From the NCBI GenBank assembly GCA_902793325.1, contig CADBCY010000010.1, positions 30,129-94,128 on the forward strand: a stretch of DNA of 64,000 nucleotides. Direction: 5' to 3'. Numbering within the stretch: position 1 is the first letter of the stretch; each line of letters starts with the position of its first letter. Under the pieces are notes generated by a model that was not told the DNA's origin, did not search any database, and saw only the letters and a program-made list of their open reading frames with translations. Shown here in pieces: positions 1-64,000 of the stretch. Position numbers and translations under genes: made by a program. This DNA comes from an uncultured Eubacteriales bacterium. Lineage in GTDB: Bacteria > Bacillota > Clostridia > Christensenellales > Aristaeellaceae.

Positions 1-65
1 ATAGCCCGGCGCAACCAGCAGGGTATCATGCAGCTTGTTATGCTTCAATTTGCGCAGCCCCCTTA

Positions 66-102
66 TGAAAAGGGAGGGGTATCCCTGACGTCTACCCCTC
101 CC
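66..102 (-). terminator. Rho-independent terminator after the sugar-binding protein gene
   Basis: A 10-bp perfect inverted repeat (arms 72-81 and 93-102, 11-nt loop) is followed on the minus strand by TTTTC. It lies about 30 bases past the stop codon at 131. Bases 1-65 hold nothing I can recognise. Confidence 0.8.
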
Positions 103-130
103 GTATGATGCCTTTCAGCCGTCGAGCCGG

Positions 131-1390
131 TTATGCGGCGTCGTCGATGGCTTCCTTGGCGATCTCCCACTCCTCGTCGAAGGCGTCCAGCTCGGAGGCG
201 ACGTCTGCGCCGATGGCGATGTTCTGGGTCATCTTGTTGGTGAAGTAATCCTTGAGGCCCGGCAGGAAGGCGTCGTCGCCGGTCATGCTCTCAAAGCCCT
301 CGACCTCCTGCATAGTGGAGATCTGCTCCTCCATGTTCTTGCGCAGCGGGATCATCTCGTACTCGACGGTCTCCTTGGTGGTGCTGAACAGCTGCTCGGA
401 CTTCAGGAACTCGCCGTAGAGCTCCTTGTCGGTGAAGAAGAAGTGGATGAAGTCCTTGCAGACCTCGGGGTACTTGGTGTCCGCGCCGATGGACAGGCCC
501 TCGTTGACGAACACGGAGACCACGTTGGCGTCCTCGTCGCCGGGGATCGGGAACCAGCCGACCTCGAAGTCCTGCTCGGCCTTGGCGACCTCGGCGTTGA
601 CCCAGGAACCGATGGGCAGCATGGCGGCCTTGCCGGTGAAGAACTGCTCGAGCATCTGGGTGTAGGTGAGGCCGGTGATGTTGGGGCCGGCGTACTTGGT
701 GCAGATGGTCTGGTACTTCTCCATGGCCTTCACCAGGTCGGGGTTGTTGAACTTCACTTCATCCGCGTTGCGCTTGGCGCCCCAGTGCGGATCCTTGGCC
801 AGCAGGTCGGTGCCGGCGAACATGTTGGCGAGCTGTCCCTGCGGCCAGCCGTCCTTCAGGCCGATGGAGAAGGGGATGATGCCCGCCTCGAGCAGCTTGT
901 CGCTGGCGTCGATCATCTCCTGATAGGTCTGGGGCACTTCGATGCCGTTGGCGGCGAACATGTCCTTGTTGTAGAACACGCCGATGATCTGCTTCTTGTA
1001 GTTGGCAACGTACTGCTTGCCGTCGATCTTGCCGACGTTGGGGTCGGTCAGGTAGTCCAGGTCGCCCTCGTCGAAGGCCAGCAGCGCGCCGGAGGGAACG
1101 AAGTCCGCGGGGTTCTGCATGACCATGATGTCCGGGAACTGGTCGGTGGCCAGCAGGGTCTTCTCGTACTGAGGCAGGGTGACGTTGGAAGACGGGTTGC
1201 CGATGATCTCAACCTTCACGTCCGGGTTCGCGGCCATGTAGCGGTCGGCGATGGACTGCCAGAACTCCAGCGGAAGCTGCGGCTGGATGTTCACGCAGAA
1301 CACGATCTTGGTCTCGTCCGCGGCAAAGGCGGTGCACACCGTTCCGCAAACCAGGAGTACGCAAATGATGAGTGACAGAAGCTTCTTCAT
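131..1390 (-). CDS. ABC transporter sugar-binding protein (family 1 extracellular solute-binding protein)
   Basis: This 419-aa exported protein would capture an oligosaccharide outside the membrane and deliver it to an ABC permease. It begins with a hydrophobic signal segment (MKKLLSLIICVLLVCGTVC...) and then shows the family 1 fold. The start at 1390 is chosen because GGGAGAG lies 5-8 bases upstream; the longer open frame to 1438 adds 16 hydrophilic residues before the signal peptide. No clear lipobox is seen, although a Cys is close to the end of the hydrophobic core. It lies downstream of a YesM/YesN two-component pair and an alpha-galactosidase, so an alpha-galactoside or related sugar is the likely ligand (inference). 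No permease genes are visible, and a terminator follows directly, so the permeases must lie elsewhere or beyond the left edge. Confidence 0.88.
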   Translation of the reverse strand: MKKLLSLIICVLLVCGTVCTAFAADETKIVFCVNIQPQLPLEFWQSIADRYMAANPDVKVEIIGNPSSNVTLPQYEKTLLATDQFPDIMVMQNPADFVPSGALLAFDEGDLDYLTDPNVGKIDGKQYVANYKKQIIGVFYNKDMFAANGIEVPQTYQEMIDASDKLLEAGIIPFSIGLKDGWPQGQLANMFAGTDLLAKDPHWGAKRNADEVKFNNPDLVKAMEKYQTICTKYAGPNITGLTYTQMLEQFFTGKAAMLPIGSWVNAEVAKAEQDFEVGWFPIPGDEDANVVSVFVNEGLSIGADTKYPEVCKDFIHFFFTDKELYGEFLKSEQLFSTTKETVEYEMIPLRKNMEEQISTMQEVEGFESMTGDDAFLPGLKDYFTNKMTQNIAIGADVASELDAFDEEWEIAKEAIDDAA

Positions 1391-1442
1391 GTTGACTCTC
1401 CCTTTCCGTTCTTGATTGTGGCGCTCTGCGCCCGACAATCTG

Positions 1443-1471
1443 ATTATATTTCAACTCATCATTGTGTACAA
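1443..1471 (-). promoter_or_regulatory. sigma-A-type promoter of the sugar-binding protein gene with overlapping dyad
   Basis: On the minus strand TTGTAC and TATAAT are separated by 17 bases. The -35 lies inside a dyad, CATTGT-GT-ACAATG (1460-1473), which could be a regulator site. It lies between the yesN-like gene and the binding-protein gene, so the latter can be expressed independently of the regulators. Confidence 0.6.
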
Positions 1472-1503
1472 TGTGCAAAATTCTTGATTATGGTATAAAA
1501 TTC

Positions 1504-3060
1504 TCAGTTTCTCAAATCCGTCGGGGTAATGCCGGTCACCTTCTTGAAGATCTTCAGGAAATAGTGGTAGTCGGTGAAGCCCACCCGCTCGGCGACCTCG
1601 TACACCTTCAGCGTCGGGTTGGCGAGCAGCCGCTGGGCCTCGCGGATGCGCAGCGCGTTGACGTAGTCGGTGAACGCGCTGCCGGTCTCCTTGCGAAACA
1701 CCTGGCCCAGGTAGGATGTGTTGATGTGGCAGTCCGCCGCGACCTGCTTGAGCGTCACGCCCTCGCGATAGTGCTCGGAGATGTAGGCCACGGCCAGACC
1801 GACCACGGACGTGTTCCGGCCGAGCACCGCCGCGTTCCGGGAGAACACCTCGTCGCAGAGCTGGAACAGCCAGCTTCGCATGTCGGCGTAGCGGTGCAGC
1901 GTGAACAGCTGCGCGTAGTTGAAGTCGACGGGCTCCCTGAAGGCGTTCATGCTGCCGTAGATCTCCCGGAAGCAGTCGGTGATCCGCACGGCGACGTGCA
2001 TGAGCAGGTTGCACGCCTGGTTCAGCGAGGGCGCCGCCTCCGACATCAGCGCGTCCAGCTCGCGGGAGAGCTCGTCCTTCAGCGCCGCCGGGTCGCCCCG
2101 CCGGATGCAGTTCTTGATTTTCTCGAAGTCGATCCGGTCGAAGACGTGGGCCGGCATCGACGCCTCCGGCACGCCGTCGTACCATATGACGCCGCTGTTT
2201 TTCAGGAAGGCCCCGTACTCCAGGCTCTCCTTCGCGCTCTGGTAGGAGCGCGGGATGTCCTCAATGCGCTCCGTGGGCCGCCCCACGCCGATCATCAGCG
2301 CCAGGTCGCGTTCGCCCGCCGACCGGGCCGCGATCATCTCCAGCGCGCGCTGCAGCTCCATGCGGCAGTCCGGCGAGCCGTCGGACATCGCCAGCAGCGC
2401 GGGGTTGCCGTCGCCGTCGATGAAGGCGATCAGCCGGTCCCCGGGCAGGCTGTCCGCCATGTCGCGCATCAGGTCGCGGTTGAGCTGTTCGCGCCGGCCG
2501 GCCGGGAGCTGGCGGTTCATGGCGCAGACCGCGCACAGGTACGCCTCGGCGCGGATCGGGAGGTTCAGGAAGTCCGCCTTCTCCTTCAGCTCCTCGGCGC
2601 TGATGTTGCCGGCGACCAGGCGGCGCAGCGTGTTCGAGCGCAGCAGCTCGCTGCCCTGGCGGATCTGCTGGTCGACGACGGCCTCCTTTTCGATCTCGGT
2701 CACGGCGTTCTTCAGGTTGGAGATCAGCTCGTCGTTGTCGATGGGCTTGAGCAGGTAGTTGTCCACGCCCAGGCGGATGGCGGCCTTCAGGTAATCGTAG
2801 TCGCTGTAGCCGCTGAGGATCGTGATTTTCACGTCGAAGTCGAGCTTCTTGACCTCCTGGATCAGTTGGATGCCGTCCATGTCCGGCATGCGGATGTCCG
2901 TAATCAGGATCTCGGGGCGGATGGCGCGGATCAGCTTCAGCGCCTCGATGCCGTCGGCGGCCTCGCCCGCCACCTCGAGCCCCAGGCTGTCCCACTCGAT
3001 GGTCTCGCGGAGGCCCTTGCGGATGACGGGCTCGTCATCCACGATGATTACTCTGTACAT
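1504..3060 (-). CDS. YesN-type response regulator, receiver plus AraC-type DNA-binding domain
   Basis: This 518-aa transcription regulator has an N-terminal CheY-like receiver (residues 1-120) with acidic pair D8/D9, phospho-acceptor D55 (in ILITDIRMPD) and conserved K105. A long middle region (about 130-410) of unknown role follows. The C-terminal AraC/XylS double helix-turn-helix (about 415-518) contains the typical GFTDYHYFLKIFKKVTGITP segment. Its start overlaps the end of the sensor kinase gene by 26 bases, so the two are translationally linked and form one two-component system. The usual targets of this family are nearby sugar-transport genes; the binding-protein gene directly downstream is the obvious candidate (inference). 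Confidence 0.92.
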   Translation of the reverse strand: MYRVIIVDDEPVIRKGLRETIEWDSLGLEVAGEAADGIEALKLIRAIRPEILITDIRMPDMDGIQLIQEVKKLDFDVKITILSGYSDYDYLKAAIRLGVDNYLLKPIDNDELISNLKNAVTEIEKEAVVDQQIRQGSELLRSNTLRRLVAGNISAEELKEKADFLNLPIRAEAYLCAVCAMNRQLPAGRREQLNRDLMRDMADSLPGDRLIAFIDGDGNPALLAMSDGSPDCRMELQRALEMIAARSAGERDLALMIGVGRPTERIEDIPRSYQSAKESLEYGAFLKNSGVIWYDGVPEASMPAHVFDRIDFEKIKNCIRRGDPAALKDELSRELDALMSEAAPSLNQACNLLMHVAVRITDCFREIYGSMNAFREPVDFNYAQLFTLHRYADMRSWLFQLCDEVFSRNAAVLGRNTSVVGLAVAYISEHYREGVTLKQVAADCHINTSYLGQVFRKETGSAFTDYVNALRIREAQRLLANPTLKVYEVAERVGFTDYHYFLKIFKKVTGITPTDLRN

Positions 3061-4876
3061 ATGCTTCCAGCTCCTCCCTTCTCCTGGCGGGCATGACGAT
3101 GCTGACCGCGGTGCGCACGCCGGGCTCGCTCTCGATCGTCAGGCCGTACGGCTCGCCGAACAGTATGCGAATGCGCTGGTGCACGTTGCTCAGGCCGATG
3201 CTGTACTCGTCCCCGGACTCCGCCTCGGGCCGGTCGAGCTGTTCCTCGATGCGCCGGACGGTCTCGGCGTCCATGCCACGGCCGTTGTCGGCGACGGCGA
3301 TCACCAGCGTGCCCTCGGGCGCCTCCCGCGCCTCGATCGAGATGATACCGCCGGAGGACACCCCCTTCTGGCCGTGCTTGATGGCGTTCTCCACCAGCGG
3401 CTGCAATATGAACTTCGGCACGCCCAGCGCCAGCAGCTTTTGGGGCACGTCCGTCACCACGTCGAAGGCGTCGGCGTAGCGGATCTTCTGCAGCTCCACG
3501 AACGCGCCGGCGTAGTCGATCTCCTCGCGCAGCTCCACGAACAGCCCGCGCGTCTTGATGTTCCAGCGGAACAGGTTGCCCAGGATGTGGATCATCTTCG
3601 CGGTCTCCGCGTCCCGGTTCATCAGCGCGTTGACCCGTATTGATTCCAGCGTGTTGAACAGGAAGTGCGGGTTGATCTGCGCCTGCAGCGCCTTCAGCTC
3701 CGCCGTCTTGGACTGGAGCTGGTACACGTAGGCGATCTGGATGTGCTTGTCCAGGCGGGTGATCATGTTGTTGAAGCTCTGCTCCAGGTAGCCGATCTCA
3801 TCCTTGGCGCGCACCTGCGAGTATTCGTTGAACTCGCCGCGCTCCAGATCCCGCATCTTCCGCGCGAGCCGTTCGATCCGCCGGGAGAACAGCATGGCGG
3901 ACAGCAGGCTGATCACCAGCGCCGCCAGCACGCACACCACCAGGATGCCGTACAGGCTCCGGCGGATGGCGCTCGCCTCCCTGCGGATCACGTCGCGGTC
4001 GACGATGTTCACGAACCGGTAGCCGGTCCGCGCGGAGACCTGCGCGTTGACGACGTACTCGCCGTTCGACTCCGCGGCGTCGAGGTCCGCGATGCGGTAC
4101 TTCTCCCCGTCGAACGGCTGCCCGGTGCTCCCACCCGAGGAATCGAACAGCGTCGTGCCGTTCCGATCCACCACGAACAGCGTGCCGTTCAGGCTCTCGG
4201 CGCTCTGCAGGGCCTCCTTGAAGTGGTCCGCCCAGACGTTGACCACGATGTACCCCAGCGGGTGGTTGAAGCGCACGGCGTTCGCGTCGAACAGGTAGAT
4301 GCAGTACGACAGGACCGAGTAGTTGTTGACGCTGCTGGAGTTGATGTAGCGGGGGATGTGGTTGGGGATCATGCGCAGCGCGTTGTCGATCTCCCCGCCC
4401 GGCAGGCCCTCGCTCCAGAAGTCGTAGTTCAGGGAGGTATCCCTGCCGGAGACGTTGGAGAAGAAGAACACGTCCCGGTCGCCGTAGTCCACGATGAAGA
4501 TGTCGGAGATGAAGGCGTTGGCGCTGCAGATGTCCCGCAGGTAGCCGGAGATGACCTCCCGCTTGGTCTTGCGGTTCAGCGTCTCCAGCCTGCGCGGGTT
4601 CAGGTAGTCCATGATGCTGTCGTTGCCGTAGTAGCTCAGCGGCATGTACAGCTGGGCGAAGATGTTCTGGATGGTCTTGTACTTGCCGTCGCTGTAGTCC
4701 CGCACCTGGAGGACGATCTCGCGGCCGATCCGCGATTCCTTCTCCGTCAGCTTGCGCACGACCCAGGACACGGTGAACGTGGCCACCATGCCCACGCCGA
4801 TCGCGATGACGAGGCAATAGGAGAGCATCATCTTGAAGAAGTAGCCTTTCACGAAATGCGGTTCACGCCTGGCCAT
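3035..4876 (-). CDS. YesM-type sensor histidine kinase
   Basis: This 613-aa membrane kinase is the partner of the overlapping YesN-type regulator. A first membrane segment (about 16-40) and a second (about 310-332) bracket an extracellular sensor region of some 270 residues, followed by a HAMP linker (about 333-385). The His_kinase domain carries the phospho-accepting H404 in INPHFLFNTLESIR. The C-terminal HATPase has the N-box (LQPLVENAIKHG) and a G-rich box (VADNGRGM). ATG at 4876 is preceded by GAGGGGCGAGGA. The gene follows the alpha-galactosidase gene by 66 bases on the same strand, probably in one transcript. Confidence 0.93.
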   Translation of the reverse strand: MARREPHFVKGYFFKMMLSYCLVIAIGVGMVATFTVSWVVRKLTEKESRIGREIVLQVRDYSDGKYKTIQNIFAQLYMPLSYYGNDSIMDYLNPRRLETLNRKTKREVISGYLRDICSANAFISDIFIVDYGDRDVFFFSNVSGRDTSLNYDFWSEGLPGGEIDNALRMIPNHIPRYINSSSVNNYSVLSYCIYLFDANAVRFNHPLGYIVVNVWADHFKEALQSAESLNGTLFVVDRNGTTLFDSSGGSTGQPFDGEKYRIADLDAAESNGEYVVNAQVSARTGYRFVNIVDRDVIRREASAIRRSLYGILVVCVLAALVISLLSAMLFSRRIERLARKMRDLERGEFNEYSQVRAKDEIGYLEQSFNNMITRLDKHIQIAYVYQLQSKTAELKALQAQINPHFLFNTLESIRVNALMNRDAETAKMIHILGNLFRWNIKTRGLFVELREEIDYAGAFVELQKIRYADAFDVVTDVPQKLLALGVPKFILQPLVENAIKHGQKGVSSGGIISIEAREAPEGTLVIAVADNGRGMDAETVRRIEEQLDRPEAESGDEYSIGLSNVHQRIRILFGEPYGLTIESEPGVRTAVSIVMPARRREELEAYVQSNHRG

Positions 4877-4942
4877 GTCCTCGCCCCTCGCCCGGAGTGT
4901 GCCTCCGTAATTCCATATTGTGCCGCCCGCGCCGCGCCCCCG

Positions 4943-7039
4943 TCACGGGACGCGCTTCAGCAGCACGGCAAACGCGCTGTCCGCGGGCAGCTCCGCGCTC
5001 AGCGCGCCGCCCGAGAAGCCGACGGCCTCCGGCCGCTCCGCGAATACGTCCTCCACGGCGTAATCGCCCTCCACGGGAAGCACAAGGCGCTCCGGCGCGC
5101 CGCCGAACAGGTGCGCCACGATCAGCTTGCGCCCGCCGTCCGGGGCGGTGCGCTCCACCGCCTGCCAGCCCGAGGGGTGGCGATAGCTCTCGATCTGCGG
5201 GCCGCGCCGCGCCGTGACGCCGTCGCGGATCACGCCCTCCGCGCGCCGGTAGAACGCGATGCCGCGCTCGACGATCGCCCACTGCTCGCCGCTGAGCGCC
5301 TCCACGTCGCCCGACAGGCACATCACGCCGAGGAACGTCGCGGCGATGGACCACACCAGTCGCCGGGGCGAATCGTCCCGGCGCAGCACCGCCCAGATCA
5401 GGCTCTGCTCCGGCAGTATTGCGCGGTGGAGGTTCGCCGCGATGACGGGCAGCTCGCGCTCCTCGTGGGCGTCCGTCGCCGACGCCAGCCGGCACAGCCC
5501 CAGGAAGGAAGGCTCCAGGCGATGCCCGCCCGACGCGCAGCTTTCGATCACGATGCCGGGGATGCGCGCCTGGATCTCGCGGAAGAAGTCCTGCGAGGCC
5601 GCGACGGTCGCGCGAAGGCCTTCGCCCAGGCTCTCCGCGCCGTCGCAGCCCACGCCGATCGACTCGTTGCAGTCGATCTTGAGGTATTCGAATCCATCCC
5701 GCGCCAGCCGCTCGACGACGTGCTCGCGCAGGTAATCGCGGACCCACGGGTCGCGCATGTCCCAGAAGCGGCGCACGCCCGCCGTCACCGGCGCGCCAAA
5801 GCGCGTCAACAGGTGCGCCGTGTGCGTCGAAAAGGCGTCGGATTCGCGCCCGCAGATCTCCGGCTCGAACCAGAGCCCCGGGCGCATGCCGGCCGCCCGG
5901 ATCGCCCGCGCCGCCGCGCCGAGGCCGTCCGGGAACTGGTCGGGATTGACCCGCCAGTCGCCCATGTTGAGCTCCCAGCTCCGGCCCGCCTGCGCGTACC
6001 AGCCGCAGTCGATCACGAAGTAGTCGATATCCCTGCCCCGGAGCGCCGCCAGCATCGCCTCCAGCTTCCGCTGGCTCGGGCGGCCCCAGGTCGTGCAGAA
6101 TTCGTTGAACACCACGGGCAGGCGCTCCGAACGCGGCAGCCGGGCCGTCGGGCGCTTCTGCATCCGCGTCAGGCGGGCGCACAGCGCGTCCAGGGTGCCA
6201 ACGCACGCGGTCAGGTTCGCCGGGAGCGTCGAAAACGCCTCTCCCGGGCGGATCGACTTGGCCCAGTGCCCGAAGTCGTAATCCGCGAGCCCGCCCGACA
6301 GGCACAGGCCGTCGTCCCGGCGATAGACCTCGATCTGCCAGGACGCCGGCGCGTGCAGCTGGACGCCCCAGAACACGCCGCGCTCCCGGTCCTCGACGGC
6401 GGCGAACGGGAACCAGCGGCGCACCGGCAGCGAGCCGACCTGGCCGAACTTCTCGCTGGCCGCGCCGTGGCCGGACCAGGAGGGCTCGAGCTGCAGGTCC
6501 TCGATGTCCTCGCTGACGAGCCTGCCCTCGTCGCTCCACTTGCTGCGCAGGCGGTGCAGCCGCAGCCGCCCCGGGGCGTCCGCCGCGCCGTAGGGCGTCA
6601 GGCCGGACAGGCTGAAGCTCGAGAGCATCTCCAGCACCACCGGCGCGTCGCCGCCGTTCTCGAACGTCGTCCACACCTCCACGCCCTGCATCCCGCGGTC
6701 GTGGGCCAGGTGGTGGCGCAGGACGAGCCCGTCCGGCGCGGCTAGCGCGGTGACGATCTCCGTCCGCCCGTCCGCCCGGCGGACCTCCTGCTTATCAAAC
6801 CGGAAGCGCCGCACGGACGCGCCGTTGCGCTGGGTGTGCCCGTTGGCGAAGCCAAAGGGAAAGTCGTCGCCGCGCAGCCGGAGCTGCACGAGCGAATCCA
6901 CGCCCTGGCGCTTGTCCTGCCGCCGCGGCTCCAGGCCCGCGGGATTGAGCTCCAGGCCCACCGCGCCGTCTTCCTCCGACAGCCAGTAGCTCGCCTCCAG
7001 ATCCCCCAGCGCCTCCATGCGCAAAAGCTTCCTCGCCAT
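4943..7039 (-). CDS. GH36 alpha-galactosidase (divergent subgroup)
   Basis: This 698-aa cytoplasmic glycoside hydrolase would remove terminal alpha-1,6-galactose from raffinose-type sugars or melibiose. An N-terminal beta-sandwich region (about 1-300) precedes the TIM barrel. The barrel shows FVIDCGWY (342-348), LWFEPEICGRES (389-400), the likely nucleophile D456 in EYLKIDCNES, CASGGHR (501-507) and the likely acid/base D523 in ASATDAHE. These differ from the classic KWDMNR and SDDTD forms seen in the second GH36 gene of this window, so the two are old paralogues and may differ in substrate. The start at 7039 is set by GGGGTGG upstream; the open frame reaches 7135. There is no signal peptide. 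Confidence 0.85.
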   Translation of the reverse strand: MARKLLRMEALGDLEASYWLSEEDGAVGLELNPAGLEPRRQDKRQGVDSLVQLRLRGDDFPFGFANGHTQRNGASVRRFRFDKQEVRRADGRTEIVTALAAPDGLVLRHHLAHDRGMQGVEVWTTFENGGDAPVVLEMLSSFSLSGLTPYGAADAPGRLRLHRLRSKWSDEGRLVSEDIEDLQLEPSWSGHGAASEKFGQVGSLPVRRWFPFAAVEDRERGVFWGVQLHAPASWQIEVYRRDDGLCLSGGLADYDFGHWAKSIRPGEAFSTLPANLTACVGTLDALCARLTRMQKRPTARLPRSERLPVVFNEFCTTWGRPSQRKLEAMLAALRGRDIDYFVIDCGWYAQAGRSWELNMGDWRVNPDQFPDGLGAAARAIRAAGMRPGLWFEPEICGRESDAFSTHTAHLLTRFGAPVTAGVRRFWDMRDPWVRDYLREHVVERLARDGFEYLKIDCNESIGVGCDGAESLGEGLRATVAASQDFFREIQARIPGIVIESCASGGHRLEPSFLGLCRLASATDAHEERELPVIAANLHRAILPEQSLIWAVLRRDDSPRRLVWSIAATFLGVMCLSGDVEALSGEQWAIVERGIAFYRRAEGVIRDGVTARRGPQIESYRHPSGWQAVERTAPDGGRKLIVAHLFGGAPERLVLPVEGDYAVEDVFAERPEAVGFSGGALSAELPADSAFAVLLKRVP

Positions 7040-7100
7040 ACGACATCCACCCCTGATCCTCTCTTCGCCCGACCGGAGCGGCCGCGCGCCTTTGACACGA

Positions 7101-7129
7101 ATTCTAACATATCGCCCTGAAAAGATCAA
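7101..7129 (-). promoter_or_regulatory. Promoter of the alpha-galactosidase/yesMN-like operon
   Basis: On the minus strand TTGATC and TAGAAT are separated by 17 bases, about 60 bases before the chosen start codon at 7039. Confidence 0.55.
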
Positions 7130-7185
7130 TCCCAAAGTTGCGCCGCCGCGGCGGGGAGGCGCTTCCTGCCGCAGACGTTTCCATA

Positions 7186-7216
7186 GAAAAGATCCCCGGC
7201 GCGAGGGCCGGGGATC
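7186..7216 (-). terminator. Terminator after the BMP-family gene
   Basis: A 10-bp perfect stem (7191-7200 with 7207-7216, 6-base loop) is followed on the minus strand by TTTTC, 24 bases beyond the stop codon at 7240. Confidence 0.85.
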
Positions 7217-7239
7217 GGGGTTTACCGGGTTGGGTTCGA

Positions 7240-8448
7240 TCAGCCGATTTCGATGCCGTCCACGGGCAGGTCGAAGTAGGGCGCGGACTGGAACTCGGAC
7301 TCGTGGAAGTAGCCGTCGGTGACATACTGCGCGGCGATCTGGTGGGTCGCAGCGTTGAAGCCGCCGTTGGCGGTATCCTGCAGGTAGTCCTCGGTCTGCA
7401 CGTACTCTTCGGCGGTCATGCCGTTCACGGTGAAGGTGGAGGTGTCGAACACCTTCAGCTCGCCGCTCTCCAGCTTGGCCATGATTTCATCGAGCTTCTC
7501 CGCGGTGCCCTCGGCGGCCACGTTCTCGTTCAGCCCGGTCAGCATCACGGCGCCGTCGGCCATGGTGAAGCAGAGGTCGGTGCCGAATTCCTCGCCCGCC
7601 ATAACCTTCTCAATGCCCATCTGCATGTAGGGCGTCCAGTTGATCTTGGAGGAGATCAGCGCGGTGTTGGGCGCGACGGCGGCGAAGGAGATGTTGTAGC
7701 CGACGTTGGGCACGCCGGCGTCCTCGCAGGCGGTGGGCGCGCCGACGGTGTCGGCATGCTCGCTCATCAGCACGCAGCCGGACGCGATCAGCGCGGTGGC
7801 CGCTTCCTGCTCCAGCGCCTGGTCGCCCCAGGAGTTGGTGAACTTCACGGTCATGGTGGCGGAGGGGCAGGCGTAGCGGATGCCCAGGAAGGTGGAGGTG
7901 TAGCCGCTGATGACCTCGGCGTAGGGGAACGCGCCCACGTAGCCGACCTTGGCCTGATCCTCGGTGATCTTGCCCTCGGCGATCATCTCGTTCAGCTTCA
8001 GACCGGCGGCGTAACCGGCGGCGAAGCGGCCCTCATAGATGGACGCGAAGGCGTTGTGGTAGTTGCTCAGGCCGGTGGACTGGGCCTTGAAGCCGGTGGC
8101 GTGGCTGAACTGGATCTCGGGGTACTCGCTGGCCGCGAGGATGATGTAGTCCTCATGGCCGAAGGAGTCGGCGAAGATGTACTGGCAGCCGGATTCCGCC
8201 AGATCGACGGCGGCGTCGTAGGCTTCCTGGCTCTCGGGGATGTTGGTCTTGATGGTGAGCTGGCTCTCGTCGATGCCCAGGTTCGCCAGCGCGCCCTTCA
8301 TGCTGTCGATGAAGTTGGCGTCGTAGCCCATGTTCTCGTCGTGCAGGCAGATCAGGCCGACCTTGACGTCTTCCTTCGCGATCTCGGCGGAGGCGACGGC
8401 GCAGAGCAGCATGACCAGGATCAGGAGGAAGGATGCGATTTTCTTCAT
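7240..8448 (-). CDS. BMP-family (PnrA-like) ABC transporter substrate-binding protein
   Basis: This 402-aa exported protein belongs to the basic-membrane-protein family, whose studied members bind purine nucleosides for ABC import. The signal peptide (residues 1-23, ending ...CAVASA) is followed by VGLICLHDENMGYDANFID and an alternating alpha/beta fold with GYVGAFPYAEVISGY, typical of the family. There is no good lipobox: the Cys at about 18 is preceded by Leu, so anchoring is uncertain. Of two in-frame ATGs, 8448 is chosen because AGGAG then lies 8 bases upstream; 8454 would leave only 2. The gene has its own promoter and terminator and no permease beside it, so it is a single-gene unit here. 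Confidence 0.87.
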   Translation of the reverse strand: MKKIASFLLILVMLLCAVASAEIAKEDVKVGLICLHDENMGYDANFIDSMKGALANLGIDESQLTIKTNIPESQEAYDAAVDLAESGCQYIFADSFGHEDYIILAASEYPEIQFSHATGFKAQSTGLSNYHNAFASIYEGRFAAGYAAGLKLNEMIAEGKITEDQAKVGYVGAFPYAEVISGYTSTFLGIRYACPSATMTVKFTNSWGDQALEQEAATALIASGCVLMSEHADTVGAPTACEDAGVPNVGYNISFAAVAPNTALISSKINWTPYMQMGIEKVMAGEEFGTDLCFTMADGAVMLTGLNENVAAEGTAEKLDEIMAKLESGELKVFDTSTFTVNGMTAEEYVQTEDYLQDTANGGFNAATHQIAAQYVTDGYFHESEFQSAPYFDLPVDGIEIG

Positions 8449-8482
8449 GATCATATCTCCTTTTTTGCCCCATTGGGGAGGC

Positions 8483-8499
8483 TGTATGATTATCATACA
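8483..8499. promoter_or_regulatory. 17-bp palindromic operator candidate before the BMP-family gene
   Basis: TGTATGAT and ATCATACA flank one central base in a perfect dyad. It covers the -10 element and start-site region of the promoter below, where a bound repressor would block transcription. Regulator unknown. Confidence 0.55.
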
Positions 8500-8519
8500 C
8501 AAGGAAAGTTACAACTCAA
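8492..8519 (-). promoter_or_regulatory. Promoter of the BMP-family gene
   Basis: On the minus strand TTGAGT and TATGAT are separated by 16 bases. The -10 is part of the 17-bp palindrome. Bases 8520-8700 upstream contain no gene; the only other structure is a small CAATT-GTA-AATTG dyad near 8525. Confidence 0.55.
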
Positions 8520-8700
8520 CGCTCCAATTGTAAATTGTGCGAAGAGATGATGATAAAGTTCGTATTTTGTCGGATTCGCGGCCCGCATACGGCGCCTGTG
8601 CCGCGCGATTCGCCGCTATTTCCGAACATTCCCGCCGCCCGCCCCGCGAATGAGGGCGCAGGGCCCGGCGGCGGGCAGACGATAACAAACCGCCTGACAG

Positions 8701-8733
8701 ACAAAAGCAAACCGCCTGTCTGACAGGCGGTTT
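8701..8733 (-). terminator. Terminator of the tRNA operon
   Basis: A 12-bp perfect stem (8709-8720 with 8722-8733) is followed on the minus strand by GCTTTTGTCT. It ends the Arg-His-Gln-Lys tRNA transcript. A second partial copy of the CAAACCGCCTG arm lies just beyond it. Confidence 0.8.
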
Positions 8734-8743
8734 GACGTATCAG

Positions 8744-8816
8744 TGACCCATTGGAGACTCGAACTCCAGACACCCTGATTAAAAGTCAGGTGCTCTACCG
8801 ACTGAGCTAATGGGTC
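8744..8816 (-). tRNA. tRNA-Lys (anticodon UUU)
   Basis: A 73-nt cloverleaf on the minus strand: acceptor GACCCAT/ATGGGTC, D-arm TAGCTCAGTCGGTAGAGC, anticodon loop CTTTTAA and T-arm GGAGTTCGAGTCTCC. The 3' CCA is not encoded (CTG follows the discriminator A). Confidence 0.97.
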
Positions 8817-8820
8817 GCGC

Positions 8821-8895
8821 TGGCTGGGGCGGCAGGGGTCGAACCTGCGAATGCGGGAGTCAAAGTCCCGTGCCTTACCGCTTGGCTACGCCCCA
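8821..8895 (-). tRNA. tRNA-Gln (anticodon UUG)
   Basis: A 75-nt minus-strand tRNA with acceptor TGGGGCG/CGCCCCA, anticodon stem CGGGA/TCCCG around TTG, discriminator G and an encoded CCA. Confidence 0.97.
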
Positions 8896-8922
8896 TTAGA
8901 GAGCCGCACCATAATTGAAGGA

Positions 8923-9000
8923 TGGGGTGGGTAGTGGGGCTCGAACCCACGACCTCCAGGGCCACAACCTGGCACTCTGACCAACTGAGCTATACCCACC
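8923..9000 (-). tRNA. tRNA-His (anticodon GUG)
   Basis: The minus-strand tRNA includes the extra 5' G(-1) typical of tRNA-His, acceptor GTGGGTA/TACCCAC, anticodon GTG, C73 and an encoded CCA. Confidence 0.97.
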
Positions 9001-9005
9001 ATACC

Positions 9006-9082
<77 letters not shown>

Positions 9083-9124
9083 AATCCTGACGCGCGAGCG
9101 AGGTTTTCCCGCTGACACTTGTTT

Positions 9125-9153
9125 ATTATAACATCGAAGCGGGGGTTTGTCCA
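9125..9153 (-). promoter_or_regulatory. Promoter of the tRNA operon
   Basis: On the minus strand TGGACA and TATAAT are separated by 17 bases, about 43 bases before the mature 5' end of tRNA-Arg. Confidence 0.8.
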
Positions 9154-9250
9154 TAGCAATCCCTGAATAAACCAACATTTTACGATGCTTTCGGGCGGCC
9201 GCAAGGGCGATGGCAGCGCGCTTTTTCCCCAATTTCCGTGGGTACGGTGG

Positions 9251-9279
9251 TTGACAAGGCGCGGGCGGTGCGTTATAAT
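9251..9279 (+). promoter_or_regulatory. Consensus sigma-A promoter of the small exported protein gene
   Basis: TTGACA and TATAAT with 17-base spacing, 55 bases before the ATG at 9334. This is a perfect match to the housekeeping consensus. Confidence 0.9.
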
Positions 9280-9333
9280 CGTGTTATCAACGAAACGAAC
9301 CCATGGATCGACAGACGACAGGAGGATAATACC

Positions 9334-9981
9334 ATGAAGAAACTCGTCGCTACGCTCCTCGCCCTGCTCCTCGCCCTGTCCTGCATCGCCTGCCTCGCGG
9401 AGGAGGCGGAGACGGAGATCCTGTTCCGCGGCATCCCCTGGGGCACGTCCCTGGCGCAGTTGCAGCGCGAACTGCCGCTGCAGACCCCCTATCAGGCCAG
9501 CGGCATCTCCAGCATCGCCTACCGCATGTACGGCGGCGACCGGGGCAACTACAGCGCGGAGATCGCCATCAACGCCATGTACACGTCCGAGGGCATGAAG
9601 GGCATCAAGGTCGCCGGCTACGACGTGGGCCGCATCAATTTCAACTTTGCCTACGTGCCCCAGGACGGGAAGCTGGTGAAGGACAACGAGTGCACGGCGC
9701 TCTACTGCGCGCTGTACATGTTCGCGCCCGACAATCCGTCCGCGGCCGTGGACGACCTGATCAACAAGCTGAGCATCGTGTACGGCGACGTGGACCTGAC
9801 CACCAACGGCTATTACGTGTGGTTCGGCGCGGAGGGCACGATGGTGTCCCTGAACCTGGACGGCTCGGAGATCTACGTGAAGTACTCCTTCGCCGGCGGC
9901 GAGGAGCTGCTGCAGAACGCCCAGCGCGCGCTGGACGGCGTGTCGGACACCCCGTCCGATATGGATACGGAAGGGCTGTAA
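9334..9981 (+). CDS. Exported protein of unknown function
   Basis: This 215-aa protein has a signal peptide (MKKLVATLLALLLALSCIAC) and a mature part with no domain I can name. It starts with ILFRGIPWGTSLAQL, a pattern also seen in small secreted proteins that read 'local change at a fixed site' in anaerobes, but the role is unknown. Cys residues at the end of the hydrophobic stretch could serve as a lipidation site, though the -3 position is not a typical Leu. The ATG at 9334 has AGGAGG 8 bases upstream; the open frame from 9238 would run through the promoter and is rejected. It is a single-gene unit ending in a GC-rich hairpin. Confidence 0.75.
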   Translation: MKKLVATLLALLLALSCIACLAEEAETEILFRGIPWGTSLAQLQRELPLQTPYQASGISSIAYRMYGGDRGNYSAEIAINAMYTSEGMKGIKVAGYDVGRINFNFAYVPQDGKLVKDNECTALYCALYMFAPDNPSAAVDDLINKLSIVYGDVDLTTNGYYVWFGAEGTMVSLNLDGSEIYVKYSFAGGEELLQNAQRALDGVSDTPSDMDTEGL

Positions 9982-9996
9982 TCGATCCCGCGCGAT

Positions 9997-10020
9997 GGCC
10001 CCGGCCGCATGGCCGGGGCC
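9997..10020 (+). terminator. GC hairpin after the exported protein gene
   Basis: A 10-bp perfect stem GGCCCCGGCC/GGCCGGGGCC with a GCAT loop, 15 bases after the stop. There is no U-tract, so termination would be weak or Rho-assisted. Confidence 0.45.
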
Positions 10021-10034
10021 TCGGACCGCCGACG

Positions 10035-10084
10035 AAGGCCGCCCTGCGGATGTGGCGTAAGCACACACATCCGCAGGACGGCCT
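10035..10084. repeat. 20-bp-arm intergenic inverted repeat
   Basis: Arms 10035-10054 and 10065-10084 pair over 20 positions with a single mismatch around a 10-base loop. No U-tract follows. It sits between the exported protein gene and the ribosome binding site of the WG-repeat gene. Confidence 0.6.
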
Positions 10085-10146
10085 TGCCTGCCTTGCGGGG
10101 GCGGGGGATGGTATGTAAGCTCATCGCGGGAAGGGAGGTGACGGGC

Positions 10147-11445
10147 GTGCTCAGGCGCGTGCTTGCGCTGCTTGCGGCGCTGGTTTTATTCGGCGCGGCG
10201 ACGGCGGAGGGCCCCTACTGCGTTGTGGAGGGAAGCGTGGCGCTGCTGGCGGACGCCTCCGGTCGCGCGCTGACCGATCCCGGCGCGTACCGCGACCTGT
10301 TTCCCGTGCGCCCGGGCAGCCTGTACGCCGCGGGCGATCCCGGCGACTACGCGCTGCTGGACGCCTCCGGCCGGGTGCTCTCCGACGAGCGCTTCGACAT
10401 GATCGACGATGCGGGCGACGCGCTGGTGTTCCGCCGCGGCCAGCGCTACGGCGCGATGGACGCGCAGGGCAGGGTGATCCTGGAGCCGGTGTGGACGCAG
10501 CTCACCCCCGACGGCGCGGGCGGCTGGCTGGCGCTGGCGGACAGCGCGGTGGACGAGATCCCGGACGCGCTGGTGCACATCGGCGCGGACGGCGGGGCCG
10601 TCGAGACGGATGCGCTGGTGCTGGGTCGGCTGCGGGCGGTGCGGGAGGACCGCATGGCGTGCGCCGGGCCGGACGGGCGGTTCTTCTACGTGGACGGCAC
10701 GGGCGCGCAGGCGTTCCCCGGGACCTGGCGCGCGGCGGGCGACTTCGCGGGCGGGCGCGCGATCGTCACCGGCGACGGGGGCAGCGGCGTGATCGACCGG
10801 GAGGGGCGCGCGGTCATCGAGCCGGTCTACCGCTTCCTGGCGGAGCTGGAGGACGCCTACGCGGCGGTGGACGCCGACGGCGGGCTGATTGTGTTCGACC
10901 GGGACAGCGGCGCGGCGCGGCTGACGCTGTCTGGTGGGCCGCTGGACGTGCGCGTCGCGGGGACGGCGCTGGCGGTGTCGGACGAGCGCGAGACGAAGCT
11001 GATGTCCACGGACGGCCGGGTGCTGTGCCGCGCCTCCGCCGCGGCTGTGTTCGAGGCGGGCGAGGGCGGGCAGTTCATCGCCACCGACGGCGCGATGGAC
11101 GGGGAGGTCAGCTGGCTGGTGAACCCGGACGGGAGCCGGGCGTCCGGCGACTTCCGGCGGCTGCTGCCGCTGTGCGCGGACCGGTATGCCTGGATGACCC
11201 TGTCCGGCACGGCCTACCACAGCGACGCGCTGGACGACGCGGCGACGGCCTGGGATTACCGGAGCCTTCGCTGGGGGCTGATGGACGGCGGCGGCCGGAC
11301 GCTGCTCCCGGCGCGGTACCGGAGCATCCGCGCGCTGGACGACGAGCGGCTGCTGCTGGTGACCGACGACGCGGTGGCGCTGGCGAACCGGAACGGCCGC
11401 GCGCTCCACGTGTGGTTCAGCGACGAAGCGTCCAGCGGTGAATGA
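10147..11445 (+). CDS. Exported WG-repeat protein
   Basis: This 432-aa protein has an N-terminal signal peptide (VLRRVLALLAALVLFGAATA) and then repeated beta-rich WG/KWG-type units such as GAMDAQGRVILEPVWTQL (about 100-120), GVIDREGRAVIEPVYRFL (about 215-235) and WGLMDGGGRTLLPARYRSI near the C-terminus. WG repeats form propeller-like scaffolds; no enzymatic role can be assigned. GTG at 10147 is chosen because AAGGGAGG lies 8 bases upstream and the signal peptide then begins at residue 1. The upstream open frame to 10009 crosses a strong hairpin. Its 3' end overlaps the convergent carboxypeptidase gene by 29 bases. Confidence 0.8.
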   Translation: MLRRVLALLAALVLFGAATAEGPYCVVEGSVALLADASGRALTDPGAYRDLFPVRPGSLYAAGDPGDYALLDASGRVLSDERFDMIDDAGDALVFRRGQRYGAMDAQGRVILEPVWTQLTPDGAGGWLALADSAVDEIPDALVHIGADGGAVETDALVLGRLRAVREDRMACAGPDGRFFYVDGTGAQAFPGTWRAAGDFAGGRAIVTGDGGSGVIDREGRAVIEPVYRFLAELEDAYAAVDADGGLIVFDRDSGAARLTLSGGPLDVRVAGTALAVSDERETKLMSTDGRVLCRASAAAVFEAGEGGQFIATDGAMDGEVSWLVNPDGSRASGDFRRLLPLCADRYAWMTLSGTAYHSDALDDAATAWDYRSLRWGLMDGGGRTLLPARYRSIRALDDERLLLVTDDAVALANRNGRALHVWFSDEASSGE

Positions 11446-12523
11446 GGGTGAGAAAGGCGCGGCGCAGGTCGCGCCTTTCCACGCTCCCGGCGGCGCGCAG
11501 CTCCCGCTGGGCCACCACGATGCCGTCGCTGACCAGTTGCACGCTGCCCACCACGTCCCCGGAGCGCACCGGGGCGTCCAGCGAGGGCGGCAGGTTCACC
11601 CGCGTCTCCGTGCGGCTGCCCACGGGCACGGCGGCGCGCAGCGGCTCCGCGGCGGCGACGGCCACCTCGGCCTCGATGCCGTTGACCACCGGCAGGCGCG
11701 CCAGCGCCTCCCCGGCCTCGGCGACGCGCTCCGTCCGGAAGGATTCGAAGCCGTAGTCCAGCATCGCCGTGGCGGTGTCGAACCAGGTGGGGCAGTTCAG
11801 CACGACGCCGATGAGGCTCAGCCCGTTTCGCTCGGCGCTGAACACCAGGCAGCGCCCGGCCTTGCTTGTGTAGCCCGTCTTGCCGCCGGTGGCGCCCTCG
11901 TAGGTGGTCAGCAGCCGGTTCTTGTTCTCCAGGACGCGGCTGTACTCGTTGCCCACCCAGGGGATCACCTTGCGCTTCGTGGCGGTGATGGTGCGGAACG
12001 TCGGGTTCTGCATGGCGGCGCGCATCACCCGCGCCAGCCCCAGCGCGGAAATGGCGTGGCCGTCGGCGTCCAGCCCGTGGGGATTGACGAACCAGGCGTC
12101 GGCGTCGAGCGCGCGGGCCTTCTCGTTCATCAGCTCCGCGAAGGCCTCCACGCTGCCCGCCACGTGCTCGGCCACGGCCACGGCGGCGTCGTTGCCGCTG
12201 CGCAGCATGAGCCCGTAGAGCATGTGCTCCATGGACAGCGTCTCCCCTTCGGAGAGGTACAGCGACGTGCCCGTGACCCCGGCGGCGTGCTTGCCCGCGG
12301 TGACCGGCTCGTCCAGGCTGCTGTGCTCCAGCGCGATCAGCGTGGTCATCACCTTGGTGGTGGAGGCCATGGGCAGCATGGCGTTCTCGTTCTGGCCGAA
12401 CAGCACGCGCCCGCTGTCGGCGTCGATGAGCACCGCCCCGCGGGCCGCCACGGCGAAGGGTTCGGACGCTTCCGCCGCCCACGGCAGCAACATCACCAAC
12501 AGCACAGCCAGCATCCGCTTCAT
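11417..12523 (-). CDS. Serine-type D-Ala-D-Ala carboxypeptidase (PBP5/DacF family)
   Basis: This 368-aa exported enzyme trims the terminal D-Ala from peptidoglycan stem peptides. After a signal peptide (residues 1-20) come the three active-site motifs of the family: SxxK in MASTTKVMT, SGN in LRSGNDAAVAVAEH and KTG in GGKTGYTSKAG. The C-terminal PBP5-type beta domain (about 270-360) has a short basic tail (HRWTLRR) in place of an obvious amphipathic anchor. ATG at 12523 has GGGAGG 7 bases upstream. The gene is convergent with the WG-repeat gene, overlapping it by 29 bases. Confidence 0.93.
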   Translation of the reverse strand: MKRMLAVLLVMLLPWAAEASEPFAVAARGAVLIDADSGRVLFGQNENAMLPMASTTKVMTTLIALEHSSLDEPVTAGKHAAGVTGTSLYLSEGETLSMEHMLYGLMLRSGNDAAVAVAEHVAGSVEAFAELMNEKARALDADAWFVNPHGLDADGHAISALGLARVMRAAMQNPTFRTITATKRKVIPWVGNEYSRVLENKNRLLTTYEGATGGKTGYTSKAGRCLVFSAERNGLSLIGVVLNCPTWFDTATAMLDYGFESFRTERVAEAGEALARLPVVNGIEAEVAVAAAEPLRAAVPVGSRTETRVNLPPSLDAPVRSGDVVGSVQLVSDGIVVAQRELRAAGSVERRDLRRAFLTLIHRWTLRR

Positions 12524-12541
12524 GGCGTCGCCTCCCATGGA

Positions 12542-12578
12542 ACCAAAGATCCTGCCCGGTCGGGGCAGGATCTTTGGT
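12542..12578. terminator. 16-bp perfect hairpin between the DUF1836 and carboxypeptidase genes
   Basis: Arms 12542-12557 and 12563-12578 pair perfectly around a 5-base loop. On the minus strand it follows the DUF1836 gene and abuts the ribosome binding site of the carboxypeptidase gene. There is no long U-tract, so it could be a weak terminator or an mRNA-processing/stability hairpin. Confidence 0.5.
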
Positions 12579-12612
12579 AGTTTTGGCCGCGCGGAGCGGC
12601 CTGCGGTATAGC

Positions 12613-13134
12613 TTATGCCGGGGCGTCGGGACTATGCGGCGCTTCCGCCTCGGCGGCGAGCACGGCGGCGCTGGCGGCGCTGCAGGCGGAGGCCAGTATG
12701 GCGAAGTCCAGCGCCGAGGCGGGCGTTTCGCGGAAGGCATCGCCGGTGGGCACGCCGCGCAGCGCCGCGCTCAGGCGGCGGCAGAAGGCGTCGTAGAGCT
12801 GCTCCACGCTCTCGCCCTCCTTCAGCGCGAGCATGCGCCCGATGGCTTCCATGCTGGCGCTCTGCTTCAGCGTGACGATCATGATCAGCAGCGCCAGCTG
12901 TTCCCGCCCGTACTTCTTGCCCGCGGGCCGGGGGATCAGCTTCGCCTTGACGTAGTTGTTGATCATGGAGGGGGTCAGGCAGCGGCGCACGTCGTCCCCG
13001 AACAGCGGCGCGTAGATGCGCCCGATCAGCGTGACCACCTGGTCCATGTACAGCCCGAGGTCGGGAATCTGCGCCCAGGGGATGGGCGCGTACTGCCGCA
13101 GGGATTCCGTGGCGCGCTCAATGTCGATGGGCAT
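12613..13134 (-). CDS. DUF1836 protein
   Basis: This 173-aa cytoplasmic protein belongs to DUF1836. The matching region, about residues 20-120, includes MINNYVKAKLIPRPAGKKYGREQLALLIMI, a segment resembling a MerR-like winged helix with a conserved KY-R-Q block, so a DNA-binding role is suspected in the family but unproven. The C-terminus is Ala-rich and variable. ATG at 13134 has AAAGGAGG upstream. It lies 18 bases downstream of the rqcH stop, so it is probably co-transcribed with rqcH. Confidence 0.8.
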   Translation of the reverse strand: MPIDIERATESLRQYAPIPWAQIPDLGLYMDQVVTLIGRIYAPLFGDDVRRCLTPSMINNYVKAKLIPRPAGKKYGREQLALLIMIVTLKQSASMEAIGRMLALKEGESVEQLYDAFCRRLSAALRGVPTGDAFRETPASALDFAILASACSAASAAVLAAEAEAPHSPDAPA

Positions 13135-13152
13135 GGGCCGCCTCCTTTCTGC

Positions 13153-14880
13153 TCAGTCCGCCTCGGCCTGCCCCTCGGCGGGCCGGACGGTGAGGGTGCG
13201 CTGGTTGGTGTAGATGACGAACCCGGGGCGCGCGCCGGCAGGCTTCTTCACGTAGCGCCGGAGCGTATAGTCCACCGGCACGCGGCCGGACGTCTTTCCC
13301 CTGGAGTAGGCGGCGGCCAGCCGCGCGGCGAACAGGATCGTGTCCTCGTCCGGGTTCTCGCCGACGATGATCACGTGGCTGCCCGGCATGCCTTTGGCGT
13401 GCAGCCAGACCTCGTTGGGCTGGGCGGTGGCGGTGAGCTTGTCGTTTTGCAGGTTGTTCTTGCCCACCAGCACCGCGCGGCCCGATGGCGCCTCGAAGCG
13501 CATGGGCCGGGAGGGCGGCAACTGCTTCATCTGTCGGCGGCTGCGGTTGGGCTTTACGTAGCCCAGCTTTTCCAGCTCCGCGCGCAGCTCGTACAGCTCC
13601 GACTCGCCGCTGCACTTGGACAGGTTGTCGAGCTGCCCCTCCAGGTAGTTCAGCTCCGCGGAGGTCTTTTCGATCTGCTCCGCCGCCAGCGTCTGGGCGC
13701 TGCGGGCCTTCTGGTAGAGCTTGAAGTACTTTTGAGCGTTCTGGCCGGGGGACAGCTTTTCGTCCAGCTCCACGGCCAGCATGGGCATGTCCGGCTCGTA
13801 GTAGTTGGGCACCTCCACGCGCTTCATGCCCTTCTGCGCCAGGTGCAGGTTCGCGGTGAGCAGCTCGCCCTTCAGGCGGTACTCCTCCATGCGCCGGCTG
13901 CCCAGCAGCGCCTCCTGCTGCAGCGCCAGCTTGCGCTCGCAGCGCTCGACGTTCTTCTTCAGCGTGCGGTGCAGCGCGCTGCTCTTCTGCTGGATGCGCT
14001 CCAGCATGTCCCGCGAGCGGTAGAATTCGTCCAGCGCCTCGGACAGCGTGGGGAAGGGCTCCGAGCGCAGGTGGGCGAGGGAGCGACAGGCGAAGGCGGT
14101 CACGTCCAGCGGCGCGCCGTCCGCGTCGAAGTAGATGCGCGGGCTGAGCTCGCGGGGGATGTCCCTGAGCGCCGCGGCCACGGCTTCGCAGGCGGCGCGC
14201 AGGTCGATCTCGTCCGTGTGGGCGTCCTCGCTGCCGGTCGCGCGGAAGGCCAGCTCCCGGCCGAGCTGGGCGGACATGCCGCTGACGACCTGCGGGATGA
14301 GCTTTGCGAGCCTGCCGTTCATGCCCGCGAGGGCGGCGCGCAGGTTCTCCGCGTCCACCCGGTCGTAGGGGATCTTGCCGTGGGCGGGGGGCAGCTCGTA
14401 GCGCAGCCCCGGCAGCACCTCGCGCACCGAGGAGATCTGCTCGTTCACCCGGCGCGCGCTGTCGATGATCCGCCCGTCGCCGCCGACGAACATGATGTTG
14501 CTGTGCTTGCCCATGAACTCGCAGATCAGCTTCTTGCGCGCGGGATCGCCCAGCTCGTCGTGGTGCTCGATCTCGATTTCAAGGATGCGGTCGCTCTCCA
14601 GCGGCCGGACGGACAGTATGCGCCCGCCGGTGATGTGCTTGCGCATCAGCATGCACAGCGCCGGGGGCTCCAGCGGGTTGTTCTTCCTGACCTGCGTCAG
14701 GTGGGCGCGGGCGCAGTTGGCCGTGGCCGACAGCAGGAGCTGCCGGTTTTCGCCGTTGTTGCGGACGGTGAGTATGATCTCGTCCCGCTCGGGCTGTATG
14801 ATGCGCGCGACGCGCCCGCCCGCCAGCGCCGCGTTCAGCTCCCCGGCCACCAGGCCGAGGGTAAAGCCGTCAAAGGGCAT
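13153..14880 (-). CDS. rqcH: RqcH, NFACT-family ribosome quality control factor
   Basis: This 575-aa protein binds stalled 50S subunits carrying peptidyl-tRNA and recruits tRNA-Ala to add C-terminal poly-alanine degradation tails. It was formerly called fibronectin-binding protein FbpA. The NFACT-N domain (about 1-220) contains D97-R98 (PLESDRILEIEI), the DR pair known to be essential in the Bacillus protein. A coiled-coil middle region (about 280-430) and the NFACT-R domain with NEVWLHAKGMPGSHVIIVGE (about 475-560) follow. ATG at 14880 has GGAGG 5 bases upstream. It is transcribed divergently from the GerM-domain gene. Confidence 0.93.
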   Translation of the reverse strand: MPFDGFTLGLVAGELNAALAGGRVARIIQPERDEIILTVRNNGENRQLLLSATANCARAHLTQVRKNNPLEPPALCMLMRKHITGGRILSVRPLESDRILEIEIEHHDELGDPARKKLICEFMGKHSNIMFVGGDGRIIDSARRVNEQISSVREVLPGLRYELPPAHGKIPYDRVDAENLRAALAGMNGRLAKLIPQVVSGMSAQLGRELAFRATGSEDAHTDEIDLRAACEAVAAALRDIPRELSPRIYFDADGAPLDVTAFACRSLAHLRSEPFPTLSEALDEFYRSRDMLERIQQKSSALHRTLKKNVERCERKLALQQEALLGSRRMEEYRLKGELLTANLHLAQKGMKRVEVPNYYEPDMPMLAVELDEKLSPGQNAQKYFKLYQKARSAQTLAAEQIEKTSAELNYLEGQLDNLSKCSGESELYELRAELEKLGYVKPNRSRRQMKQLPPSRPMRFEAPSGRAVLVGKNNLQNDKLTATAQPNEVWLHAKGMPGSHVIIVGENPDEDTILFAARLAAAYSRGKTSGRVPVDYTLRRYVKKPAGARPGFVIYTNQRTLTVRPAEGQAEAD

Positions 14881-14912
14881 AGGTACCTCCGGGTGATTTC
14901 GTTTCTTTCCTG

Positions 14913-14941
14913 ATTATAAACCATCTTGCCCGATTGCGCAA
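14913..14941 (-). promoter_or_regulatory. Promoter of rqcH
   Basis: On the minus strand TTGCGC and TATAAT are separated by 17 bases. The -35 lies in the palindrome TTGCGCAA (14934-14941), which also supplies the -35 of the divergent promoter. Confidence 0.7.
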
Positions 14942-14962
14942 CCGCTTCATTTATGCTAAAAT
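14934..14962 (+). promoter_or_regulatory. Promoter of the GerMN-domain gene
   Basis: TTGCGC and TAAAAT with 17-base spacing on the plus strand. The -35 shares six of eight bases with the divergent rqcH -35 through the TTGCGCAA palindrome. Confidence 0.6.
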
Positions 14963-15050
14963 ATTGCCCGGTGGAACCGCCGCGCGGCGCATACCCTGTC
15001 GCTTCGGGGAATAGATTGAACCGAAACAGGAGTCGCAAGGAGGGTTCCGG

Positions 15051-16157
15051 ATGAATCTATCAACGAATCAGCGCAAGATCTACCTGATGGCGGTGACGCT
15101 GCTGGTGGCGGCGGTGGCCCTGGCATCCACCTGGTCGCTGTGGACGAAGCCCGCGGCGCAGAGCGCGGCGCCCGTCGTTACCCCGGCCCCGGCCCCGGCG
15201 GCGGAGAGCGCCCCGCCCGTCGCGGACGCCGCGCCGGTTCCGGGGGCGGAGGAAGAGGCGGACGCGCCCGCCGCGAGCAAGGTTTCGACGATCGTCTACT
15301 ACCAGGACGGCTACGGCCTGCTGGTGCCGGTGATGTGCCGCGTGCCCATGCAGGAGGGCATCGCCAAGGCCACGCTGGGCATGATGGTGCAGAGCGTGGG
15401 CAACGACATGCAGGCGGCGCGGCTGGGGCTGCGCACGGTGCTGCCGGAGAACACCACCATCGACCTGGACATCCACGACGGCCTGGCCCGCATCGACCTG
15501 AGCAAGGAAGTGCTGGACATGCCCGACGCCGCCGCCGAGAGCAACATGGTCAACGCCATCGTGCAGACGCTCACGGAGTTCGAGAGCGTTGACCGGGTGG
15601 CGTTCCTCATCGGCGGGCAGAAGCTGGACAAGCTGACCCACGGCACCGGCGTGGCGGGGGAGTTCACGCGGGGCGACATCAACCTGGAGGCCGCCGAGCC
15701 CACGCTGGCCCGCTCGGACGCCCAGCCGGTGACGCTGTACTTCCCGGCGGATTCCGGCGCGGTGATCGTGCCGGTGACGCGCATGGTGCATTCCCGCGCG
15801 GACGTGAACACGGCGGTGATGGAGCTGGCGAAGGGCCCCGCCAACGGGGACATGCTGGAGAGCGTGGTGCCTGCGGGCTGCGGCCTCATCGACGTAAAGG
15901 TGCAGGACCGCGTGGCGAAGCTGAACTTCACCAACGAGTTTGTGGACCTGGTGCAGAACTCCGACGGCGGGCGGCTGGCGCTCAAGGCGCTGGTGCTCAC
16001 CTGCACCCAGTTCGACGGCATCGACGCCGTGGAAATCTACGTGGACGGGCGCAAGTACGACGCGGGCGAGCTGGGCGTGCCGAGCTTCATGAACGTGGCG
16101 GATTCCATCGTCTACGACGCCATACAGACCCAGTCCGCAATGATCTTTGAAGAATAA
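15051..16157 (+). CDS. GerMN-domain (GerM-like) membrane-anchored protein
   Basis: This 368-aa protein has one N-terminal membrane segment (about 11-28), an Ala/Pro-rich extracytoplasmic linker (about 32-75) and two GerMN domains (about 80-210 and 225-350). GerMN domains occur in GerM, a lipoprotein needed in sporulation and for linking engulfment complexes; the double-domain layout matches GerM. There is no lipobox here, so a membrane anchor is predicted instead. The ATG at 15051 follows AAGGAGGGTTCCGG. The next gene, the RNase PH-RdgB fusion, follows at 42 bases, an arrangement (gerM-rph-rdgB-yfcE) also known from Bacillus. Confidence 0.85.
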   Translation: MNLSTNQRKIYLMAVTLLVAAVALASTWSLWTKPAAQSAAPVVTPAPAPAAESAPPVADAAPVPGAEEEADAPAASKVSTIVYYQDGYGLLVPVMCRVPMQEGIAKATLGMMVQSVGNDMQAARLGLRTVLPENTTIDLDIHDGLARIDLSKEVLDMPDAAAESNMVNAIVQTLTEFESVDRVAFLIGGQKLDKLTHGTGVAGEFTRGDINLEAAEPTLARSDAQPVTLYFPADSGAVIVPVTRMVHSRADVNTAVMELAKGPANGDMLESVVPAGCGLIDVKVQDRVAKLNFTNEFVDLVQNSDGGRLALKALVLTCTQFDGIDAVEIYVDGRKYDAGELGVPSFMNVADSIVYDAIQTQSAMIFEE

Positions 16158-16199
16158 GGGCGGCTTTCTGCCCGCCGGATACGAATGGAGGAATACCTT

Positions 16200-17531
16200 A
16201 TGGATACCGTCGATCGCGCTCCGGACGAGCTGCGCATGGTGCGCATCCTGCCGGACTACACCGAAATGGCCGCGGGCTCGGCGCTCATCTGCTGCGGCCG
16301 CACCCGTGTGATCTGCACTGCCTCCGTCCAGGAGGGCGTGCCGGGCTTCCTGCGGGGCAAGGGCAAGGGCTGGCTCACGGCGGAGTACGCCATGCTGCCC
16401 GGCTCCACCCCCCAGCGCAAGGCCCGCGACAGCGTGAAGAAGGACGGCCGGGGCGTGGAGATCCAGCGGCTCATCGGCCGCTCCCTGCGCGCCGCCTGCG
16501 ACCTGACCCGGCTGGGCGAGCGCACGATCTACATCGACTGCGACGTCATCCAGGCGGACGGCGGCACGCGCACGGCCTCCATCACCGGCGCGTTCGTCGC
16601 GCTGTGCATCGCCGTGGACAAGCTCATGCAGCAGGGCGCGCTGGTGGATTCGCCCATCATCCGGCAGGTGGCGGCGGTGTCCGCGGGCGTGGTGGACGAT
16701 GTGTGTACCCTCGACCTGGAGTACGCCCAGGACAGCCGCGCGCAGGTGGACATGAACATCGTCATGACGCGGGACGCGCAGGGCAGGCTGGGCTTCGTGG
16801 AGGTGCAGGGGACCGGCGAGGGCCGCTGCTACACCCGCGACGAGCTGGACGCGCTGCTGGCGCTGGGCGAGAAGGGCTGCCTGGAGCTGATGCAGGCCCA
16901 GCGGGACGCCCTGGGCGAGCGGGCGGCGGTCATCTGCAAAAAGCCGGTGCTGGCCCTCGCCAGCAACAACTTCGGCAAGCTCCGCGAGCTGAAGGCGATG
17001 CTGGGCGAGCGGTTCGACGTGCGCTCCATGCGGGAGATGGGCGTCGAGCTGGACGTGGAGGAGACGGGCGAAACCTTCGAGGAGAACGCCCTTTTGAAGG
17101 CCAACGCGCTGATGGCGACGGTCCACTGCGCCACGCTGGCGGACGATTCCGGCCTGTGCGTGGACCAGCTGGGCGGGCGGCCCGGCGTGCACTCGGCCCG
17201 GTACTGCGGCGTGCACGGCGACGACGAGGCGAACAACCGGCTGCTGCTGAAGGAGCTCTCCGACAAGCCCGCGCCGCACCGCGCGCACTACGGCGCAGCG
17301 GTGGCGCTGTGCCGCCCCGGCCGCGCGCCCATCGTGGTGTACGGGCGCTGCGAGGGCGAGATCCTCGGCGAATACCGCGGCGAGGGCGGCTTCGGGTACG
17401 ATCCGCTGTTCCTCAGCGACGATCTGGGCGTGACCTTCGCCGAGGCCGATCCCGAGGCGAAGAACGGCGTGTCCCACCGGGCGCGGGCCATCCGGATGGT
17501 GCTGGAGGCGCTGGAGGCCGAGCGTGATTAG
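16200..17531 (+). CDS. RNase PH / XTP-dITP diphosphatase fusion
   Basis: This 443-aa protein fuses two enzymes that are neighbours in many Firmicutes. Residues 1-240 are RNase PH, the phosphorolytic 3' exoribonuclease that trims tRNA 3' ends (GWLTAEYAMLPGSTPQRKAR, RSLRAACDLTRLGERTIYID, IDCDVIQADGGTRTASITGA). Residues 245-443 are RdgB/HAM1, which hydrolyses deaminated purine triphosphates (LALASNNFGKLRELK, DDSGLCVDQLGGRPGVHSAR, GFGYDPLF). The key residues of both halves appear intact and no stop or frameshift separates them. ATG at 16200 has GGAGGA 7 bases upstream; the frame's first ATG at 16185 overlaps that site. It overlaps the next gene by 8 bases. Confidence 0.92.
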   Translation: MDTVDRAPDELRMVRILPDYTEMAAGSALICCGRTRVICTASVQEGVPGFLRGKGKGWLTAEYAMLPGSTPQRKARDSVKKDGRGVEIQRLIGRSLRAACDLTRLGERTIYIDCDVIQADGGTRTASITGAFVALCIAVDKLMQQGALVDSPIIRQVAAVSAGVVDDVCTLDLEYAQDSRAQVDMNIVMTRDAQGRLGFVEVQGTGEGRCYTRDELDALLALGEKGCLELMQAQRDALGERAAVICKKPVLALASNNFGKLRELKAMLGERFDVRSMREMGVELDVEETGETFEENALLKANALMATVHCATLADDSGLCVDQLGGRPGVHSARYCGVHGDDEANNRLLLKELSDKPAPHRAHYGAAVALCRPGRAPIVVYGRCEGEILGEYRGEGGFGYDPLFLSDDLGVTFAEADPEAKNGVSHRARAIRMVLEALEAERD

Positions 17532-18012
17532 GCTGGGCGTGATCTCCGACAGCCACGACCGGACGGTCTGGCTGGAGAAGTACGCGGACAAGTGCCGCGG
17601 GGAGCGCTACGACGCCGTGTTCCACCTGGGCGATCACGATTCCGACGCGCGCTGGCTGGAGCGGCACGTGGACTGCCCGGTGCTGTTCGTGGCGGGCAAC
17701 TGCGACATGTTTTCCAAGACGCCGCGCGAGGTGCAGGCGAGCTGGGAGGGCCACCGGATCCTGGCGGTGCACGGCCACATGCAGGACGTGAAGTACGGCC
17801 TGGAGCGCCTGTCCAACTGCGCGGAGGAGCGCGGCGCGGACATCGCGCTGTTCGGGCACACGCACGAGCCCTACGTGGGCTGGCTGGGCCCGGTGATGCT
17901 GATGAACCCCGGCGCGCTGATGAACGGGCGGTACGGCGAACTGCTGATCGACGGCAGGCGCCTGGTGCCGCGGCTGGGGAATTTGAGGGGCGAGCGCATC
18001 CCGCGGCCCTGA
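17524..18012 (+). CDS. YfcE/MJ0936-type metallophosphoesterase
   Basis: This 162-aa calcineurin-like phosphoesterase has the metal-binding motifs ISDSHD (7-12), HLGDHDSD (34-41), AGNCD (57-61), AVHGH (80-84) and FGHTHEP (109-115). Relatives hydrolyse phosphodiesters in vitro; the natural substrate is unknown. The start is GTG at 17524, overlapping the end of the rph-rdgB fusion by 8 bases, so translation is coupled. The context is the common rph-rdgB-yfcE neighbourhood. Confidence 0.9.
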   Translation: MIRLGVISDSHDRTVWLEKYADKCRGERYDAVFHLGDHDSDARWLERHVDCPVLFVAGNCDMFSKTPREVQASWEGHRILAVHGHMQDVKYGLERLSNCAEERGADIALFGHTHEPYVGWLGPVMLMNPGALMNGRYGELLIDGRRLVPRLGNLRGERIPRP

Positions 18013-18054
18013 TACACGTTATACGGATTTTACGACGATACGGGAGAGAGCATT

Positions 18055-18681
18055 ATGGAGAGAACGGCATTTGTGTTCCGGGCGCTGCCCGGCAGGCGGG
18101 ACGCCGTGGACGCCGTCGTGGGCGGCATGGCGGAGGAGATCGGGCGCGTCGCGGCGGCGGGCGGGGTGGACAACCTCTCCCTGTGGGGCGTGGCGGACAT
18201 GCTCTACGGCTACGGCGAGTGCGCCGGGGGAACGGACGACATGCTTCCCCTGTGGAACCGGCTCGCGGAGGCGCTTTCGGGGACGGCGGAGCCGCTGTGC
18301 GCGCCGGGGACCATGCGCCTCATGTACCACGACATCGGCATCGTGCGGGCGGACAAGTCGCTCATCCGCCACCGCGTGTTTTCCACGGTGCTGAAGCCTG
18401 GCTGCGAGGAGGAGTACAAGCGCCGCCACGATGGGCTGATCGCCGCGCGGGGCGACGCCGTTTCCGAGGGCCCGGACAGCAACTTCACCATCTGGTACGG
18501 CGCGGGATACATCTTCGGCTACTGCGAGAAGGTCAAGTCCTTCGACCGCCCCATGACCGAGGCGGAGCGGGCGGATACCATCGCCTGGGAGACCCGCCAG
18601 CTCGAAATCATGGACTGGCTCACCGACGACGTGGACTGGATCACCGGCCAGAAGCACGAGCCCATGCGCAGGGTGCTCTAG
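18055..18681 (+). CDS. Tandem RhaM-like (L-rhamnose mutarotase family) protein
   Basis: This 208-aa protein is about twice the length of an L-rhamnose mutarotase (about 104 aa). The C-terminal half (about 104-205) begins RHRVFSTVLKPGCEEEYKRRHDGL, the hallmark of the family, and contains FTIWYGAGYIFGYCE. The N-terminal half (about 1-100) has a parallel layout (TAFVFRALPGRRDAVD..., LSLWGVADMLYGYGE) and looks like a diverged second ferredoxin-like unit, so the protein may fold as the dimer does. Mutarotases interconvert sugar anomers before isomerisation. No other rhamnose genes are adjacent. The ATG at 18055 lacks a strong Shine-Dalgarno (GGGAGAGAG about 5-12 bases upstream). Confidence 0.75.
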   Translation: MERTAFVFRALPGRRDAVDAVVGGMAEEIGRVAAAGGVDNLSLWGVADMLYGYGECAGGTDDMLPLWNRLAEALSGTAEPLCAPGTMRLMYHDIGIVRADKSLIRHRVFSTVLKPGCEEEYKRRHDGLIAARGDAVSEGPDSNFTIWYGAGYIFGYCEKVKSFDRPMTEAERADTIAWETRQLEIMDWLTDDVDWITGQKHEPMRRVL

Positions 18682-18689
18682 CGCGCCAA

Positions 18690-18720
18690 CCCCGCATCCT
18701 GACGGATGCGGGGTCGTTGT
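18690..18720 (+). terminator. Terminator after the RhaM-like gene
   Basis: A 10-bp perfect stem (18690-18699 with 18704-18713, 4-base loop) is followed by TCGTTGTATGC. The U-tract is weak. Confidence 0.6.
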
Positions 18721-18747
18721 ATGCAACACGGTTTTAATGAAAATGGG

Positions 18748-18777
18748 CTGACAGCGCGGGGGGAACTGTGCTATAAT
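18748..18777 (+). promoter_or_regulatory. Promoter of ddl-murF
   Basis: CTGACA and TATAAT with 18-base spacing; the -10 is extended (TGTGCTATAAT). It precedes the ATG of ddl by 45 bases. Confidence 0.75.
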
Positions 18778-18822
18778 AACGTGAATGAATATGCAATAGC
18801 ATGGGAAAGGCGGTTTCTGCCG

Positions 18823-19866
18823 ATGAAGATTGTGGTTTTGTGCGGCGGGCTGAGCATGGAGCGCGACGTCTCCGTCACCAGCAGCACCAAGATTTGCCGC
18901 GCCCTGCGCGCGATGGGCCACCAGGCCGTGCTGGTGGACATGTTCTTCGGCCTGGAGGACATCGACACCCCCGTGGAGCAGCTTTTCGACGCGCTGCCGC
19001 CCATCGCCGACGCCCACGTGAGCGAGGGCATCCCCGACCTGGACGCCGTGCGCGCTTCCCGAAAGTGGAAGAGCCGCAGCAAGGTCGGCAAGGGCGTGTT
19101 CGAGCTGTGCGCGCTGGCGGACGTGGTGTTCCTGGGCCTGCATGGCGCGTGCGGCGAGGACGGGCGCATCCAGGCGACGCTGGACCTGCTGGGGGTGCCC
19201 TACACCGGCAGCGGCTACCTGGGCAGCGCCATCGCCATGGACAAGAACCTGACCAAGCAGCTGGCCCGCGCCGCGGGCGTGCGCACGCCGCAGTGGTTCA
19301 TGTACTTCTACGACGAGGCGCTGGAGCGCTTCATAGCCCGCGTGCAGCTCCCCTGCGTGGTGAAGCCCGTGGACAGCGGCAGCAGCATCGGCGTGGCCAT
19401 CGCCTACAGCGAGGCGGAGCTGCGCGACGCGCTGGAGGCCAACCGCCACCTGGGCAGGGTCATCGTGGAGCAGTACATCAAGGGCCGCGAGATCGACGTC
19501 GGCGTGCTGAACGACCGCAGCCTGCCCTCCATCGAGATCATCCCCAAGACCGGCTTCTACGACTACAAGAACAAGTACCAGGCCGGGGCGACCACCGAGA
19601 TCTGCCCCTCGCCCATCGACCCCGCCATTGAGGACGGGCTGGGGGCCATGGCGCTGCAGGTGCACCGGCTGCTGGGGCTGGGCTCCTATTCGCGGTCGGA
19701 TTACATCGTGGACGAAAAGGGCGACATCTACTTCATCGAGATCAATACCCTGCCCGGCATGACGCCCACCAGCCTCATGCCCCAGGAGGCCGCGGCGGTC
19801 GGCATCGACTTCAACGAGCTGTGCCGGCAGATCATCGCCGCCGCCGTGAAGGGGGACGAGGCATGA
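18823..19866 (+). CDS. ddl: D-alanine--D-alanine ligase
   Basis: This 347-aa cytoplasmic ATP-grasp enzyme makes the D-Ala-D-Ala dipeptide for peptidoglycan. Seen are the N-terminal VVLCGGLSMERDVSVTSS, the ATP-grasp loop LPCVVKPVDSGSSIGVA (about 178-194), GREIDVGVLND and the metal/ligand site YFIEINTLPGMTPTSLMPQEAAAVG near the C-terminus. The start at 18823 is chosen because the protein then begins MKIVVLCGG as in homologues; the longer frame to 18706 covers the promoter and a terminator. Its stop overlaps the murF start (ATGA), so the two are one operon supplying and using D-Ala-D-Ala. Confidence 0.95.
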   Translation: MKIVVLCGGLSMERDVSVTSSTKICRALRAMGHQAVLVDMFFGLEDIDTPVEQLFDALPPIADAHVSEGIPDLDAVRASRKWKSRSKVGKGVFELCALADVVFLGLHGACGEDGRIQATLDLLGVPYTGSGYLGSAIAMDKNLTKQLARAAGVRTPQWFMYFYDEALERFIARVQLPCVVKPVDSGSSIGVAIAYSEAELRDALEANRHLGRVIVEQYIKGREIDVGVLNDRSLPSIEIIPKTGFYDYKNKYQAGATTEICPSPIDPAIEDGLGAMALQVHRLLGLGSYSRSDYIVDEKGDIYFIEINTLPGMTPTSLMPQEAAAVGIDFNELCRQIIAAAVKGDEA

Positions 19867-21221
19867 AGCCCTTCCTGCTGAAGGACGTCGTGGCGGCCAC
19901 CGGCGGCGCGTTCCGCGGCGATGCGTCGGCGCTGGAGCGGGAGATCACCTTCGTGACCAGCGACAGCCGCACCGCCGCGCCGGGCGCGCTGTTCGTCGCC
20001 TTCAAGGGCGCGCGGGCGGACGGGCACGACTTCATGGCCGGGTGCCTGGAGAAGGGCGCGGCGGCCTGCCTGACCGAGCGCGAGCCCCGCGAGGGCGAGA
20101 CGCCGTGCGTCGTCGTGGAATCCACGCTGGCGGCCATGGGCGCGCTGGCGGCCTGGCACCGCAGCCGCTTCCACATCCCCGTGGTCGGCATCACCGGCAG
20201 CGTCGGCAAGACCACCACCAAGGAAATGATCGCCGCGGTGCTGGAGCAGAAGTACGTCACCCACCGCACCGAGAAGAACTTCAACAACGAGCTGGGCGTG
20301 CCGCAGACGCTGCTGCGCCTGGGCGACGAGCACCAGGTGTCGGTGGTGGAAATGGGCATCAGCGGCTTCGGCGAAATGCGGCGGCTCACCGCCATGGTGC
20401 GGCCCACCGTCGCCGTGTTCAGCGTCATCGGCTACTCCCACCTGGAGTTCCTCGGGGACCGCGACGGCGTGCTGCGCGCCAAGTCCGAGATCTTCGAGGG
20501 TATGGGCAGGGACGGCATCGCCGTGCTGAACGGCGACGACGACAAGCTGGCGAACTGCAGGCCCGACATGCGCCGGATCACCTACGGCCTGGGCGCGGAC
20601 AACGACGTGCGGGCCGAGAACGTGCGCAACCTGGGCACCGACGGCATCGAGCTGACCATCCGCCACGCGGGCGGCGCCTTCGAGGCCCGCATCCCGGCCT
20701 TCGGCAGCCACATGGTGTACGCGGCGCTGGCGGGCGCGGCGGTGGGCCTGGCGCTGGGCCTGAGCGAGGCGCAGATCGCCGCAGGCATCGCGGGCTACCG
20801 CACCGTGGGCGACCGCGCGCGGGTCATCGAGGCGGGGGAGATCACCGTCATCAGCGACTGCTACAACGCCAACCCCAACTCCGCGCGCGCGGCGCTGGAT
20901 TCGCTGGCGTCGCTGCAGGGCCGCCGCGTGTGCATCCTGGGCGACATGCTGGAGCTGGGCGCGGAGACGGCGAAGCTGCACGCGGACATCGGCGCGTATG
21001 CCGCGAAGCTGGGCGTCGAGGAGATCATCGGCTGCGGCGCGCTGGCGCGGCACATCGTCGAGGGCGCGCGGGCCGCGGACGGCGAGGCGACGTACTTCCC
21101 GGACAAGGAGCGCCTCATCGCGGCGCTTCCCGGGCGGATCCGCCCCGGCGACCGGGTGCTGGTGAAGGCCTCCCACAGCATGGCTTTCGAGGACATCGTG
21201 AAGGCGCTGACGGAAAAATAG
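19863..21221 (+). CDS. murF: UDP-N-acetylmuramoyl-tripeptide--D-alanyl-D-alanine ligase
   Basis: This 452-aa Mur ligase adds the Ddl product D-Ala-D-Ala to the UDP-MurNAc-tripeptide in the cytoplasm. The central domain has the ATP-binding P-loop GITGSVGKTTTKEM (about 111-124), FNNELGVPQTLL and the catalytic VVEMGISGFGEMRRL. The C-terminal domain contains SDCYNANPNSARAALDSL and GDMLELG. It starts with ATG inside the ATGA overlap with ddl. Confidence 0.96.
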   Translation: MKPFLLKDVVAATGGAFRGDASALEREITFVTSDSRTAAPGALFVAFKGARADGHDFMAGCLEKGAAACLTEREPREGETPCVVVESTLAAMGALAAWHRSRFHIPVVGITGSVGKTTTKEMIAAVLEQKYVTHRTEKNFNNELGVPQTLLRLGDEHQVSVVEMGISGFGEMRRLTAMVRPTVAVFSVIGYSHLEFLGDRDGVLRAKSEIFEGMGRDGIAVLNGDDDKLANCRPDMRRITYGLGADNDVRAENVRNLGTDGIELTIRHAGGAFEARIPAFGSHMVYAALAGAAVGLALGLSEAQIAAGIAGYRTVGDRARVIEAGEITVISDCYNANPNSARAALDSLASLQGRRVCILGDMLELGAETAKLHADIGAYAAKLGVEEIIGCGALARHIVEGARAADGEATYFPDKERLIAALPGRIRPGDRVLVKASHSMAFEDIVKALTEK

Positions 21222-21241
21222 ACGGAACGGGAGGGACAGGC

Positions 21242-21664
21242 ATGCTGAATACGGCGCTGCGCTTCATGAGCGAGTGTGACCGCGTGGGCCTGAAGTACCG
21301 GGAGAGCCGGGACCTGGACGACGGTTCCAGCCTGGTGGCCTGCGGCGTGAGCGGCAAGAACAACGCCCGCTACGACGTGCTGTTCATCTTCGACAAGGAC
21401 CAGCACACCGTGTCGGAGCGGGTCGTGGGCCTGGTGAGCTACGACGCGGAGAAGGAACAGGCCATGCGGGACGTGGTCAACGAGCTGAACGGCATCTACC
21501 GCTGGTTCAAGTTTTACACCAAGGACGGGGGCAAGGTGAACGTCCAGGCGGACGCCATCATCAGCGAGGAGACCAGCGACCGCATCTGCGTGGAGCTTCT
21601 GCTGCGCACGATGAAGGTGATCGACGACGCCTACCCGAAGTTCATGCACGTGCTGTGGGGCTGA
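21242..21664 (+). CDS. YbjN-like domain protein
   Basis: This 140-aa cytoplasmic alpha/beta protein has no catalytic motif. The N-terminal helix followed by YDVLFIFDKDQHTVSERVVGLVSYDAEKEQAMRDVVNELNGIYRWFKF fits the YbjN fold, related to type III secretion chaperones, but I rate this as a fold-level match only. The function is unknown. ATG at 21242 is preceded by GGGAGGG at 8 bases. It follows murF by 20 bases and is probably co-transcribed to the bidirectional terminator at 21686. Confidence 0.6.
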   Translation: MLNTALRFMSECDRVGLKYRESRDLDDGSSLVACGVSGKNNARYDVLFIFDKDQHTVSERVVGLVSYDAEKEQAMRDVVNELNGIYRWFKFYTKDGGKVNVQADAIISEETSDRICVELLLRTMKVIDDAYPKFMHVLWG

Positions 21665-21685
21665 CGGCCCCACGAAATACAATTT

Positions 21686-21727
21686 GCGCCCTTCGCCGCA
21701 TATGGCGAAGGGCGCCGGTTTGTTTTC
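21686..21727. terminator. Bidirectional terminator between convergent genes
   Basis: A 12-bp perfect stem (21686-21697 with 21704-21715) with GGTTTGTTTTCC on the plus side and AAATTGTATTTC on the minus side. It separates the murF operon from the phosphatase gene. Confidence 0.8.
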
Positions 21728-21730
21728 CCG

Positions 21731-22906
21731 TCAGAAGAAGCGGACCTGCACCTGCTTGCCCATCTCCTCCAGGCGCTTGGAGAGGCTGTCGATGAGCTGG
21801 AACTTCGCGCCGAAGGCCAGCGAGAGCTTGGGGTTCTGGTGGGCGGGGTTCATGGCGCAGCCCACGAAGAAATTCACCTCGGTGGCGCGCTCGAACAGTT
21901 GGCGGCTGATCTGCGCCGCGCCGTCCTTCCGGCCCTCCCAGGTGGAATGCAGCTGCGTGCCGTCCAGGTACTCCCCGGCGTACTCCAGCACGCGCGAGAT
22001 GGTCAGCGCGCCTTCCGCGGCGATGTCCACGCCCTCCAGACAGTACAGCGGCGGGAGGTCGGAATCGCAGTAGTCCAGGCTGGCGGACAGCGGCTTGCCC
22101 AGGTGCCGCGCGGCGATGCGGTTGGTGGTGCCGCCGCAGACGATGTGCGTGCCCGGCTGCGCGAAGAACAGCTCGCACATGGCCTCGTCCAGCGTGGCGG
22201 AGGAGGGCGGGCCGATCATCACGTTCACGGTGTGCGGGCGGCGCAAGCGCATGACGGCGACGGTGGTGTCGTCGCCGGGGCTGCCGCTGTACAGGTTCAG
22301 GCATTCCTCCGCCAGCGTGCAGGCGAGGCGCTTGGCGGTGGCGTCCGGGTCGTAGTGCTCCTCGAGGAAGCGCAGCGCGTTCTCATGGCCCCAGCCGAAC
22401 GGGTACGCCCCGCCCAGCCCCGCGTGGATGACGCCGTCGCTCATCACCGCGAACACGTCATTCTCCCGGCACTCGAAGCGGCTCTCGTAGATCCGCTTGT
22501 CCTCGATGATGCGGGTATTGTACTCGAAGTTGTAGTTGCGCCCGTTGCGCAGCACGATCGTGTGGGGGTTGTCGAAGCGCGTGAGCTCCACGTACTTCCG
22601 GTCGCGGATCCTGATGATGGTGAACGTGGAGTAGGCGATCTTGCGCGTGGTGCTCTCCGGCAGCGAGCGCACCACGGTGTTCACGCAGTCCTCCACCGAC
22701 ATGCCGCCGGCGCTCATGGTGGCGAGGATCTGCGCGGTGAGGGTGGCGAGGATGTTGGCCTTCACGCCGCTGCCCAGCCCGTCGGCCAGCACGCAGATGC
22801 GGTCGCTGTCCGTGCCGCTGAACACCACGCGGTCGCCGCACAGCTGCTCGCCGTGCTTGATGAGGCTGATCCAGCCCGTATCGATGGTCAAGGCGTTGTT
22901 CATCAT
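21731..22906 (-). CDS. SpoIIE/PP2C-type protein phosphatase linked to a sensory hydrogenase
   Basis: This 391-aa protein has an N-terminal PPM-type serine phosphatase domain (about 1-225) with the metal-binding motifs VLADGLGSG (38-46), VMSDGVIHAG and GDDTTVAV. A C-terminal region (about 228-391) of unknown fold has the same general length as the tail seen in hydrogenase-linked phosphatases. There is no membrane segment. Its start overlaps the stop of the hydrogenase-like gene (ATGA), so the two are made together. In the group C [FeFe]-hydrogenase clusters of Clostridia such phosphatases are thought to be the output of H2 or redox sensing; the target phosphoprotein is not known. Confidence 0.87.
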   Translation of the reverse strand: MMNNALTIDTGWISLIKHGEQLCGDRVVFSGTDSDRICVLADGLGSGVKANILATLTAQILATMSAGGMSVEDCVNTVVRSLPESTTRKIAYSTFTIIRIRDRKYVELTRFDNPHTIVLRNGRNYNFEYNTRIIEDKRIYESRFECRENDVFAVMSDGVIHAGLGGAYPFGWGHENALRFLEEHYDPDATAKRLACTLAEECLNLYSGSPGDDTTVAVMRLRRPHTVNVMIGPPSSATLDEAMCELFFAQPGTHIVCGGTTNRIAARHLGKPLSASLDYCDSDLPPLYCLEGVDIAAEGALTISRVLEYAGEYLDGTQLHSTWEGRKDGAAQISRQLFERATEVNFFVGCAMNPAHQNPKLSLAFGAKFQLIDSLSKRLEEMGKQVQVRFF

Positions 22907-24249
22907 TCCTGTATCGCTTCCTTCAGCTTTTCGAGCATCACCTTCGTCTCGGCGGTGGTCTCGCCCAGTATGGAGGCGATGTCCTGCACCACGCGCATCT
23001 GCCGGTCGATGACGCGGTCGGCGGCGGCCAGCGTGTTATCCACGACTTCCTTGGAGTGGCGCTCGGCCTTCTCGTGCAGGTAGGGCAAGCACATGTCCAT
23101 GTCGGCCTTGCCCAGGCACAGCGCGGCGGCCATCTCCCGGCAGGTGGGGTAGCCGCAGGCGCCGCAGTTCAGCGCGGTGTCGGGGCTGTTCTTGTTCAGC
23201 CGCACCAGCACCTGCTCCACCGCCTCCTCCGGCGGCACGATCCGCTCCACCGGCTCGGGGGTGAACGCCTTAAGCACCGACGCCGGCTCGCTCACGCCGA
23301 AGTCCCACTCGCCCGCGTAGCCGTTCACGGCCACGGTGCCGCGGATGCGGTTCTCGTAGCGGTTGCTGCGGATGGCGGGGCCGTTGACGCAACTGCCCTC
23401 GCAGGCGGTCATCTCCAGGAAGGCGTGGCTGACGCCGCCCTGGCGCAGCTCCTCCAGTGCGGCGATGCAGTCGCCCACGCCGTCGATGGACACGCGGCTC
23501 CAGCCGGGCACGCGGGTCATGGATTTCACGATGCCGTCCTGGCGGGGATAGCGCCGCGCGCGGATGCCGCGCTCGGCCTTCGTGTGGCTATTGATGCACC
23601 GCACGCCCTGCTCGTGCATCCACTGCTTTAAGTCGGAGAACAGTATGACCGCGTCCGCGCAGCCGGTGGAAATGGCCTCGTCCTTGCGCACGTAGCAGGG
23701 GCCGATGTACACCACCAGGGCGTCGGGATACTGGCGGCGCAGGCGGCGACAGTGGACCTCCATGGGGCTCTGCACGTTCGCCAGGTACTTGAGCATGTCG
23801 GGGTAATACTTGCAGATCAGCAGGTTGATGGCCGGGCAGACGCTGGAGATGAGGATGTCCTTCTCGTTCTCGCGCATGATGCGCTCGTACTCGCGGCTGA
23901 CGATCTCCGCGCCGATGGCCATTTCCTCCACCTCGAAAAAGCCCAGCTGCAACAGGCCCTCCCGCAGGTCCTCGATGCAGGAGACGTCGAAGTCGGAGAT
24001 GAAGGCGGGGTCGAGGCTGGCCACCACCTGGCGCCCGGCGCGCAACTGGCGCTTCACGGCGTCCAGGTCGAACTGGGAGTAGCCGCCGTGGCGGGGACAG
24101 GTCACCACGCACTCGCCGCAGCCGATGCACTCGTTCTGTATGATCTCCGCGTGGCCGTTCGTGAAGCGGATGGCCTTCAGCAGGCAGTTGCGGATGCACT
24201 TGTAGCAGTCGCGGCAGTTATCCTGGTTGAGGCGCAGGATGGGGTACAT
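22903..24249 (-). CDS. Sensory-type (group C-like) [FeFe]-hydrogenase
   Basis: This 448-aa iron-sulfur protein begins with two 4Fe-4S motifs (C12/C15/C18/C22 and C41/C44/C47/C51). A compact H-cluster domain (about 70-300) keeps all four ligand cysteines: C138 in ISSVCPAI, C185 in GPCYVRKDE, and C283 and C287 in EMTACEGSCVNG. V137 replaces the proton-relay Cys of catalytic enzymes, as in putative sensory hydrogenases where this position is also not Cys. A further Fe-S domain (C362/C365/C370/C387) is followed by a C-terminal helical, probably coiled-coil tail (about 392-448) in the place where many relatives have a PAS domain. ATG at 24249 is chosen because GGGAG lies 8 bases upstream. Maturases HydEFG must be encoded elsewhere. 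Confidence 0.88.
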   Translation of the reverse strand: MYPILRLNQDNCRDCYKCIRNCLLKAIRFTNGHAEIIQNECIGCGECVVTCPRHGGYSQFDLDAVKRQLRAGRQVVASLDPAFISDFDVSCIEDLREGLLQLGFFEVEEMAIGAEIVSREYERIMRENEKDILISSVCPAINLLICKYYPDMLKYLANVQSPMEVHCRRLRRQYPDALVVYIGPCYVRKDEAISTGCADAVILFSDLKQWMHEQGVRCINSHTKAERGIRARRYPRQDGIVKSMTRVPGWSRVSIDGVGDCIAALEELRQGGVSHAFLEMTACEGSCVNGPAIRSNRYENRIRGTVAVNGYAGEWDFGVSEPASVLKAFTPEPVERIVPPEEAVEQVLVRLNKNSPDTALNCGACGYPTCREMAAALCLGKADMDMCLPYLHEKAERHSKEVVDNTLAAADRVIDRQMRVVQDIASILGETTAETKVMLEKLKEAIQE

Positions 24250-24353
24250 GCTCATCACTCCCGTCGTGTTATTGCTGCCGGAGGTCGTATCCGGGATCCC
24301 CGAAGCGCAGGTTCGGCCCCTCCCCGGGCCTGGCGCGCCGGAGAGAATGGAAC

Positions 24354-24380
24354 CGCCGGCCGCGCGAAGGCGGGCCGGCG
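24354..24380. other. GC-rich hairpin in the ferredoxin-hydrogenase spacer
   Basis: Arms CGCCGGCC (24354-24361) and GGCCGGCG (24373-24380) flank an 11-base loop in the 147-base spacer between the two genes. There is no U-tract. It could stabilise the upstream message or attenuate read-through. Confidence 0.4.
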
Positions 24381-24396
24381 TGGAAACGGCGCGGGA

Positions 24397-24639
24397 TTAC
24401 CCGAGCCTGGCAAGGATTTCGTCGTTGAAGAAGCGTTCGGCGTCGTCCTTCTGGATGATGTGGGTGACGTCGTCGATGCTCACGCACACGCCCTCGCCGC
24501 ACTTGCCCATGCAAAACGTGCCGGACAGGGAGACCCGGTCCTCCAGATGGTGCTCCTCCACCAGGCGCTTGAAGGTCTCCACGACGGACTTGGAGCCCAG
24601 CAGATGGCAGGTGCTGCCCACGCAGATGGTCACTTTCAT
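24397..24639 (-). CDS. Thioredoxin-like [2Fe-2S] ferredoxin
   Basis: This 80-aa protein corresponds to the [2Fe-2S] thioredoxin-fold domain of NuoE/HndA-type subunits. It has the ligand pattern C-x4-C (ICVGSTCHLLGS, residues 6-17) and C-x3-C (FCMGKCGEG, about 42-50). It would carry electrons to or from the neighbouring hydrogenase-like protein. ATG at 24639 has GGGAGGT 8 bases upstream. The three genes ferredoxin, hydrogenase and phosphatase run in the same direction and form one module. Confidence 0.9.
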   Translation of the reverse strand: MKVTICVGSTCHLLGSKSVVETFKRLVEEHHLEDRVSLSGTFCMGKCGEGVCVSIDDVTHIIQKDDAERFFNDEILARLG

Positions 24640-24728
24640 GGTTGCGATACCTCCCACAGTGATTGGTTCGTGTTCGATACTATGATAGCATATCCCCGGG
24701 AAAAAAGCAATCCCGGCGGGAGCGGACG

Positions 24729-24780
24729 AAAAAGAAAGGGCTGTCCCAACTCGGGGTGCGAGCGCGCCCGGGACAGCCCT
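24729..24780 (-). terminator. Terminator of leuS
   Basis: An 11-bp perfect stem (24737-24747 with 24770-24780) with a structured 22-base loop is followed on the minus strand by TTTCTTTTTCG, 11 bases past the leuS stop. Confidence 0.88.
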
Positions 24781-24790
24781 GTCGCTTCGG

Positions 24791-27208
<2,418 letters not shown>

Positions 27209-27261
27209 GTTCGGTTCGCTCCTTCAACTGGTTTGCCCGGGTGACCGGGTTGCTCGTGGGT

Positions 27262-27300
27262 AAAAAAACAAGCCTCCCGTCTCGCCAAGAGACGGAAGGC
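27262..27300 (-). terminator. T-box attenuator hairpin
   Basis: A 12-bp stem with one mismatch (27272-27283 with 27289-27300) is followed on the minus strand by seven T residues (27268-27262). It competes with the antiterminator formed by the T-box core. Confidence 0.88.
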
Positions 27301-27497
27301 GCATTGCCTTTCGCGGTACCACTCTCGTTGATTCCCCGCGGGGAATCCCCTCGACGCCGGTAACGGCGGCCGCCGCCCCGCGCGATCGGCGCAGGGATGC
27401 TCCGGAACGAGTTCGGCGGGATCGCGGCGCTGCCTTTCAGCCATGGGCAGCTCTCTTTGGCCTGCGACGGTCCGCGTACTGCTTTCCTTCAACGCGA
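27262..27497 (-). promoter_or_regulatory. T-box leader of leuS
   Basis: The minus-strand leader contains the T-box core GTGGTACCGCG (complement at 27312-27322), the most conserved part of this tRNA-sensing riboswitch. The UGGU in it fits an uncharged tRNA with discriminator A, as in tRNA-Leu. Upstream is a Stem I region (about 27340-27490) with an AGAGAGCTG... segment; a CTC triplet in GAACTCGTTCC is a plausible Leu specifier, though I cannot fold it with certainty. Uncharged tRNA-Leu would favour the antiterminator and leuS expression. Confidence 0.88.
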
Positions 27498-27502
27498 TAC
27501 CT

Positions 27503-27531
27503 ATTATAGTGGCTCCCCGCGGCGTTGTCAA
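27503..27531 (-). promoter_or_regulatory. Consensus promoter of leuS leader
   Basis: On the minus strand TTGACA and TATAAT with a 17-base spacer; transcription would begin near 27496. Confidence 0.88.
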
Positions 27532-27611
27532 GCGCCGAACGTTAAATGGGCGGGAAGGGCGCGGGAATCGCGCGCAGCGCCCCGGGCGACGGGATGCGTC
27601 CGCGCGGGCAG

Positions 27612-27641
27612 AAAAAAGCGGGGCGGAAAACTCCGCCCCGC
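27612..27641 (-). terminator. Terminator of secG
   Basis: A 10-bp perfect GC stem (27618-27627 with 27632-27641) is followed on the minus strand by TTTTTT, 15 bases beyond the stop codon. Confidence 0.9.
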
Positions 27642-27655
27642 GCATTTTCAGGGGA

Positions 27656-28327
27656 TCAGTTGTTGGTCGCCTCGGTGGCAGCCTCGGCAGCGCCCTCGGC
27701 GGCGTCGGCGACGGCCCCGGTGGCAGCCTCGGCGGTGTCGGCAGCGGCGTCGGCAGCACCTTCGACGGCCTCGGTGGCGGCCTCGGCAGCGCCCTCCGCG
27801 GCGTCGGCGACGGCCTCGGTGGCGGCTTCGGCGGTGTCGGCGACGGCGTCGGCAGCACCTTCGACGGCCTCGGTGGCGGCTTCGGCAGCGCCCTCGGCGG
27901 CGTCGGCGGCGGCCTCGGTGGCAGCCTCCGCGGTGTCGGCGGCGGCGTCGGCAGCGTCCGCAACGGTCTCGGCGGCGGCCTCAGCGGTCTCCTCGGCGGC
28001 GTCGGCGGCTTCCTCGGCGGCCTCGGCCACGTCCGCGACGGCCTCCTCCACGGTGCTCGGGGCAGCGGTGGCGGCCTTGTTCATGCTGTGGGTGGTGAAG
28101 ATGGTGGCCAGGATGGCCAGCACGATGAAGCAGGTGGCTGCGATCTTGGTGATCTTCTGCAGCTTGCCCTCCATGCTCTTTCCCTTATTCTTTCCAAAGA
28201 AGGTCTCCGCGCCGCCGCCGATCGCGCCCAGACCCTGGCGCTGGCCCTCCTGCATCAGCACGACGACGATCAGTAAAATGGAAATCAGAATCAGAATGAT
28301 ATCGACGATAATAGACAAAGCGGCCAT
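27656..28327 (-). CDS. secG: SecG translocase subunit with a long acidic repeat tail
   Basis: The first 83 residues are a normal SecG, the small helper of the SecYEG protein channel. Membrane segment 1 (about 4-25) is followed by the cytoplasmic loop with GQGLGAIGGG-type sequence (RQGLGAIGGGAETFFGKNKGK) and membrane segment 2 (about 62-80). Residues 84-223 are an unusual Ala/Glu/Asp/Thr tail with no basic residue, containing three tandem copies of a 33-residue unit (starting at about 130, 163 and 196, the last shortened), each made of three 11-residue blocks. With known SecG topology the tail lies outside the membrane. ATG at 28327 has AAGGAGG upstream. The terminator right after the stop argues that the tail is really translated in this frame. 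Confidence 0.92.
   Translation of the reverse strand: MAALSIIVDIILILISILLIVVVLMQEGQRQGLGAIGGGAETFFGKNKGKSMEGKLQKITKIAATCFIVLAILATIFTTHSMNKAATAAPSTVEEAVADVAEAAEEAADAAEETAEAAAETVADAADAAADTAEAATEAAADAAEGAAEAATEAVEGAADAVADTAEAATEAVADAAEGAAEAATEAVEGAADAAADTAEAATGAVADAAEGAAEAATEATNN
27659..27940 (-). repeat. 99-bp tandem repeat coding for the SecG tail
   Basis: Three in-frame copies (the third shortened) of a 99-bp unit encode ADTAEAATEA... blocks. Copies differ by few codons, which points to recent duplication or gene conversion. Confidence 0.8.
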
Positions 28328-28421
28328 GAAGCATCCTCCTTAAGTATCTTGTGAACCTTGACGCGCCCGCGCCTGGGCCGCGCCATTCCGCACAAAGGCC
28401 CACGTTCACACATGCTTATGA

Positions 28422-28450
28422 ATTATAGCACAGTTCGCGCCAAAACGCAA
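28422..28450 (-). promoter_or_regulatory. Promoter of secG
   Basis: On the minus strand TTGCGT and TATAAT with a 17-base spacer; the -10 is extended (TGTGCTATAAT). Confidence 0.75.
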
Positions 28451-28527
28451 CCGGGTTTGACGGGATTGCGTTTATTAAAAAAGTGTAATTCAGGGCGCGA
28501 AGCGGCGGAGGGCTAACACTTTTCCCC

Positions 28528-28556
28528 TTGATTCTTTCTATCCCGGGGCGTATAAT
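28528..28556 (+). promoter_or_regulatory. Promoter of the MalY-type gene
   Basis: TTGATT and TATAAT with a 17-base spacer, 35 bases before the chosen start. Confidence 0.75.
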
Positions 28557-28590
28557 GGCAGTATATTGTCGATAACGGGGGATGAATGCC

Positions 28591-29772
28591 GTGAAACCGG
28601 AGCTGCGCGCGCTCTTGGACGCGCCTGTGGATCGCAGGGGAACGCACTGTGAGAAGTGGGACGGGCTGGAAGAACACTACGGCCGCGCCGACCTGCTGGC
28701 CATGTGGGTGGCGGACATGGACTTTCCCACCGTGCCGCAGGTGACCGAGGCGCTGGTCGAGCGCGCGAAGCACCCCATCTACGGCTATACGGACAACGCC
28801 GAGGCGGACCGCAGGGCCGAGGTGGGCTGGCTGGCCCGCCGCCACGGGCTGCGGGTGGAGCCGGAGTGGATCCGCTTCAGCCCCGGCGTGGTGGACAGCC
28901 TGTTCTTCTGCGTGCGCGCGCTGACGGAGCCCGGCGACGCCGTGGTGGTGCAGCCCCCGGTGTACGGCCCCTTCTACACGGCGGCCAGGCTGTTCGAGCG
29001 GCCCATCGTGAAAAACCCCCTCGTCCTGGACGGCGACGGGTGGCGCATGGACCTTGAGGACCTGGAGGCGAAGTTCGCCGCGGGCGCGAAGCTGATGCTG
29101 CTGTGCAACCCCCACAACCCGGTGGGCCGCGTGTGGCGCGCGGACGAGCTCGAGGCGGTGGTGGCGCTCGCGCGGCGCTACGGCGCGACGGTGATCTCCG
29201 ACGAGATCCACGCCGAGTTCGCGCTGGACGGCCGGCACACCACCCGCATCCTGAGCCTGGACGGCGCGGCGGAGTGCTGCGTGATGCTGACCTCCGCCAC
29301 CAAGGCGTTCAACCTGGCGGGGCTGCGGCAGTCGTCGGTGATCATCCGCGACGAGGCCCTGCGCGGGAAGGTCGCGGCGGAGATCGAGCGCGCCCACGCC
29401 GCGGGGCCCAATCTGTTCGGGGCCATCGCCCAGACGGCGGCCTATACCCATGGCGACGACTGGATGGACGCGGTGCTGGAGTACGTGACGGAAAACCGGG
29501 ACTGGGCGGTGGACTTCCTGCGCCGCGAGCTGCCGGAGATCCGCTGCGTGCCGCCGGAGGGCACCTACCTGCTGTGGCTGGACCTTCGCGGCCTGGGGCT
29601 TTCCCACCGGGAGCTCCTCAGCCTGATGACGGAGGGAGCCCATGTGGCCGTGAACGACGGCCTGTTCTTCGGCGAGGAGGGCCGCGGCTGGATCCGGCTG
29701 AACCTGGCGACCCAGCGGGCCAACGTGGTGAAGGCCCTCGAGAATATGCGCAGCGCGATACGGAGTCGGTAA
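28591..29772 (+). CDS. MalY/PatB-type pyridoxal-phosphate C-S lyase/aminotransferase
   Basis: This 393-aa fold-type I PLP enzyme has MWVADMDFPTVPQV near the N-terminus, typical of the MalY/PatB family (cystathionine beta-lyase activity), CNPHNPVGRVW (about 170-180), ISDEIHAEF (about 202-210) and the PLP lysine in TSATKAFNLAGLRQS (about 236-250). It would cleave cystathionine or Cys-S conjugates, or transaminate. The start is uncertain: GTG at 28591 has GGGGGA 8 bases upstream, whereas ATG at 28582 sits directly against that site. The downstream exonuclease gene follows after 3 bases, so they are one operon. Confidence 0.88.
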   Translation: MKPELRALLDAPVDRRGTHCEKWDGLEEHYGRADLLAMWVADMDFPTVPQVTEALVERAKHPIYGYTDNAEADRRAEVGWLARRHGLRVEPEWIRFSPGVVDSLFFCVRALTEPGDAVVVQPPVYGPFYTAARLFERPIVKNPLVLDGDGWRMDLEDLEAKFAAGAKLMLLCNPHNPVGRVWRADELEAVVALARRYGATVISDEIHAEFALDGRHTTRILSLDGAAECCVMLTSATKAFNLAGLRQSSVIIRDEALRGKVAAEIERAHAAGPNLFGAIAQTAAYTHGDDWMDAVLEYVTENRDWAVDFLRRELPEIRCVPPEGTYLLWLDLRGLGLSHRELLSLMTEGAHVAVNDGLFFGEEGRGWIRLNLATQRANVVKALENMRSAIRSR

Positions 29773-29775
29773 TAC

Positions 29776-30396
29776 GTGATGGAGCTTTTCAAGAAATGGT
29801 TTTCCCGTCCCAGGCCGGAGAAGCAGATCGCCGTGGACGTGGAACTCGACGGACTGCACCCCAGCCATATCATCCAACTGTCCTACCTGATTATCGAAGG
29901 CAAGAGGGTGCGCGGCAAGAACTTCTACTTCCGCGCGCGGGCCATCAACCGCTACGCCCGCCAGGTGCACGGGCTGAGCGTGTCCGACCTGCGCCGCCTC
30001 TCGGGCGGGCAGACGCTGGCCGACCGCGCCGAGGAGGTCTACAACGACTTCAAGGATTGCAGCATGGTCATCGGCCACGACGTGGCGGGGGACGTGAAGT
30101 ACATCCGCCGGGAGCTGGCGCAGTACGGCTACAAGCTGCCGCCGCTGCCCGTGTTCTGCACGCTGAAGCACTACACCGAGGAGGCGCACATTCCCCGCAA
30201 GGACAACCCGAAGCTCATCAAGCCGCCCAAGCTGGTGGAGCTGACGCAGTACTTCGGCCTGAGCGAGGAATTCATCGCCCGGAAGTGCCACCGCTGGTAC
30301 GGCGAGGGCGGGGATCATCCCCACGACGCCCGCTACGACGCCGCCGCGGCCTACCTGGTCATGCTGGTGGGCGAGAAGCTGCCCTGCCCGAAATAA
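29776..30396 (+). CDS. DEDDh-type 3'-5' exonuclease domain protein
   Basis: This 206-aa protein is a DnaQ/RNase T-like nuclease. It shows motif I in IAVDVELDGL (about 18-27, D-x-E), motif II in IGHDVAGDVKYIRREL (about 98-113) and motif III in HDARYDAAAAYLV (about 181-193), so the four acidic residues and the His are all present. It probably acts alone on DNA or RNA ends; the substrate is unknown. The start may be GTG 29776 (closer to GGAG) or ATG 29779. It follows the MalY-type gene by 3 bases. Confidence 0.8.
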   Translation: MMELFKKWFSRPRPEKQIAVDVELDGLHPSHIIQLSYLIIEGKRVRGKNFYFRARAINRYARQVHGLSVSDLRRLSGGQTLADRAEEVYNDFKDCSMVIGHDVAGDVKYIRRELAQYGYKLPPLPVFCTLKHYTEEAHIPRKDNPKLIKPPKLVELTQYFGLSEEFIARKCHRWYGEGGDHPHDARYDAAAAYLVMLVGEKLPCPK

Positions 30397-30430
30397 CGCA
30401 TGCGCCGCCGTCCGGGGACGGCGAACGATC

Positions 30431-30486
30431 AACCGAAGCCCCTCCCATTGCGAAAGCCCCTCGCATTGCGAGGGGCTTCGGTTTTG
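30431..30486 (+). terminator. Nested double hairpin terminator between convergent genes
   Basis: An inner 11-bp stem (30454-30464 with 30468-30478) and a competing outer pairing (30431-30443 with 30471-30483) share the same 3' arm, followed by GGTTTTGTC. The 5' arms are near-identical direct repeats, which suggests duplication of one arm. Confidence 0.75.
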
Positions 30487-31719
30487 TCAGTTCGCTCCGT
30501 CCGCCCAGTTGCCGTTGCGGAACACGGGCACGGTGCGGCCGTCGCGGGTGATGGCGTCGATGTTCATGTCGGCGGTGCCGATCATGAAGTCCACGTGGAT
30601 CATGGAGTCGTTGACGCCCAGCGCGCGGCATTCCTCCAGCGTCCTGTCCTGGTAGCCCGCGATGGTGTCCGCGAACCCCATGCCCAGCGCCAGGTGGCAG
30701 GCGGCGTTTTCGTCGAACAGGGTATTGAAGAACAGGATCCCGCTGTTGCGGATGGGGGAGTCGTAGGGCACCAGCGCGCATTCGCCCAGGCAGGCCGCGC
30801 CCTCGTCCATGGTGATGATGGTGGTCAGGGCGTCGTTGTTCACGTCGGCGTGCCACTCCACGGCCCTGCCGCCCTCGAAGCGAATCCAGAATCCATCGAT
30901 CAACTGGCCCTCCCAGCTCAGCGGCATGGAGGCGTACACGACGCCCTCCGCCTGCCCGCGCATGGGGGAGATGAAGCACTCCTCGGTGGGGATGTTGGGG
31001 TTGAAGAATACGCCCTGCAGGCTGGTGTCTCCGCCGCCCTTGAACTCGGCCTCGGGGATCATGCCCACGGTGAAGTCGGTGCCGTTGCCGGCGGTGTAGT
31101 GCAGCTTCTCGATGCCCAGCCCGTTCAGCCAGGCGCAGCGGGCGTGCAGGTTCCGATTGTGGGCCTCCCAGGCGGCCACGGGGTCGTCGTCCACGCGGCT
31201 GGCGGCCAGTATGGCCTCCCACAGCTTCTCCACGGCCTGGCGTTTCGTGAGCCCCGGGAACAGGCGCCTGGCCCAGGCCGCGCCGGGCACGGCGGCGATG
31301 CACCACTGGTACCGGTTCTCCATCCGGTCGCGGTAGCCCTTGATGATGGGGTACTGGGCCTGGCGGCCCTTGCTCATCTTCTCCTGGTCCACGCCCTTGA
31401 GCACGTCGGGGTCCTGGTCGTCGATGTAGATGCGGCAGGGCAGGTTCGCCACGTAGTGCTTCCAGCGGGCCTCCTCCCAGTCGGACAGTGTGGACAGGTT
31501 CTCCAGGCTCCGGTACTTCACGTGGGTCCGGGTCAGCTCGGGGCAGTCCCAGTCCACCACCACGCGGGCCGCGCCGCAACGGTAGCATTCCTCCACCAGC
31601 ATTTGCACGAACTCCGGCTGCTCCAGCCCGGCGGTGATGAACACCTCCTGGCCCTTCTGCACGTTCGCTCCGCTGGCGGCGATCAGGTGCGCGTACTTGC
31701 GCAGGATGCGCTTCTTCAC
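30487..31719 (-). CDS. M29-family aminopeptidase
   Basis: This 410-aa cytoplasmic metallopeptidase would release N-terminal residues from peptides. It shows the family features GANVQKGQEVFITAGLEQ (N-terminal), AGNGTDFTVGMIPEAEF (about 215-231), the metal ligand Glu region NIPTEECFISPMRG (about 245-260), HLALGMGFADT (His ligand, about 343-353) and NDSMIHVDFMIGT (about 372-384). GTG at 31719 has GGAGAGG upstream. It lies 51 bases after the MATE gene on the same strand, so co-transcription is likely. Confidence 0.9.
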   Translation of the reverse strand: MKKRILRKYAHLIAASGANVQKGQEVFITAGLEQPEFVQMLVEECYRCGAARVVVDWDCPELTRTHVKYRSLENLSTLSDWEEARWKHYVANLPCRIYIDDQDPDVLKGVDQEKMSKGRQAQYPIIKGYRDRMENRYQWCIAAVPGAAWARRLFPGLTKRQAVEKLWEAILAASRVDDDPVAAWEAHNRNLHARCAWLNGLGIEKLHYTAGNGTDFTVGMIPEAEFKGGGDTSLQGVFFNPNIPTEECFISPMRGQAEGVVYASMPLSWEGQLIDGFWIRFEGGRAVEWHADVNNDALTTIITMDEGAACLGECALVPYDSPIRNSGILFFNTLFDENAACHLALGMGFADTIAGYQDRTLEECRALGVNDSMIHVDFMIGTADMNIDAITRDGRTVPVFRNGNWADGAN

Positions 31720-31770
31720 GGTCGTCCTCTCCTTTATTTCGATATAAATGCCATTAATGGTTGCCCGCCG

Positions 31771-33108
31771 CTACGCCGGGCGGAGGGTCTCCACGTTCAT
31801 CCGCCGCAGCAGCGCGAGGTAGGCGGCGCTGGACAGCGCCCACGTGAAGGGATAGATCCAGTACGCCAGGCCGATGGTGTGGAAGATTTGCCCCACCGTG
31901 AACAGCGCCACGATGCGCACCGCGCACCAGCAGCTCAGCATGATGACCATGGGCGTCATGGGGCGGCCCAGCCCGCGCATCACCGCCGAGGCCACGTGGG
32001 AGAAGCCCACCAGCCCGAAGAAGAGCGCGCAGGTGCGCGTGCGGCCCATGCCGAAGCGCACGACCTCGGGGTCGCGGTTGAACAGCGCGATGACCTGCGG
32101 CGCGAACAGGAACAGCACCGCGCCCAGCACCTCGATCACCGCCACCGCGCTCCACAGCCCGAAGCGCATGCCCCGGCGCACGCGGTCGTAGCGCCGCGCG
32201 CCCATGTTCTGGCTGATGAAGGTGGTCATGGCCATCGAGAACGCCGTGATCGGCAGGAACGCGAAGCCCTCCACCTTGAAGGACGCCCCGATGCCCGCCA
32301 TGGCCAGGCTGCCGAAGGAATTGATGTAGGACTGGATCAGTATGTTGGACAGGTCGATCACGCAGGCCTGCAGCGCCGTGGGCAGGCCGTTGCGCGCGAT
32401 GAACCGCAGGTTGTCCCGGTCCATCCGCAGGCGACGCGGCTCCAGGCGGATGGCGCTCTTGGCGCGCATGAGCCGCGCGGCGGCGAGGGCCATGCTCAGC
32501 AACTGCGAGAGCACCGTGGCGATGGCCGCGCCCTCCACGCCCATGCCGAAGCCCGCCACGAACAGCACGTCCAGCGCGATGTTCACCAGACTGCTGACGA
32601 TCAGGTAGATCAGCGGGTGGCGGCTGTCCCCGGCGGCCTGCAGCACGCCCACCAGCACGTTGTACATGATGAGCCCCACGGAGCCGCCGAAGTAGATGCG
32701 CAGGTAGCGCACGGCCTCGGGAAAGACCTCCGCGGGCGTGTCCATCCAGCGCAGCACGGTGGGGGAGATCCACACGCCCAGCAGCGAGATGACCGCGCTG
32801 CCCGCCAGGCCCAGCAGCACCGCCGTGTGCACGGCCCGGCGCGTCTGTTCGTCGTCCTCCGCGCCGATGTGCCGCGCGATGACGACCCCCGCGCCGATGG
32901 CGAAGCCCAGGAAGAACCCGATGAGCAGGTTCACGAAGGCGGCGTTGGCGCTGACCGCAGCCAGCGCGGTGGGGCCGAGAAAGTTGCCCACGATGAGGGC
33001 GTCGGCGGTGTTGTAGAGCTGCTGGAACAGGTAGCCCACGAACACGGGCAGCGCGAAGCCGATGATCTGCCTGCGGATGCTGCCCTCGGTCATGCGGTTG
33101 GTCTCCAT
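31771..33108 (-). CDS. MATE-family multidrug/cation antiporter
   Basis: This 445-aa polytopic membrane protein with about 12 predicted segments belongs to the MATE exporters, which expel drugs or metabolites using Na+ or H+. Typical stretches are LPVFVGYLFQQLYNTADALIVG at the N-terminus, ALAAVSANAAFVNLLIGFFLG and GVEGAAIATVLSQLLSMALA. The substrate is not predictable. ATG at 33108 is chosen (GGGAGG 6 bases upstream); the frame's long extension to 33807 is antisense to the next gene and is not real. Confidence 0.92.
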   Translation of the reverse strand: METNRMTEGSIRRQIIGFALPVFVGYLFQQLYNTADALIVGNFLGPTALAAVSANAAFVNLLIGFFLGFAIGAGVVIARHIGAEDDEQTRRAVHTAVLLGLAGSAVISLLGVWISPTVLRWMDTPAEVFPEAVRYLRIYFGGSVGLIMYNVLVGVLQAAGDSRHPLIYLIVSSLVNIALDVLFVAGFGMGVEGAAIATVLSQLLSMALAAARLMRAKSAIRLEPRRLRMDRDNLRFIARNGLPTALQACVIDLSNILIQSYINSFGSLAMAGIGASFKVEGFAFLPITAFSMAMTTFISQNMGARRYDRVRRGMRFGLWSAVAVIEVLGAVLFLFAPQVIALFNRDPEVVRFGMGRTRTCALFFGLVGFSHVASAVMRGLGRPMTPMVIMLSCWCAVRIVALFTVGQIFHTIGLAYWIYPFTWALSSAAYLALLRRMNVETLRPA

Positions 33109-33195
33109 GCCGCGCCTCCCTCCTTCGACCGTGCAGGGTCTATTGTAGCACTTTGGGGGCGGCGCGTGTGTTATATCCCGGAAAAACTTCGGGCG

Positions 33196-33224
33196 TTGCG
33201 CGGGCGGGCGGGATGTGCTATAAT
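33196..33224 (+). promoter_or_regulatory. Promoter of the DUF2284 gene
   Basis: TTGCGC and TATAAT with a 17-base spacer; the -10 is extended (TGTGCTATAAT). Confidence 0.7.
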
Positions 33225-33252
33225 CGGGGCAACGGGAAACGGAGGGATCGGA

Positions 33253-33786
33253 ATGGACCGGGAGCTGCTGGAGCGACAACTGGCGGAGCTGCCGCTGTAC
33301 GCCTGCGAGTTCATTCGCACGGACGAGCTGCTGTTCTCCGAGCGGGTGCGCTACATCTGCCGCACCGAGTGCGCCATGTACGGCCGGAGCTGGGCCTGCC
33401 CGCCCGCCGTGGGCACGGTGGAGGCGTGCAGGGAGAGGGTCATGGGCTTTGAGGAAGGGCTGCTGATCGCCACCATCACCGAGGTAAGCGACATCGCCAA
33501 CATCGAGGAGACGCTCGCCACCCGCGCGCCGCACGAGGAGATCACCCGTCAGGTGGCGGAGCTCATCCGCGCGCAGGGTCTGGAGACGATGACGCTGTCC
33601 ACCGAGGCCTGCGCCCACTGCGCGAAGTGCACCTATCCCGACGCGCCCTGCCGGCACCCGGATCGCATGTTCCCCTGCGTGGAGAGCCACGGCATACTGG
33701 TCACGGACCTGGCCGAGAAGCACGGCATCGACTTCATGGCCGAGGGCAACCTGGTCACGTGGTTCTCGCTGATCCTGTACCGCTGA
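33253..33786 (+). CDS. DUF2284 Cys-rich metal-binding protein
   Basis: This 177-aa protein is a match to DUF2284, predicted metal- or Fe-S-binding proteins of anaerobes. Cysteines cluster in CRTECAMYGRSWACPP (about 36-51) and in CAHCAKCTYPDAPC followed by RMFPCVESHGI (about 121-150), enough for one or two clusters. The biological role is unknown. ATG at 33253 has GGAGGG 6 bases upstream. It has its own promoter and is transcribed away from the MATE gene. Confidence 0.85.
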   Translation: MDRELLERQLAELPLYACEFIRTDELLFSERVRYICRTECAMYGRSWACPPAVGTVEACRERVMGFEEGLLIATITEVSDIANIEETLATRAPHEEITRQVAELIRAQGLETMTLSTEACAHCAKCTYPDAPCRHPDRMFPCVESHGILVTDLAEKHGIDFMAEGNLVTWFSLILYR

Positions 33787-33814
33787 GCGGCGGAAATTTC
33801 GCCCCAAAAGGGTA

Positions 33815-33843
33815 TTGACATCCCGCGGCGAATGGTGTATAAT
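33815..33843 (+). promoter_or_regulatory. Promoter of tRNA-Val
   Basis: TTGACA and TATAAT with a 17-base spacer, 14 bases before the tRNA. Confidence 0.9.
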
Positions 33844-33857
33844 TGCATTTGTCGCTT

Positions 33858-33931
33858 GGGGTTATAGCTCAGTTGGTTAGAGCGTCACGTTGACATCGTG
33901 AAGGTCATAGGTTCGAGCCCTACTAACCCCA
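33858..33931 (+). tRNA. tRNA-Val (anticodon GAC)
   Basis: A 74-nt cloverleaf with acceptor GGGGTTA/TAACCCC, D-arm GCTCAGTTGGTTAGAGC, anticodon stem TCACG/CGTGA around TTGACAT, T-arm ATAGGTTCGAGCCCTAC and discriminator A. The CCA is not encoded. Confidence 0.97.
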
Positions 33932-33938
33932 CTGTATC

Positions 33939-33966
33939 CACCGCCCGGAACAGGGCGGTGTTTTTT
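33939..33966 (+). terminator. Terminator of tRNA-Val
   Basis: An 8-bp perfect stem CACCGCCC/GGGCGGTG followed by six T residues. Confidence 0.93.
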
Positions 33967-34021
33967 GCGCCCATAACCGCCGGAAGCGGGCCCCGGAAGC
34001 GGGCGGGAGCGCATCTGCGTC

Positions 34022-34049
34022 TTGCCATTTCGCCGCGTTCTGGTATAAT
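34022..34049 (+). promoter_or_regulatory. Promoter of the epimerase gene
   Basis: TTGCCA and TATAAT with a 16-base spacer, about 95 bases before the ATG. Confidence 0.6.
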
Positions 34050-34143
34050 AGTAGATAACCGGCGCCGGCGCGTCCGGCGGCCATCGAAGCAACATCGCCG
34101 CCCCGGCGGGGCGGGACGACCGAGCGTGAGGAGCGTGAAGCGA

Positions 34144-35187
34144 ATGAAGGCATTGTTTATCGGCGGCACGGGCACCATCAGCGCCGCCATCGTGCGCCGA
34201 CTGATCCGGGAGGGGAACTGGGAGGTCTGGCTGCTGAACCGGGGCAACCGGCCCGAGGCCGTTCCCGAGGGCGCGCGGGTGATCGTCGCGGACATCCGGG
34301 ACGAGGAGGGCGTGCGGGCGAAGCTCGGGGACCTGCGCTTCGACGCGGTCTGCGAGTTCATCGGCTTCGTGCGCGCGGACGTGGAGCGGGACTACCGGCT
34401 GTTCCGGGACCGGACGAACCAGTACATCTTCACCAGCTCCGCCTCCGCCTACAACAAGCCCGCCGCGAGCCACGTGCTCACCGAGGGCACCAGCCTCGCC
34501 AATCCCTACTGGCAGTATTCCCGGGACAAGATCGCCTGCGAGGATTTCCTGATGGAGCGCTGGCGCGAGGACGGCTTCCCCGTGACCATCGTGCGGCCCA
34601 GCCATACCTACGACGAGCGCAGGATCCCCGTGGCGCTGCACGGCGCGCAGGGCTCCTGGCAGGTGATCGAGCGCATGCGGCGGGGCAGGCCCGTGATCAT
34701 CCCGGGGGACGGCTCCTCGCTGTGGACGTTGACCTTCAACACCGACTTCGCCAGGGGCTACGCCGGGCTGATGGGCAACCGCCGCGCCATCGGCGAGGCC
34801 TTCCAGATCACCGGCGACGAAACGCTGACCTGGGATCAGATCCACGCGACCATCGCCGACGCGCTGGGCGTGCCGCTGTCGGCGTACCACGTGGCCAGCG
34901 ACTACCTGGCGGAGGCGGGCGCGCCCTGCGGCTACGACTTCCGCGGCAGCCTGCTGGGGGACAAGGCGGTGTCGGTGGTGTTCGACAACGCCAAGCTGAA
35001 GCGCGCCGTGCCGTGGATGCGCACGGAGGTGCCCTTCCACCGGGGCGTGCGGATCGCGCTGGACTACGTGCTCGCCCATCCCGAGTGCCAGAGGGCGGAC
35101 CCCGCGTTCGACGCCTGGTGCGACCGGGTCATCGACGCGCTCGAGGCCTCGAAGGCCGGGCTGAAGGCGATCGGCGCGAAACCGTGA
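34144..35187 (+). CDS. NAD-dependent epimerase/dehydratase (extended SDR)
   Basis: This 347-aa Rossmann protein has the nucleotide-binding motif LFIGGTGTISAAIV (4-17), VADIRDEEGV, FTSSASAYNK (about 97-106; the Ser and Tyr of the SDR site) and YSRDKIACED (about 124-133, the active-site Tyr-x3-Lys as YSRDK). It would modify a nucleotide sugar or a related substrate; specificity is not evident. ATG at 34144 gives the glycine-rich motif at the expected distance; the longer frame crosses tRNA-Val. It is a single gene followed by the lactate/malate dehydrogenase gene with its own promoter. Confidence 0.85.
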   Translation: MKALFIGGTGTISAAIVRRLIREGNWEVWLLNRGNRPEAVPEGARVIVADIRDEEGVRAKLGDLRFDAVCEFIGFVRADVERDYRLFRDRTNQYIFTSSASAYNKPAASHVLTEGTSLANPYWQYSRDKIACEDFLMERWREDGFPVTIVRPSHTYDERRIPVALHGAQGSWQVIERMRRGRPVIIPGDGSSLWTLTFNTDFARGYAGLMGNRRAIGEAFQITGDETLTWDQIHATIADALGVPLSAYHVASDYLAEAGAPCGYDFRGSLLGDKAVSVVFDNAKLKRAVPWMRTEVPFHRGVRIALDYVLAHPECQRADPAFDAWCDRVIDALEASKAGLKAIGAKP

Positions 35188-35239
35188 CGGAACCGACAGG
35201 GTTTTTCGCGGTTTCGGGGCAGAAACTGTCGGAATGCCC

Positions 35240-35268
35240 TTGACGCGCGGCGCGGGGATTTTTATAAT
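35240..35268 (+). promoter_or_regulatory. Promoter of the lactate/malate dehydrogenase gene
   Basis: TTGACG and TATAAT with a 17-base spacer. Upstream, CCGACAG and CTGTCGG (about 35198-35233) form a spaced dyad of unknown role. Confidence 0.7.
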
Positions 35269-35324
35269 AGAAGAGGCGCAACTCAGACCGCGAACCGGAC
35301 TGCGAATACAGGGAGGATTGCAGC

Positions 35325-36272
35325 ATGAGCAACAAGATCACCATTATCGGCGCGGGCAGCGTCGGCTCCACCATTGCCTTCATGATGGCGGTAAAGGGCC
35401 TCGCCGCCGAGATCGTCATTATCGATATCAACGAGAAGAAGGCCCTGGGCGAGGCCATGGACATCCGCCAGGGCACGGCCTTCACCGCCCCGGTGAAGAT
35501 CTACGCCGGGCGCTACGCCGACGCCGCGGGCTCCGACATCGTGGTCATCACCTCCGGCACGGCCAGGAAGCCCGGCCAGAGCCGCCTGGACCTGGCACAG
35601 GTGAACGTGAACATCATGAAGTCCATTGCCGGGGAGATCTCCGCGGTATGCCCCGACGCCGTGTACGTCATCGTCAGCAACCCCGTGGACGTGCTGACCT
35701 ACGTGTTCAACAGGGTCACCGACGTTCCCGAGCGCCACATCATCGGCACCGGCACGCTGCTCGACACCGCGCGCCTGCGCTCCCGCCTGGCGGACTACCT
35801 GGACGTGAGCCAGAGCGACGTGCAGGCCTACGTGCTGGGCGAGCACGGCGACAGCTCGTTCGTGCCCTGGTCCCTGGCGCAGGTGGGCAACGTGCCCATC
35901 GGCCAGTTCCAGCAGGCCGTGCATGGCCGCGACGACATCCAGATGGCGCTGGACTTCGGTCACATCGAGGAGTACATGCGCACCTCCGGCAGCAAGATCA
36001 TCGCCCGCAAGGGCGCCACGTTCTACGCCATCGCCATGTCCGTGTGCCACATCTGCGAGATGCTGTACAGCGACGCCAACGCGGTCATCACCGTGTCCAG
36101 CATGATGCACGGCGAGTACGGCATCGAGGACGTGTGCCTCAGCCTGCCCACGATCATCAACGCCAAGGGCATGACCGGCAAGGTGCTGCCGAAGATGACC
36201 GACGAGGAGGCGGAGAAGCTCCGCCACAGCGCCGAAGTGCTGAAGGACATCATCCGCCAGGTGAACATCTGA
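35325..36272 (+). CDS. L-lactate/malate dehydrogenase family enzyme
   Basis: This 315-aa NAD-dependent 2-hydroxyacid dehydrogenase has the Rossmann motif IIGAGSVGSTIAF (7-19), D34 for NAD choice, the substrate loop TSGTARKPGQSRLDL (76-90), SNPVDVLTYV and the catalytic-His motif LGEHGDSSF (about 172-180). GEHGDS and RLDL are lactate-dehydrogenase-like, but R81 sits where lactate dehydrogenases have the specificity Gln ('Q102') and malate dehydrogenases have Arg. I therefore call the family and leave the substrate open. The ATG at 35325 follows GGGAGGATTGCAGC. Confidence 0.88.
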   Translation: MSNKITIIGAGSVGSTIAFMMAVKGLAAEIVIIDINEKKALGEAMDIRQGTAFTAPVKIYAGRYADAAGSDIVVITSGTARKPGQSRLDLAQVNVNIMKSIAGEISAVCPDAVYVIVSNPVDVLTYVFNRVTDVPERHIIGTGTLLDTARLRSRLADYLDVSQSDVQAYVLGEHGDSSFVPWSLAQVGNVPIGQFQQAVHGRDDIQMALDFGHIEEYMRTSGSKIIARKGATFYAIAMSVCHICEMLYSDANAVITVSSMMHGEYGIEDVCLSLPTIINAKGMTGKVLPKMTDEEAEKLRHSAEVLKDIIRQVNI

Positions 36273-36290
36273 CGGCGCGCCGAACACCGC

Positions 36291-36551
36291 GAGCTATCGG
36301 CAAAGCCGATAGCTCAGCATGTTGACGAAGTCGACATGCTGCAGAGTGGCGAGAAAGGCCGGCGCAAAGCTTCGAATTTCAATTCGAACCTTTGCGGTTT
36401 TCAGCTTCGCTGAAAACTGGAAATCCCTTCGGGATTTCCAGGCGGCCTGACGCAGCAAGCGGAGATTCCCTCCACGTCAGTGGTCTTTCAGGGAATCTCC
36501 GCGATTGTGGCCTTTATCGACGCTCTGAGCTATCGGCAAAGCCGATAGCTC
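36291..36551. repeat. Array of seven hairpins (palindrome cluster)
   Basis: In 261 bases seven near-perfect hairpins follow each other almost without gaps. Arms are 36291-36301/36305-36315; 36315-36326/36330-36341; 36363-36378/36381-36396 (one mismatch); 36397-36405/36409-36417; 36418-36427/36431-36440; 36459-36471/36490-36502; and 36527-36537/36541-36551. Most loops are only 2-3 bases (AAA, GAA, TC, TTC, TTC). The first and last hairpins are identical 25-base palindromes. No ORF or U-tract is present. This fills the whole gap between the dehydrogenase and the alpha-galactosidase. Confidence 0.85.
36448..36527 (-). repeat. 80-bp dispersed repeat, copy 1 (inverted relative to copy 2)
   Basis: The reverse complement matches 38817-38896 at 75 of 80 positions, with no gaps and only transitions. 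It contains the hairpin arms GCGGAGATTCCCT/AGGGAATCTCCGC and the flanking words TGACGCAGCAA and ATCGACGCTCTG (as read on the plus strand). Confidence 0.85.
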
Positions 36552-36581
36552 GTTGTATGCAATATAAGCGGAGGGAATCAC

Positions 36582-38756
36582 ATGGCTGAAATACTCAGGC
36601 AGGGCAACGTCTGGCACCTGCGGAACGGATCCGTCAGCTACGCGCTGGCCGTGCTGCCCGGCGGCGTGGTCGCGCACCTCTACTTCGGGCCCCGGCTCGC
36701 GCGGGTGAGCGCGGACAACCTGCTGAAGCACGCGGGGCTGCCCGGCGCGGAGGGCTTCGCCGTGCAGGAGTTCGGCCTCTCGAGGCTGCCGCAGGAGTAC
36801 CCCAGCTTCGGCCTGGGCGACCTGCGGGCGGGCGCGCTGACCGTGGAGGCGCCCGACGGCACGCTGGCGGTGGACCTGCGGGCGACCGGCGCGGAGGTGC
36901 TGCCGGGCAAGCCCGGTCCGGAGGGCCTGCCCGCGACCTTCGGGGAGGACGCGCAGACGCTGCGCCTCGAGCTGAAGGACGCGCATACCGGCCTCGTGGC
37001 GGAGCTTTTTTACAGCATCTTCGACGACTGCGCCGCCGTAGCGCGGAGCGTCCGGCTGACCAACGCGGGCGCCGAAGCGCTGACGCTGACCCGCGCCTTC
37101 AGCCTGTGCCTGGACCTGCCCGACGCCGACTGGGACTTCATCACGCTGTCCGGCGCCTGGGCGCGTGAGCGCGCCGTGGTGCGCCGCCCGCTCGTCCCCG
37201 GGGAGCAGGGCACTTCCACCCGCAGCGGCGCGAGCAGCCTGCAGACCTCGCCCTTCCTGGCCCTGGCGCGGCCCGGCGCGGACGAGGACCGGGGCGACGT
37301 GATCGGCGCGGCGCTGGTGTACAGCGGAAACTTCGCCGCCACCGCCTCCGTGGATCAGTTCGGCACGACCCGCGCGCTGCTGGGCATCAACGACCAGGAT
37401 TTCGCCTGGCGACTGGAGCCCGGCGAGAGCTTCCGCACGCCCGAGGCCGCGCTGGTCTTCTCCGGCAACGGCATCGGCGGCATGAGCCGCGCCTTCCACG
37501 CGCTGTGGCTCGATCACCTGCTGCCGCCCCGCTGGGCGCGCGCGCCGCGCCCGGTGCTGCTGAACAGCTGGGAGGCCGCTTACTTCGACTTCGACGCCGA
37601 CAGGCTGGTGGCCATCGCCGAGGCCGCGAAGCGCGCCGGGGTGGAGCTGTTCGTGATGGACGACGGCTGGTTCGGCCGCCGCGACGACGACACCACCTCG
37701 CTGGGCGACTGGGAGCCCAACCTCGGCAAGCTGCCCGGCGGCCTCGGCGCGCTGGCGGACCGCGTGCGGGCGCTGGGCCTGCAGTTCGGTCTCTGGATGG
37801 AGCCGGAGATGGTCTCCCCTAAGAGCGAGCTGTTCCGCGCGCACCCCGACTGGTGCATCCACATCCGCGGCCGCGAGAGCATCGAATTCCGCCACCAGTT
37901 GATCCTCGACCTCAGCCGCCCGGAGGTACAGGACTTCATCGTGGACGCGGTGTCCCGCACGCTGAGGGAGAGCGGTGCCGCCTACCTCAAGTGGGACATG
38001 AACCGCAATTTCTCCAACATCGGCTCCGCCGCGCTGCCGCGGGAGCGCCAGCGGGAGCTGCCCCACCGCTACATGCTGGGCCTGTACGCGGTGCTGGCGC
38101 GGCTGACGAAGGCCTTCCCGGACGTGCTGTTCGAGGGCTGTGCCTCCGGCGGCGGGCGCTTCGACGCCGGCATGCTGGCCTATGTGCCGCAGATCTGGTG
38201 CTCGGACGACACCGACTGCCTGGAGCGCTGCCGCATCCAGTACGGCACGACGCTGGTGTTCCCGCCGTCCGCGATGGGCAGCCACGTGAGCGCCGTGCCC
38301 AACCACCAGACCGACCGGGTGACGCCGCTGGAGTCCCGCTTCGCGGTGGCGCTGGGCGGCAGCTTCGGCTACGAGCTCGACCCCCGCAGGCTGAGCGACG
38401 CCGAGCAGGCGGCCCTGCGCGTGCAGACGGACTTCGCCCGCCGCACGCAGGCGCTGCGCCTGACCGGCAGGCTGTACCGGCTGTGCTCGCCCTTTACCGG
38501 CAACGACGCCGCGTGGGTGACGGTGTCCGAGGACCGCAGCCGGGCGCTGTTCACGCTGGTGCGCGCCCGCGCGGTGCCCAACACGCCGCCGCGGCTGGTG
38601 CGCCTGCGCGGGCTGGACCCTGCGCGCAGCTACCGCATCGACGAGACCGGCGAGGTCTTCGGCGGCGACGAGCTGATGCAGGTTGGGCTCTGCTGCCCGC
38701 TGCCCATGGGCGACGCGGCCTCGCTGCTGTACGCGCTGGAGGCGGTGGACGATTGA
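36582..38756 (+). CDS. GH36 alpha-galactosidase (classic type)
   Basis: This 724-aa cytoplasmic enzyme hydrolyses alpha-1,6-galactosides such as melibiose, raffinose and stachyose. The N-terminal beta-sandwich (about 1-320) precedes a TIM barrel with LLNSWEAAYFDFD (326-338), VMDDGWFGRRDDD (358-370), GLWMEPEMVSP (403-413), nucleophile D472 in YLKWDMNRNF, CASGGGRFDAGML and the acid/base Asp near D542 in WCSDDTD. A C-terminal beta domain follows. Length matches the family (about 720-740). ATG at 36582 has GCGGAGGGAATC upstream, a sequence that recurs in the 80-bp repeats on both sides. It stands alone, with no transport gene beside it and no clear promoter other than within the hairpin array. 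Confidence 0.94.
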   Translation: MAEILRQGNVWHLRNGSVSYALAVLPGGVVAHLYFGPRLARVSADNLLKHAGLPGAEGFAVQEFGLSRLPQEYPSFGLGDLRAGALTVEAPDGTLAVDLRATGAEVLPGKPGPEGLPATFGEDAQTLRLELKDAHTGLVAELFYSIFDDCAAVARSVRLTNAGAEALTLTRAFSLCLDLPDADWDFITLSGAWARERAVVRRPLVPGEQGTSTRSGASSLQTSPFLALARPGADEDRGDVIGAALVYSGNFAATASVDQFGTTRALLGINDQDFAWRLEPGESFRTPEAALVFSGNGIGGMSRAFHALWLDHLLPPRWARAPRPVLLNSWEAAYFDFDADRLVAIAEAAKRAGVELFVMDDGWFGRRDDDTTSLGDWEPNLGKLPGGLGALADRVRALGLQFGLWMEPEMVSPKSELFRAHPDWCIHIRGRESIEFRHQLILDLSRPEVQDFIVDAVSRTLRESGAAYLKWDMNRNFSNIGSAALPRERQRELPHRYMLGLYAVLARLTKAFPDVLFEGCASGGGRFDAGMLAYVPQIWCSDDTDCLERCRIQYGTTLVFPPSAMGSHVSAVPNHQTDRVTPLESRFAVALGGSFGYELDPRRLSDAEQAALRVQTDFARRTQALRLTGRLYRLCSPFTGNDAAWVTVSEDRSRALFTLVRARAVPNTPPRLVRLRGLDPARSYRIDETGEVFGGDELMQVGLCCPLPMGDAASLLYALEAVDD

Positions 38757-38786
38757 CGCCCGGCGCGATCTGAACCGAAAACACAA

Positions 38787-38818
38787 TGACGGCGCCGCGA
38801 TGCATCGCGGCGCCGTCA
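38787..38818. terminator. Perfect 32-bp palindrome after the alpha-galactosidase gene
   Basis: Sixteen-base arms with no loop (38787-38802 and 38803-38818), 30 bases past the stop. There is no U-tract, so it is terminator-like at best. It abuts copy 2 of the 80-bp repeat. Confidence 0.55.
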
Positions 38819-38896
38819 GAGCGTCGATAAAGGCCGCAACCGCGGAGATTCCCCGAAAGACCGCTGACGCGGAGGGAATCTCCGCTTGCTGCGTCA
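38817..38896 (+). repeat. 80-bp dispersed repeat, copy 2
   Basis: It is 94% identical to the reverse complement of copy 1 at 36448-36527. The five differences are all transitions and put G or C in this copy where copy 1 has A or T. It carries the hairpin arms 38842-38853 and 38874-38885 and lies in the gap between the convergent alpha-galactosidase and polC genes. Confidence 0.85.
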
Positions 38897-38944
38897 TGCC
38901 GTATCGGCGGGTTTGGAGCCGGGGCCGGGGAAAGCGCGGGCGGG

Positions 38945-41900
38945 TCATACTTCGAACTCGAACAGCGTCACCTGGCTGGTTTCCGGCACGTCGTTCAGGC
39001 AGCCGGTGGCCTTGAGCTGGTCAATGACGGCCCGCGAGACCTTGCGCTGCAGCATGTCGTCCTGGCTGATGAAGGGCCCGGCCCTGCGCGCCTCGACCAG
39101 CGCCTCCGCCGCCGCCGCGCCGACGCCGGGCAGGGCGTTGATGGGCGGCAGGATGTTCCCGTCCACGATCTGGAAGTCCGTGGCGGCGGAGCGGTAGATG
39201 TCGATGGGCAGCGCGTGCACGCCGCGCAGGTTCATTTCGATCAGGATCTCCAGGATGGTGTTTTCGTCCTCGAGCTTGGCGGTGAGCTCGTTCTTGTCCA
39301 TGGCCTTGATGGCGTCGATCATGTCCCGCAGGGCCTGCACGTCGTCGGTGCACATGCGCACGGCGTCGAACGACTCGGCGTTTCGCTGCAGGTAGCAGCA
39401 GTAGTAGGCCTCGGGGTAGTAGATCTTGAAGTAGGCGATGCGCAGCGCCATGGTCACGTAGGCCACCGCGTGGCCCTTGGGGAACATGTACTTGATCTTC
39501 TTGCAGGTGTCGACGTACCACGCCGGGCCGGAGCAGGCCAGCATGGCTTCCTCCATCTGCGGGGTGAGGCCGCGGCCCTTGCGGACGGATTCCATGGTCT
39601 TGAAGGCCATGGACGCCTCCACGCCGCAGGCGATCAGCGCGTTCATGATGTCGTCGCGGGTGCAGAAGCAGTCCCGCAGCGGGATGCCCTGGCGCACCAG
39701 GTCCTGCGCGTTGCCGAGCCACACGTCCGTGCCGTGGGACAGGCCGGAGATGCGCACCAGCTCCTCCATGGTGGTGGGCTTGGTTTCCTTCAGCATGCCG
39801 CGCACGAAGGGCGTGCCGAACTCGGGGATGCCCAGCGTGCCGCTCTCGGAGACGCCCAGCTCCTCCGCCGTCAGGCCCAGCGCCTCAGGGCCGGTGAACA
39901 GCGAGAGGATCTTCCCGAACACCTCCGGGTCGTGCAGGGGCACGGCCTGCGGGGCGATGCCGGTGATGTCCTGGAGCTTGCGGAGCATGGTGGGGTCGTC
40001 GTGGCCGAGCACGTCCAGCTTCACCAGCACGTCGTGCATGGAGCCGAAGTCGTAGTGGGTGGTGATGGTCGAGGTCTCCTGGTCGTCCGCGGGGTGCTGT
40101 ATGGCGGTGAACTGGTAGATCTCGTAGTCCTTGGGCAGCACCACCATGCCCGCCGGGTGCTGGCCCGTGGTGCGCTTCACGCCGGTGATGCCCCGCGCCA
40201 GGCGCTCTTTTTCCGACCTGGAGAGGTTCAGCTCCCGCTCCTCGCAGTACTTGAGCACGTAGCCGTAGGCGGTCTTTTCGGCGATGGTGCCGATGGTGCC
40301 GGCGCGGTAGCAGTACTCCTCGCCGAACAGCTCCTGGATGTACCTGTGCGCGCGGGGCTGGTATTCGCCGGAGAAGTTCAGGTCGATGTCGGGCACCTTG
40401 TCGCCCTTGAAGCCCAGGAACACCTCGAAGGGGATGTTGAAGCCGTCCTTGTCCATCATGGTCCCGCACGCGGGGCAGGCCTTCGGCGGCAGGTCGAGGC
40501 CGGTGGTGTAGCGGGGATCGGGGTTGAACTCCGTGTGGCGGCAGTTGGGGCAGGCGTAGTGGGGCGGCAGGGCGTTGACCTCGGTGATGCCGGAGAGGAA
40601 CGCCACCAGCGACGAGCCCACCGAGCCGCGGCTGCCGACGATGTAGCCGTCCGAGAGCGACTTGGCCACCAGCTTCACGGCGATCATGTACAGCGTGGAG
40701 AAGCCGTAGCCGATGATGGCGTTCAGCTCCTTGTCGATGCGCTTCTGCACGATCTCCGGCAGCGGGTCGCCGTAGAGGTCGTGGGCTTTGTCGTTCACCA
40801 GTTGCCGCAGCTCGCCCTCCGCCTCCGGCCAGAAGGGCTGGAAGGTCTCCTTGCCCTCGGGGTGGGGGATGAACAGCCGGACGTCGCCGATGCGGTCGGC
40901 GATGGCGTTGGGGTTGACGACGACCACCTCGCGGGCCTTTTCCCGGCCCAGGTAGCTGAATTCCTCCAGCATGTCGTCGGTGGTGCGGAAGTACAGCGGC
41001 GGCTGCAGGTCGGCGTCCTTGTAGCCCTCCTTGTTCAGCAGTATGGCGCGGAATATGCTGTCCTGGGGGTTGAGGAAGTGCACGTCGCCGGTGGCGCACA
41101 CGGGCTTTCCCAGCCGTTCGCCCAGCGCCACGATGCGCCGGTTCAAGTCCCGCAGGCCCTCGTCGTCCTTCACGGTGCCCTCGCGCTTCAGGAAGGCGTT
41201 GTTGCCGATGGGCTGGATCTCCAGGTAGTCGTAGAAGGAGGCGATCTTCTCCAGCTCCGCCTCGTCGCGGTCGTCCAGGATCGCCTGGAACAGCTCGCCC
41301 GCCTCGCAGGCGCTGCCCACGATCAGGCCCTCGCGGTACTTCGCGATCAGGCTGCGGGGGATGCGCGGGCGGCGGTAGAAGTAGTTGAGGTGCCCGGCGC
41401 TCACCAGCCGGTTCAGGTTGGTGATGCCCACCTGGCTGTCCGCCAGCAGCACGATGTGGTAGCTCTGCTGGCTGGCGTCGGTGGGGTAGCAGGTGTTCAG
41501 CTCCCGCAGCAGGCGCACCTGCTTCTGGCCGCGGACCTCGCGGAGCACCTTCAGCATCATCAGCGCCGTGGCCCGCGCGTCGTGCACGGCGCGGTGGGCG
41601 TTCAGCAGGCTGATGCCCAGCTGCTTGCACATGCTGCCCAGGCGGTGGACCTTCAGTTGGGGGAACTGGTTGCGCACCAGCGCCAGCGTATCCAGCACGG
41701 TGAATTCGAAGGGCAGCCCCGACGCGCGGAAGGCCCTGCGCATGAAGGACATGTCGAAGGCGGCGTTGTGCGCCACCAGCACCGCGCCGTCGCAGAACCG
41801 CGCGAACTCGGGTATGACCTCCGCCAGCGTGCGCTTGTCCCGCAGCATGGCGGTGGTGATGCCGGTGAGCTTCGCCACTTCCTCGGGCACGTCCCGCAGG

Positions 41901-43264
41901 GGGTTGATGAGCTCGGAGAACTCCGCGACCTCCTCGCCGCGCTCGATGCGCACCGCGCCGATCTCGATGATCTCGTCCGCGTGCTTGTTGAGGCCCGTGG
42001 TCTCCACGTCCAGCACCACGTAGGTCGTGCCGTCGATGGGCTGGTCCTGGGCGTTCTCCACGATGGAGGCGTCGTCGTCGATGAGATACCCCTCGCAGCC
42101 GGGGATCAGCTTGATGTTCGCCTTCTTCGCCGCGCCGAACGCCTCGGGGAAGGCCTGCACCACGCCGTGGTCGGTGATGGCGACGGCCCTGTGCCCCCAC
42201 GCCGCGGCCTGCTTGATGAGCGCGGTGGGGGTGGCGCAGGCGTCCATGGTGCTGAACGTGGTGTGCAGGTGCAGCTCGACGCGCTTTTCCTTCGCGGTGT
42301 CCTCGCGCACGGGCTTCTCCGCGGGCATCATGTTCTGCACCATCAGGATCATGGCGCGGTTGTATTCGTCGTACTGGTAGCTGCCCTGCACGCGCACCCA
42401 GGCGCCGTCCTTCACGGCGGCGGAGAACGCCTCCACCTGGGCCTGCAGCCCCTGCGCGTTCTCCCGCGTGCGCTTGCCGCCCAGGAACAGCTTGCAGTTG
42501 ACGCTGTTGGTGTAGTCGGTAAGGGAGAAGGTGACGATCTTCGTCTGCCCGGCCTTGGTGTCCTTCATCTCCAGGTTGGACACCTCGCCCTTGACGGCGC
42601 AGCGGCCGATGTCCTCGGTGATGTCCCGCATGGGGATGACGGGGTCCTTGATCGGCCCGCCGAAGATGGCCTCGCCGGGGGCGGTCCGCTTCCTGGCCGG
42701 GGCCTCCGCGGACACGCGCTGGGCCAGCAGCTCGGCCTCCCTGGCGCGGGCCTCGGCGATGCGCTGCATGCGGCGCTCCTCGTCGCCGGTGACCTGGATC
42801 GCCACCGCGCAGGCGATGCCGAACTGATCCTTCATCTTGCGGGCCAGTATGTCGTCCACGCCGCTGGCCTTCAGGTAGGTCGCGCCCTCGGCGCTGGACA
42901 CGCACACCGTCAGCACGCCGTCCTTCAGCGACCAGCCCTGGCCGTTCCAGTCGATGAAGGGCATGCAGCTCGGCCGCTCGGCCCGCACCAGCGACTGCAT
43001 CAGCGGCCCGGCGAGGGTCACGTCCTCCAATACCGCCTCCTTCAGGGAGGGGTATTCGAGCTGCACCTTCACGGACACGCCGGGGAAGGCGGCGGCGATG
43101 AGCCGGCTCGCGCGCTCGAACTGGGCGTCCGTGAGGATCTTCGCGCTCTGGAAGCGCACGCGCATCGTGCCCGTCTTCTTCGAGATGCTCACCCGGGCGA
43201 GGGTCAATTGTTCCGCCAGCGCCCTGTCCTCCTGGGCGATCAGGTTTCGCCAAAGCTCCGACAC
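38945..43264 (-). CDS. polC: DNA polymerase III PolC-type alpha subunit
   Basis: This 1439-aa replicative polymerase is the Gram-positive PolC form. In order: N-terminal region, OB-fold (about 230-310), split PHP domain starting RVELHLHTTFSTMDACATP (about 320-385), the inserted proofreading exonuclease with VVLDVETTGLNKHADEIIEIGAVRI (about 400-575, ending HDARATALMML) and the rest of PHP. The polymerase core has the zinc-type CPNCRH...CPACGT cysteines, GDKVPDIDLNFSGEYQ (catalytic Asp) and HPAGMVVLPKDYEIYQFT, and the protein ends in the helix-hairpin-helix region LPGVGAAAAEALVEAR. The start is GTG at 43264 with AGGGAGG 7 bases upstream; the frame extends to 43609 but through the GNAT gene. It overlaps that gene by 25 bases. 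Confidence 0.96.
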   Translation of the reverse strand: MSELWRNLIAQEDRALAEQLTLARVSISKKTGTMRVRFQSAKILTDAQFERASRLIAAAFPGVSVKVQLEYPSLKEAVLEDVTLAGPLMQSLVRAERPSCMPFIDWNGQGWSLKDGVLTVCVSSAEGATYLKASGVDDILARKMKDQFGIACAVAIQVTGDEERRMQRIAEARAREAELLAQRVSAEAPARKRTAPGEAIFGGPIKDPVIPMRDITEDIGRCAVKGEVSNLEMKDTKAGQTKIVTFSLTDYTNSVNCKLFLGGKRTRENAQGLQAQVEAFSAAVKDGAWVRVQGSYQYDEYNRAMILMVQNMMPAEKPVREDTAKEKRVELHLHTTFSTMDACATPTALIKQAAAWGHRAVAITDHGVVQAFPEAFGAAKKANIKLIPGCEGYLIDDDASIVENAQDQPIDGTTYVVLDVETTGLNKHADEIIEIGAVRIERGEEVAEFSELINPLRDVPEEVAKLTGITTAMLRDKRTLAEVIPEFARFCDGAVLVAHNAAFDMSFMRRAFRASGLPFEFTVLDTLALVRNQFPQLKVHRLGSMCKQLGISLLNAHRAVHDARATALMMLKVLREVRGQKQVRLLRELNTCYPTDASQQSYHIVLLADSQVGITNLNRLVSAGHLNYFYRRPRIPRSLIAKYREGLIVGSACEAGELFQAILDDRDEAELEKIASFYDYLEIQPIGNNAFLKREGTVKDDEGLRDLNRRIVALGERLGKPVCATGDVHFLNPQDSIFRAILLNKEGYKDADLQPPLYFRTTDDMLEEFSYLGREKAREVVVVNPNAIADRIGDVRLFIPHPEGKETFQPFWPEAEGELRQLVNDKAHDLYGDPLPEIVQKRIDKELNAIIGYGFSTLYMIAVKLVAKSLSDGYIVGSRGSVGSSLVAFLSGITEVNALPPHYACPNCRHTEFNPDPRYTTGLDLPPKACPACGTMMDKDGFNIPFEVFLGFKGDKVPDIDLNFSGEYQPRAHRYIQELFGEEYCYRAGTIGTIAEKTAYGYVLKYCEERELNLSRSEKERLARGITGVKRTTGQHPAGMVVLPKDYEIYQFTAIQHPADDQETSTITTHYDFGSMHDVLVKLDVLGHDDPTMLRKLQDITGIAPQAVPLHDPEVFGKILSLFTGPEALGLTAEELGVSESGTLGIPEFGTPFVRGMLKETKPTTMEELVRISGLSHGTDVWLGNAQDLVRQGIPLRDCFCTRDDIMNALIACGVEASMAFKTMESVRKGRGLTPQMEEAMLACSGPAWYVDTCKKIKYMFPKGHAVAYVTMALRIAYFKIYYPEAYYCCYLQRNAESFDAVRMCTDDVQALRDMIDAIKAMDKNELTAKLEDENTILEILIEMNLRGVHALPIDIYRSAATDFQIVDGNILPPINALPGVGAAAAEALVEARRAGPFISQDDMLQRKVSRAVIDQLKATGCLNDVPETSQVTLFEFEV

Positions 43265-43833
43265 GCATTTCCCTCCCTTCGTGCATCCTCCCGGGCGATC
43301 CATTCCTCGCGCAGCAGCAGGTACACCGCGCAGTCCTTCCACTGGCGGTCGTGCCAGGTGTGGGCGAGCAGCATGCCCTCCCGCGTGAAGCCGCACTTCC
43401 ACAGCACGGTGCGGGAGGACAGGTTTTCCGCCAGGCAGGAGGCGGACACCCGCCGCGCTCCCTGCGCGAATATGAACCCAAGCGCGGCCTCCGTCGCCTC
43501 GGTGGCGAGGCCGTGGTTCCACAGGTCCGGGCGCAGGTAATAGCCCAGCGTCCAGCAGCCGCTGTCCGCGGGGCCGTCGATGTGCCGCAGCCCGACTTCG
43601 CCGATGCAAACGTCCTGCCCGTCGGCGACGGCCAGGTTGTAGCGAAGCCGCGGGTGCGCCTGCCGGTCCCGCAGCGTGGAGCGCAGGTAGCCCTCGGTGT
43701 CCCCGGGCTGGTCACGGTGCATGTCCGGGATGTACCAGGTCGCCGCCGGGTCGGAGAGTATGGCGTGCAGCGCCGGGGCGTCGTCCATGCGGTGCTCCCG
43801 CAGCACGAGGCGCGGGGTCTGAATGCGGATCAT
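43240..43833 (-). CDS. GNAT-family N-acetyltransferase (RimJ/RimL-like)
   Basis: This 197-aa acetyl-CoA-dependent transferase starts with MIRIQTPRLVLREHRMDDA, typical of the RimL-like group, and has the acetyl-CoA site in GYYLRPDLWNHGLATEATEAALGFIF (about 96-121; the Q/RxxGxG/A-like turn reads NHGLA). The substrate could be a ribosomal protein N-terminus or a small molecule. The start lies one base after the ispG stop and its end overlaps polC, so it is part of the long operon. Confidence 0.85.
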   Translation of the reverse strand: MIRIQTPRLVLREHRMDDAPALHAILSDPAATWYIPDMHRDQPGDTEGYLRSTLRDRQAHPRLRYNLAVADGQDVCIGEVGLRHIDGPADSGCWTLGYYLRPDLWNHGLATEATEAALGFIFAQGARRVSASCLAENLSSRTVLWKCGFTREGMLLAHTWHDRQWKDCAVYLLLREEWIAREDARREGNACRSFGET

Positions 43834-43834
43834 A

Positions 43835-44899
43835 TCACGGCTCCGCCAGCCGGCGAATCTCCGCGATCAGCGCGGCGGCCAGGTCGCCGGTGACCTTCCT
43901 CGGCGCCTCGCCGCGCACGAACAGCGCGCCCGAGCCGTCCCCGCCGCCCGCGATGCCCAGGTCGGCCTCGCGGGCCTCGCCGGGGCCGTTCACCACGCAG
44001 CCCATCACCGCGACCTTCATGGGCTTCTTGATGTCCTGCGTCTCCGCGCGCACGCGGCGGGCGATGCCCTCCACGTCGATGGTCGTGCGGCCGCAGGTGG
44101 GGCAGGAGATGATCTCGATGCCGTCCCGCCGCAGCCCGCAGGCGCGCAGGATCGAGAGCCCCGCGGGCACCTCCTGCACCGGGTCGCCGGACAGGGACAC
44201 GCGGATGGTGTCACCGATGCCGTCCAGCAGCAGCGCGCCGATGCCGACCGCGCTCTTGACGACGCCCACGTCCGCCGTGCCCGACTCCGTGACGCCGATG
44301 TGCTGCGGGTAGGCGCAGCTTCGCGCGGCCAGGCGGCAGGCGGCCACCATCTTCCGCACGTCCGTGGCCTTGAAGGAGAGCACGATGTCGTCGAAGCCCG
44401 CCCGCTCCAGCATGCGCGCGTGGTTGAGGCCGCTCTCCACCATGCCCTCGGGCGTGACGCCGCCGTACCGGGCCAGGATGTCCTTTTCGATGCTGCCGGA
44501 GTTCACGCCGATGCGCACGGGCACGCGGTGCTGTTTCAGGCAGTCCGCCAGCGCGCGCACCTTCGCCTCGCCGCCGATGTTGCCGGGGTTGATGCGCACC
44601 TTGGCGATGCCGTTCTCCACGGCGCGGATGGCCAGCCGGTGGTCGAAGTGGATGTCCGCCACCAGCGGCACGGGGCTGCCGTCCACCAGGTCGCGCACGG
44701 CCGCGGCGCAGGCGTCGTCGTACACGCTGACGCGCACGAGGTCCGCCCCGGCCGCCGCCATGGCGCGGATCTGCGCCAGCGTCGCGGGCACGTCCCGGGT
44801 GTCGGTGTTGGTCATGGTCTGCACGGTCACCGGCGCGCCGCCGCCGATGGCCACGTTCCCGGCGATCACCTGCCGGGTGGGGAGGGTTTCATTCATCAT
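43835..44899 (-). CDS. ispG: 4-Hydroxy-3-methylbut-2-enyl diphosphate synthase (IspG/GcpE)
   Basis: This 354-aa Fe-S enzyme carries out the penultimate step of the MEP isoprenoid pathway. The N-terminal TIM barrel has PVTVQTMTNTDTRDV (about 23-37), LVADIHFDHRLA and KVRINPGNIG. The C-terminal reductase-like domain has the 4Fe-4S ligands in SCPTCGRTTID and VMGCVVNGPGEAREADLGIAGG. It is in the same operon as dxr. ATG at 44899 has GAGG upstream. Confidence 0.97.
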   Translation of the reverse strand: MMNETLPTRQVIAGNVAIGGGAPVTVQTMTNTDTRDVPATLAQIRAMAAAGADLVRVSVYDDACAAAVRDLVDGSPVPLVADIHFDHRLAIRAVENGIAKVRINPGNIGGEAKVRALADCLKQHRVPVRIGVNSGSIEKDILARYGGVTPEGMVESGLNHARMLERAGFDDIVLSFKATDVRKMVAACRLAARSCAYPQHIGVTESGTADVGVVKSAVGIGALLLDGIGDTIRVSLSGDPVQEVPAGLSILRACGLRRDGIEIISCPTCGRTTIDVEGIARRVRAETQDIKKPMKVAVMGCVVNGPGEAREADLGIAGGGDGSGALFVRGEAPRKVTGDLAAALIAEIRRLAEP

Positions 44900-44908
44900 C
44901 GGTATCCT

Positions 44909-45451
44909 CTATGGGTTCTCGGAAAGGTATTGCAGGAGCTCCGGCGTCATCGACCAGTAGCGGACGCCCCAGCCCTCGAAGCTCCACTCGTCGGCGTAGG
45001 CGTTGCACTCGTAGTCCACGTAGACGAGGTTCCCGTCCCGCGGGACGAAGTTGCTGGGGAACCAGTCGAGGTTCAGGCCCGCCGCCCGCGCGCGGTCGGA
45101 CAGGGCGCGCACCGCGGGGAGGAAGGCGTCGACGCCGCGCCCCGCCTTCAGCAGCTCCAGGATGGTCGGGCCGGGCACGTATTCCTTCAGGATGCGCTCG
45201 TTCGCCGCGTCCACGTCGCAGCGCTCGGGGATGGGGATGCCCGCGTCCTTCAGGCGCAGGTAGTCCCGACGCTCCGCCTCCAGCTTGTCCCCGAAGGCGT
45301 AGTAGTCGCAGGGCTCGTGGTGGAGCTGCTTGAGCACGAAGGCCCGACCCTCCCGCTCCACGAGCCAGGAGTAGCCGCCCTTGCCCTTGCCGAGCAGCCG
45401 CACGACGCCGTAGCGGACGCCGTTGACGTCCAGGAAGGCCGGCGCGTCCAT
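44909..45451 (-). CDS. Small protein-kinase-like phosphotransferase
   Basis: This 180-aa protein looks like a minimal eukaryotic-type kinase fold. A Gly-rich loop (LLGKGKGGYSWLVE, about 19-32), a VAIK-like Lys (FVLKQL, about 38-43) and a catalytic-loop region NLDWFPSNFVPRDGNLVYVDYE (about 128-149) are seen; the usual HRD-x-N and DFG motifs appear as NLDWFPSN and VDYE. A C-lobe is nearly absent. It resembles small RIO/Bud32- or aminoglycoside-kinase-like proteins and the substrate is unknown. It overlaps rseP by one base (TGATG) and precedes ispG by 9 bases, so it is tightly embedded in the isoprenoid/lipid operon. Confidence 0.65.
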   Translation of the reverse strand: MDAPAFLDVNGVRYGVVRLLGKGKGGYSWLVEREGRAFVLKQLHHEPCDYYAFGDKLEAERRDYLRLKDAGIPIPERCDVDAANERILKEYVPGPTILELLKAGRGVDAFLPAVRALSDRARAAGLNLDWFPSNFVPRDGNLVYVDYECNAYADEWSFEGWGVRYWSMTPELLQYLSENP

Positions 45452-46518
45452 CACAGGCTTCCGAACCCGCCGCTGAGTATGCGGGCGATGTCCCGGTAGG
45501 TGAGCACGAGGAACAGCCCGATCAGCAGGAACAGCCCGACGGCGTGCACCATGCCCTCCTTCTCCGGGGGGATGGGCTTGCGCCGCACGGCCTCGACGAC
45601 CAGGAACAGCAGCCGCCCGCCGTCCAGCGCGGGGAAGGGCAGCAGGTTGATGATGCCCAGGTTCAGCGAGATGATGAACATCAGCCACAGCACCGTGGAC
45701 ATGCCCTCCTGGATGTGGGTGCTGACCACCGCGATGATGCCCACCGTGCCCGCGGTGTCCTCCAGGCCCTCGCCGTGGAAGAGCAGCCGCCGCAGGCTGT
45801 CGAGCATGGTGCCCGCGACCTCGACCATGTAGCTGCCGCCCGTGCGCAGCGCCTCCGGGAAGGTATAGGTGCGGGCGTCGAACACGATGCCCACCTGGGG
45901 CCGCGTCTCGCCGGTCTCCGCGTCGGTCACCGCCGTGGGCCGCATGGTGAGCGCGACCTGCTCGCCGTGGCGCAGGACCACCATCTCGATGGTCGCGCCG
46001 GCGCCCGCGCCGCGGATGATTTCGGAAACCGCCTGCACGCCCGGGGCGCCGTTGGCGATCTCCGTGCCGTTGACGGAGAGGATGCGGTCGCCCGCCTGCA
46101 GCCCGGCCTCGACGGCGGGCATATCCTCCATCACCTGGCTGATCACCGGGATGGCCTCGGCGTAGTAGTAGGCGTCCAGCATGACCACGCACACCGCGAA
46201 GGCCAGCACGAAGTTCATGGCCGGGCCGGCCAGCACCGTGAGGAACCGCTTCCACACGGGCTGGTTGTTCATGGCGTGGGGGTTGCTGTTTTGCTCGTCC
46301 TCGCCCTCGAACATGCAGCTTCCGCCCAGGGGAATGGCGCGCAGCGCGAACTGGGTGCCCTTGCGCTTCCAGCTCAGCAGCTTCGGCCCGAAGCCGATGT
46401 TGAACTCCAGCACGCCGATGCCGCACAGCCGGCCGACGAGGAAGTGGCCGAACTCGTGGGCCATCACGATGATGCCCAGCATGACCAGGGCGAGGAAGAT
46501 ATACAGGATTCTCAGCAT
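45451..46518 (-). CDS. rseP: RseP/RasP site-2 intramembrane metalloprotease
   Basis: This 355-aa polytopic protease cleaves transmembrane segments of anti-sigma factors or signal-peptide remnants. It shows the zinc motif MAHEFGHFLVGR (about 19-30), a PDZ domain (about 125-195, with AGLQAGDRILSVNG) and the third-ligand motif NLLPFPALDGGRLLF (about 293-307). It sits in the common cdsA-dxr-rseP order. ATG at 46518 has GGAGG upstream. Confidence 0.95.
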   Translation of the reverse strand: MLRILYIFLALVMLGIIVMAHEFGHFLVGRLCGIGVLEFNIGFGPKLLSWKRKGTQFALRAIPLGGSCMFEGEDEQNSNPHAMNNQPVWKRFLTVLAGPAMNFVLAFAVCVVMLDAYYYAEAIPVISQVMEDMPAVEAGLQAGDRILSVNGTEIANGAPGVQAVSEIIRGAGAGATIEMVVLRHGEQVALTMRPTAVTDAETGETRPQVGIVFDARTYTFPEALRTGGSYMVEVAGTMLDSLRRLLFHGEGLEDTAGTVGIIAVVSTHIQEGMSTVLWLMFIISLNLGIINLLPFPALDGGRLLFLVVEAVRRKPIPPEKEGMVHAVGLFLLIGLFLVLTYRDIARILSGGFGSL

Positions 46519-46555
46519 GGGGATGCCTCCGGGGGTTGAGTTTCTGTGGAATGGC

Positions 46556-47704
46556 TTACAGGGCGGCCCTGACGACCTCGCGGGCGGCGCGGTCGGCGTC
46601 GTAGACGTCGGCGATGGCGCGGATGTCCGTTCGCGGCACGGCGTCGAGCGCGCGCCCGATCAGCTCCGGGATGCGCCCGAAGGGGATCTGCTCCTGCAAA
46701 AACGCGGCCACCGCGGCCTCGTTCGCGCCGTTCAGGATCACCGGCGCGCTGCCGCCCTCCTTCAGCGCCGCCACGGCCATGCCCAGGCAGGGGAAGCGGT
46801 CGGGGTCCGGGGCGGCGAAGTCCAGGTGGCCCAGCGCGGCGAAGTCCAGCGGCTTCGCGCCGTAGGGGACACGCTCGGGCCAGCCCATGGCGTAGCCGAT
46901 CGGCCCGCGCATGTCGGGGTTCCCGAGCTGCGCCAGCACCGCGCCGTCCTCGAACTCCACCATGGAGTGGACGATGCTCTGCGGGTGGATTACCACGTCG
47001 ATCCGATCCGCGGGCATGGCGAACAGGTGGTGGGCCTCGATGACCTCCAGCCCCTTGTTGACCATGCTGGCGCAGTCCACGGTGATCTTGCCGCCCATGT
47101 TCCACGTGGGGTGGGCCAGCACGTCCCGCACGGTGGCGTGGTAGATCCGCGCCCGGTCCCAATCGCGCAGCGCGCCGCCCGAGGCGGTGAGTATGAGCCG
47201 GCGCACCGGGTTGCCCTGCCGCGCCTGCAGGCACTGGAAGATGGCGGAGTGCTCGCTGTCCACGGGCAGCAGCGGGACGTTCCGCGCCGCGGCCTTCTGC
47301 GTCACCAGGTCGCCGCCGGTCACGAGCGCCTCCTTGTTCGCCAGCAGCACGCGCTCGCAGACGTCCAGCGCCGCCCACACGGCGTCCAGGCCCGCGATGC
47401 CCACGATGGCGCACAGGGCGTCCTGCGCGCCGCTGGCGAGCAGCGCCCGCACGGTGGCGTCCGGGCCGAAGAACCACTCGATGTCCCTGAGGTCGTCGGG
47501 GATAACCTTCGGCTCCGCCCGGAGCGCGGCGACGCGCGGCCTGAATTCCCGCGCCAGCGCAAACAGCGCCTCGCTGGAAAACTGGGCGGTGAGGCAGGTG
47601 GCGCGGAAGCGGTCCGGGCAGCGGCGCACGATGTCCAGCGCCTGGGTGCCGATGGAACCGGTGGCGCCGAGCACGGCGAGGGTACGTTGACTTGTCTGTT
47701 GCAT
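46556..47704 (-). CDS. dxr: 1-Deoxy-D-xylulose 5-phosphate reductoisomerase
   Basis: This 382-aa NADPH enzyme makes MEP, the committed isoprenoid step. Motifs: VLGATGSIGTQALDI (11-25), LLANKEALVTGG (about 120-131), LPVDSEHSAIFQCL (about 147-160; metal site), TASGGALRD and PTWNMGGKITVDCASMVNKGLEVIEAHHLF (about 199-228). Length is normal. It is preceded, across a 150-base gap with a perfect hairpin, by cdsA. Confidence 0.97.
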   Translation of the reverse strand: MQQTSQRTLAVLGATGSIGTQALDIVRRCPDRFRATCLTAQFSSEALFALAREFRPRVAALRAEPKVIPDDLRDIEWFFGPDATVRALLASGAQDALCAIVGIAGLDAVWAALDVCERVLLANKEALVTGGDLVTQKAAARNVPLLPVDSEHSAIFQCLQARQGNPVRRLILTASGGALRDWDRARIYHATVRDVLAHPTWNMGGKITVDCASMVNKGLEVIEAHHLFAMPADRIDVVIHPQSIVHSMVEFEDGAVLAQLGNPDMRGPIGYAMGWPERVPYGAKPLDFAALGHLDFAAPDPDRFPCLGMAVAALKEGGSAPVILNGANEAAVAAFLQEQIPFGRIPELIGRALDAVPRTDIRAIADVYDADRAAREVVRAAL

Positions 47705-47723
47705 AGAAACAATCCCTTACGCT

Positions 47724-47760
47724 GGTTTATGGTTCTGAGTTTACCTCAGAACCATAAACC
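47724..47760. repeat. 16-bp perfect hairpin between cdsA and dxr
   Basis: Arms 47724-47739 and 47745-47760 pair perfectly around a 5-base loop. No U-tract follows on either strand. The remaining part of the 150-base gap (47761-47854) holds a smaller GGGCAGG/CCTGCGCCC dyad and no gene. Confidence 0.65.
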
Positions 47761-47854
47761 GTGCGTGAATATTCGATTAAGGTTGGGGGCAGGATTGAAG
47801 CCTGCGCCCGGATCGCCGCGGCGTCCGCGGCGGGCGTGCCGCCCTCGCTTCGCC

Positions 47855-48739
47855 TTACAGGCCCGCGCCGAGGAAGAACGCCCAGCAGGCCGCGCCGCAG
47901 AAGAGTATGCCGTCCAGCCGGTCCAGCATGCCGCCGTGGCCGGGGAAGATGCTGCCGTAGTCCTTGACGCCGCAGTGGCGCTTCACCAGCGAGGCGACGA
48001 GGTCGCCGATCTGCGAGAGCGCGCCCGCCGCCAGGCCGAGTATGGCGAAGGCCCACAGCGGGGGCAGCGGCGCGGCTTGCAGCTCCGCCGCCAGGCCGGG
48101 GAAGCGCGGCGCCAGCAGCGTGGTCACCCAGGGCACCAGCATCGCAAACAGCACGCTGGACGCCAGCCCGGCGACGGAGCCCTCGACGGACTTCTTCGGG
48201 CTGATCTTCGGCGACAGCCGGTGCCTGCCGAAGCGCAGGCCGATGAACAGCGCGAAGGTGTCGTTCACGGAGGCGATGAAGAACGTCAGCACCAGCGCGA
48301 GCGTGGCTGCGGTGCGGGTGCTCAGGTCCTGCAGCGTCAGCAACAGCGCGAACAGCAGCCCCGGGTACAGCATCGGGAACAGCGTCGAGACCATGCGGTC
48401 GTAGGCCACCTCGCCCTCCAGCACGATGACGGTCATGGCCAGCAGCAGGCCGACCGCCAGCGAAAACGCGGGCGGGCTGACGGCGTCCAGCAGCCGCAGC
48501 AGCGGCGCGGGGCCGAACCGCCCGGCGCGCATGGCCTGGGCGAGCACCGCCACGGCGCAGTAGACGTAGCCCGTCCAGGCGGCGGGCCGGCTCCCGGCCT
48601 TCCGCAGGGCGGCGTACACCTCGTAGGTGCTGGCGAGCATGCCGATCAGCAGGATCAGGCGCAGCGGCCAGCCCAGGAACCAGATGCCCAGCCCCATCAG
48701 CACGATCAGCACGATGGCGGTCAATATGCGTTTCAGCAA
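47855..48739 (-). CDS. cdsA: Phosphatidate cytidylyltransferase
   Basis: This about 294-aa membrane enzyme makes CDP-diacylglycerol for phospholipid synthesis. It has about eight membrane segments and the C-terminal signature GALSQIGDLVASLVKRHCGVKDYGSIFPGHGGMLDRLDG (about residues 230-270), with SPKKSVEG before it. TTG at 48739 is chosen because AGGAG lies 8 bases upstream; GTG at 48748 overlaps that site. It follows uppS by 33 bases. Confidence 0.94.
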   Translation of the reverse strand: MLKRILTAIVLIVLMGLGIWFLGWPLRLILLIGMLASTYEVYAALRKAGSRPAAWTGYVYCAVAVLAQAMRAGRFGPAPLLRLLDAVSPPAFSLAVGLLLAMTVIVLEGEVAYDRMVSTLFPMLYPGLLFALLLTLQDLSTRTAATLALVLTFFIASVNDTFALFIGLRFGRHRLSPKISPKKSVEGSVAGLASSVLFAMLVPWVTTLLAPRFPGLAAELQAAPLPPLWAFAILGLAAGALSQIGDLVASLVKRHCGVKDYGSIFPGHGGMLDRLDGILFCGAACWAFFLGAGL

Positions 48740-48772
48740 GGGATTCACTCCTAAAGCGCCCGGCTCGGCGCG

Positions 48773-49804
48773 TCAGTCGTCGGCCTTCTCGGCTTCTCCG
48801 TCGTCCTTCGGGAAGATGACGGGGGTGATGTTCAGCACGAAATCCTCGGTTTCATCCCCGGCGTCCGGCTCGGAGGGGATGTCCTCCGGCGCGTCCGGCC
48901 CGGATTCCGGCTCATACTCCGGCGCGGGTTCCGGCGCGGCTTCGACGGTCGCTTCGGCCGCTTCTTCCGGCGCTTCCTGCGCCTCGGCGTCCCGGGCCTC
49001 CGTGCCGCCGAAGCGACGCTCCCGCCCGGCGTAGGTGCGCAGGCACTGCATGTAGCGGTCCCGGTCGAAGTCGGGCCAGAGGATGTCGTCGAAGATGAAC
49101 TCCGCGTAGGCCAGTTGCCAGGGCAGGAAGTTGGAGGTGCGCTGCTCGCCGCTGGTGCGGATCAGCACGTCCACGTCCGGCGAGTCGGCCGCGTACAGCT
49201 CGGCGGCGAAGGCGTCCTCGTCGATGGCGGTGGGCATGATCTCGCCGTCCAGCGCCTTCTGCGCCAGGATCCGCGCCGCGCGGGTCAGCTCCGCCCGCCC
49301 GCCGTAGTTGAGCGCGATGTTCAGCTTGAGGCCGGTGTTGTCCTTCGTGCGCTCCATGGCGCTCACCACGGCCTCGCGCTGCCGGGCGGGCAGGCCGTCC
49401 ACGTCGCCCAGGATCTTGATGCGCACGTTCTTCTCGTCCAGCTCGTCGATCTCCGAGTTGAAGTATTGCAGCAGCAGCCCCATCAGCGCGTCCACTTCCT
49501 CCTTGGAGCGCGCCCAGTTCTCCGTGGAGAAGGCGTACAGGCTCAGCGCCTCGATGCCCCAGTCGTCGCTGGCGCGGATGATGTCGCGCAGCGCCTCGGT
49601 GCCCGCGGCGTGCCCGGCGGAGCGGGGCAGCCCGCGCTGGGTGGCCCAGCGGCCGTTGCCGTCCATGATGATGGCCACGTGCCGGGGCATGCGCGCGGGG
49701 GGCAGCGCCGCGACCGGCGCGGCGGTGACCGGGGTGACGGTGATGTACCTGGGCTTGGGCCGGAAGGCGTTCGACAGGAGCTGGGTCAGCTTTTCAAAGA
49801 ACAC
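48773..49804 (-). CDS. uppS: Undecaprenyl diphosphate synthase with acidic C-terminal extension
   Basis: This cis-prenyltransferase makes the undecaprenyl carrier for cell-wall synthesis. The core (about 40-268) has HVAIIMDGNGRWATQRGLPRSAGHAAG (catalytic Asp in MDGNGRWA), LYAFSTENWARS, ALNYGGRAEL and DVLIRTSGEQRTSNFLPWQLAYAEF. The last 70-75 residues form a Glu/Ala/Pro/Asp-rich tail absent from usual UppS (about 230-260 aa), and the first 35 residues are also extra. GTG at 49804 has GAGGTGA 5-6 bases upstream; GTG at 49813 is the alternative. Confidence 0.93.
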   Translation of the reverse strand: MFFEKLTQLLSNAFRPKPRYITVTPVTAAPVAALPPARMPRHVAIIMDGNGRWATQRGLPRSAGHAAGTEALRDIIRASDDWGIEALSLYAFSTENWARSKEEVDALMGLLLQYFNSEIDELDEKNVRIKILGDVDGLPARQREAVVSAMERTKDNTGLKLNIALNYGGRAELTRAARILAQKALDGEIMPTAIDEDAFAAELYAADSPDVDVLIRTSGEQRTSNFLPWQLAYAEFIFDDILWPDFDRDRYMQCLRTYAGRERRFGGTEARDAEAQEAPEEAAEATVEAAPEPAPEYEPESGPDAPEDIPSEPDAGDETEDFVLNITPVIFPKDDGEAEKADD

Positions 49805-49858
49805 GGCGGTCACCTCGTTTCAGGTCGTCCATACGGCGTATTGCGTCCATGATGCGCC

Positions 49859-49886
49859 CATGGGCAGCCCGAACGGGCTGCCCATG
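49859..49886. repeat. 12-bp hairpin between frr and uppS
   Basis: Arms 49859-49870 and 49875-49886 pair perfectly with a 4-base loop. It lacks a U-tract, so read-through from frr into uppS is expected. Confidence 0.55.
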
Positions 49887-49902
49887 CCTGCGCTTGGCGG
49901 AA

Positions 49903-50460
49903 TCAGACGGACATGATCTCCTTTTCCTTGTCCGCGCCCACCTTGTCCAGCTCTTCGATGTGGGCGTCGGTGACCTTCTGCAGGTCCTTTTCGGCGACCT
50001 TCTGGTCGTCCTCGGTGATGACGGAGTCCTTCTTCATCTTCTTGATCTGCTCCATGGCGTCGCGGCGGATGGAGCGGATGGCGACCTTGCCCTCCTCGAT
50101 CTGCTTTTTCACCTGCTTGCACAGCTCCTTGCGGCGCTCGCCGGTCAGCTCCGGCACCAGCAGGCGGATCACCTTGCCGTCGTTGGAGGGGTTGATGCCG
50201 ATGTCGGACTTCTGGATGGCCTTCTCGATGGGGCCGATCATCTTCGGCTCCCACGGCGCGATGACCAGCAGCCGCGGCTCGGGGGAGGAGATGTTGCCCA
50301 CCTGGTTCAACTGGGTGGGGGTACCGTAGTAATCCACGGTGATCTTATCCAGGATCTGGGGGTTGGCGCGGCCCGCGCGCAGGGTATTCAGGTCCTTCTG
50401 GATCACGGCGATGGTCTTGTCCATCTTGTTGCCGGCGGTTTTGATGGTCTCCTTATACAT
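49903..50460 (-). CDS. frr: Ribosome recycling factor
   Basis: This 185-aa protein splits post-termination ribosomes together with EF-G. It shows LNTLRAGRANPQILDKITVDYYGTPTQLNQ (about 25-54), LVIAPWEPKMIGPIEKAI and VPELTGERRKELCKQVKK (about 102-119), the standard RRF signature. ATG at 50460 has GGGAGGT upstream. It is the first gene of the long minus-strand operon frr-uppS-cdsA-dxr-rseP-kinase-ispG-GNAT-polC. Confidence 0.98.
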   Translation of the reverse strand: MYKETIKTAGNKMDKTIAVIQKDLNTLRAGRANPQILDKITVDYYGTPTQLNQVGNISSPEPRLLVIAPWEPKMIGPIEKAIQKSDIGINPSNDGKVIRLLVPELTGERRKELCKQVKKQIEEGKVAIRSIRRDAMEQIKKMKKDSVITEDDQKVAEKDLQKVTDAHIEELDKVGADKEKEIMSV

Positions 50461-50511
50461 AATCGTACCTCCCAACTTCTGATAGTGCGAAACGAAGAAT
50501 TTCTGACTTAT

Positions 50512-50540
50512 ATTGTAGCCGAAACGGCGGGAAATAGCAA
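50512..50540 (-). promoter_or_regulatory. Promoter of the frr operon
   Basis: On the minus strand TTGCTA and TACAAT with a 17-base spacer, about 50 bases before frr. I found no other strong promoter down to polC, although the hairpins at 49859 and 47724 could divide the transcript. Confidence 0.7.
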
Positions 50541-50584
50541 GCCTTTTTTTAAGAAAAGGCGACGATCCGGGGCAGGGAAGGACA

Positions 50585-50619
50585 CAGAGAAACCGCCGCC
50601 CGGGTATACCGGGCGGCGG
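50585..50619 (-). terminator. Terminator of the class A PBP gene
   Basis: An 11-bp perfect GC stem (50593-50603 with 50609-50619) is followed on the minus strand by TTTCTCTGTG. Confidence 0.75.
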
Positions 50620-50634
50620 CAGGCGGTCGGCGGG

Positions 50635-53031
50635 TTATTTCCCCAGCGTGCACACGCCGATGCTGGCGGTGGTGTCGTTGGTGGAGGCGCCGACGAAGTA
50701 CTTGGTCACGTCCGACAGCTTTCGCGCGTTCCGCAGGGGATGGCCCTCGGGAATGTAGATCATGCCGAACTTGCGGGTGCTCTTGCAGCGGGCGGAGGCG
50801 ATCTTGTGGCTGTAGGTGCAGATCGTCACCGTGCGGTGCATGTTGCAGGGCGTGGTGGGCACCGTGCCCTGCAGGAAGTAGTCCGTGGTGGGGGCGTAGC
50901 CGTTGGCGTCCTCGCGGCAGGCCGTGGTGGGCGCCATGCCGGACACGCTGCACACGGTGCCCGCCACCAGGCCGTAGTCCCTGGGCGAGCCGGACAGTAT
51001 GGGCCGGTCGGTGGTGCAGCCGGTCAGCGCGTGGACCTGCGTCATGATGGCGGCCCACAAGGGCGCGGCGTACGTGCCGCCGGTGGCGTCGGAGGAGAGC
51101 GGCTTGTAGTTGTCCGAGCCGATCCACACCGCGCCAGAGTAGTAGGCGGTCATGCCCGCGAAGGTCACGCCGATGTTGTTGGTGTTGGTGCCCGTCTTGC
51201 CTGCCACCGTCAGCCCGCCGAAGTTGGCCGCGGAGCCGGTGCCGACGCCCTGGGTGACGCAGCCCTTCAGCACATCCACCAGCATGTAGGCGGTGGAGGA
51301 CTTGAAGGCCTGCCAGGTCTGCTGCACCTCGCCCACGTCGATGTACACCGTGCCGTCGGGGTTCAGCACCTGGGTGAATGCATAGGATTCCTGGTAGATG
51401 CCGCGGTTCGCGATGGCGCCGTAGGCGGCGGCCATCTCGATCATCGAAACGCCCGAGGAGCCCAGGGCCAGGCCGGAGCCGGTAGCCAGGATGTGGTTGG
51501 CGTTGATGCCCAGCTTCAGCAGGTACGTGACGGCGTTGGTGACGCCGACGTTGTCCATCAGCACGTGGGCCGTGGAGGTGTTGTGGGACTTGTTGATGGC
51601 CTGCCGCATGGACTCGACGCCGGTGTAGTCCCCGCCGCTGAAGTTGGTGGGGAAGCCGGATTCGCTGTTCCAGCCCTTGATGGGGATGGGCAGGTTCAGC
51701 ACCGGGCTGCCGGGCGAATAGCCCATGTCAAAGGCGGGGCCGTAGACGGACAGCGGCTTCAGCGACGAGCCCACGGGCATGTCGTTCTGGTAGGCGCGGT
51801 TGAGCTGCTTGCGCGTCACCGGCTCGCTGCGCCCGCCGACGATGGCCACCAGCTCGCCGGTGTGCCAGTTCATCACCGCCGCGGCGCACTGGGGCTGCAC
51901 CACCGTCAGGTATTCGCCGCCGCCCAGGGACGCCTGGGTGGAGCTGTCGTTGGAGTAGCGCATGCTGGGGTAGCGCGTCCAGTCGGTGATGGTATCCTGC
52001 ACGGCCTTCTGCACGTCGGCGTTCAGCGAGGTGAACACCTTGTAGCCGCCGTTGCGCAGCTTGGTCTCCATCTGGCTGCGGTTGAAGGAGTTGTCCTCCA
52101 GGCCCTCGACCCGCAGCATCTTGGTGACCACGTCGTAGATGGAATACTCCACGTAGTAGGCGTTGTCGTACATGTTGCTGCTGGCGGCGGTGGAGGTCTG
52201 CACGATGTTCAGCCGCTCACTGATGGCCTGGTTGTATTCCTCGTCGGTGATCAGCCGCTGGTTGTGCATCTGCTCGAGCACGTAGTTGGTGTTGTCCTCG
52301 ATGACGTTCGGGGTGTTGCGCACGTAGTAGTTGGTGCGGGGGTTGTAGCGCCAGGGGTTTCGGATGATGCGGGCCAGGCAGGCGCACTCGCGCAGGCTGA
52401 GCTGGTCCAGGTCCTTGCCGAAGTAATCCTGGGCGGCGATCTTCACGCCGTAGCTGGAGCCGCCCATGTAGATGACGTTCAGGTAGGCCTCCAGGATCTG
52501 CGCCTTGGTCATGCGCTTCTCCAGCTCCAGCGCCAGGTAGGCCTCCTGCATCTTGCGCTTGTAGTTCTGGTCGCTGGTCAGCAGCGTCAGCTTTACCAAC
52601 TGGCAGGTGATGGTGGACGCGCCCTGGGTGTTGCCGCCCAGCAGGTTGTTCACCAGCGCGCCGGCGATGCGCTTCAGGTCGACGCCGTGGTGCTCGTAGA
52701 AGCGGGCGTCCTCGACGGAGGTGACGGCGTTGATGAGCTGCTGCGGGATGTCCTTGAGCTCCACGTAGATTCGGTTTTCCGAGCCCTTGAACTCCATGAT
52801 GAGGTGGCCGACGCTGTCGTAGATGAACGAGGTCTGCGACTGCGCGCCGATGGCTTCGAGGTTCAGGTCCGGCGCGGTGTCCACCCAGGCCTTGGCGATG
52901 CCGCCCACCAGGCCCGCGCCGGTGACGCCGATGAGCAGCACCACGAAGAACAGCATCTTCGCGGTGGTGATGACCACGGAAAACAGGAAGTTTCGCTCTG
53001 CTTCCCGGGGCTTGAAGAACGAATATTTCAA
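50635..53031 (-). CDS. Class A penicillin-binding protein (transglycosylase/transpeptidase)
   Basis: This about 798-aa bifunctional wall synthase has a cytoplasmic N-terminus, one membrane anchor (about 20-45), a GT51 glycosyltransferase domain with SVEDARFYEHHGVDLKRI (about 105-122, catalytic Glu) and GASTITCQLVKL, and a transpeptidase domain with SxxK in GSSLKPLSVYG (about 425), SxN in NKSHNTSTAH (about 480) and KTG in VAGKTGTNTNN. The C-terminal about 120 residues contain seven Cys (for example AGTVCSVSGMAPTTACRE), an unusual extracytoplasmic feature. TTG at 53031 is chosen (AGGAGG 10 bases upstream, first residues LKYSFFKPREAERN); the ATG-led frame to 53118 would run through the -10 element. 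Confidence 0.92.
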   Translation of the reverse strand: MKYSFFKPREAERNFLFSVVITTAKMLFFVVLLIGVTGAGLVGGIAKAWVDTAPDLNLEAIGAQSQTSFIYDSVGHLIMEFKGSENRIYVELKDIPQQLINAVTSVEDARFYEHHGVDLKRIAGALVNNLLGGNTQGASTITCQLVKLTLLTSDQNYKRKMQEAYLALELEKRMTKAQILEAYLNVIYMGGSSYGVKIAAQDYFGKDLDQLSLRECACLARIIRNPWRYNPRTNYYVRNTPNVIEDNTNYVLEQMHNQRLITDEEYNQAISERLNIVQTSTAASSNMYDNAYYVEYSIYDVVTKMLRVEGLEDNSFNRSQMETKLRNGGYKVFTSLNADVQKAVQDTITDWTRYPSMRYSNDSSTQASLGGGEYLTVVQPQCAAAVMNWHTGELVAIVGGRSEPVTRKQLNRAYQNDMPVGSSLKPLSVYGPAFDMGYSPGSPVLNLPIPIKGWNSESGFPTNFSGGDYTGVESMRQAINKSHNTSTAHVLMDNVGVTNAVTYLLKLGINANHILATGSGLALGSSGVSMIEMAAAYGAIANRGIYQESYAFTQVLNPDGTVYIDVGEVQQTWQAFKSSTAYMLVDVLKGCVTQGVGTGSAANFGGLTVAGKTGTNTNNIGVTFAGMTAYYSGAVWIGSDNYKPLSSDATGGTYAAPLWAAIMTQVHALTGCTTDRPILSGSPRDYGLVAGTVCSVSGMAPTTACREDANGYAPTTDYFLQGTVPTTPCNMHRTVTICTYSHKIASARCKSTRKFGMIYIPEGHPLRNARKLSDVTKYFVGASTNDTTASIGVCTLGK

Positions 53032-53085
53032 TTCAGCGTTTCCTCCTGAGGGAAAGATTCGATCTGGACAGAGTACACCTCTTCT

Positions 53086-53091
53086 ATTATA
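53086..53091 (-). promoter_or_regulatory. Extended -10 element of the PBP gene
   Basis: TGTGCTATAAT on the minus strand, about 55 bases before the start. There is no good -35 at 17 bases, so recognition may rely on the TG extension. Confidence 0.55.
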
Positions 53092-53200
53092 GCACACATG
53101 GCGCATGCGTGCGCGCATTTTTCATGTCAATTTGATGAACATTGAAGGTTAAATCATGGTGAACCTGCGCGCGCCGGGCGCGTGCGCCGCCGCCAAAACG

Positions 53201-53245
53201 CCCTCGCCCCGCCCGCAACGACGGCAGCTGCGGGCGGGGCGAGGG
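53201..53245 (-). terminator. Strong GC terminator of the small membrane protein gene
   Basis: A 16-bp perfect stem (53201-53216 with 53230-53245, 13-base loop) is followed on the minus strand by GCGTTTTGG. Confidence 0.7.
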
Positions 53246-53259
53246 GTTCCGGCGGGCGA

Positions 53260-53538
53260 TCAGCCCTTGTTGGCCTTGCGCCTGGCCATGCGGTACATCT
53301 TGCTGACCTTGTTGTAGATGAGGCCGTTCATGATCAGGTTCAACCCGATGAGCAGGCCGACGAACGCGAACACGCAGATGATGCCCACCATGACGGAGGT
53401 GTTGGAAATCTTCGCCAGGGCGGTGATGTTCGCGGACAGGGTGACCTTGTAGTCGATCAGGGCATTGGCCGCCAGCGCGCCAAGGCCGGTGAAGCCGAGG
53501 AAGGTGATGATGCCCAGCAGTACGCAAATAACACCCAT
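53260..53538 (-). CDS. Small two-segment membrane protein of unknown function
   Basis: This 92-aa protein has two predicted membrane segments (about 4-27 and 47-70) and a basic C-terminus (KMYRMARRKANKG), which the positive-inside rule places in the cytoplasm. There is no known domain. ATG at 53538 has AGGAGAA upstream, and the gene has a consensus promoter and its own terminator, so it is a real monocistronic gene. Confidence 0.8.
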   Translation of the reverse strand: MGVICVLLGIITFLGFTGLGALAANALIDYKVTLSANITALAKISNTSVMVGIICVFAFVGLLIGLNLIMNGLIYNKVSKMYRMARRKANKG

Positions 53539-53570
53539 CGTGATTCTCCTAACATATAATTGATGGATTC

Positions 53571-53599
53571 ATTATACTGTTTTTTCCCCGCACTGTCAA
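53571..53599 (-). promoter_or_regulatory. Consensus promoter of the small membrane protein gene
   Basis: On the minus strand TTGACA and TATAAT with a 17-base spacer. Confidence 0.88.
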
Positions 53600-53630
53600 G
53601 GGAAGATTCCCGGCGGCGTTTCATCGCAAG

Positions 53631-53658
53631 TTGACAAAACCCGCGGGGGGTGTATAAT
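53631..53658 (+). promoter_or_regulatory. Promoter of the FucO-like gene
   Basis: TTGACA and TATAAT with a 16-base spacer, 80 bases before the ATG. It is back-to-back with the promoter at 53571. The leader contains a small GGGGGAG/CTCCCC hairpin. Confidence 0.85.
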
Positions 53659-53738
53659 GGTAGGGAAGGGGGAGATACTCCCCTTCGGGACCGGAATATC
53701 GGCCCGGCGCGCCGGGCACAAACAGGAGGTAGATTCCC

Positions 53739-54884
53739 ATGGCTGTCAATCGCTTTGTTCTCAACTCCATTTCCTATCACGGCAAGGGCGCCATTCAGGA
53801 GATCCCGGGCATCGTAAAGGCCAGGGGCTTCAAGAAGGCGTTCGTAGCCTCCGACCCCGACCTGGTGAAGTTCGGCGTCACCGCCAAGGTCACCGACCTG
53901 CTGAAGGCCAACGGCATCGACTTCGAGCTGTATTCCAACATCAAGCCCAACCCCACCATCGAAAACGTGCAGGGCGGCGTGGAAGCCTTCAAGAAGAGCG
54001 GCGCGGACTTCATGATCACCATTGGCGGCGGCTCCTCCATGGACACCGGCAAGGCCATCGGCATCATCATCAACAACCCCGACTTCGCCGACGTGCGCAG
54101 CCTGGAGGGCGTGGCCCCCACCCAGAAGCGCACCGTGTTCACCATCGCCGTGCCCACCACCGGCGGCACCGGCGCGGAGTCCACCATCAACTACGTCATC
54201 ACCGACGTGCAGAAGACCCGCAAGTTCGTGTGCGTCGACCCCAACGACATCCCCGACATCGCCGTGGTCGACCCCGACATGATGTCCTCCATGCCCCGCG
54301 GGCTGACCGCCTCCACCGGCATGGACGCGCTGACCCACGCCATCGAGGGCTACACCACCAAGGCGGCCTGGGAGCTGTCCGACTGCCTGGACCTGGAGTC
54401 CATCCAGTTGATCGGCAAGAACCTGCGCAAGGCCGTGGAGAACGACCCCGAGGGCCGCGAGGGCATGGCCCTGGCCCAGTACGTGACCGCCATGGCCTAC
54501 TCCAACGTCGGCCTGGGCATCGCGCACAGCATGGCCCACACCCTGGGTGCGCTGTACGACACCCCCCACGGCGTGGCCTGCGCCATGATGCTGCCCATCG
54601 TGATGGAGTTCAACCAGGAGTACACCGGCGAGAAGTTCAGGAACATCGCCGAGGCCCTGGGCGTGGATACCACCGGCATGGACCAGCCCACCTATCGCAA
54701 GGCCGCCATCGACGCCGTGCGCCAGCTCTCCGTGGACGTGGGCATCCCCACGAAGCTGGAGAAGCTGAAGGAGGAGGACCTGGACTTCCTGGCCCAGTCC
54801 GCCGCCGCCGACGCCTGCACCCCCGGCAACCCCCGCGAGGCCACCATCGACGACTACAAGGCCATGTTCCGCAAGCTCATGTAA
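53739..54884 (+). CDS. FucO-like iron-dependent alcohol dehydrogenase (lactaldehyde reductase type)
   Basis: This 381-aa group III alcohol dehydrogenase closely resembles E. coli FucO along its whole length, as recalled: PNPTIENVQGGVEAFKKSGAD, IGGGSSMDTGKAIGII (about 91-106), PTTGGTGAEST, the NAD/iron region MDALTHAIEGY (about 197-207) and the metal-binding His block GLGIAHSMAHTLGALYDTPHG (about 258-278). FucO reduces L-lactaldehyde, from fucose or rhamnose breakdown, to propanediol, but related enzymes reduce other aldehydes, so specificity is inferred. ATG at 53739 has AGGAGG upstream. Codon use is strongly biased to C-ending codons, consistent with high expression. Confidence 0.9.
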   Translation: MAVNRFVLNSISYHGKGAIQEIPGIVKARGFKKAFVASDPDLVKFGVTAKVTDLLKANGIDFELYSNIKPNPTIENVQGGVEAFKKSGADFMITIGGGSSMDTGKAIGIIINNPDFADVRSLEGVAPTQKRTVFTIAVPTTGGTGAESTINYVITDVQKTRKFVCVDPNDIPDIAVVDPDMMSSMPRGLTASTGMDALTHAIEGYTTKAAWELSDCLDLESIQLIGKNLRKAVENDPEGREGMALAQYVTAMAYSNVGLGIAHSMAHTLGALYDTPHGVACAMMLPIVMEFNQEYTGEKFRNIAEALGVDTTGMDQPTYRKAAIDAVRQLSVDVGIPTKLEKLKEEDLDFLAQSAAADACTPGNPREATIDDYKAMFRKLM

Positions 54885-54961
54885 TGCGAGCGTCCGTTTG
54901 AATCGAAAGCGTCCGTTTCCCCCCCCGGATCGGGCCCGGTTGTACGGCGCTTTCACCCCCC

Positions 54962-54990
54962 CGCGCCCCGGCTGTCGCCGGGGCGCGCTT
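54962..54990 (+). terminator. Terminator of the FucO-like gene
   Basis: An 11-bp perfect stem (54962-54972 with 54977-54987, 4-base loop) is followed by CTTCGTTGG. The U-tract is weak. Confidence 0.6.
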
Positions 54991-55040
54991 CGTTGGAATC
55001 GCGCGGCGGCGCGCAAAACTCGCGGCCTGCAGCAATTTCC

Positions 55041-55069
55041 GGTTGATTTACGCCATAAAATAGGGTATA
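55041..55069 (+). promoter_or_regulatory. Promoter of the flavin/Rnf operon
   Basis: TTGATT and TATAAT with a 17-base spacer. The -10 ends only 9 bases before the ATG of the first gene, so the first message would be nearly leaderless. Confidence 0.78.
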
Positions 55070-55078
55070 ATCATTTCA

Positions 55079-55531
55079 ATGGATAGGATTCATGGATTTC
55101 TGCGGCTTCACGTGCAGGGCCGGAGGCGCGTCGCGCTCGCGCTGCTGCTGGCGGCGTGCCTGTGCGCGTCGGGCTGCGCCCGGAAGGCGCCGGCGCCGGC
55201 CGCGAAGGTGCTGCTGGACGGCGCGCCCTGGGACGGCGAGCCGGTTTCGACCGCCGCGGACGACCTGCGGGTGTACGTGACGCTGGACGGCGACGCGCTG
55301 ATCGACCTTCCCTTCGGCGAGGCGCACGCGGTGGAGATCGTCCAGGCGGACGGCTCGGTGAACGCGCTCCGCCTCACCGGCGAGGCGGTGTTCATGGAGC
55401 ATGCCAACTGCGAGAACCAGGACTGCGTGCAGATGGGCGAAGTGACGCGGGACAACCTGGAGCTCAGGGTGATGGGCGGGTTCATCGTGTGCCTGCCCCA
55501 TCGGGTGTCCGTGGAGGTGCGCGGCGAGTAG
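55079..55531 (+). CDS. NusG domain II lipoprotein (first of Rnf operon)
   Basis: This 150-aa protein has an N-terminal basic region, a signal segment ending in a lipobox-like CASGC (Cys about 33) and a NusG-II (DUF1312-type) domain (about 43-148). The domain has the diagnostic CENQDCVQMGEVTRDN and GGFIVCLPHRVSVEV, i.e. C-x4-C and a third Cys. Such proteins sit next to rnf and apbE genes in many Clostridia; the role is unknown, perhaps in redox cofactor handling outside the membrane. ATG 55079 lies within about 10 bases of the -10 and no Shine-Dalgarno is seen, so initiation may be leaderless; an internal GTG at 55112 is possible but has no better site. Confidence 0.82.
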   Translation: MDRIHGFLRLHVQGRRRVALALLLAACLCASGCARKAPAPAAKVLLDGAPWDGEPVSTAADDLRVYVTLDGDALIDLPFGEAHAVEIVQADGSVNALRLTGEAVFMEHANCENQDCVQMGEVTRDNLELRVMGGFIVCLPHRVSVEVRGE

Positions 55532-55559
55532 CGCGCCCGCGGGCCGGGGAGGAGACGAA

Positions 55560-56264
55560 TTGAAATCGACTGCGAATCGGGTCGCGCGCTTCGGCCTGCT
55601 GGCGGCGCTGTCGCTGGTGCTGGGCTGGCTGGACCGGGCGATCCCGCTGACGATGCTGCTGAGCGGGGCCGTGCCCGGCATCAAGCTGGGGCTGGCGAAT
55701 ACCGTGCTGCTGTACGGCGTGTACCTGATGGACTGGCGGGGCTGCGTGCTGCTGATGCTGACGAAGGTCTTCCTGTCCGGGTTCCTGTTCGGCTCCCTGA
55801 GCGCCATCCTCTACAGCCTGTGCGGCGGCGTGCTGAGCCTCGCGGTGATGCTGCTGGTCCGGCGGAACCCGCGGGTGGGGGCGCTGGCCATCGCGCTGCT
55901 GGCGGCGCTGAGCGACGCCATGCTGCTCCGGCGGCACCCGAAGCCGGGGGGACAGATGTTCTGGTGCGTGCTGCTCATCGCGCTGGCCTGCGCCGCGGCG
56001 CTGGCGGTGTTCTTCGTCATCCGCCGCCGTCCCGGCCTCGGGGTGATCGGCACCTCGCTGGCGGGGGCCGTGGCGCACAACGTCGGCCAGGTGCTGGCGG
56101 CGAGCTCCGTGCTGCACACGCCCCAATTGCTGTACACCTACCTGCCGGTGCTGGTGGGCATCGGCGCGGCGGTGGGCTGCCTGACGGGCTTCGTGGCGCG
56201 CCGCGTGTTCACGGCGCTGCGGCTGCCCGTCGAAACATCCGGGAATGCGGAGGGTCGCACATGA
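55560..56264 (+). CDS. Gx transporter family membrane protein
   Basis: This 234-aa polytopic protein is often annotated as heptaprenyl diphosphate synthase component I. The N-terminal half (VARFGLLAALSLVLGWLDRAIP, PGIKLGLANTVLLYGVYLM, LLMLTKVFLSGFLFGS) and the end (IGTSLAGAVAHNVGQVLAAS, about 158-177) match the family, which has ECF-type S-component features and co-occurs with apbE and rnf genes. A role in moving a quinone or flavin precursor is guessed. Compared with the usual about 170 aa, an extra 55-60 residues with one or two membrane segments (about 100-158) are inserted. The start is TTG at 55560, with GGAGGAG upstream. It overlaps apbE by 4 bases. Confidence 0.8.
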   Translation: MKSTANRVARFGLLAALSLVLGWLDRAIPLTMLLSGAVPGIKLGLANTVLLYGVYLMDWRGCVLLMLTKVFLSGFLFGSLSAILYSLCGGVLSLAVMLLVRRNPRVGALAIALLAALSDAMLLRRHPKPGGQMFWCVLLIALACAAALAVFFVIRRRPGLGVIGTSLAGAVAHNVGQVLAASSVLHTPQLLYTYLPVLVGIGAAVGCLTGFVARRVFTALRLPVETSGNAEGRT

Positions 56265-57253
56265 GAAACGCTCGCGTTTGGGCGCTGGCCCTGGCGCTGC
56301 TGTGCCTCGTCTCGCTGGCGGGCTGCGGCGGGGCGGAGGCGAAGAAACAGTCCGCCGTGGGCTTCTACCTGGATACGGTCATCACCCTGACCGCCTACGT
56401 GGACGACCCGGCGGTGCTGGAGGACGCGCTGGCGGAGTGCGGGCGCTACGAACGGCTGCTGTCCCGCACCGTGGAGGGCAGCGACGTGTGGCGCGTCAAC
56501 CACGCCGGGGGCGAACCGGTGGAGGTGTCCGCGGACACGCTGAGCATCCTCGACGCCGCCCGGCAGGTCAGCGAGCGCTCCGGCGGGGCCTTCGACGTGA
56601 CCATCGCCCCGGTGTCCACGATGTGGGACTTCACCTCCGGCGCGGCGGCGCTGCCCGACGCGGACGCGCTGCGCGCGGCGGCGGAGCGGGTGGACTACCG
56701 GCAGGTCGCCGTGGACGGCAGCGCCGTCACCCTGCCCGCGGGCATGATGATCGACCTGGGCGGCATCGCCAAGGGCTACATCGCCGACGCCGTGAAGGCG
56801 TACCTGGAGGGCCGCGGCGTGACGAGCGCCATACTGTCCTTCGGCGGGAATATCGTGGCCATCGGCCGCAAGCCCGACGGCACGCCCTGGAAGGTGGGCA
56901 TTCAGGACATCGACCGGCCCACCGGCGCGTACATGCTGGTGGCGCGCAACTTCGGCGGCTCCACCGTCACCAGCGGCATCTACGAGCGCGGCTTCGAGCT
57001 GGACGGCACCTGGTACCACCACATCCTCGATCCCGCGACCGGCTGGCCCGTGCAGAACGAGCTGGCCTCCGTGACCATCTTCTCGGAGAGCTCCATGTGG
57101 GGCGACGCGCTGGCCACCGCGGCCTTCGCGCTGGGCACCGAGAAGGGTGCAGAGCTGATCGAGGAACTGCCGGGCGTCGAGGCGGTGTTCATCGCCCACG
57201 ACCGGTCCGTGACCGCCACCTCCGGCGCGGAGGAATACCTGATGGAATCCTGA
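56261..57253 (+). CDS. apbE: ApbE FAD:protein FMN transferase (lipoprotein)
   Basis: This 330-aa exported lipoprotein (lipobox LAGC, Cys about 22) attaches FMN from FAD through a phosphoester to Thr/Ser in flavoprotein motifs. Typical segments are YLDTVITLTAYVDD, MIDLGGIAKGYIAD (about 163-176), AILSFGGNIVAIG (about 190-202) and HHILDPATGWPV (about 255-266, metal and FAD site). Its probable substrates are encoded just downstream: the triple FMN-binding protein and RnfD. It starts in the ATGA overlap with the Gx gene. Confidence 0.95.
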   Translation: MRNARVWALALALLCLVSLAGCGGAEAKKQSAVGFYLDTVITLTAYVDDPAVLEDALAECGRYERLLSRTVEGSDVWRVNHAGGEPVEVSADTLSILDAARQVSERSGGAFDVTIAPVSTMWDFTSGAAALPDADALRAAAERVDYRQVAVDGSAVTLPAGMMIDLGGIAKGYIADAVKAYLEGRGVTSAILSFGGNIVAIGRKPDGTPWKVGIQDIDRPTGAYMLVARNFGGSTVTSGIYERGFELDGTWYHHILDPATGWPVQNELASVTIFSESSMWGDALATAAFALGTEKGAELIEELPGVEAVFIAHDRSVTATSGAEEYLMES

Positions 57254-57310
57254 GGCCGCCTCACCCGGGCGGCGACGACAGAATACGAACTGACGAAGGG
57301 GGAAGGGCAT

Positions 57311-59215
57311 GTGAACAAGAAACTGCCGACATGGGTTGTGATCCTGGTCGTGCTGGTCTGCGCGGCGCTGCTGCTGAGCGGCGTCAACATGGCGGCCGGC
57401 AGCCGGATCGGGCAGCAGGCGGCGATCGCCGGAAACGCGGTGCGCGCGAGCCTGATCGAGGGCGCGGAGCGCTTTGAGCCGCTGGAGCTCCAGGAGGGCC
57501 GCTACGCGCTGGACAGCCTTTACGCGGGCTATTCCGGCGCGGACGAGCTGCTGGGCTACGTGGGCCAGGCCACCGTCACCGGCTACAACGGACCCGTTGA
57601 GGTCACCGCGGGCGTGGACCCGGCGGGCGTCATCACCGGCGTTTCGGTCGGCGGCGACGAATTCCGCGAGACGCCCGGCCTGGGCGCGCTGACGAAGGAG
57701 GCCGCGTTTACCGGCCAGTTCGCCGGCAAGGGCGCGGGCATCGTGCTGAATTCGGACGGCGTGGACACCGTCGCCGGCGCGTCCATCTCCTCCCGGGCCG
57801 TGGTCAGCGGCGTCAACAGCGTCGTCAACTACGTCGCCACCTATGAGCTGGGCCTGGTGGAGGAAGAGACTCCGACCTTCGTGGGCACGCTGCGCTCGGC
57901 GTCCGGACAGGGCTTCGGCGGCACGGTGACCGCGACCATGGGCCTGGCCGACGACGGCACCGTGGCCTACCTGGCCATCGACACGCCCGACGAGACCGAC
58001 GGCCTGGGCAAGATGGCGTCCGAGCCGGCGTATACCGAGCAGTTCCTCGGCAAGGCCGGGCCGTTCGCCTACGGCGAGGGCGGCATCGAGGCGTTGTCCG
58101 GCGCGACGGTGACCTCCACCGCGGCGCTGGCGCTCATCAACGAGCTCGCGGCGGGCGGCGGCGAGGTGGCCGCGGAGCCGGTGACCGCCACCGCGCAGGG
58201 CTTCGGCGGCCCGGTGACGGTGACGGCGATGCTGAACGCCGATAATTCCATCGCGTCGCTGGCGGTCGATACGCCCGACGAGACCGACGGCCTGGGCAAG
58301 CTGGCCTCCGAACCGGCGTTTACCGACCAGTTCATCGGCAAGTACGCGCCCTTCGCCTACGGCGAGAACGACATCGAGGCGCTCTCCGGCGCGACGTTCA
58401 CGTCCACGGCGGTGATCAACGCGCTGAACGAGGCCGTGCCCGGCGGCGAGGCCGCGGCGCCCGCGTCCGCGCCCGTCGAAGCGCCCGAAGAGCCCGAGGC
58501 ACCCGCGGAGCCCGAGGAGCCCGCAGAGTCTGAGGCGCCCGCGGAGCCTGAAGCACCCGCGGAGCCTGAAACCGAACCGACCGAAGTCGAGGAAGCTGCC
58601 GAGGGCGAAACCGGCGCATACGAGCAGTACATGCGCCCGCGCCCGGTAATCGCGGCGATCGGGGCAGAGACCGAGGCACCGACCGAAGTCGAAGAAGCTG
58701 CCGAGGGCGAAAGCAACGCTTACGAGCAATACATGCGTCCGCGCCCGGCAGGCATCGCTGCTGCGGCGGCAGAGGAACCGACCGAAGTCGAGGAAGCTGC
58801 CGAGGCCGAAAGCGGCGCATACGAGCAGTACATGCGCCCGCGCCCGGTGATCGCGGCGATCGGTGTAGAGGCTGAGGAACCGACCGAAGTCGAAGAGCCT
58901 GCCGAGGCCGAAAGCGGCGCATACGAACAGTACATGCGCCCGCGCCCGGTGATTGCGGCCATCGGGGCAGAGGTTGAGGAACCGACCGAAGTCGAAGAAG
59001 AGGCTGCGGATGCCGCCGAGGAACCGACCGAAGTCGAGGAAGCTGCCGAGGCTGAAACTGGCGCATACGAGCAGTACATGCGCCCGCGCCCGGTGCTCGC
59101 CGGGGGCGACGATGCGGCGGAAGCGCCCGAAGCGGAGCCCGCGGCGGACGAAGCCGATGCGGCGGAAACCTCCTTCTATGAAAAGTACATGCGCCCCAGG
59201 CCGTTCGCGGCGTGA
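57311..59215 (+). CDS. Triple FMN-binding-domain (RnfG-like) protein with repeat-motif tail
   Basis: This 634-aa protein has one N-terminal membrane anchor (about 8-26) and then lies outside the membrane. Three FMN_bind domains follow: about 80-176 (acceptor motif AGASIS, S160), 198-278 (SGATVT, T268) and 296-374 (SGATFT, T364). Domains 2 and 3 are near-duplicates sharing TPDETDGLGK-ASEPA. Residues 380-634 form a Pro/Glu/Ala tail with six copies of YE(Q/K)YMRPRP starting at 437, 471, 504, 538, 585 and 623, separated by acidic EEPTEVEEAAEAES-like spacers. It takes the place of RnfG (usually about 200 aa, one FMN) in this rnf operon but lies upstream of rnfC. GTG 57311 has AGGGGGAAGGG upstream; the overlapping ATG runs into a stop. 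The tail is unlike any family I know. Confidence 0.87.
   Translation: MNKKLPTWVVILVVLVCAALLLSGVNMAAGSRIGQQAAIAGNAVRASLIEGAERFEPLELQEGRYALDSLYAGYSGADELLGYVGQATVTGYNGPVEVTAGVDPAGVITGVSVGGDEFRETPGLGALTKEAAFTGQFAGKGAGIVLNSDGVDTVAGASISSRAVVSGVNSVVNYVATYELGLVEEETPTFVGTLRSASGQGFGGTVTATMGLADDGTVAYLAIDTPDETDGLGKMASEPAYTEQFLGKAGPFAYGEGGIEALSGATVTSTAALALINELAAGGGEVAAEPVTATAQGFGGPVTVTAMLNADNSIASLAVDTPDETDGLGKLASEPAFTDQFIGKYAPFAYGENDIEALSGATFTSTAVINALNEAVPGGEAAAPASAPVEAPEEPEAPAEPEEPAESEAPAEPEAPAEPETEPTEVEEAAEGETGAYEQYMRPRPVIAAIGAETEAPTEVEEAAEGESNAYEQYMRPRPAGIAAAAAEEPTEVEEAAEAESGAYEQYMRPRPVIAAIGVEAEEPTEVEEPAEAESGAYEQYMRPRPVIAAIGAEVEEPTEVEEEAADAAEEPTEVEEAAEAETGAYEQYMRPRPVLAGGDDAAEAPEAEPAADEADAAETSFYEKYMRPRPFAA
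58619..59203 (+). repeat. Six-copy coding repeat of the YEQYMRPRP motif
   Basis: Repeat units of about 99-140 bases each encode the 9-residue motif plus an acidic spacer. The motif codons (TACGAGCAGTACATGCGC or close) are almost invariant while spacers vary in length, with start-to-start distances of 34, 33, 34, 47 and 38 residues. Confidence 0.85.
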
Positions 59216-59283
59216 GCGCGTTCCCGAAAGTGATCGGCGGGACGACCGCCGGATTCGATGATTGACAACTGGAGGTGCTGACA

Positions 59284-60627
59284 TTGTCGAGCAACAGAAC
59301 CTTTCGCGGGGGCGTGCATCCGCTGCATGGCTCGCACGAGGGCAAGGCGCCAACGCGCGGCGAAGCGGTGCGCGACTACATCGCGCAGACCGTGACCATA
59401 CTGATGGGCATGCACCTGGGCGCGCCCAGCACGCCCTGCGTGCAGGTGGGTGACCACGTGAAGCTGGGCCAGCCCATCGGCGAGCCCGTCGGCTTCCTGG
59501 GCCTGCCGGTGCACGCCAGCGTGTCCGGCGAGGTGGTTGCCGTCGGCCCGGTGCAGTCGGTGACCAACCCCTCCGCCATGGCCGTGACCATCAAAAACGA
59601 CTTCAAGGACGAGTGGGTGCCGCTGAATCCCCTGGGCGATGTGGAGACCTGCCCGGCGGACCAGATCGTGCCCGCCATCAAGGCCGCGGGCGTGTGCGGC
59701 ATGGGCGGCGCGTCCTTCCCGACGCACGTGAAGTTCGCGGTGAAGGAAGGGCAGTACTGCGACACCATCATTCTCAACGGCGCGGAGTGCGAAACCCACC
59801 TGACCTGCGACCACCGGCTGATGCTGGAGGACAGCAAGCGCATCGTGGACGGCCTGCGCGCCGCCATGCGGGCCCTGGGCGTGAAGAAGGGCGTCATCGC
59901 CATCGAGGACAACAAGCCCGACGCCATCGAAGCCATGCGCAAGGCGGCGCAGGGTCGCGAGGGCGTGGAGGTCATGCCGCTTCTGACCAAGTACCCGCAG
60001 GGCGGTGAGAAGCAGCTGATCCACGTGGTGACGGGCCGCGAGGTGCCCACCAAGAAGCTGCCGCTGGACGTGCACGTGATCGTGCTGAACGTGGGCACGG
60101 CCAAGGCCATCGCCGACGCGGTGATCGACGGCCGCCCGCTCATCTCGCGCATTACCACCGTGACCGGCCACGTGAAGAAGCCCTCGAACCTCCGGGTCCG
60201 CGTGGGCACGCCGGTGTCCGACCTGATCCGGGAGTGCGGCGGCTACAGCATCCCCGAGAGCGACGTCGGCAAAGTGGTCATGGGCGGCGCGATGACCGGC
60301 TTCCCCTGCCCGCACGACCGCGTGCCGGTGGCCAAGGCCAACAACGGCGTGGTGGTGTACAGCCAGCGCGAGGCCGTGGAGCTGGAGGAATCGCCCTGCA
60401 TCCGCTGCGGGCGCTGCATCGACGCCTGCCCCATCGGGCTGAATCCCTGCAAACTGAAATACCTCTGCGACGCGGGCGACATGAAGCGCGCCGGCGAGGA
60501 AAACGTGATGGACTGCGTGGTCTGCGGAAGCTGTTCCTATATTTGCCCGGCCCGCCGCAGGCTGACGACGTCGTTTAAGGCCATGAAGGACAAGATCGCC
60601 GCGGAGGCGAGGAAAGGAAAGGGGTAA
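59284..60627 (+). CDS. rnfC: Rnf complex subunit C
   Basis: This 447-aa peripheral subunit is the NADH-side module of the Rnf ion-translocating ferredoxin:NAD oxidoreductase. It shows FRGGVHPLHGSHEGK (about 6-20), the FMN/NADH-binding region AAGVCGMGGASFPTHVK (about 135-151), NGAECETHLTCDHRLML and two 4Fe-4S motifs near the C-terminus (CIRCGRCIDACPIGLNPC and CVVCGSCSYICP). TTG at 59284 is chosen: GGAGG lies 8 bases upstream and the protein then begins MSSNRTFRGGVHP as in homologues. The upstream 68-base gap holds no other feature. Confidence 0.95.
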   Translation: MSSNRTFRGGVHPLHGSHEGKAPTRGEAVRDYIAQTVTILMGMHLGAPSTPCVQVGDHVKLGQPIGEPVGFLGLPVHASVSGEVVAVGPVQSVTNPSAMAVTIKNDFKDEWVPLNPLGDVETCPADQIVPAIKAAGVCGMGGASFPTHVKFAVKEGQYCDTIILNGAECETHLTCDHRLMLEDSKRIVDGLRAAMRALGVKKGVIAIEDNKPDAIEAMRKAAQGREGVEVMPLLTKYPQGGEKQLIHVVTGREVPTKKLPLDVHVIVLNVGTAKAIADAVIDGRPLISRITTVTGHVKKPSNLRVRVGTPVSDLIRECGGYSIPESDVGKVVMGGAMTGFPCPHDRVPVAKANNGVVVYSQREAVELEESPCIRCGRCIDACPIGLNPCKLKYLCDAGDMKRAGEENVMDCVVCGSCSYICPARRRLTTSFKAMKDKIAAEARKGKG

Positions 60628-60633
60628 GCGGTC

Positions 60634-61548
60634 ATGAATCTGCATCTGTCTCCTGCGCCCCACGTGCACAGCCCTCAGTCCACGCGGGTGCTCATGCTCA
60701 ATGTGATCGTCGCGCTGCTGCCCTGCGTCATCGCGGGCGTCTGGGTGTTCGGCTTTGCCGCGCTGGCGACGGTCCTGGTATCCACGGTCGCCGCCGTGCT
60801 GGGCGAGCTCGTCTGGCAGGCGCTGACGAAGCAGAAGGTGCGCGTGGACGACCTGTCCGCCGCCGTTACCGGCCTGATCCTGGGCCTCAACCTGCCCGCG
60901 GGCGCGCCCTGGTGGCTGGCCGCGCTGGGCGGCGTGTTCGCCGTGGTGATCGTCAAGGGGCTGTTCGGCGGCCTGGGCGACAACTTCATCAACCCCGCGC
61001 TGGCCGCGCGCGCCATGCTGCTGGCCTCCTGGCCGAAGTACCTGACGCACTGGCCCGCCCCCGCGGGCGTGGACGCGGTGACCGCCGCCACGCCGCTGGC
61101 GAGCCCCGGCAGCTACACGACGGCCCAACTGTTCCTGGGCAGGATTCCCGGCGCCATCGGCGAGGTGTGCAAGCTGGCGATCCTGATCGGCTTTGTCTAC
61201 CTGGTGGTCACGAAGACCATCTCCTGGCGCATCCCGGTGGCCATGGTGGCCTCCGCGGCGCTGTGCGGCTGGGTGCTGGGCGCGAATCCCGTGGCGACGG
61301 CGCTGTCCGGCGGCCTGCTGTTCGGCGCGGTGTTCATGGCCACGGACTACGTCACCTGCCCGATGACGGTGCCCGGCCAGTGGGTGTACGCCGTCGGCGC
61401 GGGCCTGCTGGTGGCGATCTTCCGCCGCTTCAGCGTCTATCCCGAGGGCGTTACCTACGCCATACTGCTTGCGAACATCTCCGCGCCGCTGCTCGACCGT
61501 TGCTTCAGGCGGCGCGTGTACGGACATGAAAAGGGGGAGAAGGCGTAA
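60634..61548 (+). CDS. rnfD: Rnf complex subunit D
   Basis: This 304-aa membrane subunit has about 8-9 segments. It carries a covalent FMN on Thr in the motif TAATPLA (T153 here, in VDAVTAATPLASPGSY), preceded by LFGGLGDNFINPALAARAML. The C-terminal half has NPVATALSGGLLFGAVFMATDYVT, also typical. It starts 6 bases after rnfC and its stop overlaps rnfE (TAATG). Confidence 0.95.
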   Translation: MNLHLSPAPHVHSPQSTRVLMLNVIVALLPCVIAGVWVFGFAALATVLVSTVAAVLGELVWQALTKQKVRVDDLSAAVTGLILGLNLPAGAPWWLAALGGVFAVVIVKGLFGGLGDNFINPALAARAMLLASWPKYLTHWPAPAGVDAVTAATPLASPGSYTTAQLFLGRIPGAIGEVCKLAILIGFVYLVVTKTISWRIPVAMVASAALCGWVLGANPVATALSGGLLFGAVFMATDYVTCPMTVPGQWVYAVGAGLLVAIFRRFSVYPEGVTYAILLANISAPLLDRCFRRRVYGHEKGEKA

Positions 61549-62171
61549 TGGCTGAGATGAACACTTCCCTGGGCGCGAGGGTCGAAACCGCCCTGACGAC
61601 GAAGAACCCGGCGCTTCGCCTGGCGCTTGGCGCGTGCCCGCTGCTGGCGGTCGCCACGCGCGCGGCGAGCAGCCTGGGCATGGGCGTCGCCACCGCCTGC
61701 GCGCTGGTCTGCGCCGCGCTGTTCGGCGCGATTTTCGGAAAGATCACCCCGGAAAAGGGCCGCCTGCCCGTGTTCCTGCTCATCTGCGCCGCCTTCGCGG
61801 GCGCCGCGCACATGGTGCTGCAGGGCTGGTTCCCCGCGGTGAGCGAGGGCCTGGGCCTGTACGCGCCGATGATCGCCGTGAGCTGCCTGTTCCTGGGCGG
61901 CGCCGGGCGCATCGGCGAGGACGGCATCGGCAAGGCCCTGGCGGACGCCGTCGGCATGGGCGTGGGCTTCATCTGCCTGATGACGGCGCTCGGCGCGGTG
62001 CGCGAGCTGATCGGCTGCGGCACGGTGTTCGGCGCGGCGGTGCTGCCCGCGGGCTTCGAGCCGATGCTGATGCTGGCCATGCCCGCCGGCGGGTTCCTCG
62101 CGCTGGGGCTGCTGATGGGCGTGTGCAACGCCGTTTCCGGCAGGAATAAGAAGAAGGGGGCGTCGGCATGA
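61548..62171 (+). CDS. rnfE: Rnf complex subunit E
   Basis: This 207-aa membrane subunit has six predicted segments. The N-terminal LGACPLLAVATRA and the paired Cys-bearing helices (for example FGLYAPMIAVSCLFLGGA-like region about 103-120) are as in RnfE/NqrD, which with RnfA forms the intramembrane Fe-S site and ion channel. It overlaps rnfA by 4 bases (ATGA). Confidence 0.93.
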   Translation: MAEMNTSLGARVETALTTKNPALRLALGACPLLAVATRAASSLGMGVATACALVCAALFGAIFGKITPEKGRLPVFLLICAAFAGAAHMVLQGWFPAVSEGLGLYAPMIAVSCLFLGGAGRIGEDGIGKALADAVGMGVGFICLMTALGAVRELIGCGTVFGAAVLPAGFEPMLMLAMPAGGFLALGLLMGVCNAVSGRNKKKGASA

Positions 62172-62749
62172 GCGATTTTTCCCGCATACTGCTGTTCCTG
62201 GTGAGCTGCGTGTTCACCCAAAACATCGTGTTTGCCCGTGCGCTGGGCTTTACCGCCATGGGTGACGAGCGCCGCGTGGAGACCGCCGCGGGCTACGGCC
62301 TGGTTGTGGCGCTGGCGATGACGCTGTCCTCCGCGCTGGCGTGGCTGCTGGACATGCTGGTGCTGGTGCCGGCGGGCATGATTCACCTGCGCATCGTGGC
62401 CTTCGCGCTGGCGGTGCTGGTGGCCGTGTGGCTGGTGGAAAAGCTCGCGGTGGCGGCGCGGCCCGCACTGGCGGAGTCGCTGGGCGGGAGCCTGATGCCC
62501 GTCGCGGCCAACTGCGCGCTGCTGGGCATCGCCGTGCTGAACTACGAGGCGGGCTACACGCTGGGCCAGGCGGTGCTGTCCGGGCTGTTCGGCGGCCTGG
62601 GCTTCCTGGTCGCCATCGTGCTGATGGCGGGCGTGCAGGAGCGCCTGGAGACCTCCCGGATTCCCGAGACCCTCAAGGGCATGCCCATCGCGCTGATCTC
62701 CGCGTCGCTGATCGCCCTGGCCTTCATGGGCTTTACGGGCATCGCGTGA
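62168..62749 (+). CDS. rnfA: Rnf complex subunit A
   Basis: This 193-aa membrane subunit is homologous to NqrE. It has FTQNIVFARALGF (about 16-28), MIHLRIVAFALAVLVAVWLVE and VAANCALLGIAVLN (about 112-125, containing the conserved intramembrane Cys), and ends MPIALISASLIALAFMGFTG. In standard operons rnfB follows; here the next gene is a NusG-II lipoprotein instead. Confidence 0.95.
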   Translation: MSDFSRILLFLVSCVFTQNIVFARALGFTAMGDERRVETAAGYGLVVALAMTLSSALAWLLDMLVLVPAGMIHLRIVAFALAVLVAVWLVEKLAVAARPALAESLGGSLMPVAANCALLGIAVLNYEAGYTLGQAVLSGLFGGLGFLVAIVLMAGVQERLETSRIPETLKGMPIALISASLIALAFMGFTGIA

Positions 62750-62761
62750 CGGAGGAAGGCC

Positions 62762-63202
62762 ATGGAGAAACTGAGCAGATGCCTCCTGGCGCTGCTGGCG
62801 GCGCTCTCGCTGTGCGCCTGCGCGGCGGCGGAGGAGGCGAAGCCCGAGGCGGAGGCGGGGCAGGAAGCGCCCTCGCCCGCCAGCGCCTACGTGCTGGTGA
62901 CCACCGCGACCGGCAGGGGCTGGCTGCCGCTCCCCGAGGAAGGGGAGCAGTCCTTCCCGCTCACGCAGGTGCTCCCCGACGGCACGGAGGCGGTGAACGT
63001 CATTCACCTGACGCCCACGGGCGTGTACATGGAGGATTCCACCTGCGAGAACCACGACTGCGTCCAGCAGGGCGAGGTGACGCTGGAAAACCGGGGCGAC
63101 CGCATCCTGGGCAACATGATCATCTGCCTGCCCAACCAGGTGGTGCTGGCCCTCTACACGCCGGAGGAAGTGCTGGAGCTGGTTCAGGGCGAGGGACAGT
63201 GA
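62762..63202 (+). CDS. NusG domain II lipoprotein (last of Rnf operon)
   Basis: This 146-aa exported protein has a signal peptide with lipobox-like LCAC (Cys about 20), a short acidic linker and a NusG-II domain with CENHDCVQQGEVTLENRG (about 100-117) and NMIICLPNQVVLALY. It is a paralogue of the operon's first gene (CENQDCV there), so two such proteins bracket the redox genes. ATG at 62762 follows rnfA by 12 bases, with GGAGG upstream. Confidence 0.88.
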   Translation: MEKLSRCLLALLAALSLCACAAAEEAKPEAEAGQEAPSPASAYVLVTTATGRGWLPLPEEGEQSFPLTQVLPDGTEAVNVIHLTPTGVYMEDSTCENHDCVQQGEVTLENRGDRILGNMIICLPNQVVLALYTPEEVLELVQGEGQ

Positions 63203-63292
63203 TCCCGGCAGGGGAAGCCCCCGGGCGCCGACCGTCTCCGATGAACGGCGCTTCACCATTCAACGACAGATCAACAACCGATCGAACGCAAC

Positions 63293-63340
63293 AAAAAAGA
63301 ACCGGGGCGGGACGCGAGAAATGCGTCCCGCCCCGGTTTT
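63293..63340. terminator. Bidirectional terminator of the Rnf operon
   Basis: A 15-bp perfect stem (63301-63315 with 63323-63337, 7-base loop) with TTTT on the plus side and TTCTTTTTTG on the minus side. It separates the Rnf operon from the convergent flavoprotein gene. Confidence 0.93.
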
Positions 63341-63349
63341 GTCCGGGGA

Positions 63350-64000
<651 letters not shown>

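What the first reader, a model, noticed from the sequence alone, without database searches (positions are those of the whole stretch)
57311..59215. RnfG-like protein with three FMN domains and a six-copy YEQYMRPRP tail
An Rnf-locus protein about three times the normal RnfG length carries three covalent-FMN motifs and a 250-residue extracytoplasmic Pro/Glu tail in which an identical aromatic-basic motif recurs six times between acidic spacers. The motif is conserved at the protein level while spacers vary in length, which suggests selection on a short binding motif, perhaps docking sites for a partner, the wall or a redox shuttle. I know of no described protein with this tail.
Basis: partly seen in the sequence, partly recalled or inferred. 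Interest (0 to 1): 0.82.

Follow-up and report, generated by a model that had tools for sequence, protein, structure and literature searches.

The report
Transferable motif array on electron-transfer proteins
An outer-surface electron-transfer protein carries a probably floppy tail with six copies of one short motif, and in sister species the same kind of motif array sits on a nitrite-reducing enzyme or a small separate protein instead, so it looks like a movable attachment module for bacterial respiration outside the membrane.

Summary
ORF 57311-59215 is a 634-aa RnfG-type protein with three FMN_bind domains and a 259-aa acidic tail holding YEQYMRPRP five times and YEKYMRPRP once. The motif core is constrained between copies (pN/pS 0.14). 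The locus is ApbE-RnfG-C-D-E-A without RnfB. Multi-flavinylated RnfG proteins were described in 2021, so only the tail is new. A relaxed motif (about D-x-S-R-[YFL]-M-R-x-R-P) occurs in 20 of 28 genomes of the genus, on one protein per genome: this RnfG (6), the pentahaem nitrite reductase NrfA itself (12), or a separate membrane protein (2). Two genomes of a second genus also have the separate form. A three-copy pattern scan of 84,980 species genomes found acidic-spacer arrays only in this genus (6 of 57 matching stretches). The separate protein is homologous to the N-terminal extension of motif-bearing NrfA. I therefore read the array as a transferable, multivalent docking module of extracytoplasmic flavin/haem electron transfer. 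What it binds is not shown.

The parts
57311..59215 (+). RnfG2: N-terminal membrane anchor, three FMN_bind domains, acidic tail with motif array (634 aa)
57581..57826 (+). FMN_bind domain 1 (site AGAS)
   Evidence: Pfam best stretch 91-172; sequence
57893..58144 (+). FMN_bind domain 2 (site SGAT); limits approximate
   Evidence: three stretches; limits read from alignment
58178..58438 (+). FMN_bind domain 3 (site SGAT); limits approximate
   Evidence: (stretch 290-376)
58436..59212 (+). Acidic E/A/P-rich tail, 259 aa
58619..58645 (+). motif copy 1 YEQYMRPRP
58721..58747 (+). motif copy 2 YEQYMRPRP
58820..58846 (+). motif copy 3 YEQYMRPRP
58922..58948 (+). motif copy 4 YEQYMRPRP
59066..59092 (+). 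motif copy 5 YEQYMRPRP
59177..59203 (+). motif copy 6 YEKYMRPRP, near the C-terminus
56261..57253 (+). ApbE flavin transferase
   Evidence: PF02424 1.1e-85
59275..60627 (+). RnfC2
   Evidence: TIGR01945 481 bits
60634..61548 (+). RnfD2
   Evidence: TIGR01946 284.8 bits
61548..62171 (+). RnfE2-like (Rnf-Nqr subunit, below the NCBIfam cut-off)
62168..62749 (+). RnfA2-like (Rnf-Nqr subunit, below the NCBIfam cut-off)
62762..63202 (+). NusG domain II protein
   Evidence: PF07009
55079..55531 (+). NusG domain II protein
   Evidence: PF07009
55560..56264 (+). Gx-type transporter / Hpre_diP_synt_I
   Evidence: PF07456

Best explanation
RnfG2 is the multi-flavinylated extracytoplasmic subunit of an RnfB-less Rnf-type complex (RnfCDGEA) that, by inference, moves electrons from NADH through RnfC and RnfD to covalent flavins outside the membrane. 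Its tail is a transferable multivalent array of a short linear motif (about D-x-S-R-[YFL]-M-R-x-R-P, basic and hydrophobic, between acidic spacers that are probably disordered) that docks or tethers redox partners next to the flavin carrier. The most likely partner set is the nitrite reductase NrfA and/or the FMN/FAD reductase encoded in several of the same loci. In the sister clade the same array is fused to NrfA, so the contact that RnfG2 makes in trans would be made in cis or between neighbouring NrfA molecules. Shown: the array, the constraint on it, the locus, the swap of carriers, and homology between the separate array protein and the NrfA extension. Inferred: direction of electron flow, disorder, that the motif binds a protein, and which one.
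For: Core pN/pS is below the upstream flank in 12 of 12 arrays where a ratio exists (13 tested; G025 has no ratio) and below the downstream flank in 10 of 12; the exceptions are G001 (weak throughout: core 0.81, up 0.92, down 0.55) and G070 (0.17, 0.30, 0.16). Motif in 20 of 28 genus genomes at E<=0.01, on one protein per genome: RnfG2 6, NrfA 12, separate 2. Rnf2, marked by RnfD2, is found in 9 of 28 genomes, all with unextended NrfA. A branch with support 100/100 in the NrfA tree parts 12 genomes with unextended NrfA from 15 with extended NrfA. The separate array protein (G015) is homologous to the N-terminal extension of NrfA (G013), 55% over 130 aa: a fission/fusion link between array protein and NrfA. 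Similarity of units between genomes hardly depends on the carrier: 0.42 same carrier, 0.40 different (one false unit of G021 was left in this figure). Array position differs: C-terminal on RnfG2, between FMN_bind-like part and haem domain of NrfA, or C-terminal on NrfA in G014 and G027. The carriers without haem lie in ApbE, Gx, NusG_II or FMN/FAD-reductase loci where enough contig is held.
Against: No partner identified. NrfA is in 27 of 28 genomes anyway, so co-occurrence with NrfA is uninformative. 8 of 28 genomes have no motif at E<=0.01, among them G005 with NrfA but neither array nor Rnf2, so the array is dispensable; G064 of a second genus also has an unextended NrfA and no motif match. 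In 3 of 9 RnfG2 proteins the array is replaced by one or more further FMN_bind-like domains, which a pure docking role does not predict. The carrier swap rests on one deep split, not on many independent events. A scan for NrfA columns changed where the array is lost was not significant: 4 columns, control mean 1.4, 17 of 200 controls as high. G070 has the separate array but no RnfD was detected (85% complete), and the NrfA of G070 and G099 is a short form with no Rnf genes in the stretch held. No structure prediction could be run.
Confidence: 0.45

Rival explanations
1. Stickers and spacers: Tyr/Phe-Arg motifs in acidic spacers make the tails stick to each other, so that flavin and haem carriers cluster into a dense redox mesh outside the membrane. 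No dedicated receptor is needed.
For: Motif is aromatic or aliphatic plus Arg, and the spacers of the window tail are acidic with no K/R; copy number varies 1-11 and the carrier hardly matters; position in the carrier differs.
Against: Copies keep a fixed register rather than a loose composition: in the window five of five spacer-anchored copies are intact. Across genomes the register was partly demanded by my search pattern, so this is moderate evidence. G021 uses Leu instead of aromatics in all 9 copies; G019 and G027 keep only one clear copy.
Confidence: 0.2
2. Wall positioning: basic motifs bind anionic wall polymers while acidic spacers keep the chain extended, so that flavin domains or NrfA reach across the cell wall.
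For: Carriers have an N-terminal hydrophobic anchor (read from sequence); basic residues only in motifs in the window tail; array interchangeable with extra domains in RnfG2; PMC8238504 (passages) describes wall-binding domains in multi-flavinylated clusters.
Against: No known wall-binding domain: one search found only FMN_bind in the window protein. Non-specific electrostatics would not need a conserved hydrophobic-x-R-x-R-P string. Envelope type of these bacteria not established here.
Confidence: 0.17
3. Each motif is a non-covalent cofactor or shuttle site (flavin, haem, quinone), so that the array is itself an electron path that can be replaced by covalent FMN domains.
For: Arrays and extra FMN_bind-like repeats replace each other on RnfG2 in G003, G004, G012; many copies have aromatic, Met and Arg residues.
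Against: Met is Thr/Val/Ala in G007, G008, G009, G017, G025 and the aromatic is Leu in G021, so neither a Met ligand nor a stacking ring is conserved.
Confidence: 0.06
4. The tail is a low-complexity spacer that grows and shrinks by replication slippage; the motif is a by-product.
For: Units are more alike within a genome (0.64) than between (0.41); copy number varies; near-identical repeats in G026; decayed copies in G006, G027, G099.
Against: Low pN/pS in the core with synonymous divergence (biased by unit choice); same core on three kinds of carrier and in two genera; acidic-spacer arrays not found elsewhere.
Confidence: 0.1

Closest known systems
RnfG (TIGR01947; solved RnfG chains 7zc6_G, 9eri_G)
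   Same: N-terminal anchor plus FMN_bind domain; passes the family cut-off; residues 9-177 match 7zc6_G, 5.7e-16
   Different: Two further FMN_bind domains and a 259-aa motif tail; no RnfB in the locus
Multi-flavinylated RnfG proteins (Meheust et al. 2021, PMC8238504; passages read)
   Same: RnfG with several FMN_bind domains in Rnf clusters
   Different: No motif array mentioned in the passages read
Christensenellales multi-flavinylated RnfG with a multi-haem domain (same paper, one sentence and a figure legend)
   Same: Probably the same kind of fusion as the extended NrfA proteins seen here after RnfC-DG-E-A-B (inference)
   Different: The paper's main text does not name NrfA (0 occurrences); the motif array and its carrier swap are not mentioned in the passages read
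Multi-flavinylated proteins SaFMN3 and CbFMN4 (PMC10339131; passages)
   Same: Three or four covalent-FMN domains with flexible linkers
   Different: No motif array mentioned in the passages read
Motif arrays such as NPF repeats bound by EH domains (abstract in listing) or FPPPP repeats of ActA (recalled)
   Same: Short linear motif repeated in a disordered or acidic region for multivalent docking
   Different: Only an analogy; no sequence relation claimed and no known receptor here

Membership tests
RnfG | Sequence model TIGR01947 over its cut-off | tested here: met
   117.6 bits against 102
RnfG | Gene beside rnfC, rnfD, rnfE, rnfA | tested here: met
   RnfE2 and RnfA2 score below their NCBIfam cut-offs but pass PF02508
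RnfG | S/T-G-A-S/T flavinylation site in the FMN_bind domain | tested here: met
   SGAT in domains 2 and 3; domain 1 has AGAS, so it departs at the first residue
Complete Rnf complex (ferredoxin:NAD) | RnfB ferredoxin-side subunit in the locus | tested here: not met
   No RnfB cysteine signature in the window's six frames; an RnfB (TIGR01944) is in the other Rnf operon, G000:C38. The window ends at a contig end.
Complete Rnf complex (ferredoxin:NAD) | Ferredoxin:NAD activity and ion pumping | not testable with these tools
   none
Multi-flavinylated RnfG (PMC8238504) | More than one FMN_bind domain in an RnfG | tested here: met
   3 stretches of PF04205
Multi-flavinylated RnfG (PMC8238504) | Covalent FMN on each domain | not testable with these tools
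   ApbE is adjacent; attachment not shown
NrfA (carrier of the array in the sister clade) | Five haem sites with CxxCK as the first, homology to solved NrfA | tested here: met
   CLTCK plus four CxxCH in the three proteins listed, G000, G013, G018; G000 NrfA matches 3ubr 1.9e-51 and 1gu6 3.1e-50
Short-linear-motif docking array | Motif under constraint, spacers free | tested here: met
   choosing units by motif biases this; spacer-anchored check
Short-linear-motif docking array | A receptor binds the motif | not tested
Wall-anchored protein | Known wall-binding domain (SLH, LysM, Rib, FIVAR) | tested here: not met
   only FMN_bind found in the window protein at E<=0.001

The most novel reading that the evidence does not exclude
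The array is a dedicated, portable plug of extracytoplasmic respiration: one motif code per lineage, carried by the flavin donor (RnfG2), by the haem acceptor (NrfA) or by a separate adaptor, which assembles the flavin and haem carriers of one bacterial family into a shared redox assembly outside the membrane.
Probability: 0.3. Interest if true: 0.82.

Novelty: new variant of a known kind. Interest (0 to 1): 0.62.

Why it matters
How multi-flavinylated proteins and NrfA hand electrons to each other outside the membrane in bacteria of this kind is, as far as I found, open. A motif array that moves between the flavin donor and the nitrite reductase gives a direct, peptide-level handle on which proteins meet there. 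Nitrite ammonification and organic-acceptor respiration compete for electrons in the rumen (recalled), so the wiring has practical interest too.

Tried and rejected
Mimicry of NrfA: the NrfA segment DVAKTQRPHP before the first haem resembles the motif and ranks high among 170,072 scored 10-mers, but it scores 8.4 against 24.7-32.1 for the three real units scored beside it, and it is DVHKTLRPHA (0.8) in this genome; not supported.

Receptor site on NrfA: columns conserved with the array and changed without it, 4 found, control mean 1.4, 17 of 200 controls as high; not significant.

DUF1622 protein beside RnfG2 as receptor: seen in 5 of the 9 Rnf2 loci, with both tail types (only one copy tested by Pfam, the others by eye); rejected.

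Motif elsewhere. Order sample: 7 of 396 genomes matched, 4 of this genus and 3 of another family; those 3 are in a protein that I recognise by eye as UvrA, one copy each, taken as chance. Phylum sample: 1 of 398, this genome. Of 57 stretches in the genome-contig scan, 51 are, read by eye, DNA repeats or low-complexity frames without acidic-spacer arrays. That pattern recovers only 7 of the 20 array loci it was tried on, so it would miss many; records of the window's own genome may be left out of that scan. The tighter pattern YMRPRP in the genus hit 10 of 28 genomes; 6 of these hold arrays it belongs to, and single hits in G005, G009, G016, G020 and a second place in G001 lie, where I printed them (4 of 5; nothing was printed for G020), in short frames of 57-147 aa; I took them as chance, the reversed control giving 2 hits. 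A weak hit G006:C41 in a 75-aa frame, out of frame with the predicted gene there, was dropped. Six family genomes with a single weak hit (G081, G117, G127, G232, G235, G253) showed no array in the frames printed (nothing was printed for G117 and G235, whose frames are under 60 aa) and were dropped.

Literature: no paper with the motif found; the string MRPRP occurs in 5 papers, and the 4 listed are unrelated by title. Other searches.

Full report
What is there. The ORF at 57311-59215 encodes 634 aa: a membrane anchor, three FMN_bind domains and a 259-aa tail. It passes the RnfG model. The six motif copies are YEQYMRPRP (5) and YEKYMRPRP (1). All basic residues of the tail and all its Met are in the motifs, and the spacers are acidic. 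Gene order is NusG_II, Gx-type transporter, ApbE, RnfG2, RnfC, RnfD, RnfE, RnfA, NusG_II. No RnfB signature is found in the window, which ends at a contig end. The genome also has a second operon on contig C38: RnfC, an RnfD-RnfG fusion, RnfE, RnfA, RnfB, NrfA, ResB and a cytochrome assembly protein (RnfE and RnfA of this operon named by eye).

More than chance. The DNA pattern hits this genome six times, all in this gene; its reversed control hits none. Core pN/pS is 0.14 against 0.40 upstream and 0.68 downstream. Because the units were found by a motif pattern, the core value is biased down; the spacer-anchored check found five of five copies intact.

Recurrence in the genus (28 genomes held). 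A motif model (A2, 18 positions) finds 20 of 28 genomes at E<=0.01. Reading the frames, the motif sits on: RnfG2 in G000 (6 copies), G021 (9), G001 (6), G006 (5 and a decayed one), G026 (11, with only two FMN_bind domains) and G011 (3 in a fragment at a contig end, followed by RnfC-D-E-A); on NrfA in G013 (6), G018 (8), G002 (2), G024 (3), G019 (1), G007 (2), G017 (2, plus 1 on another contig piece), G025 (4), G008 (6), G009 (5), G014 (4, C-terminal, in a frame that is broken upstream) and G027 (1 and a decayed one, C-terminal); on a separate protein in G015 (8) and G023 (8). No genome has it on two proteins, one weak hit in G006 being dropped. Variants in one NrfA subgroup read RFTRPRP, RFVRPRP or RFARPRP. 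The pattern behind the unit table demanded Arg at +2, so its invariance is no finding; decayed copies exist, such as RLMRQRL in G006 and RMLRPRS in G027. Asp at -4 is in 76 of 102 matched units, one of which is a false match in G021.

The eight genomes without the motif: G003, G004 and G012 have RnfG2 with one or more further FMN_bind-like repeats in place of the array; G010, G016 and G020 have NrfA with FMN_bind-like extension but no motif (G020 is cut by a contig end); G005 has neither Rnf2 nor motif; G022 has no NrfA match.

Two clades. NrfA is in 27 of 28 genomes. In the tree of 27 NrfA domains one branch with support 100/100 parts 12 with unextended NrfA from 15 with extended NrfA. Rnf2, marked by RnfD2, is in 9 of 28, all with unextended NrfA. 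Because this is one deep split, the mutual exclusion is not many independent events: the tree needs 3 changes for 'array on NrfA' and 2 for 'array on RnfG2'.

Separate form. In G015 and G023 the locus is that of the window without the RnfG-C-D-E-A block: FMN/FAD reductase and array protein on one side, then NusG_II, Gx, ApbE, NusG_II. The array protein of G015 is homologous to the N-terminal extension of the motif-bearing NrfA of G013: 55% over 130 aa in the anchor and FMN_bind-like part. That part is not recognised by Pfam (G015 only), so the array protein may not be redox-active itself. A related separate protein with 8 copies is in G070, and one with 3 copies and two decayed ones is in G099, both of a second genus of the family. 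Beside G070's lie an FMN/FAD reductase (Pfam), NusG_II and Gx genes; beside G099's lie pieces that look like ApbE and Gx (by eye). In that second genus NrfA was found in 10 of 13 genomes searched. Of the six frames read, five carry FMN_bind-like beads (by eye), one (G064) is unextended, and none has the motif; G070 and G099 have short NrfA.

Breadth. Order sample: 7 of 396 genomes matched at E<=0.001, 4 of this genus and 3 single matches in UvrA. Phylum sample: 1 of 398, this one. The pattern recovers 7 of 20 known array loci, so this scan is specific rather than complete. RUG names point to rumen assemblies (recalled). Tools did not name the order; Christensenellales is inferred from PMC8238504.

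What is already in print. Meheust et al. 2021 (PMC8238504, passages read) describe multi-flavinylated RnfG proteins and a subset in Christensenellales with a multi-haem domain, which is probably the extended-NrfA form. The main text does not hold the word NrfA. The mSystems 2024 paper (PMC11334425, passages) and the BBA Advances 2023 paper (PMC10339131, passages) treat multi-FMN proteins without such a tail in the passages read. Searches found no description of the motif in this library.

How it probably works. Without RnfB the complex probably takes electrons from NADH at RnfC through RnfD to RnfG2 (inferred from known Rnf topology). The three flavin beads pass them on outside the membrane. 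The tail is best read as a multivalent docking array. The reasons are the constrained core, free spacers, differing position and exchange between carriers; similarity of units depends on the genome (0.64 within, 0.41 between) and hardly on the carrier (0.42 same, 0.40 different, one false unit left in). NrfA is favoured as partner because array and NrfA are fused in one clade and separate in the other; the FMN/FAD reductase beside the array genes of G021, G026, G015, G023 and G070 is the alternative. NrfA domains are strongly acidic (net -25 to -35), which fits a basic motif but is weak evidence. Against a simple docking story stand the replacement by FMN-like repeats, the absence from 8 genomes, G064 with neither extension nor motif, and the failed search for a receptor site.

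Limits. Most genomes are fragmented assemblies. Copy numbers at contig ends are minima. Gene calls in relatives come from a simple codon-usage script. All function is inferred.

Noticed in passing
window 63367-63999 (-), at the contig end: C-terminal part of what looks like a flavocytochrome-c-like FAD reductase; the reading frame changes inside it, and its end ([15 protein letters not shown]) is close to that of an FMN-bearing 832-aa protein of G011:C2. Pfam and NCBIfam found nothing in the open part.
   Followed up: partly
L112 4538-10912 (G000:C38): Second Rnf operon with RnfD fused to RnfG (525 aa), then RnfE, RnfA, RnfB, NrfA, followed by ResB and a cytochrome assembly protein; Rnf seems wired directly to nitrite ammonification in the genus.
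   Followed up: partly
L266 6764-9454 (-) (G082:C1): One frame joins what looks like a FAD-dependent reductase domain (GAGGAGMTAA) to a five-haem NrfA-like part, in a second genus; not scanned against family libraries.
   Followed up: no
L063 12239-15024, L064 13064-15769 (G023, G015): Same NusG_II-Gx-ApbE-NusG_II locus as the window with the RnfG-C-D-E-A block absent, so the block seems to come and go as a unit.
   Followed up: partly
L050, L053, L054, L055, L056: A ~105-aa DUF1622 membrane protein sits between RnfG2 and RnfC in 5 of 9 Rnf2 loci (Pfam run on one; others by eye).
   Followed up: partly
L260, L262 and relatives (second genus): NrfA with strings of FMN_bind-like domains on its N- or C-terminal side, in frames of up to about 1150 aa.
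   Followed up: no
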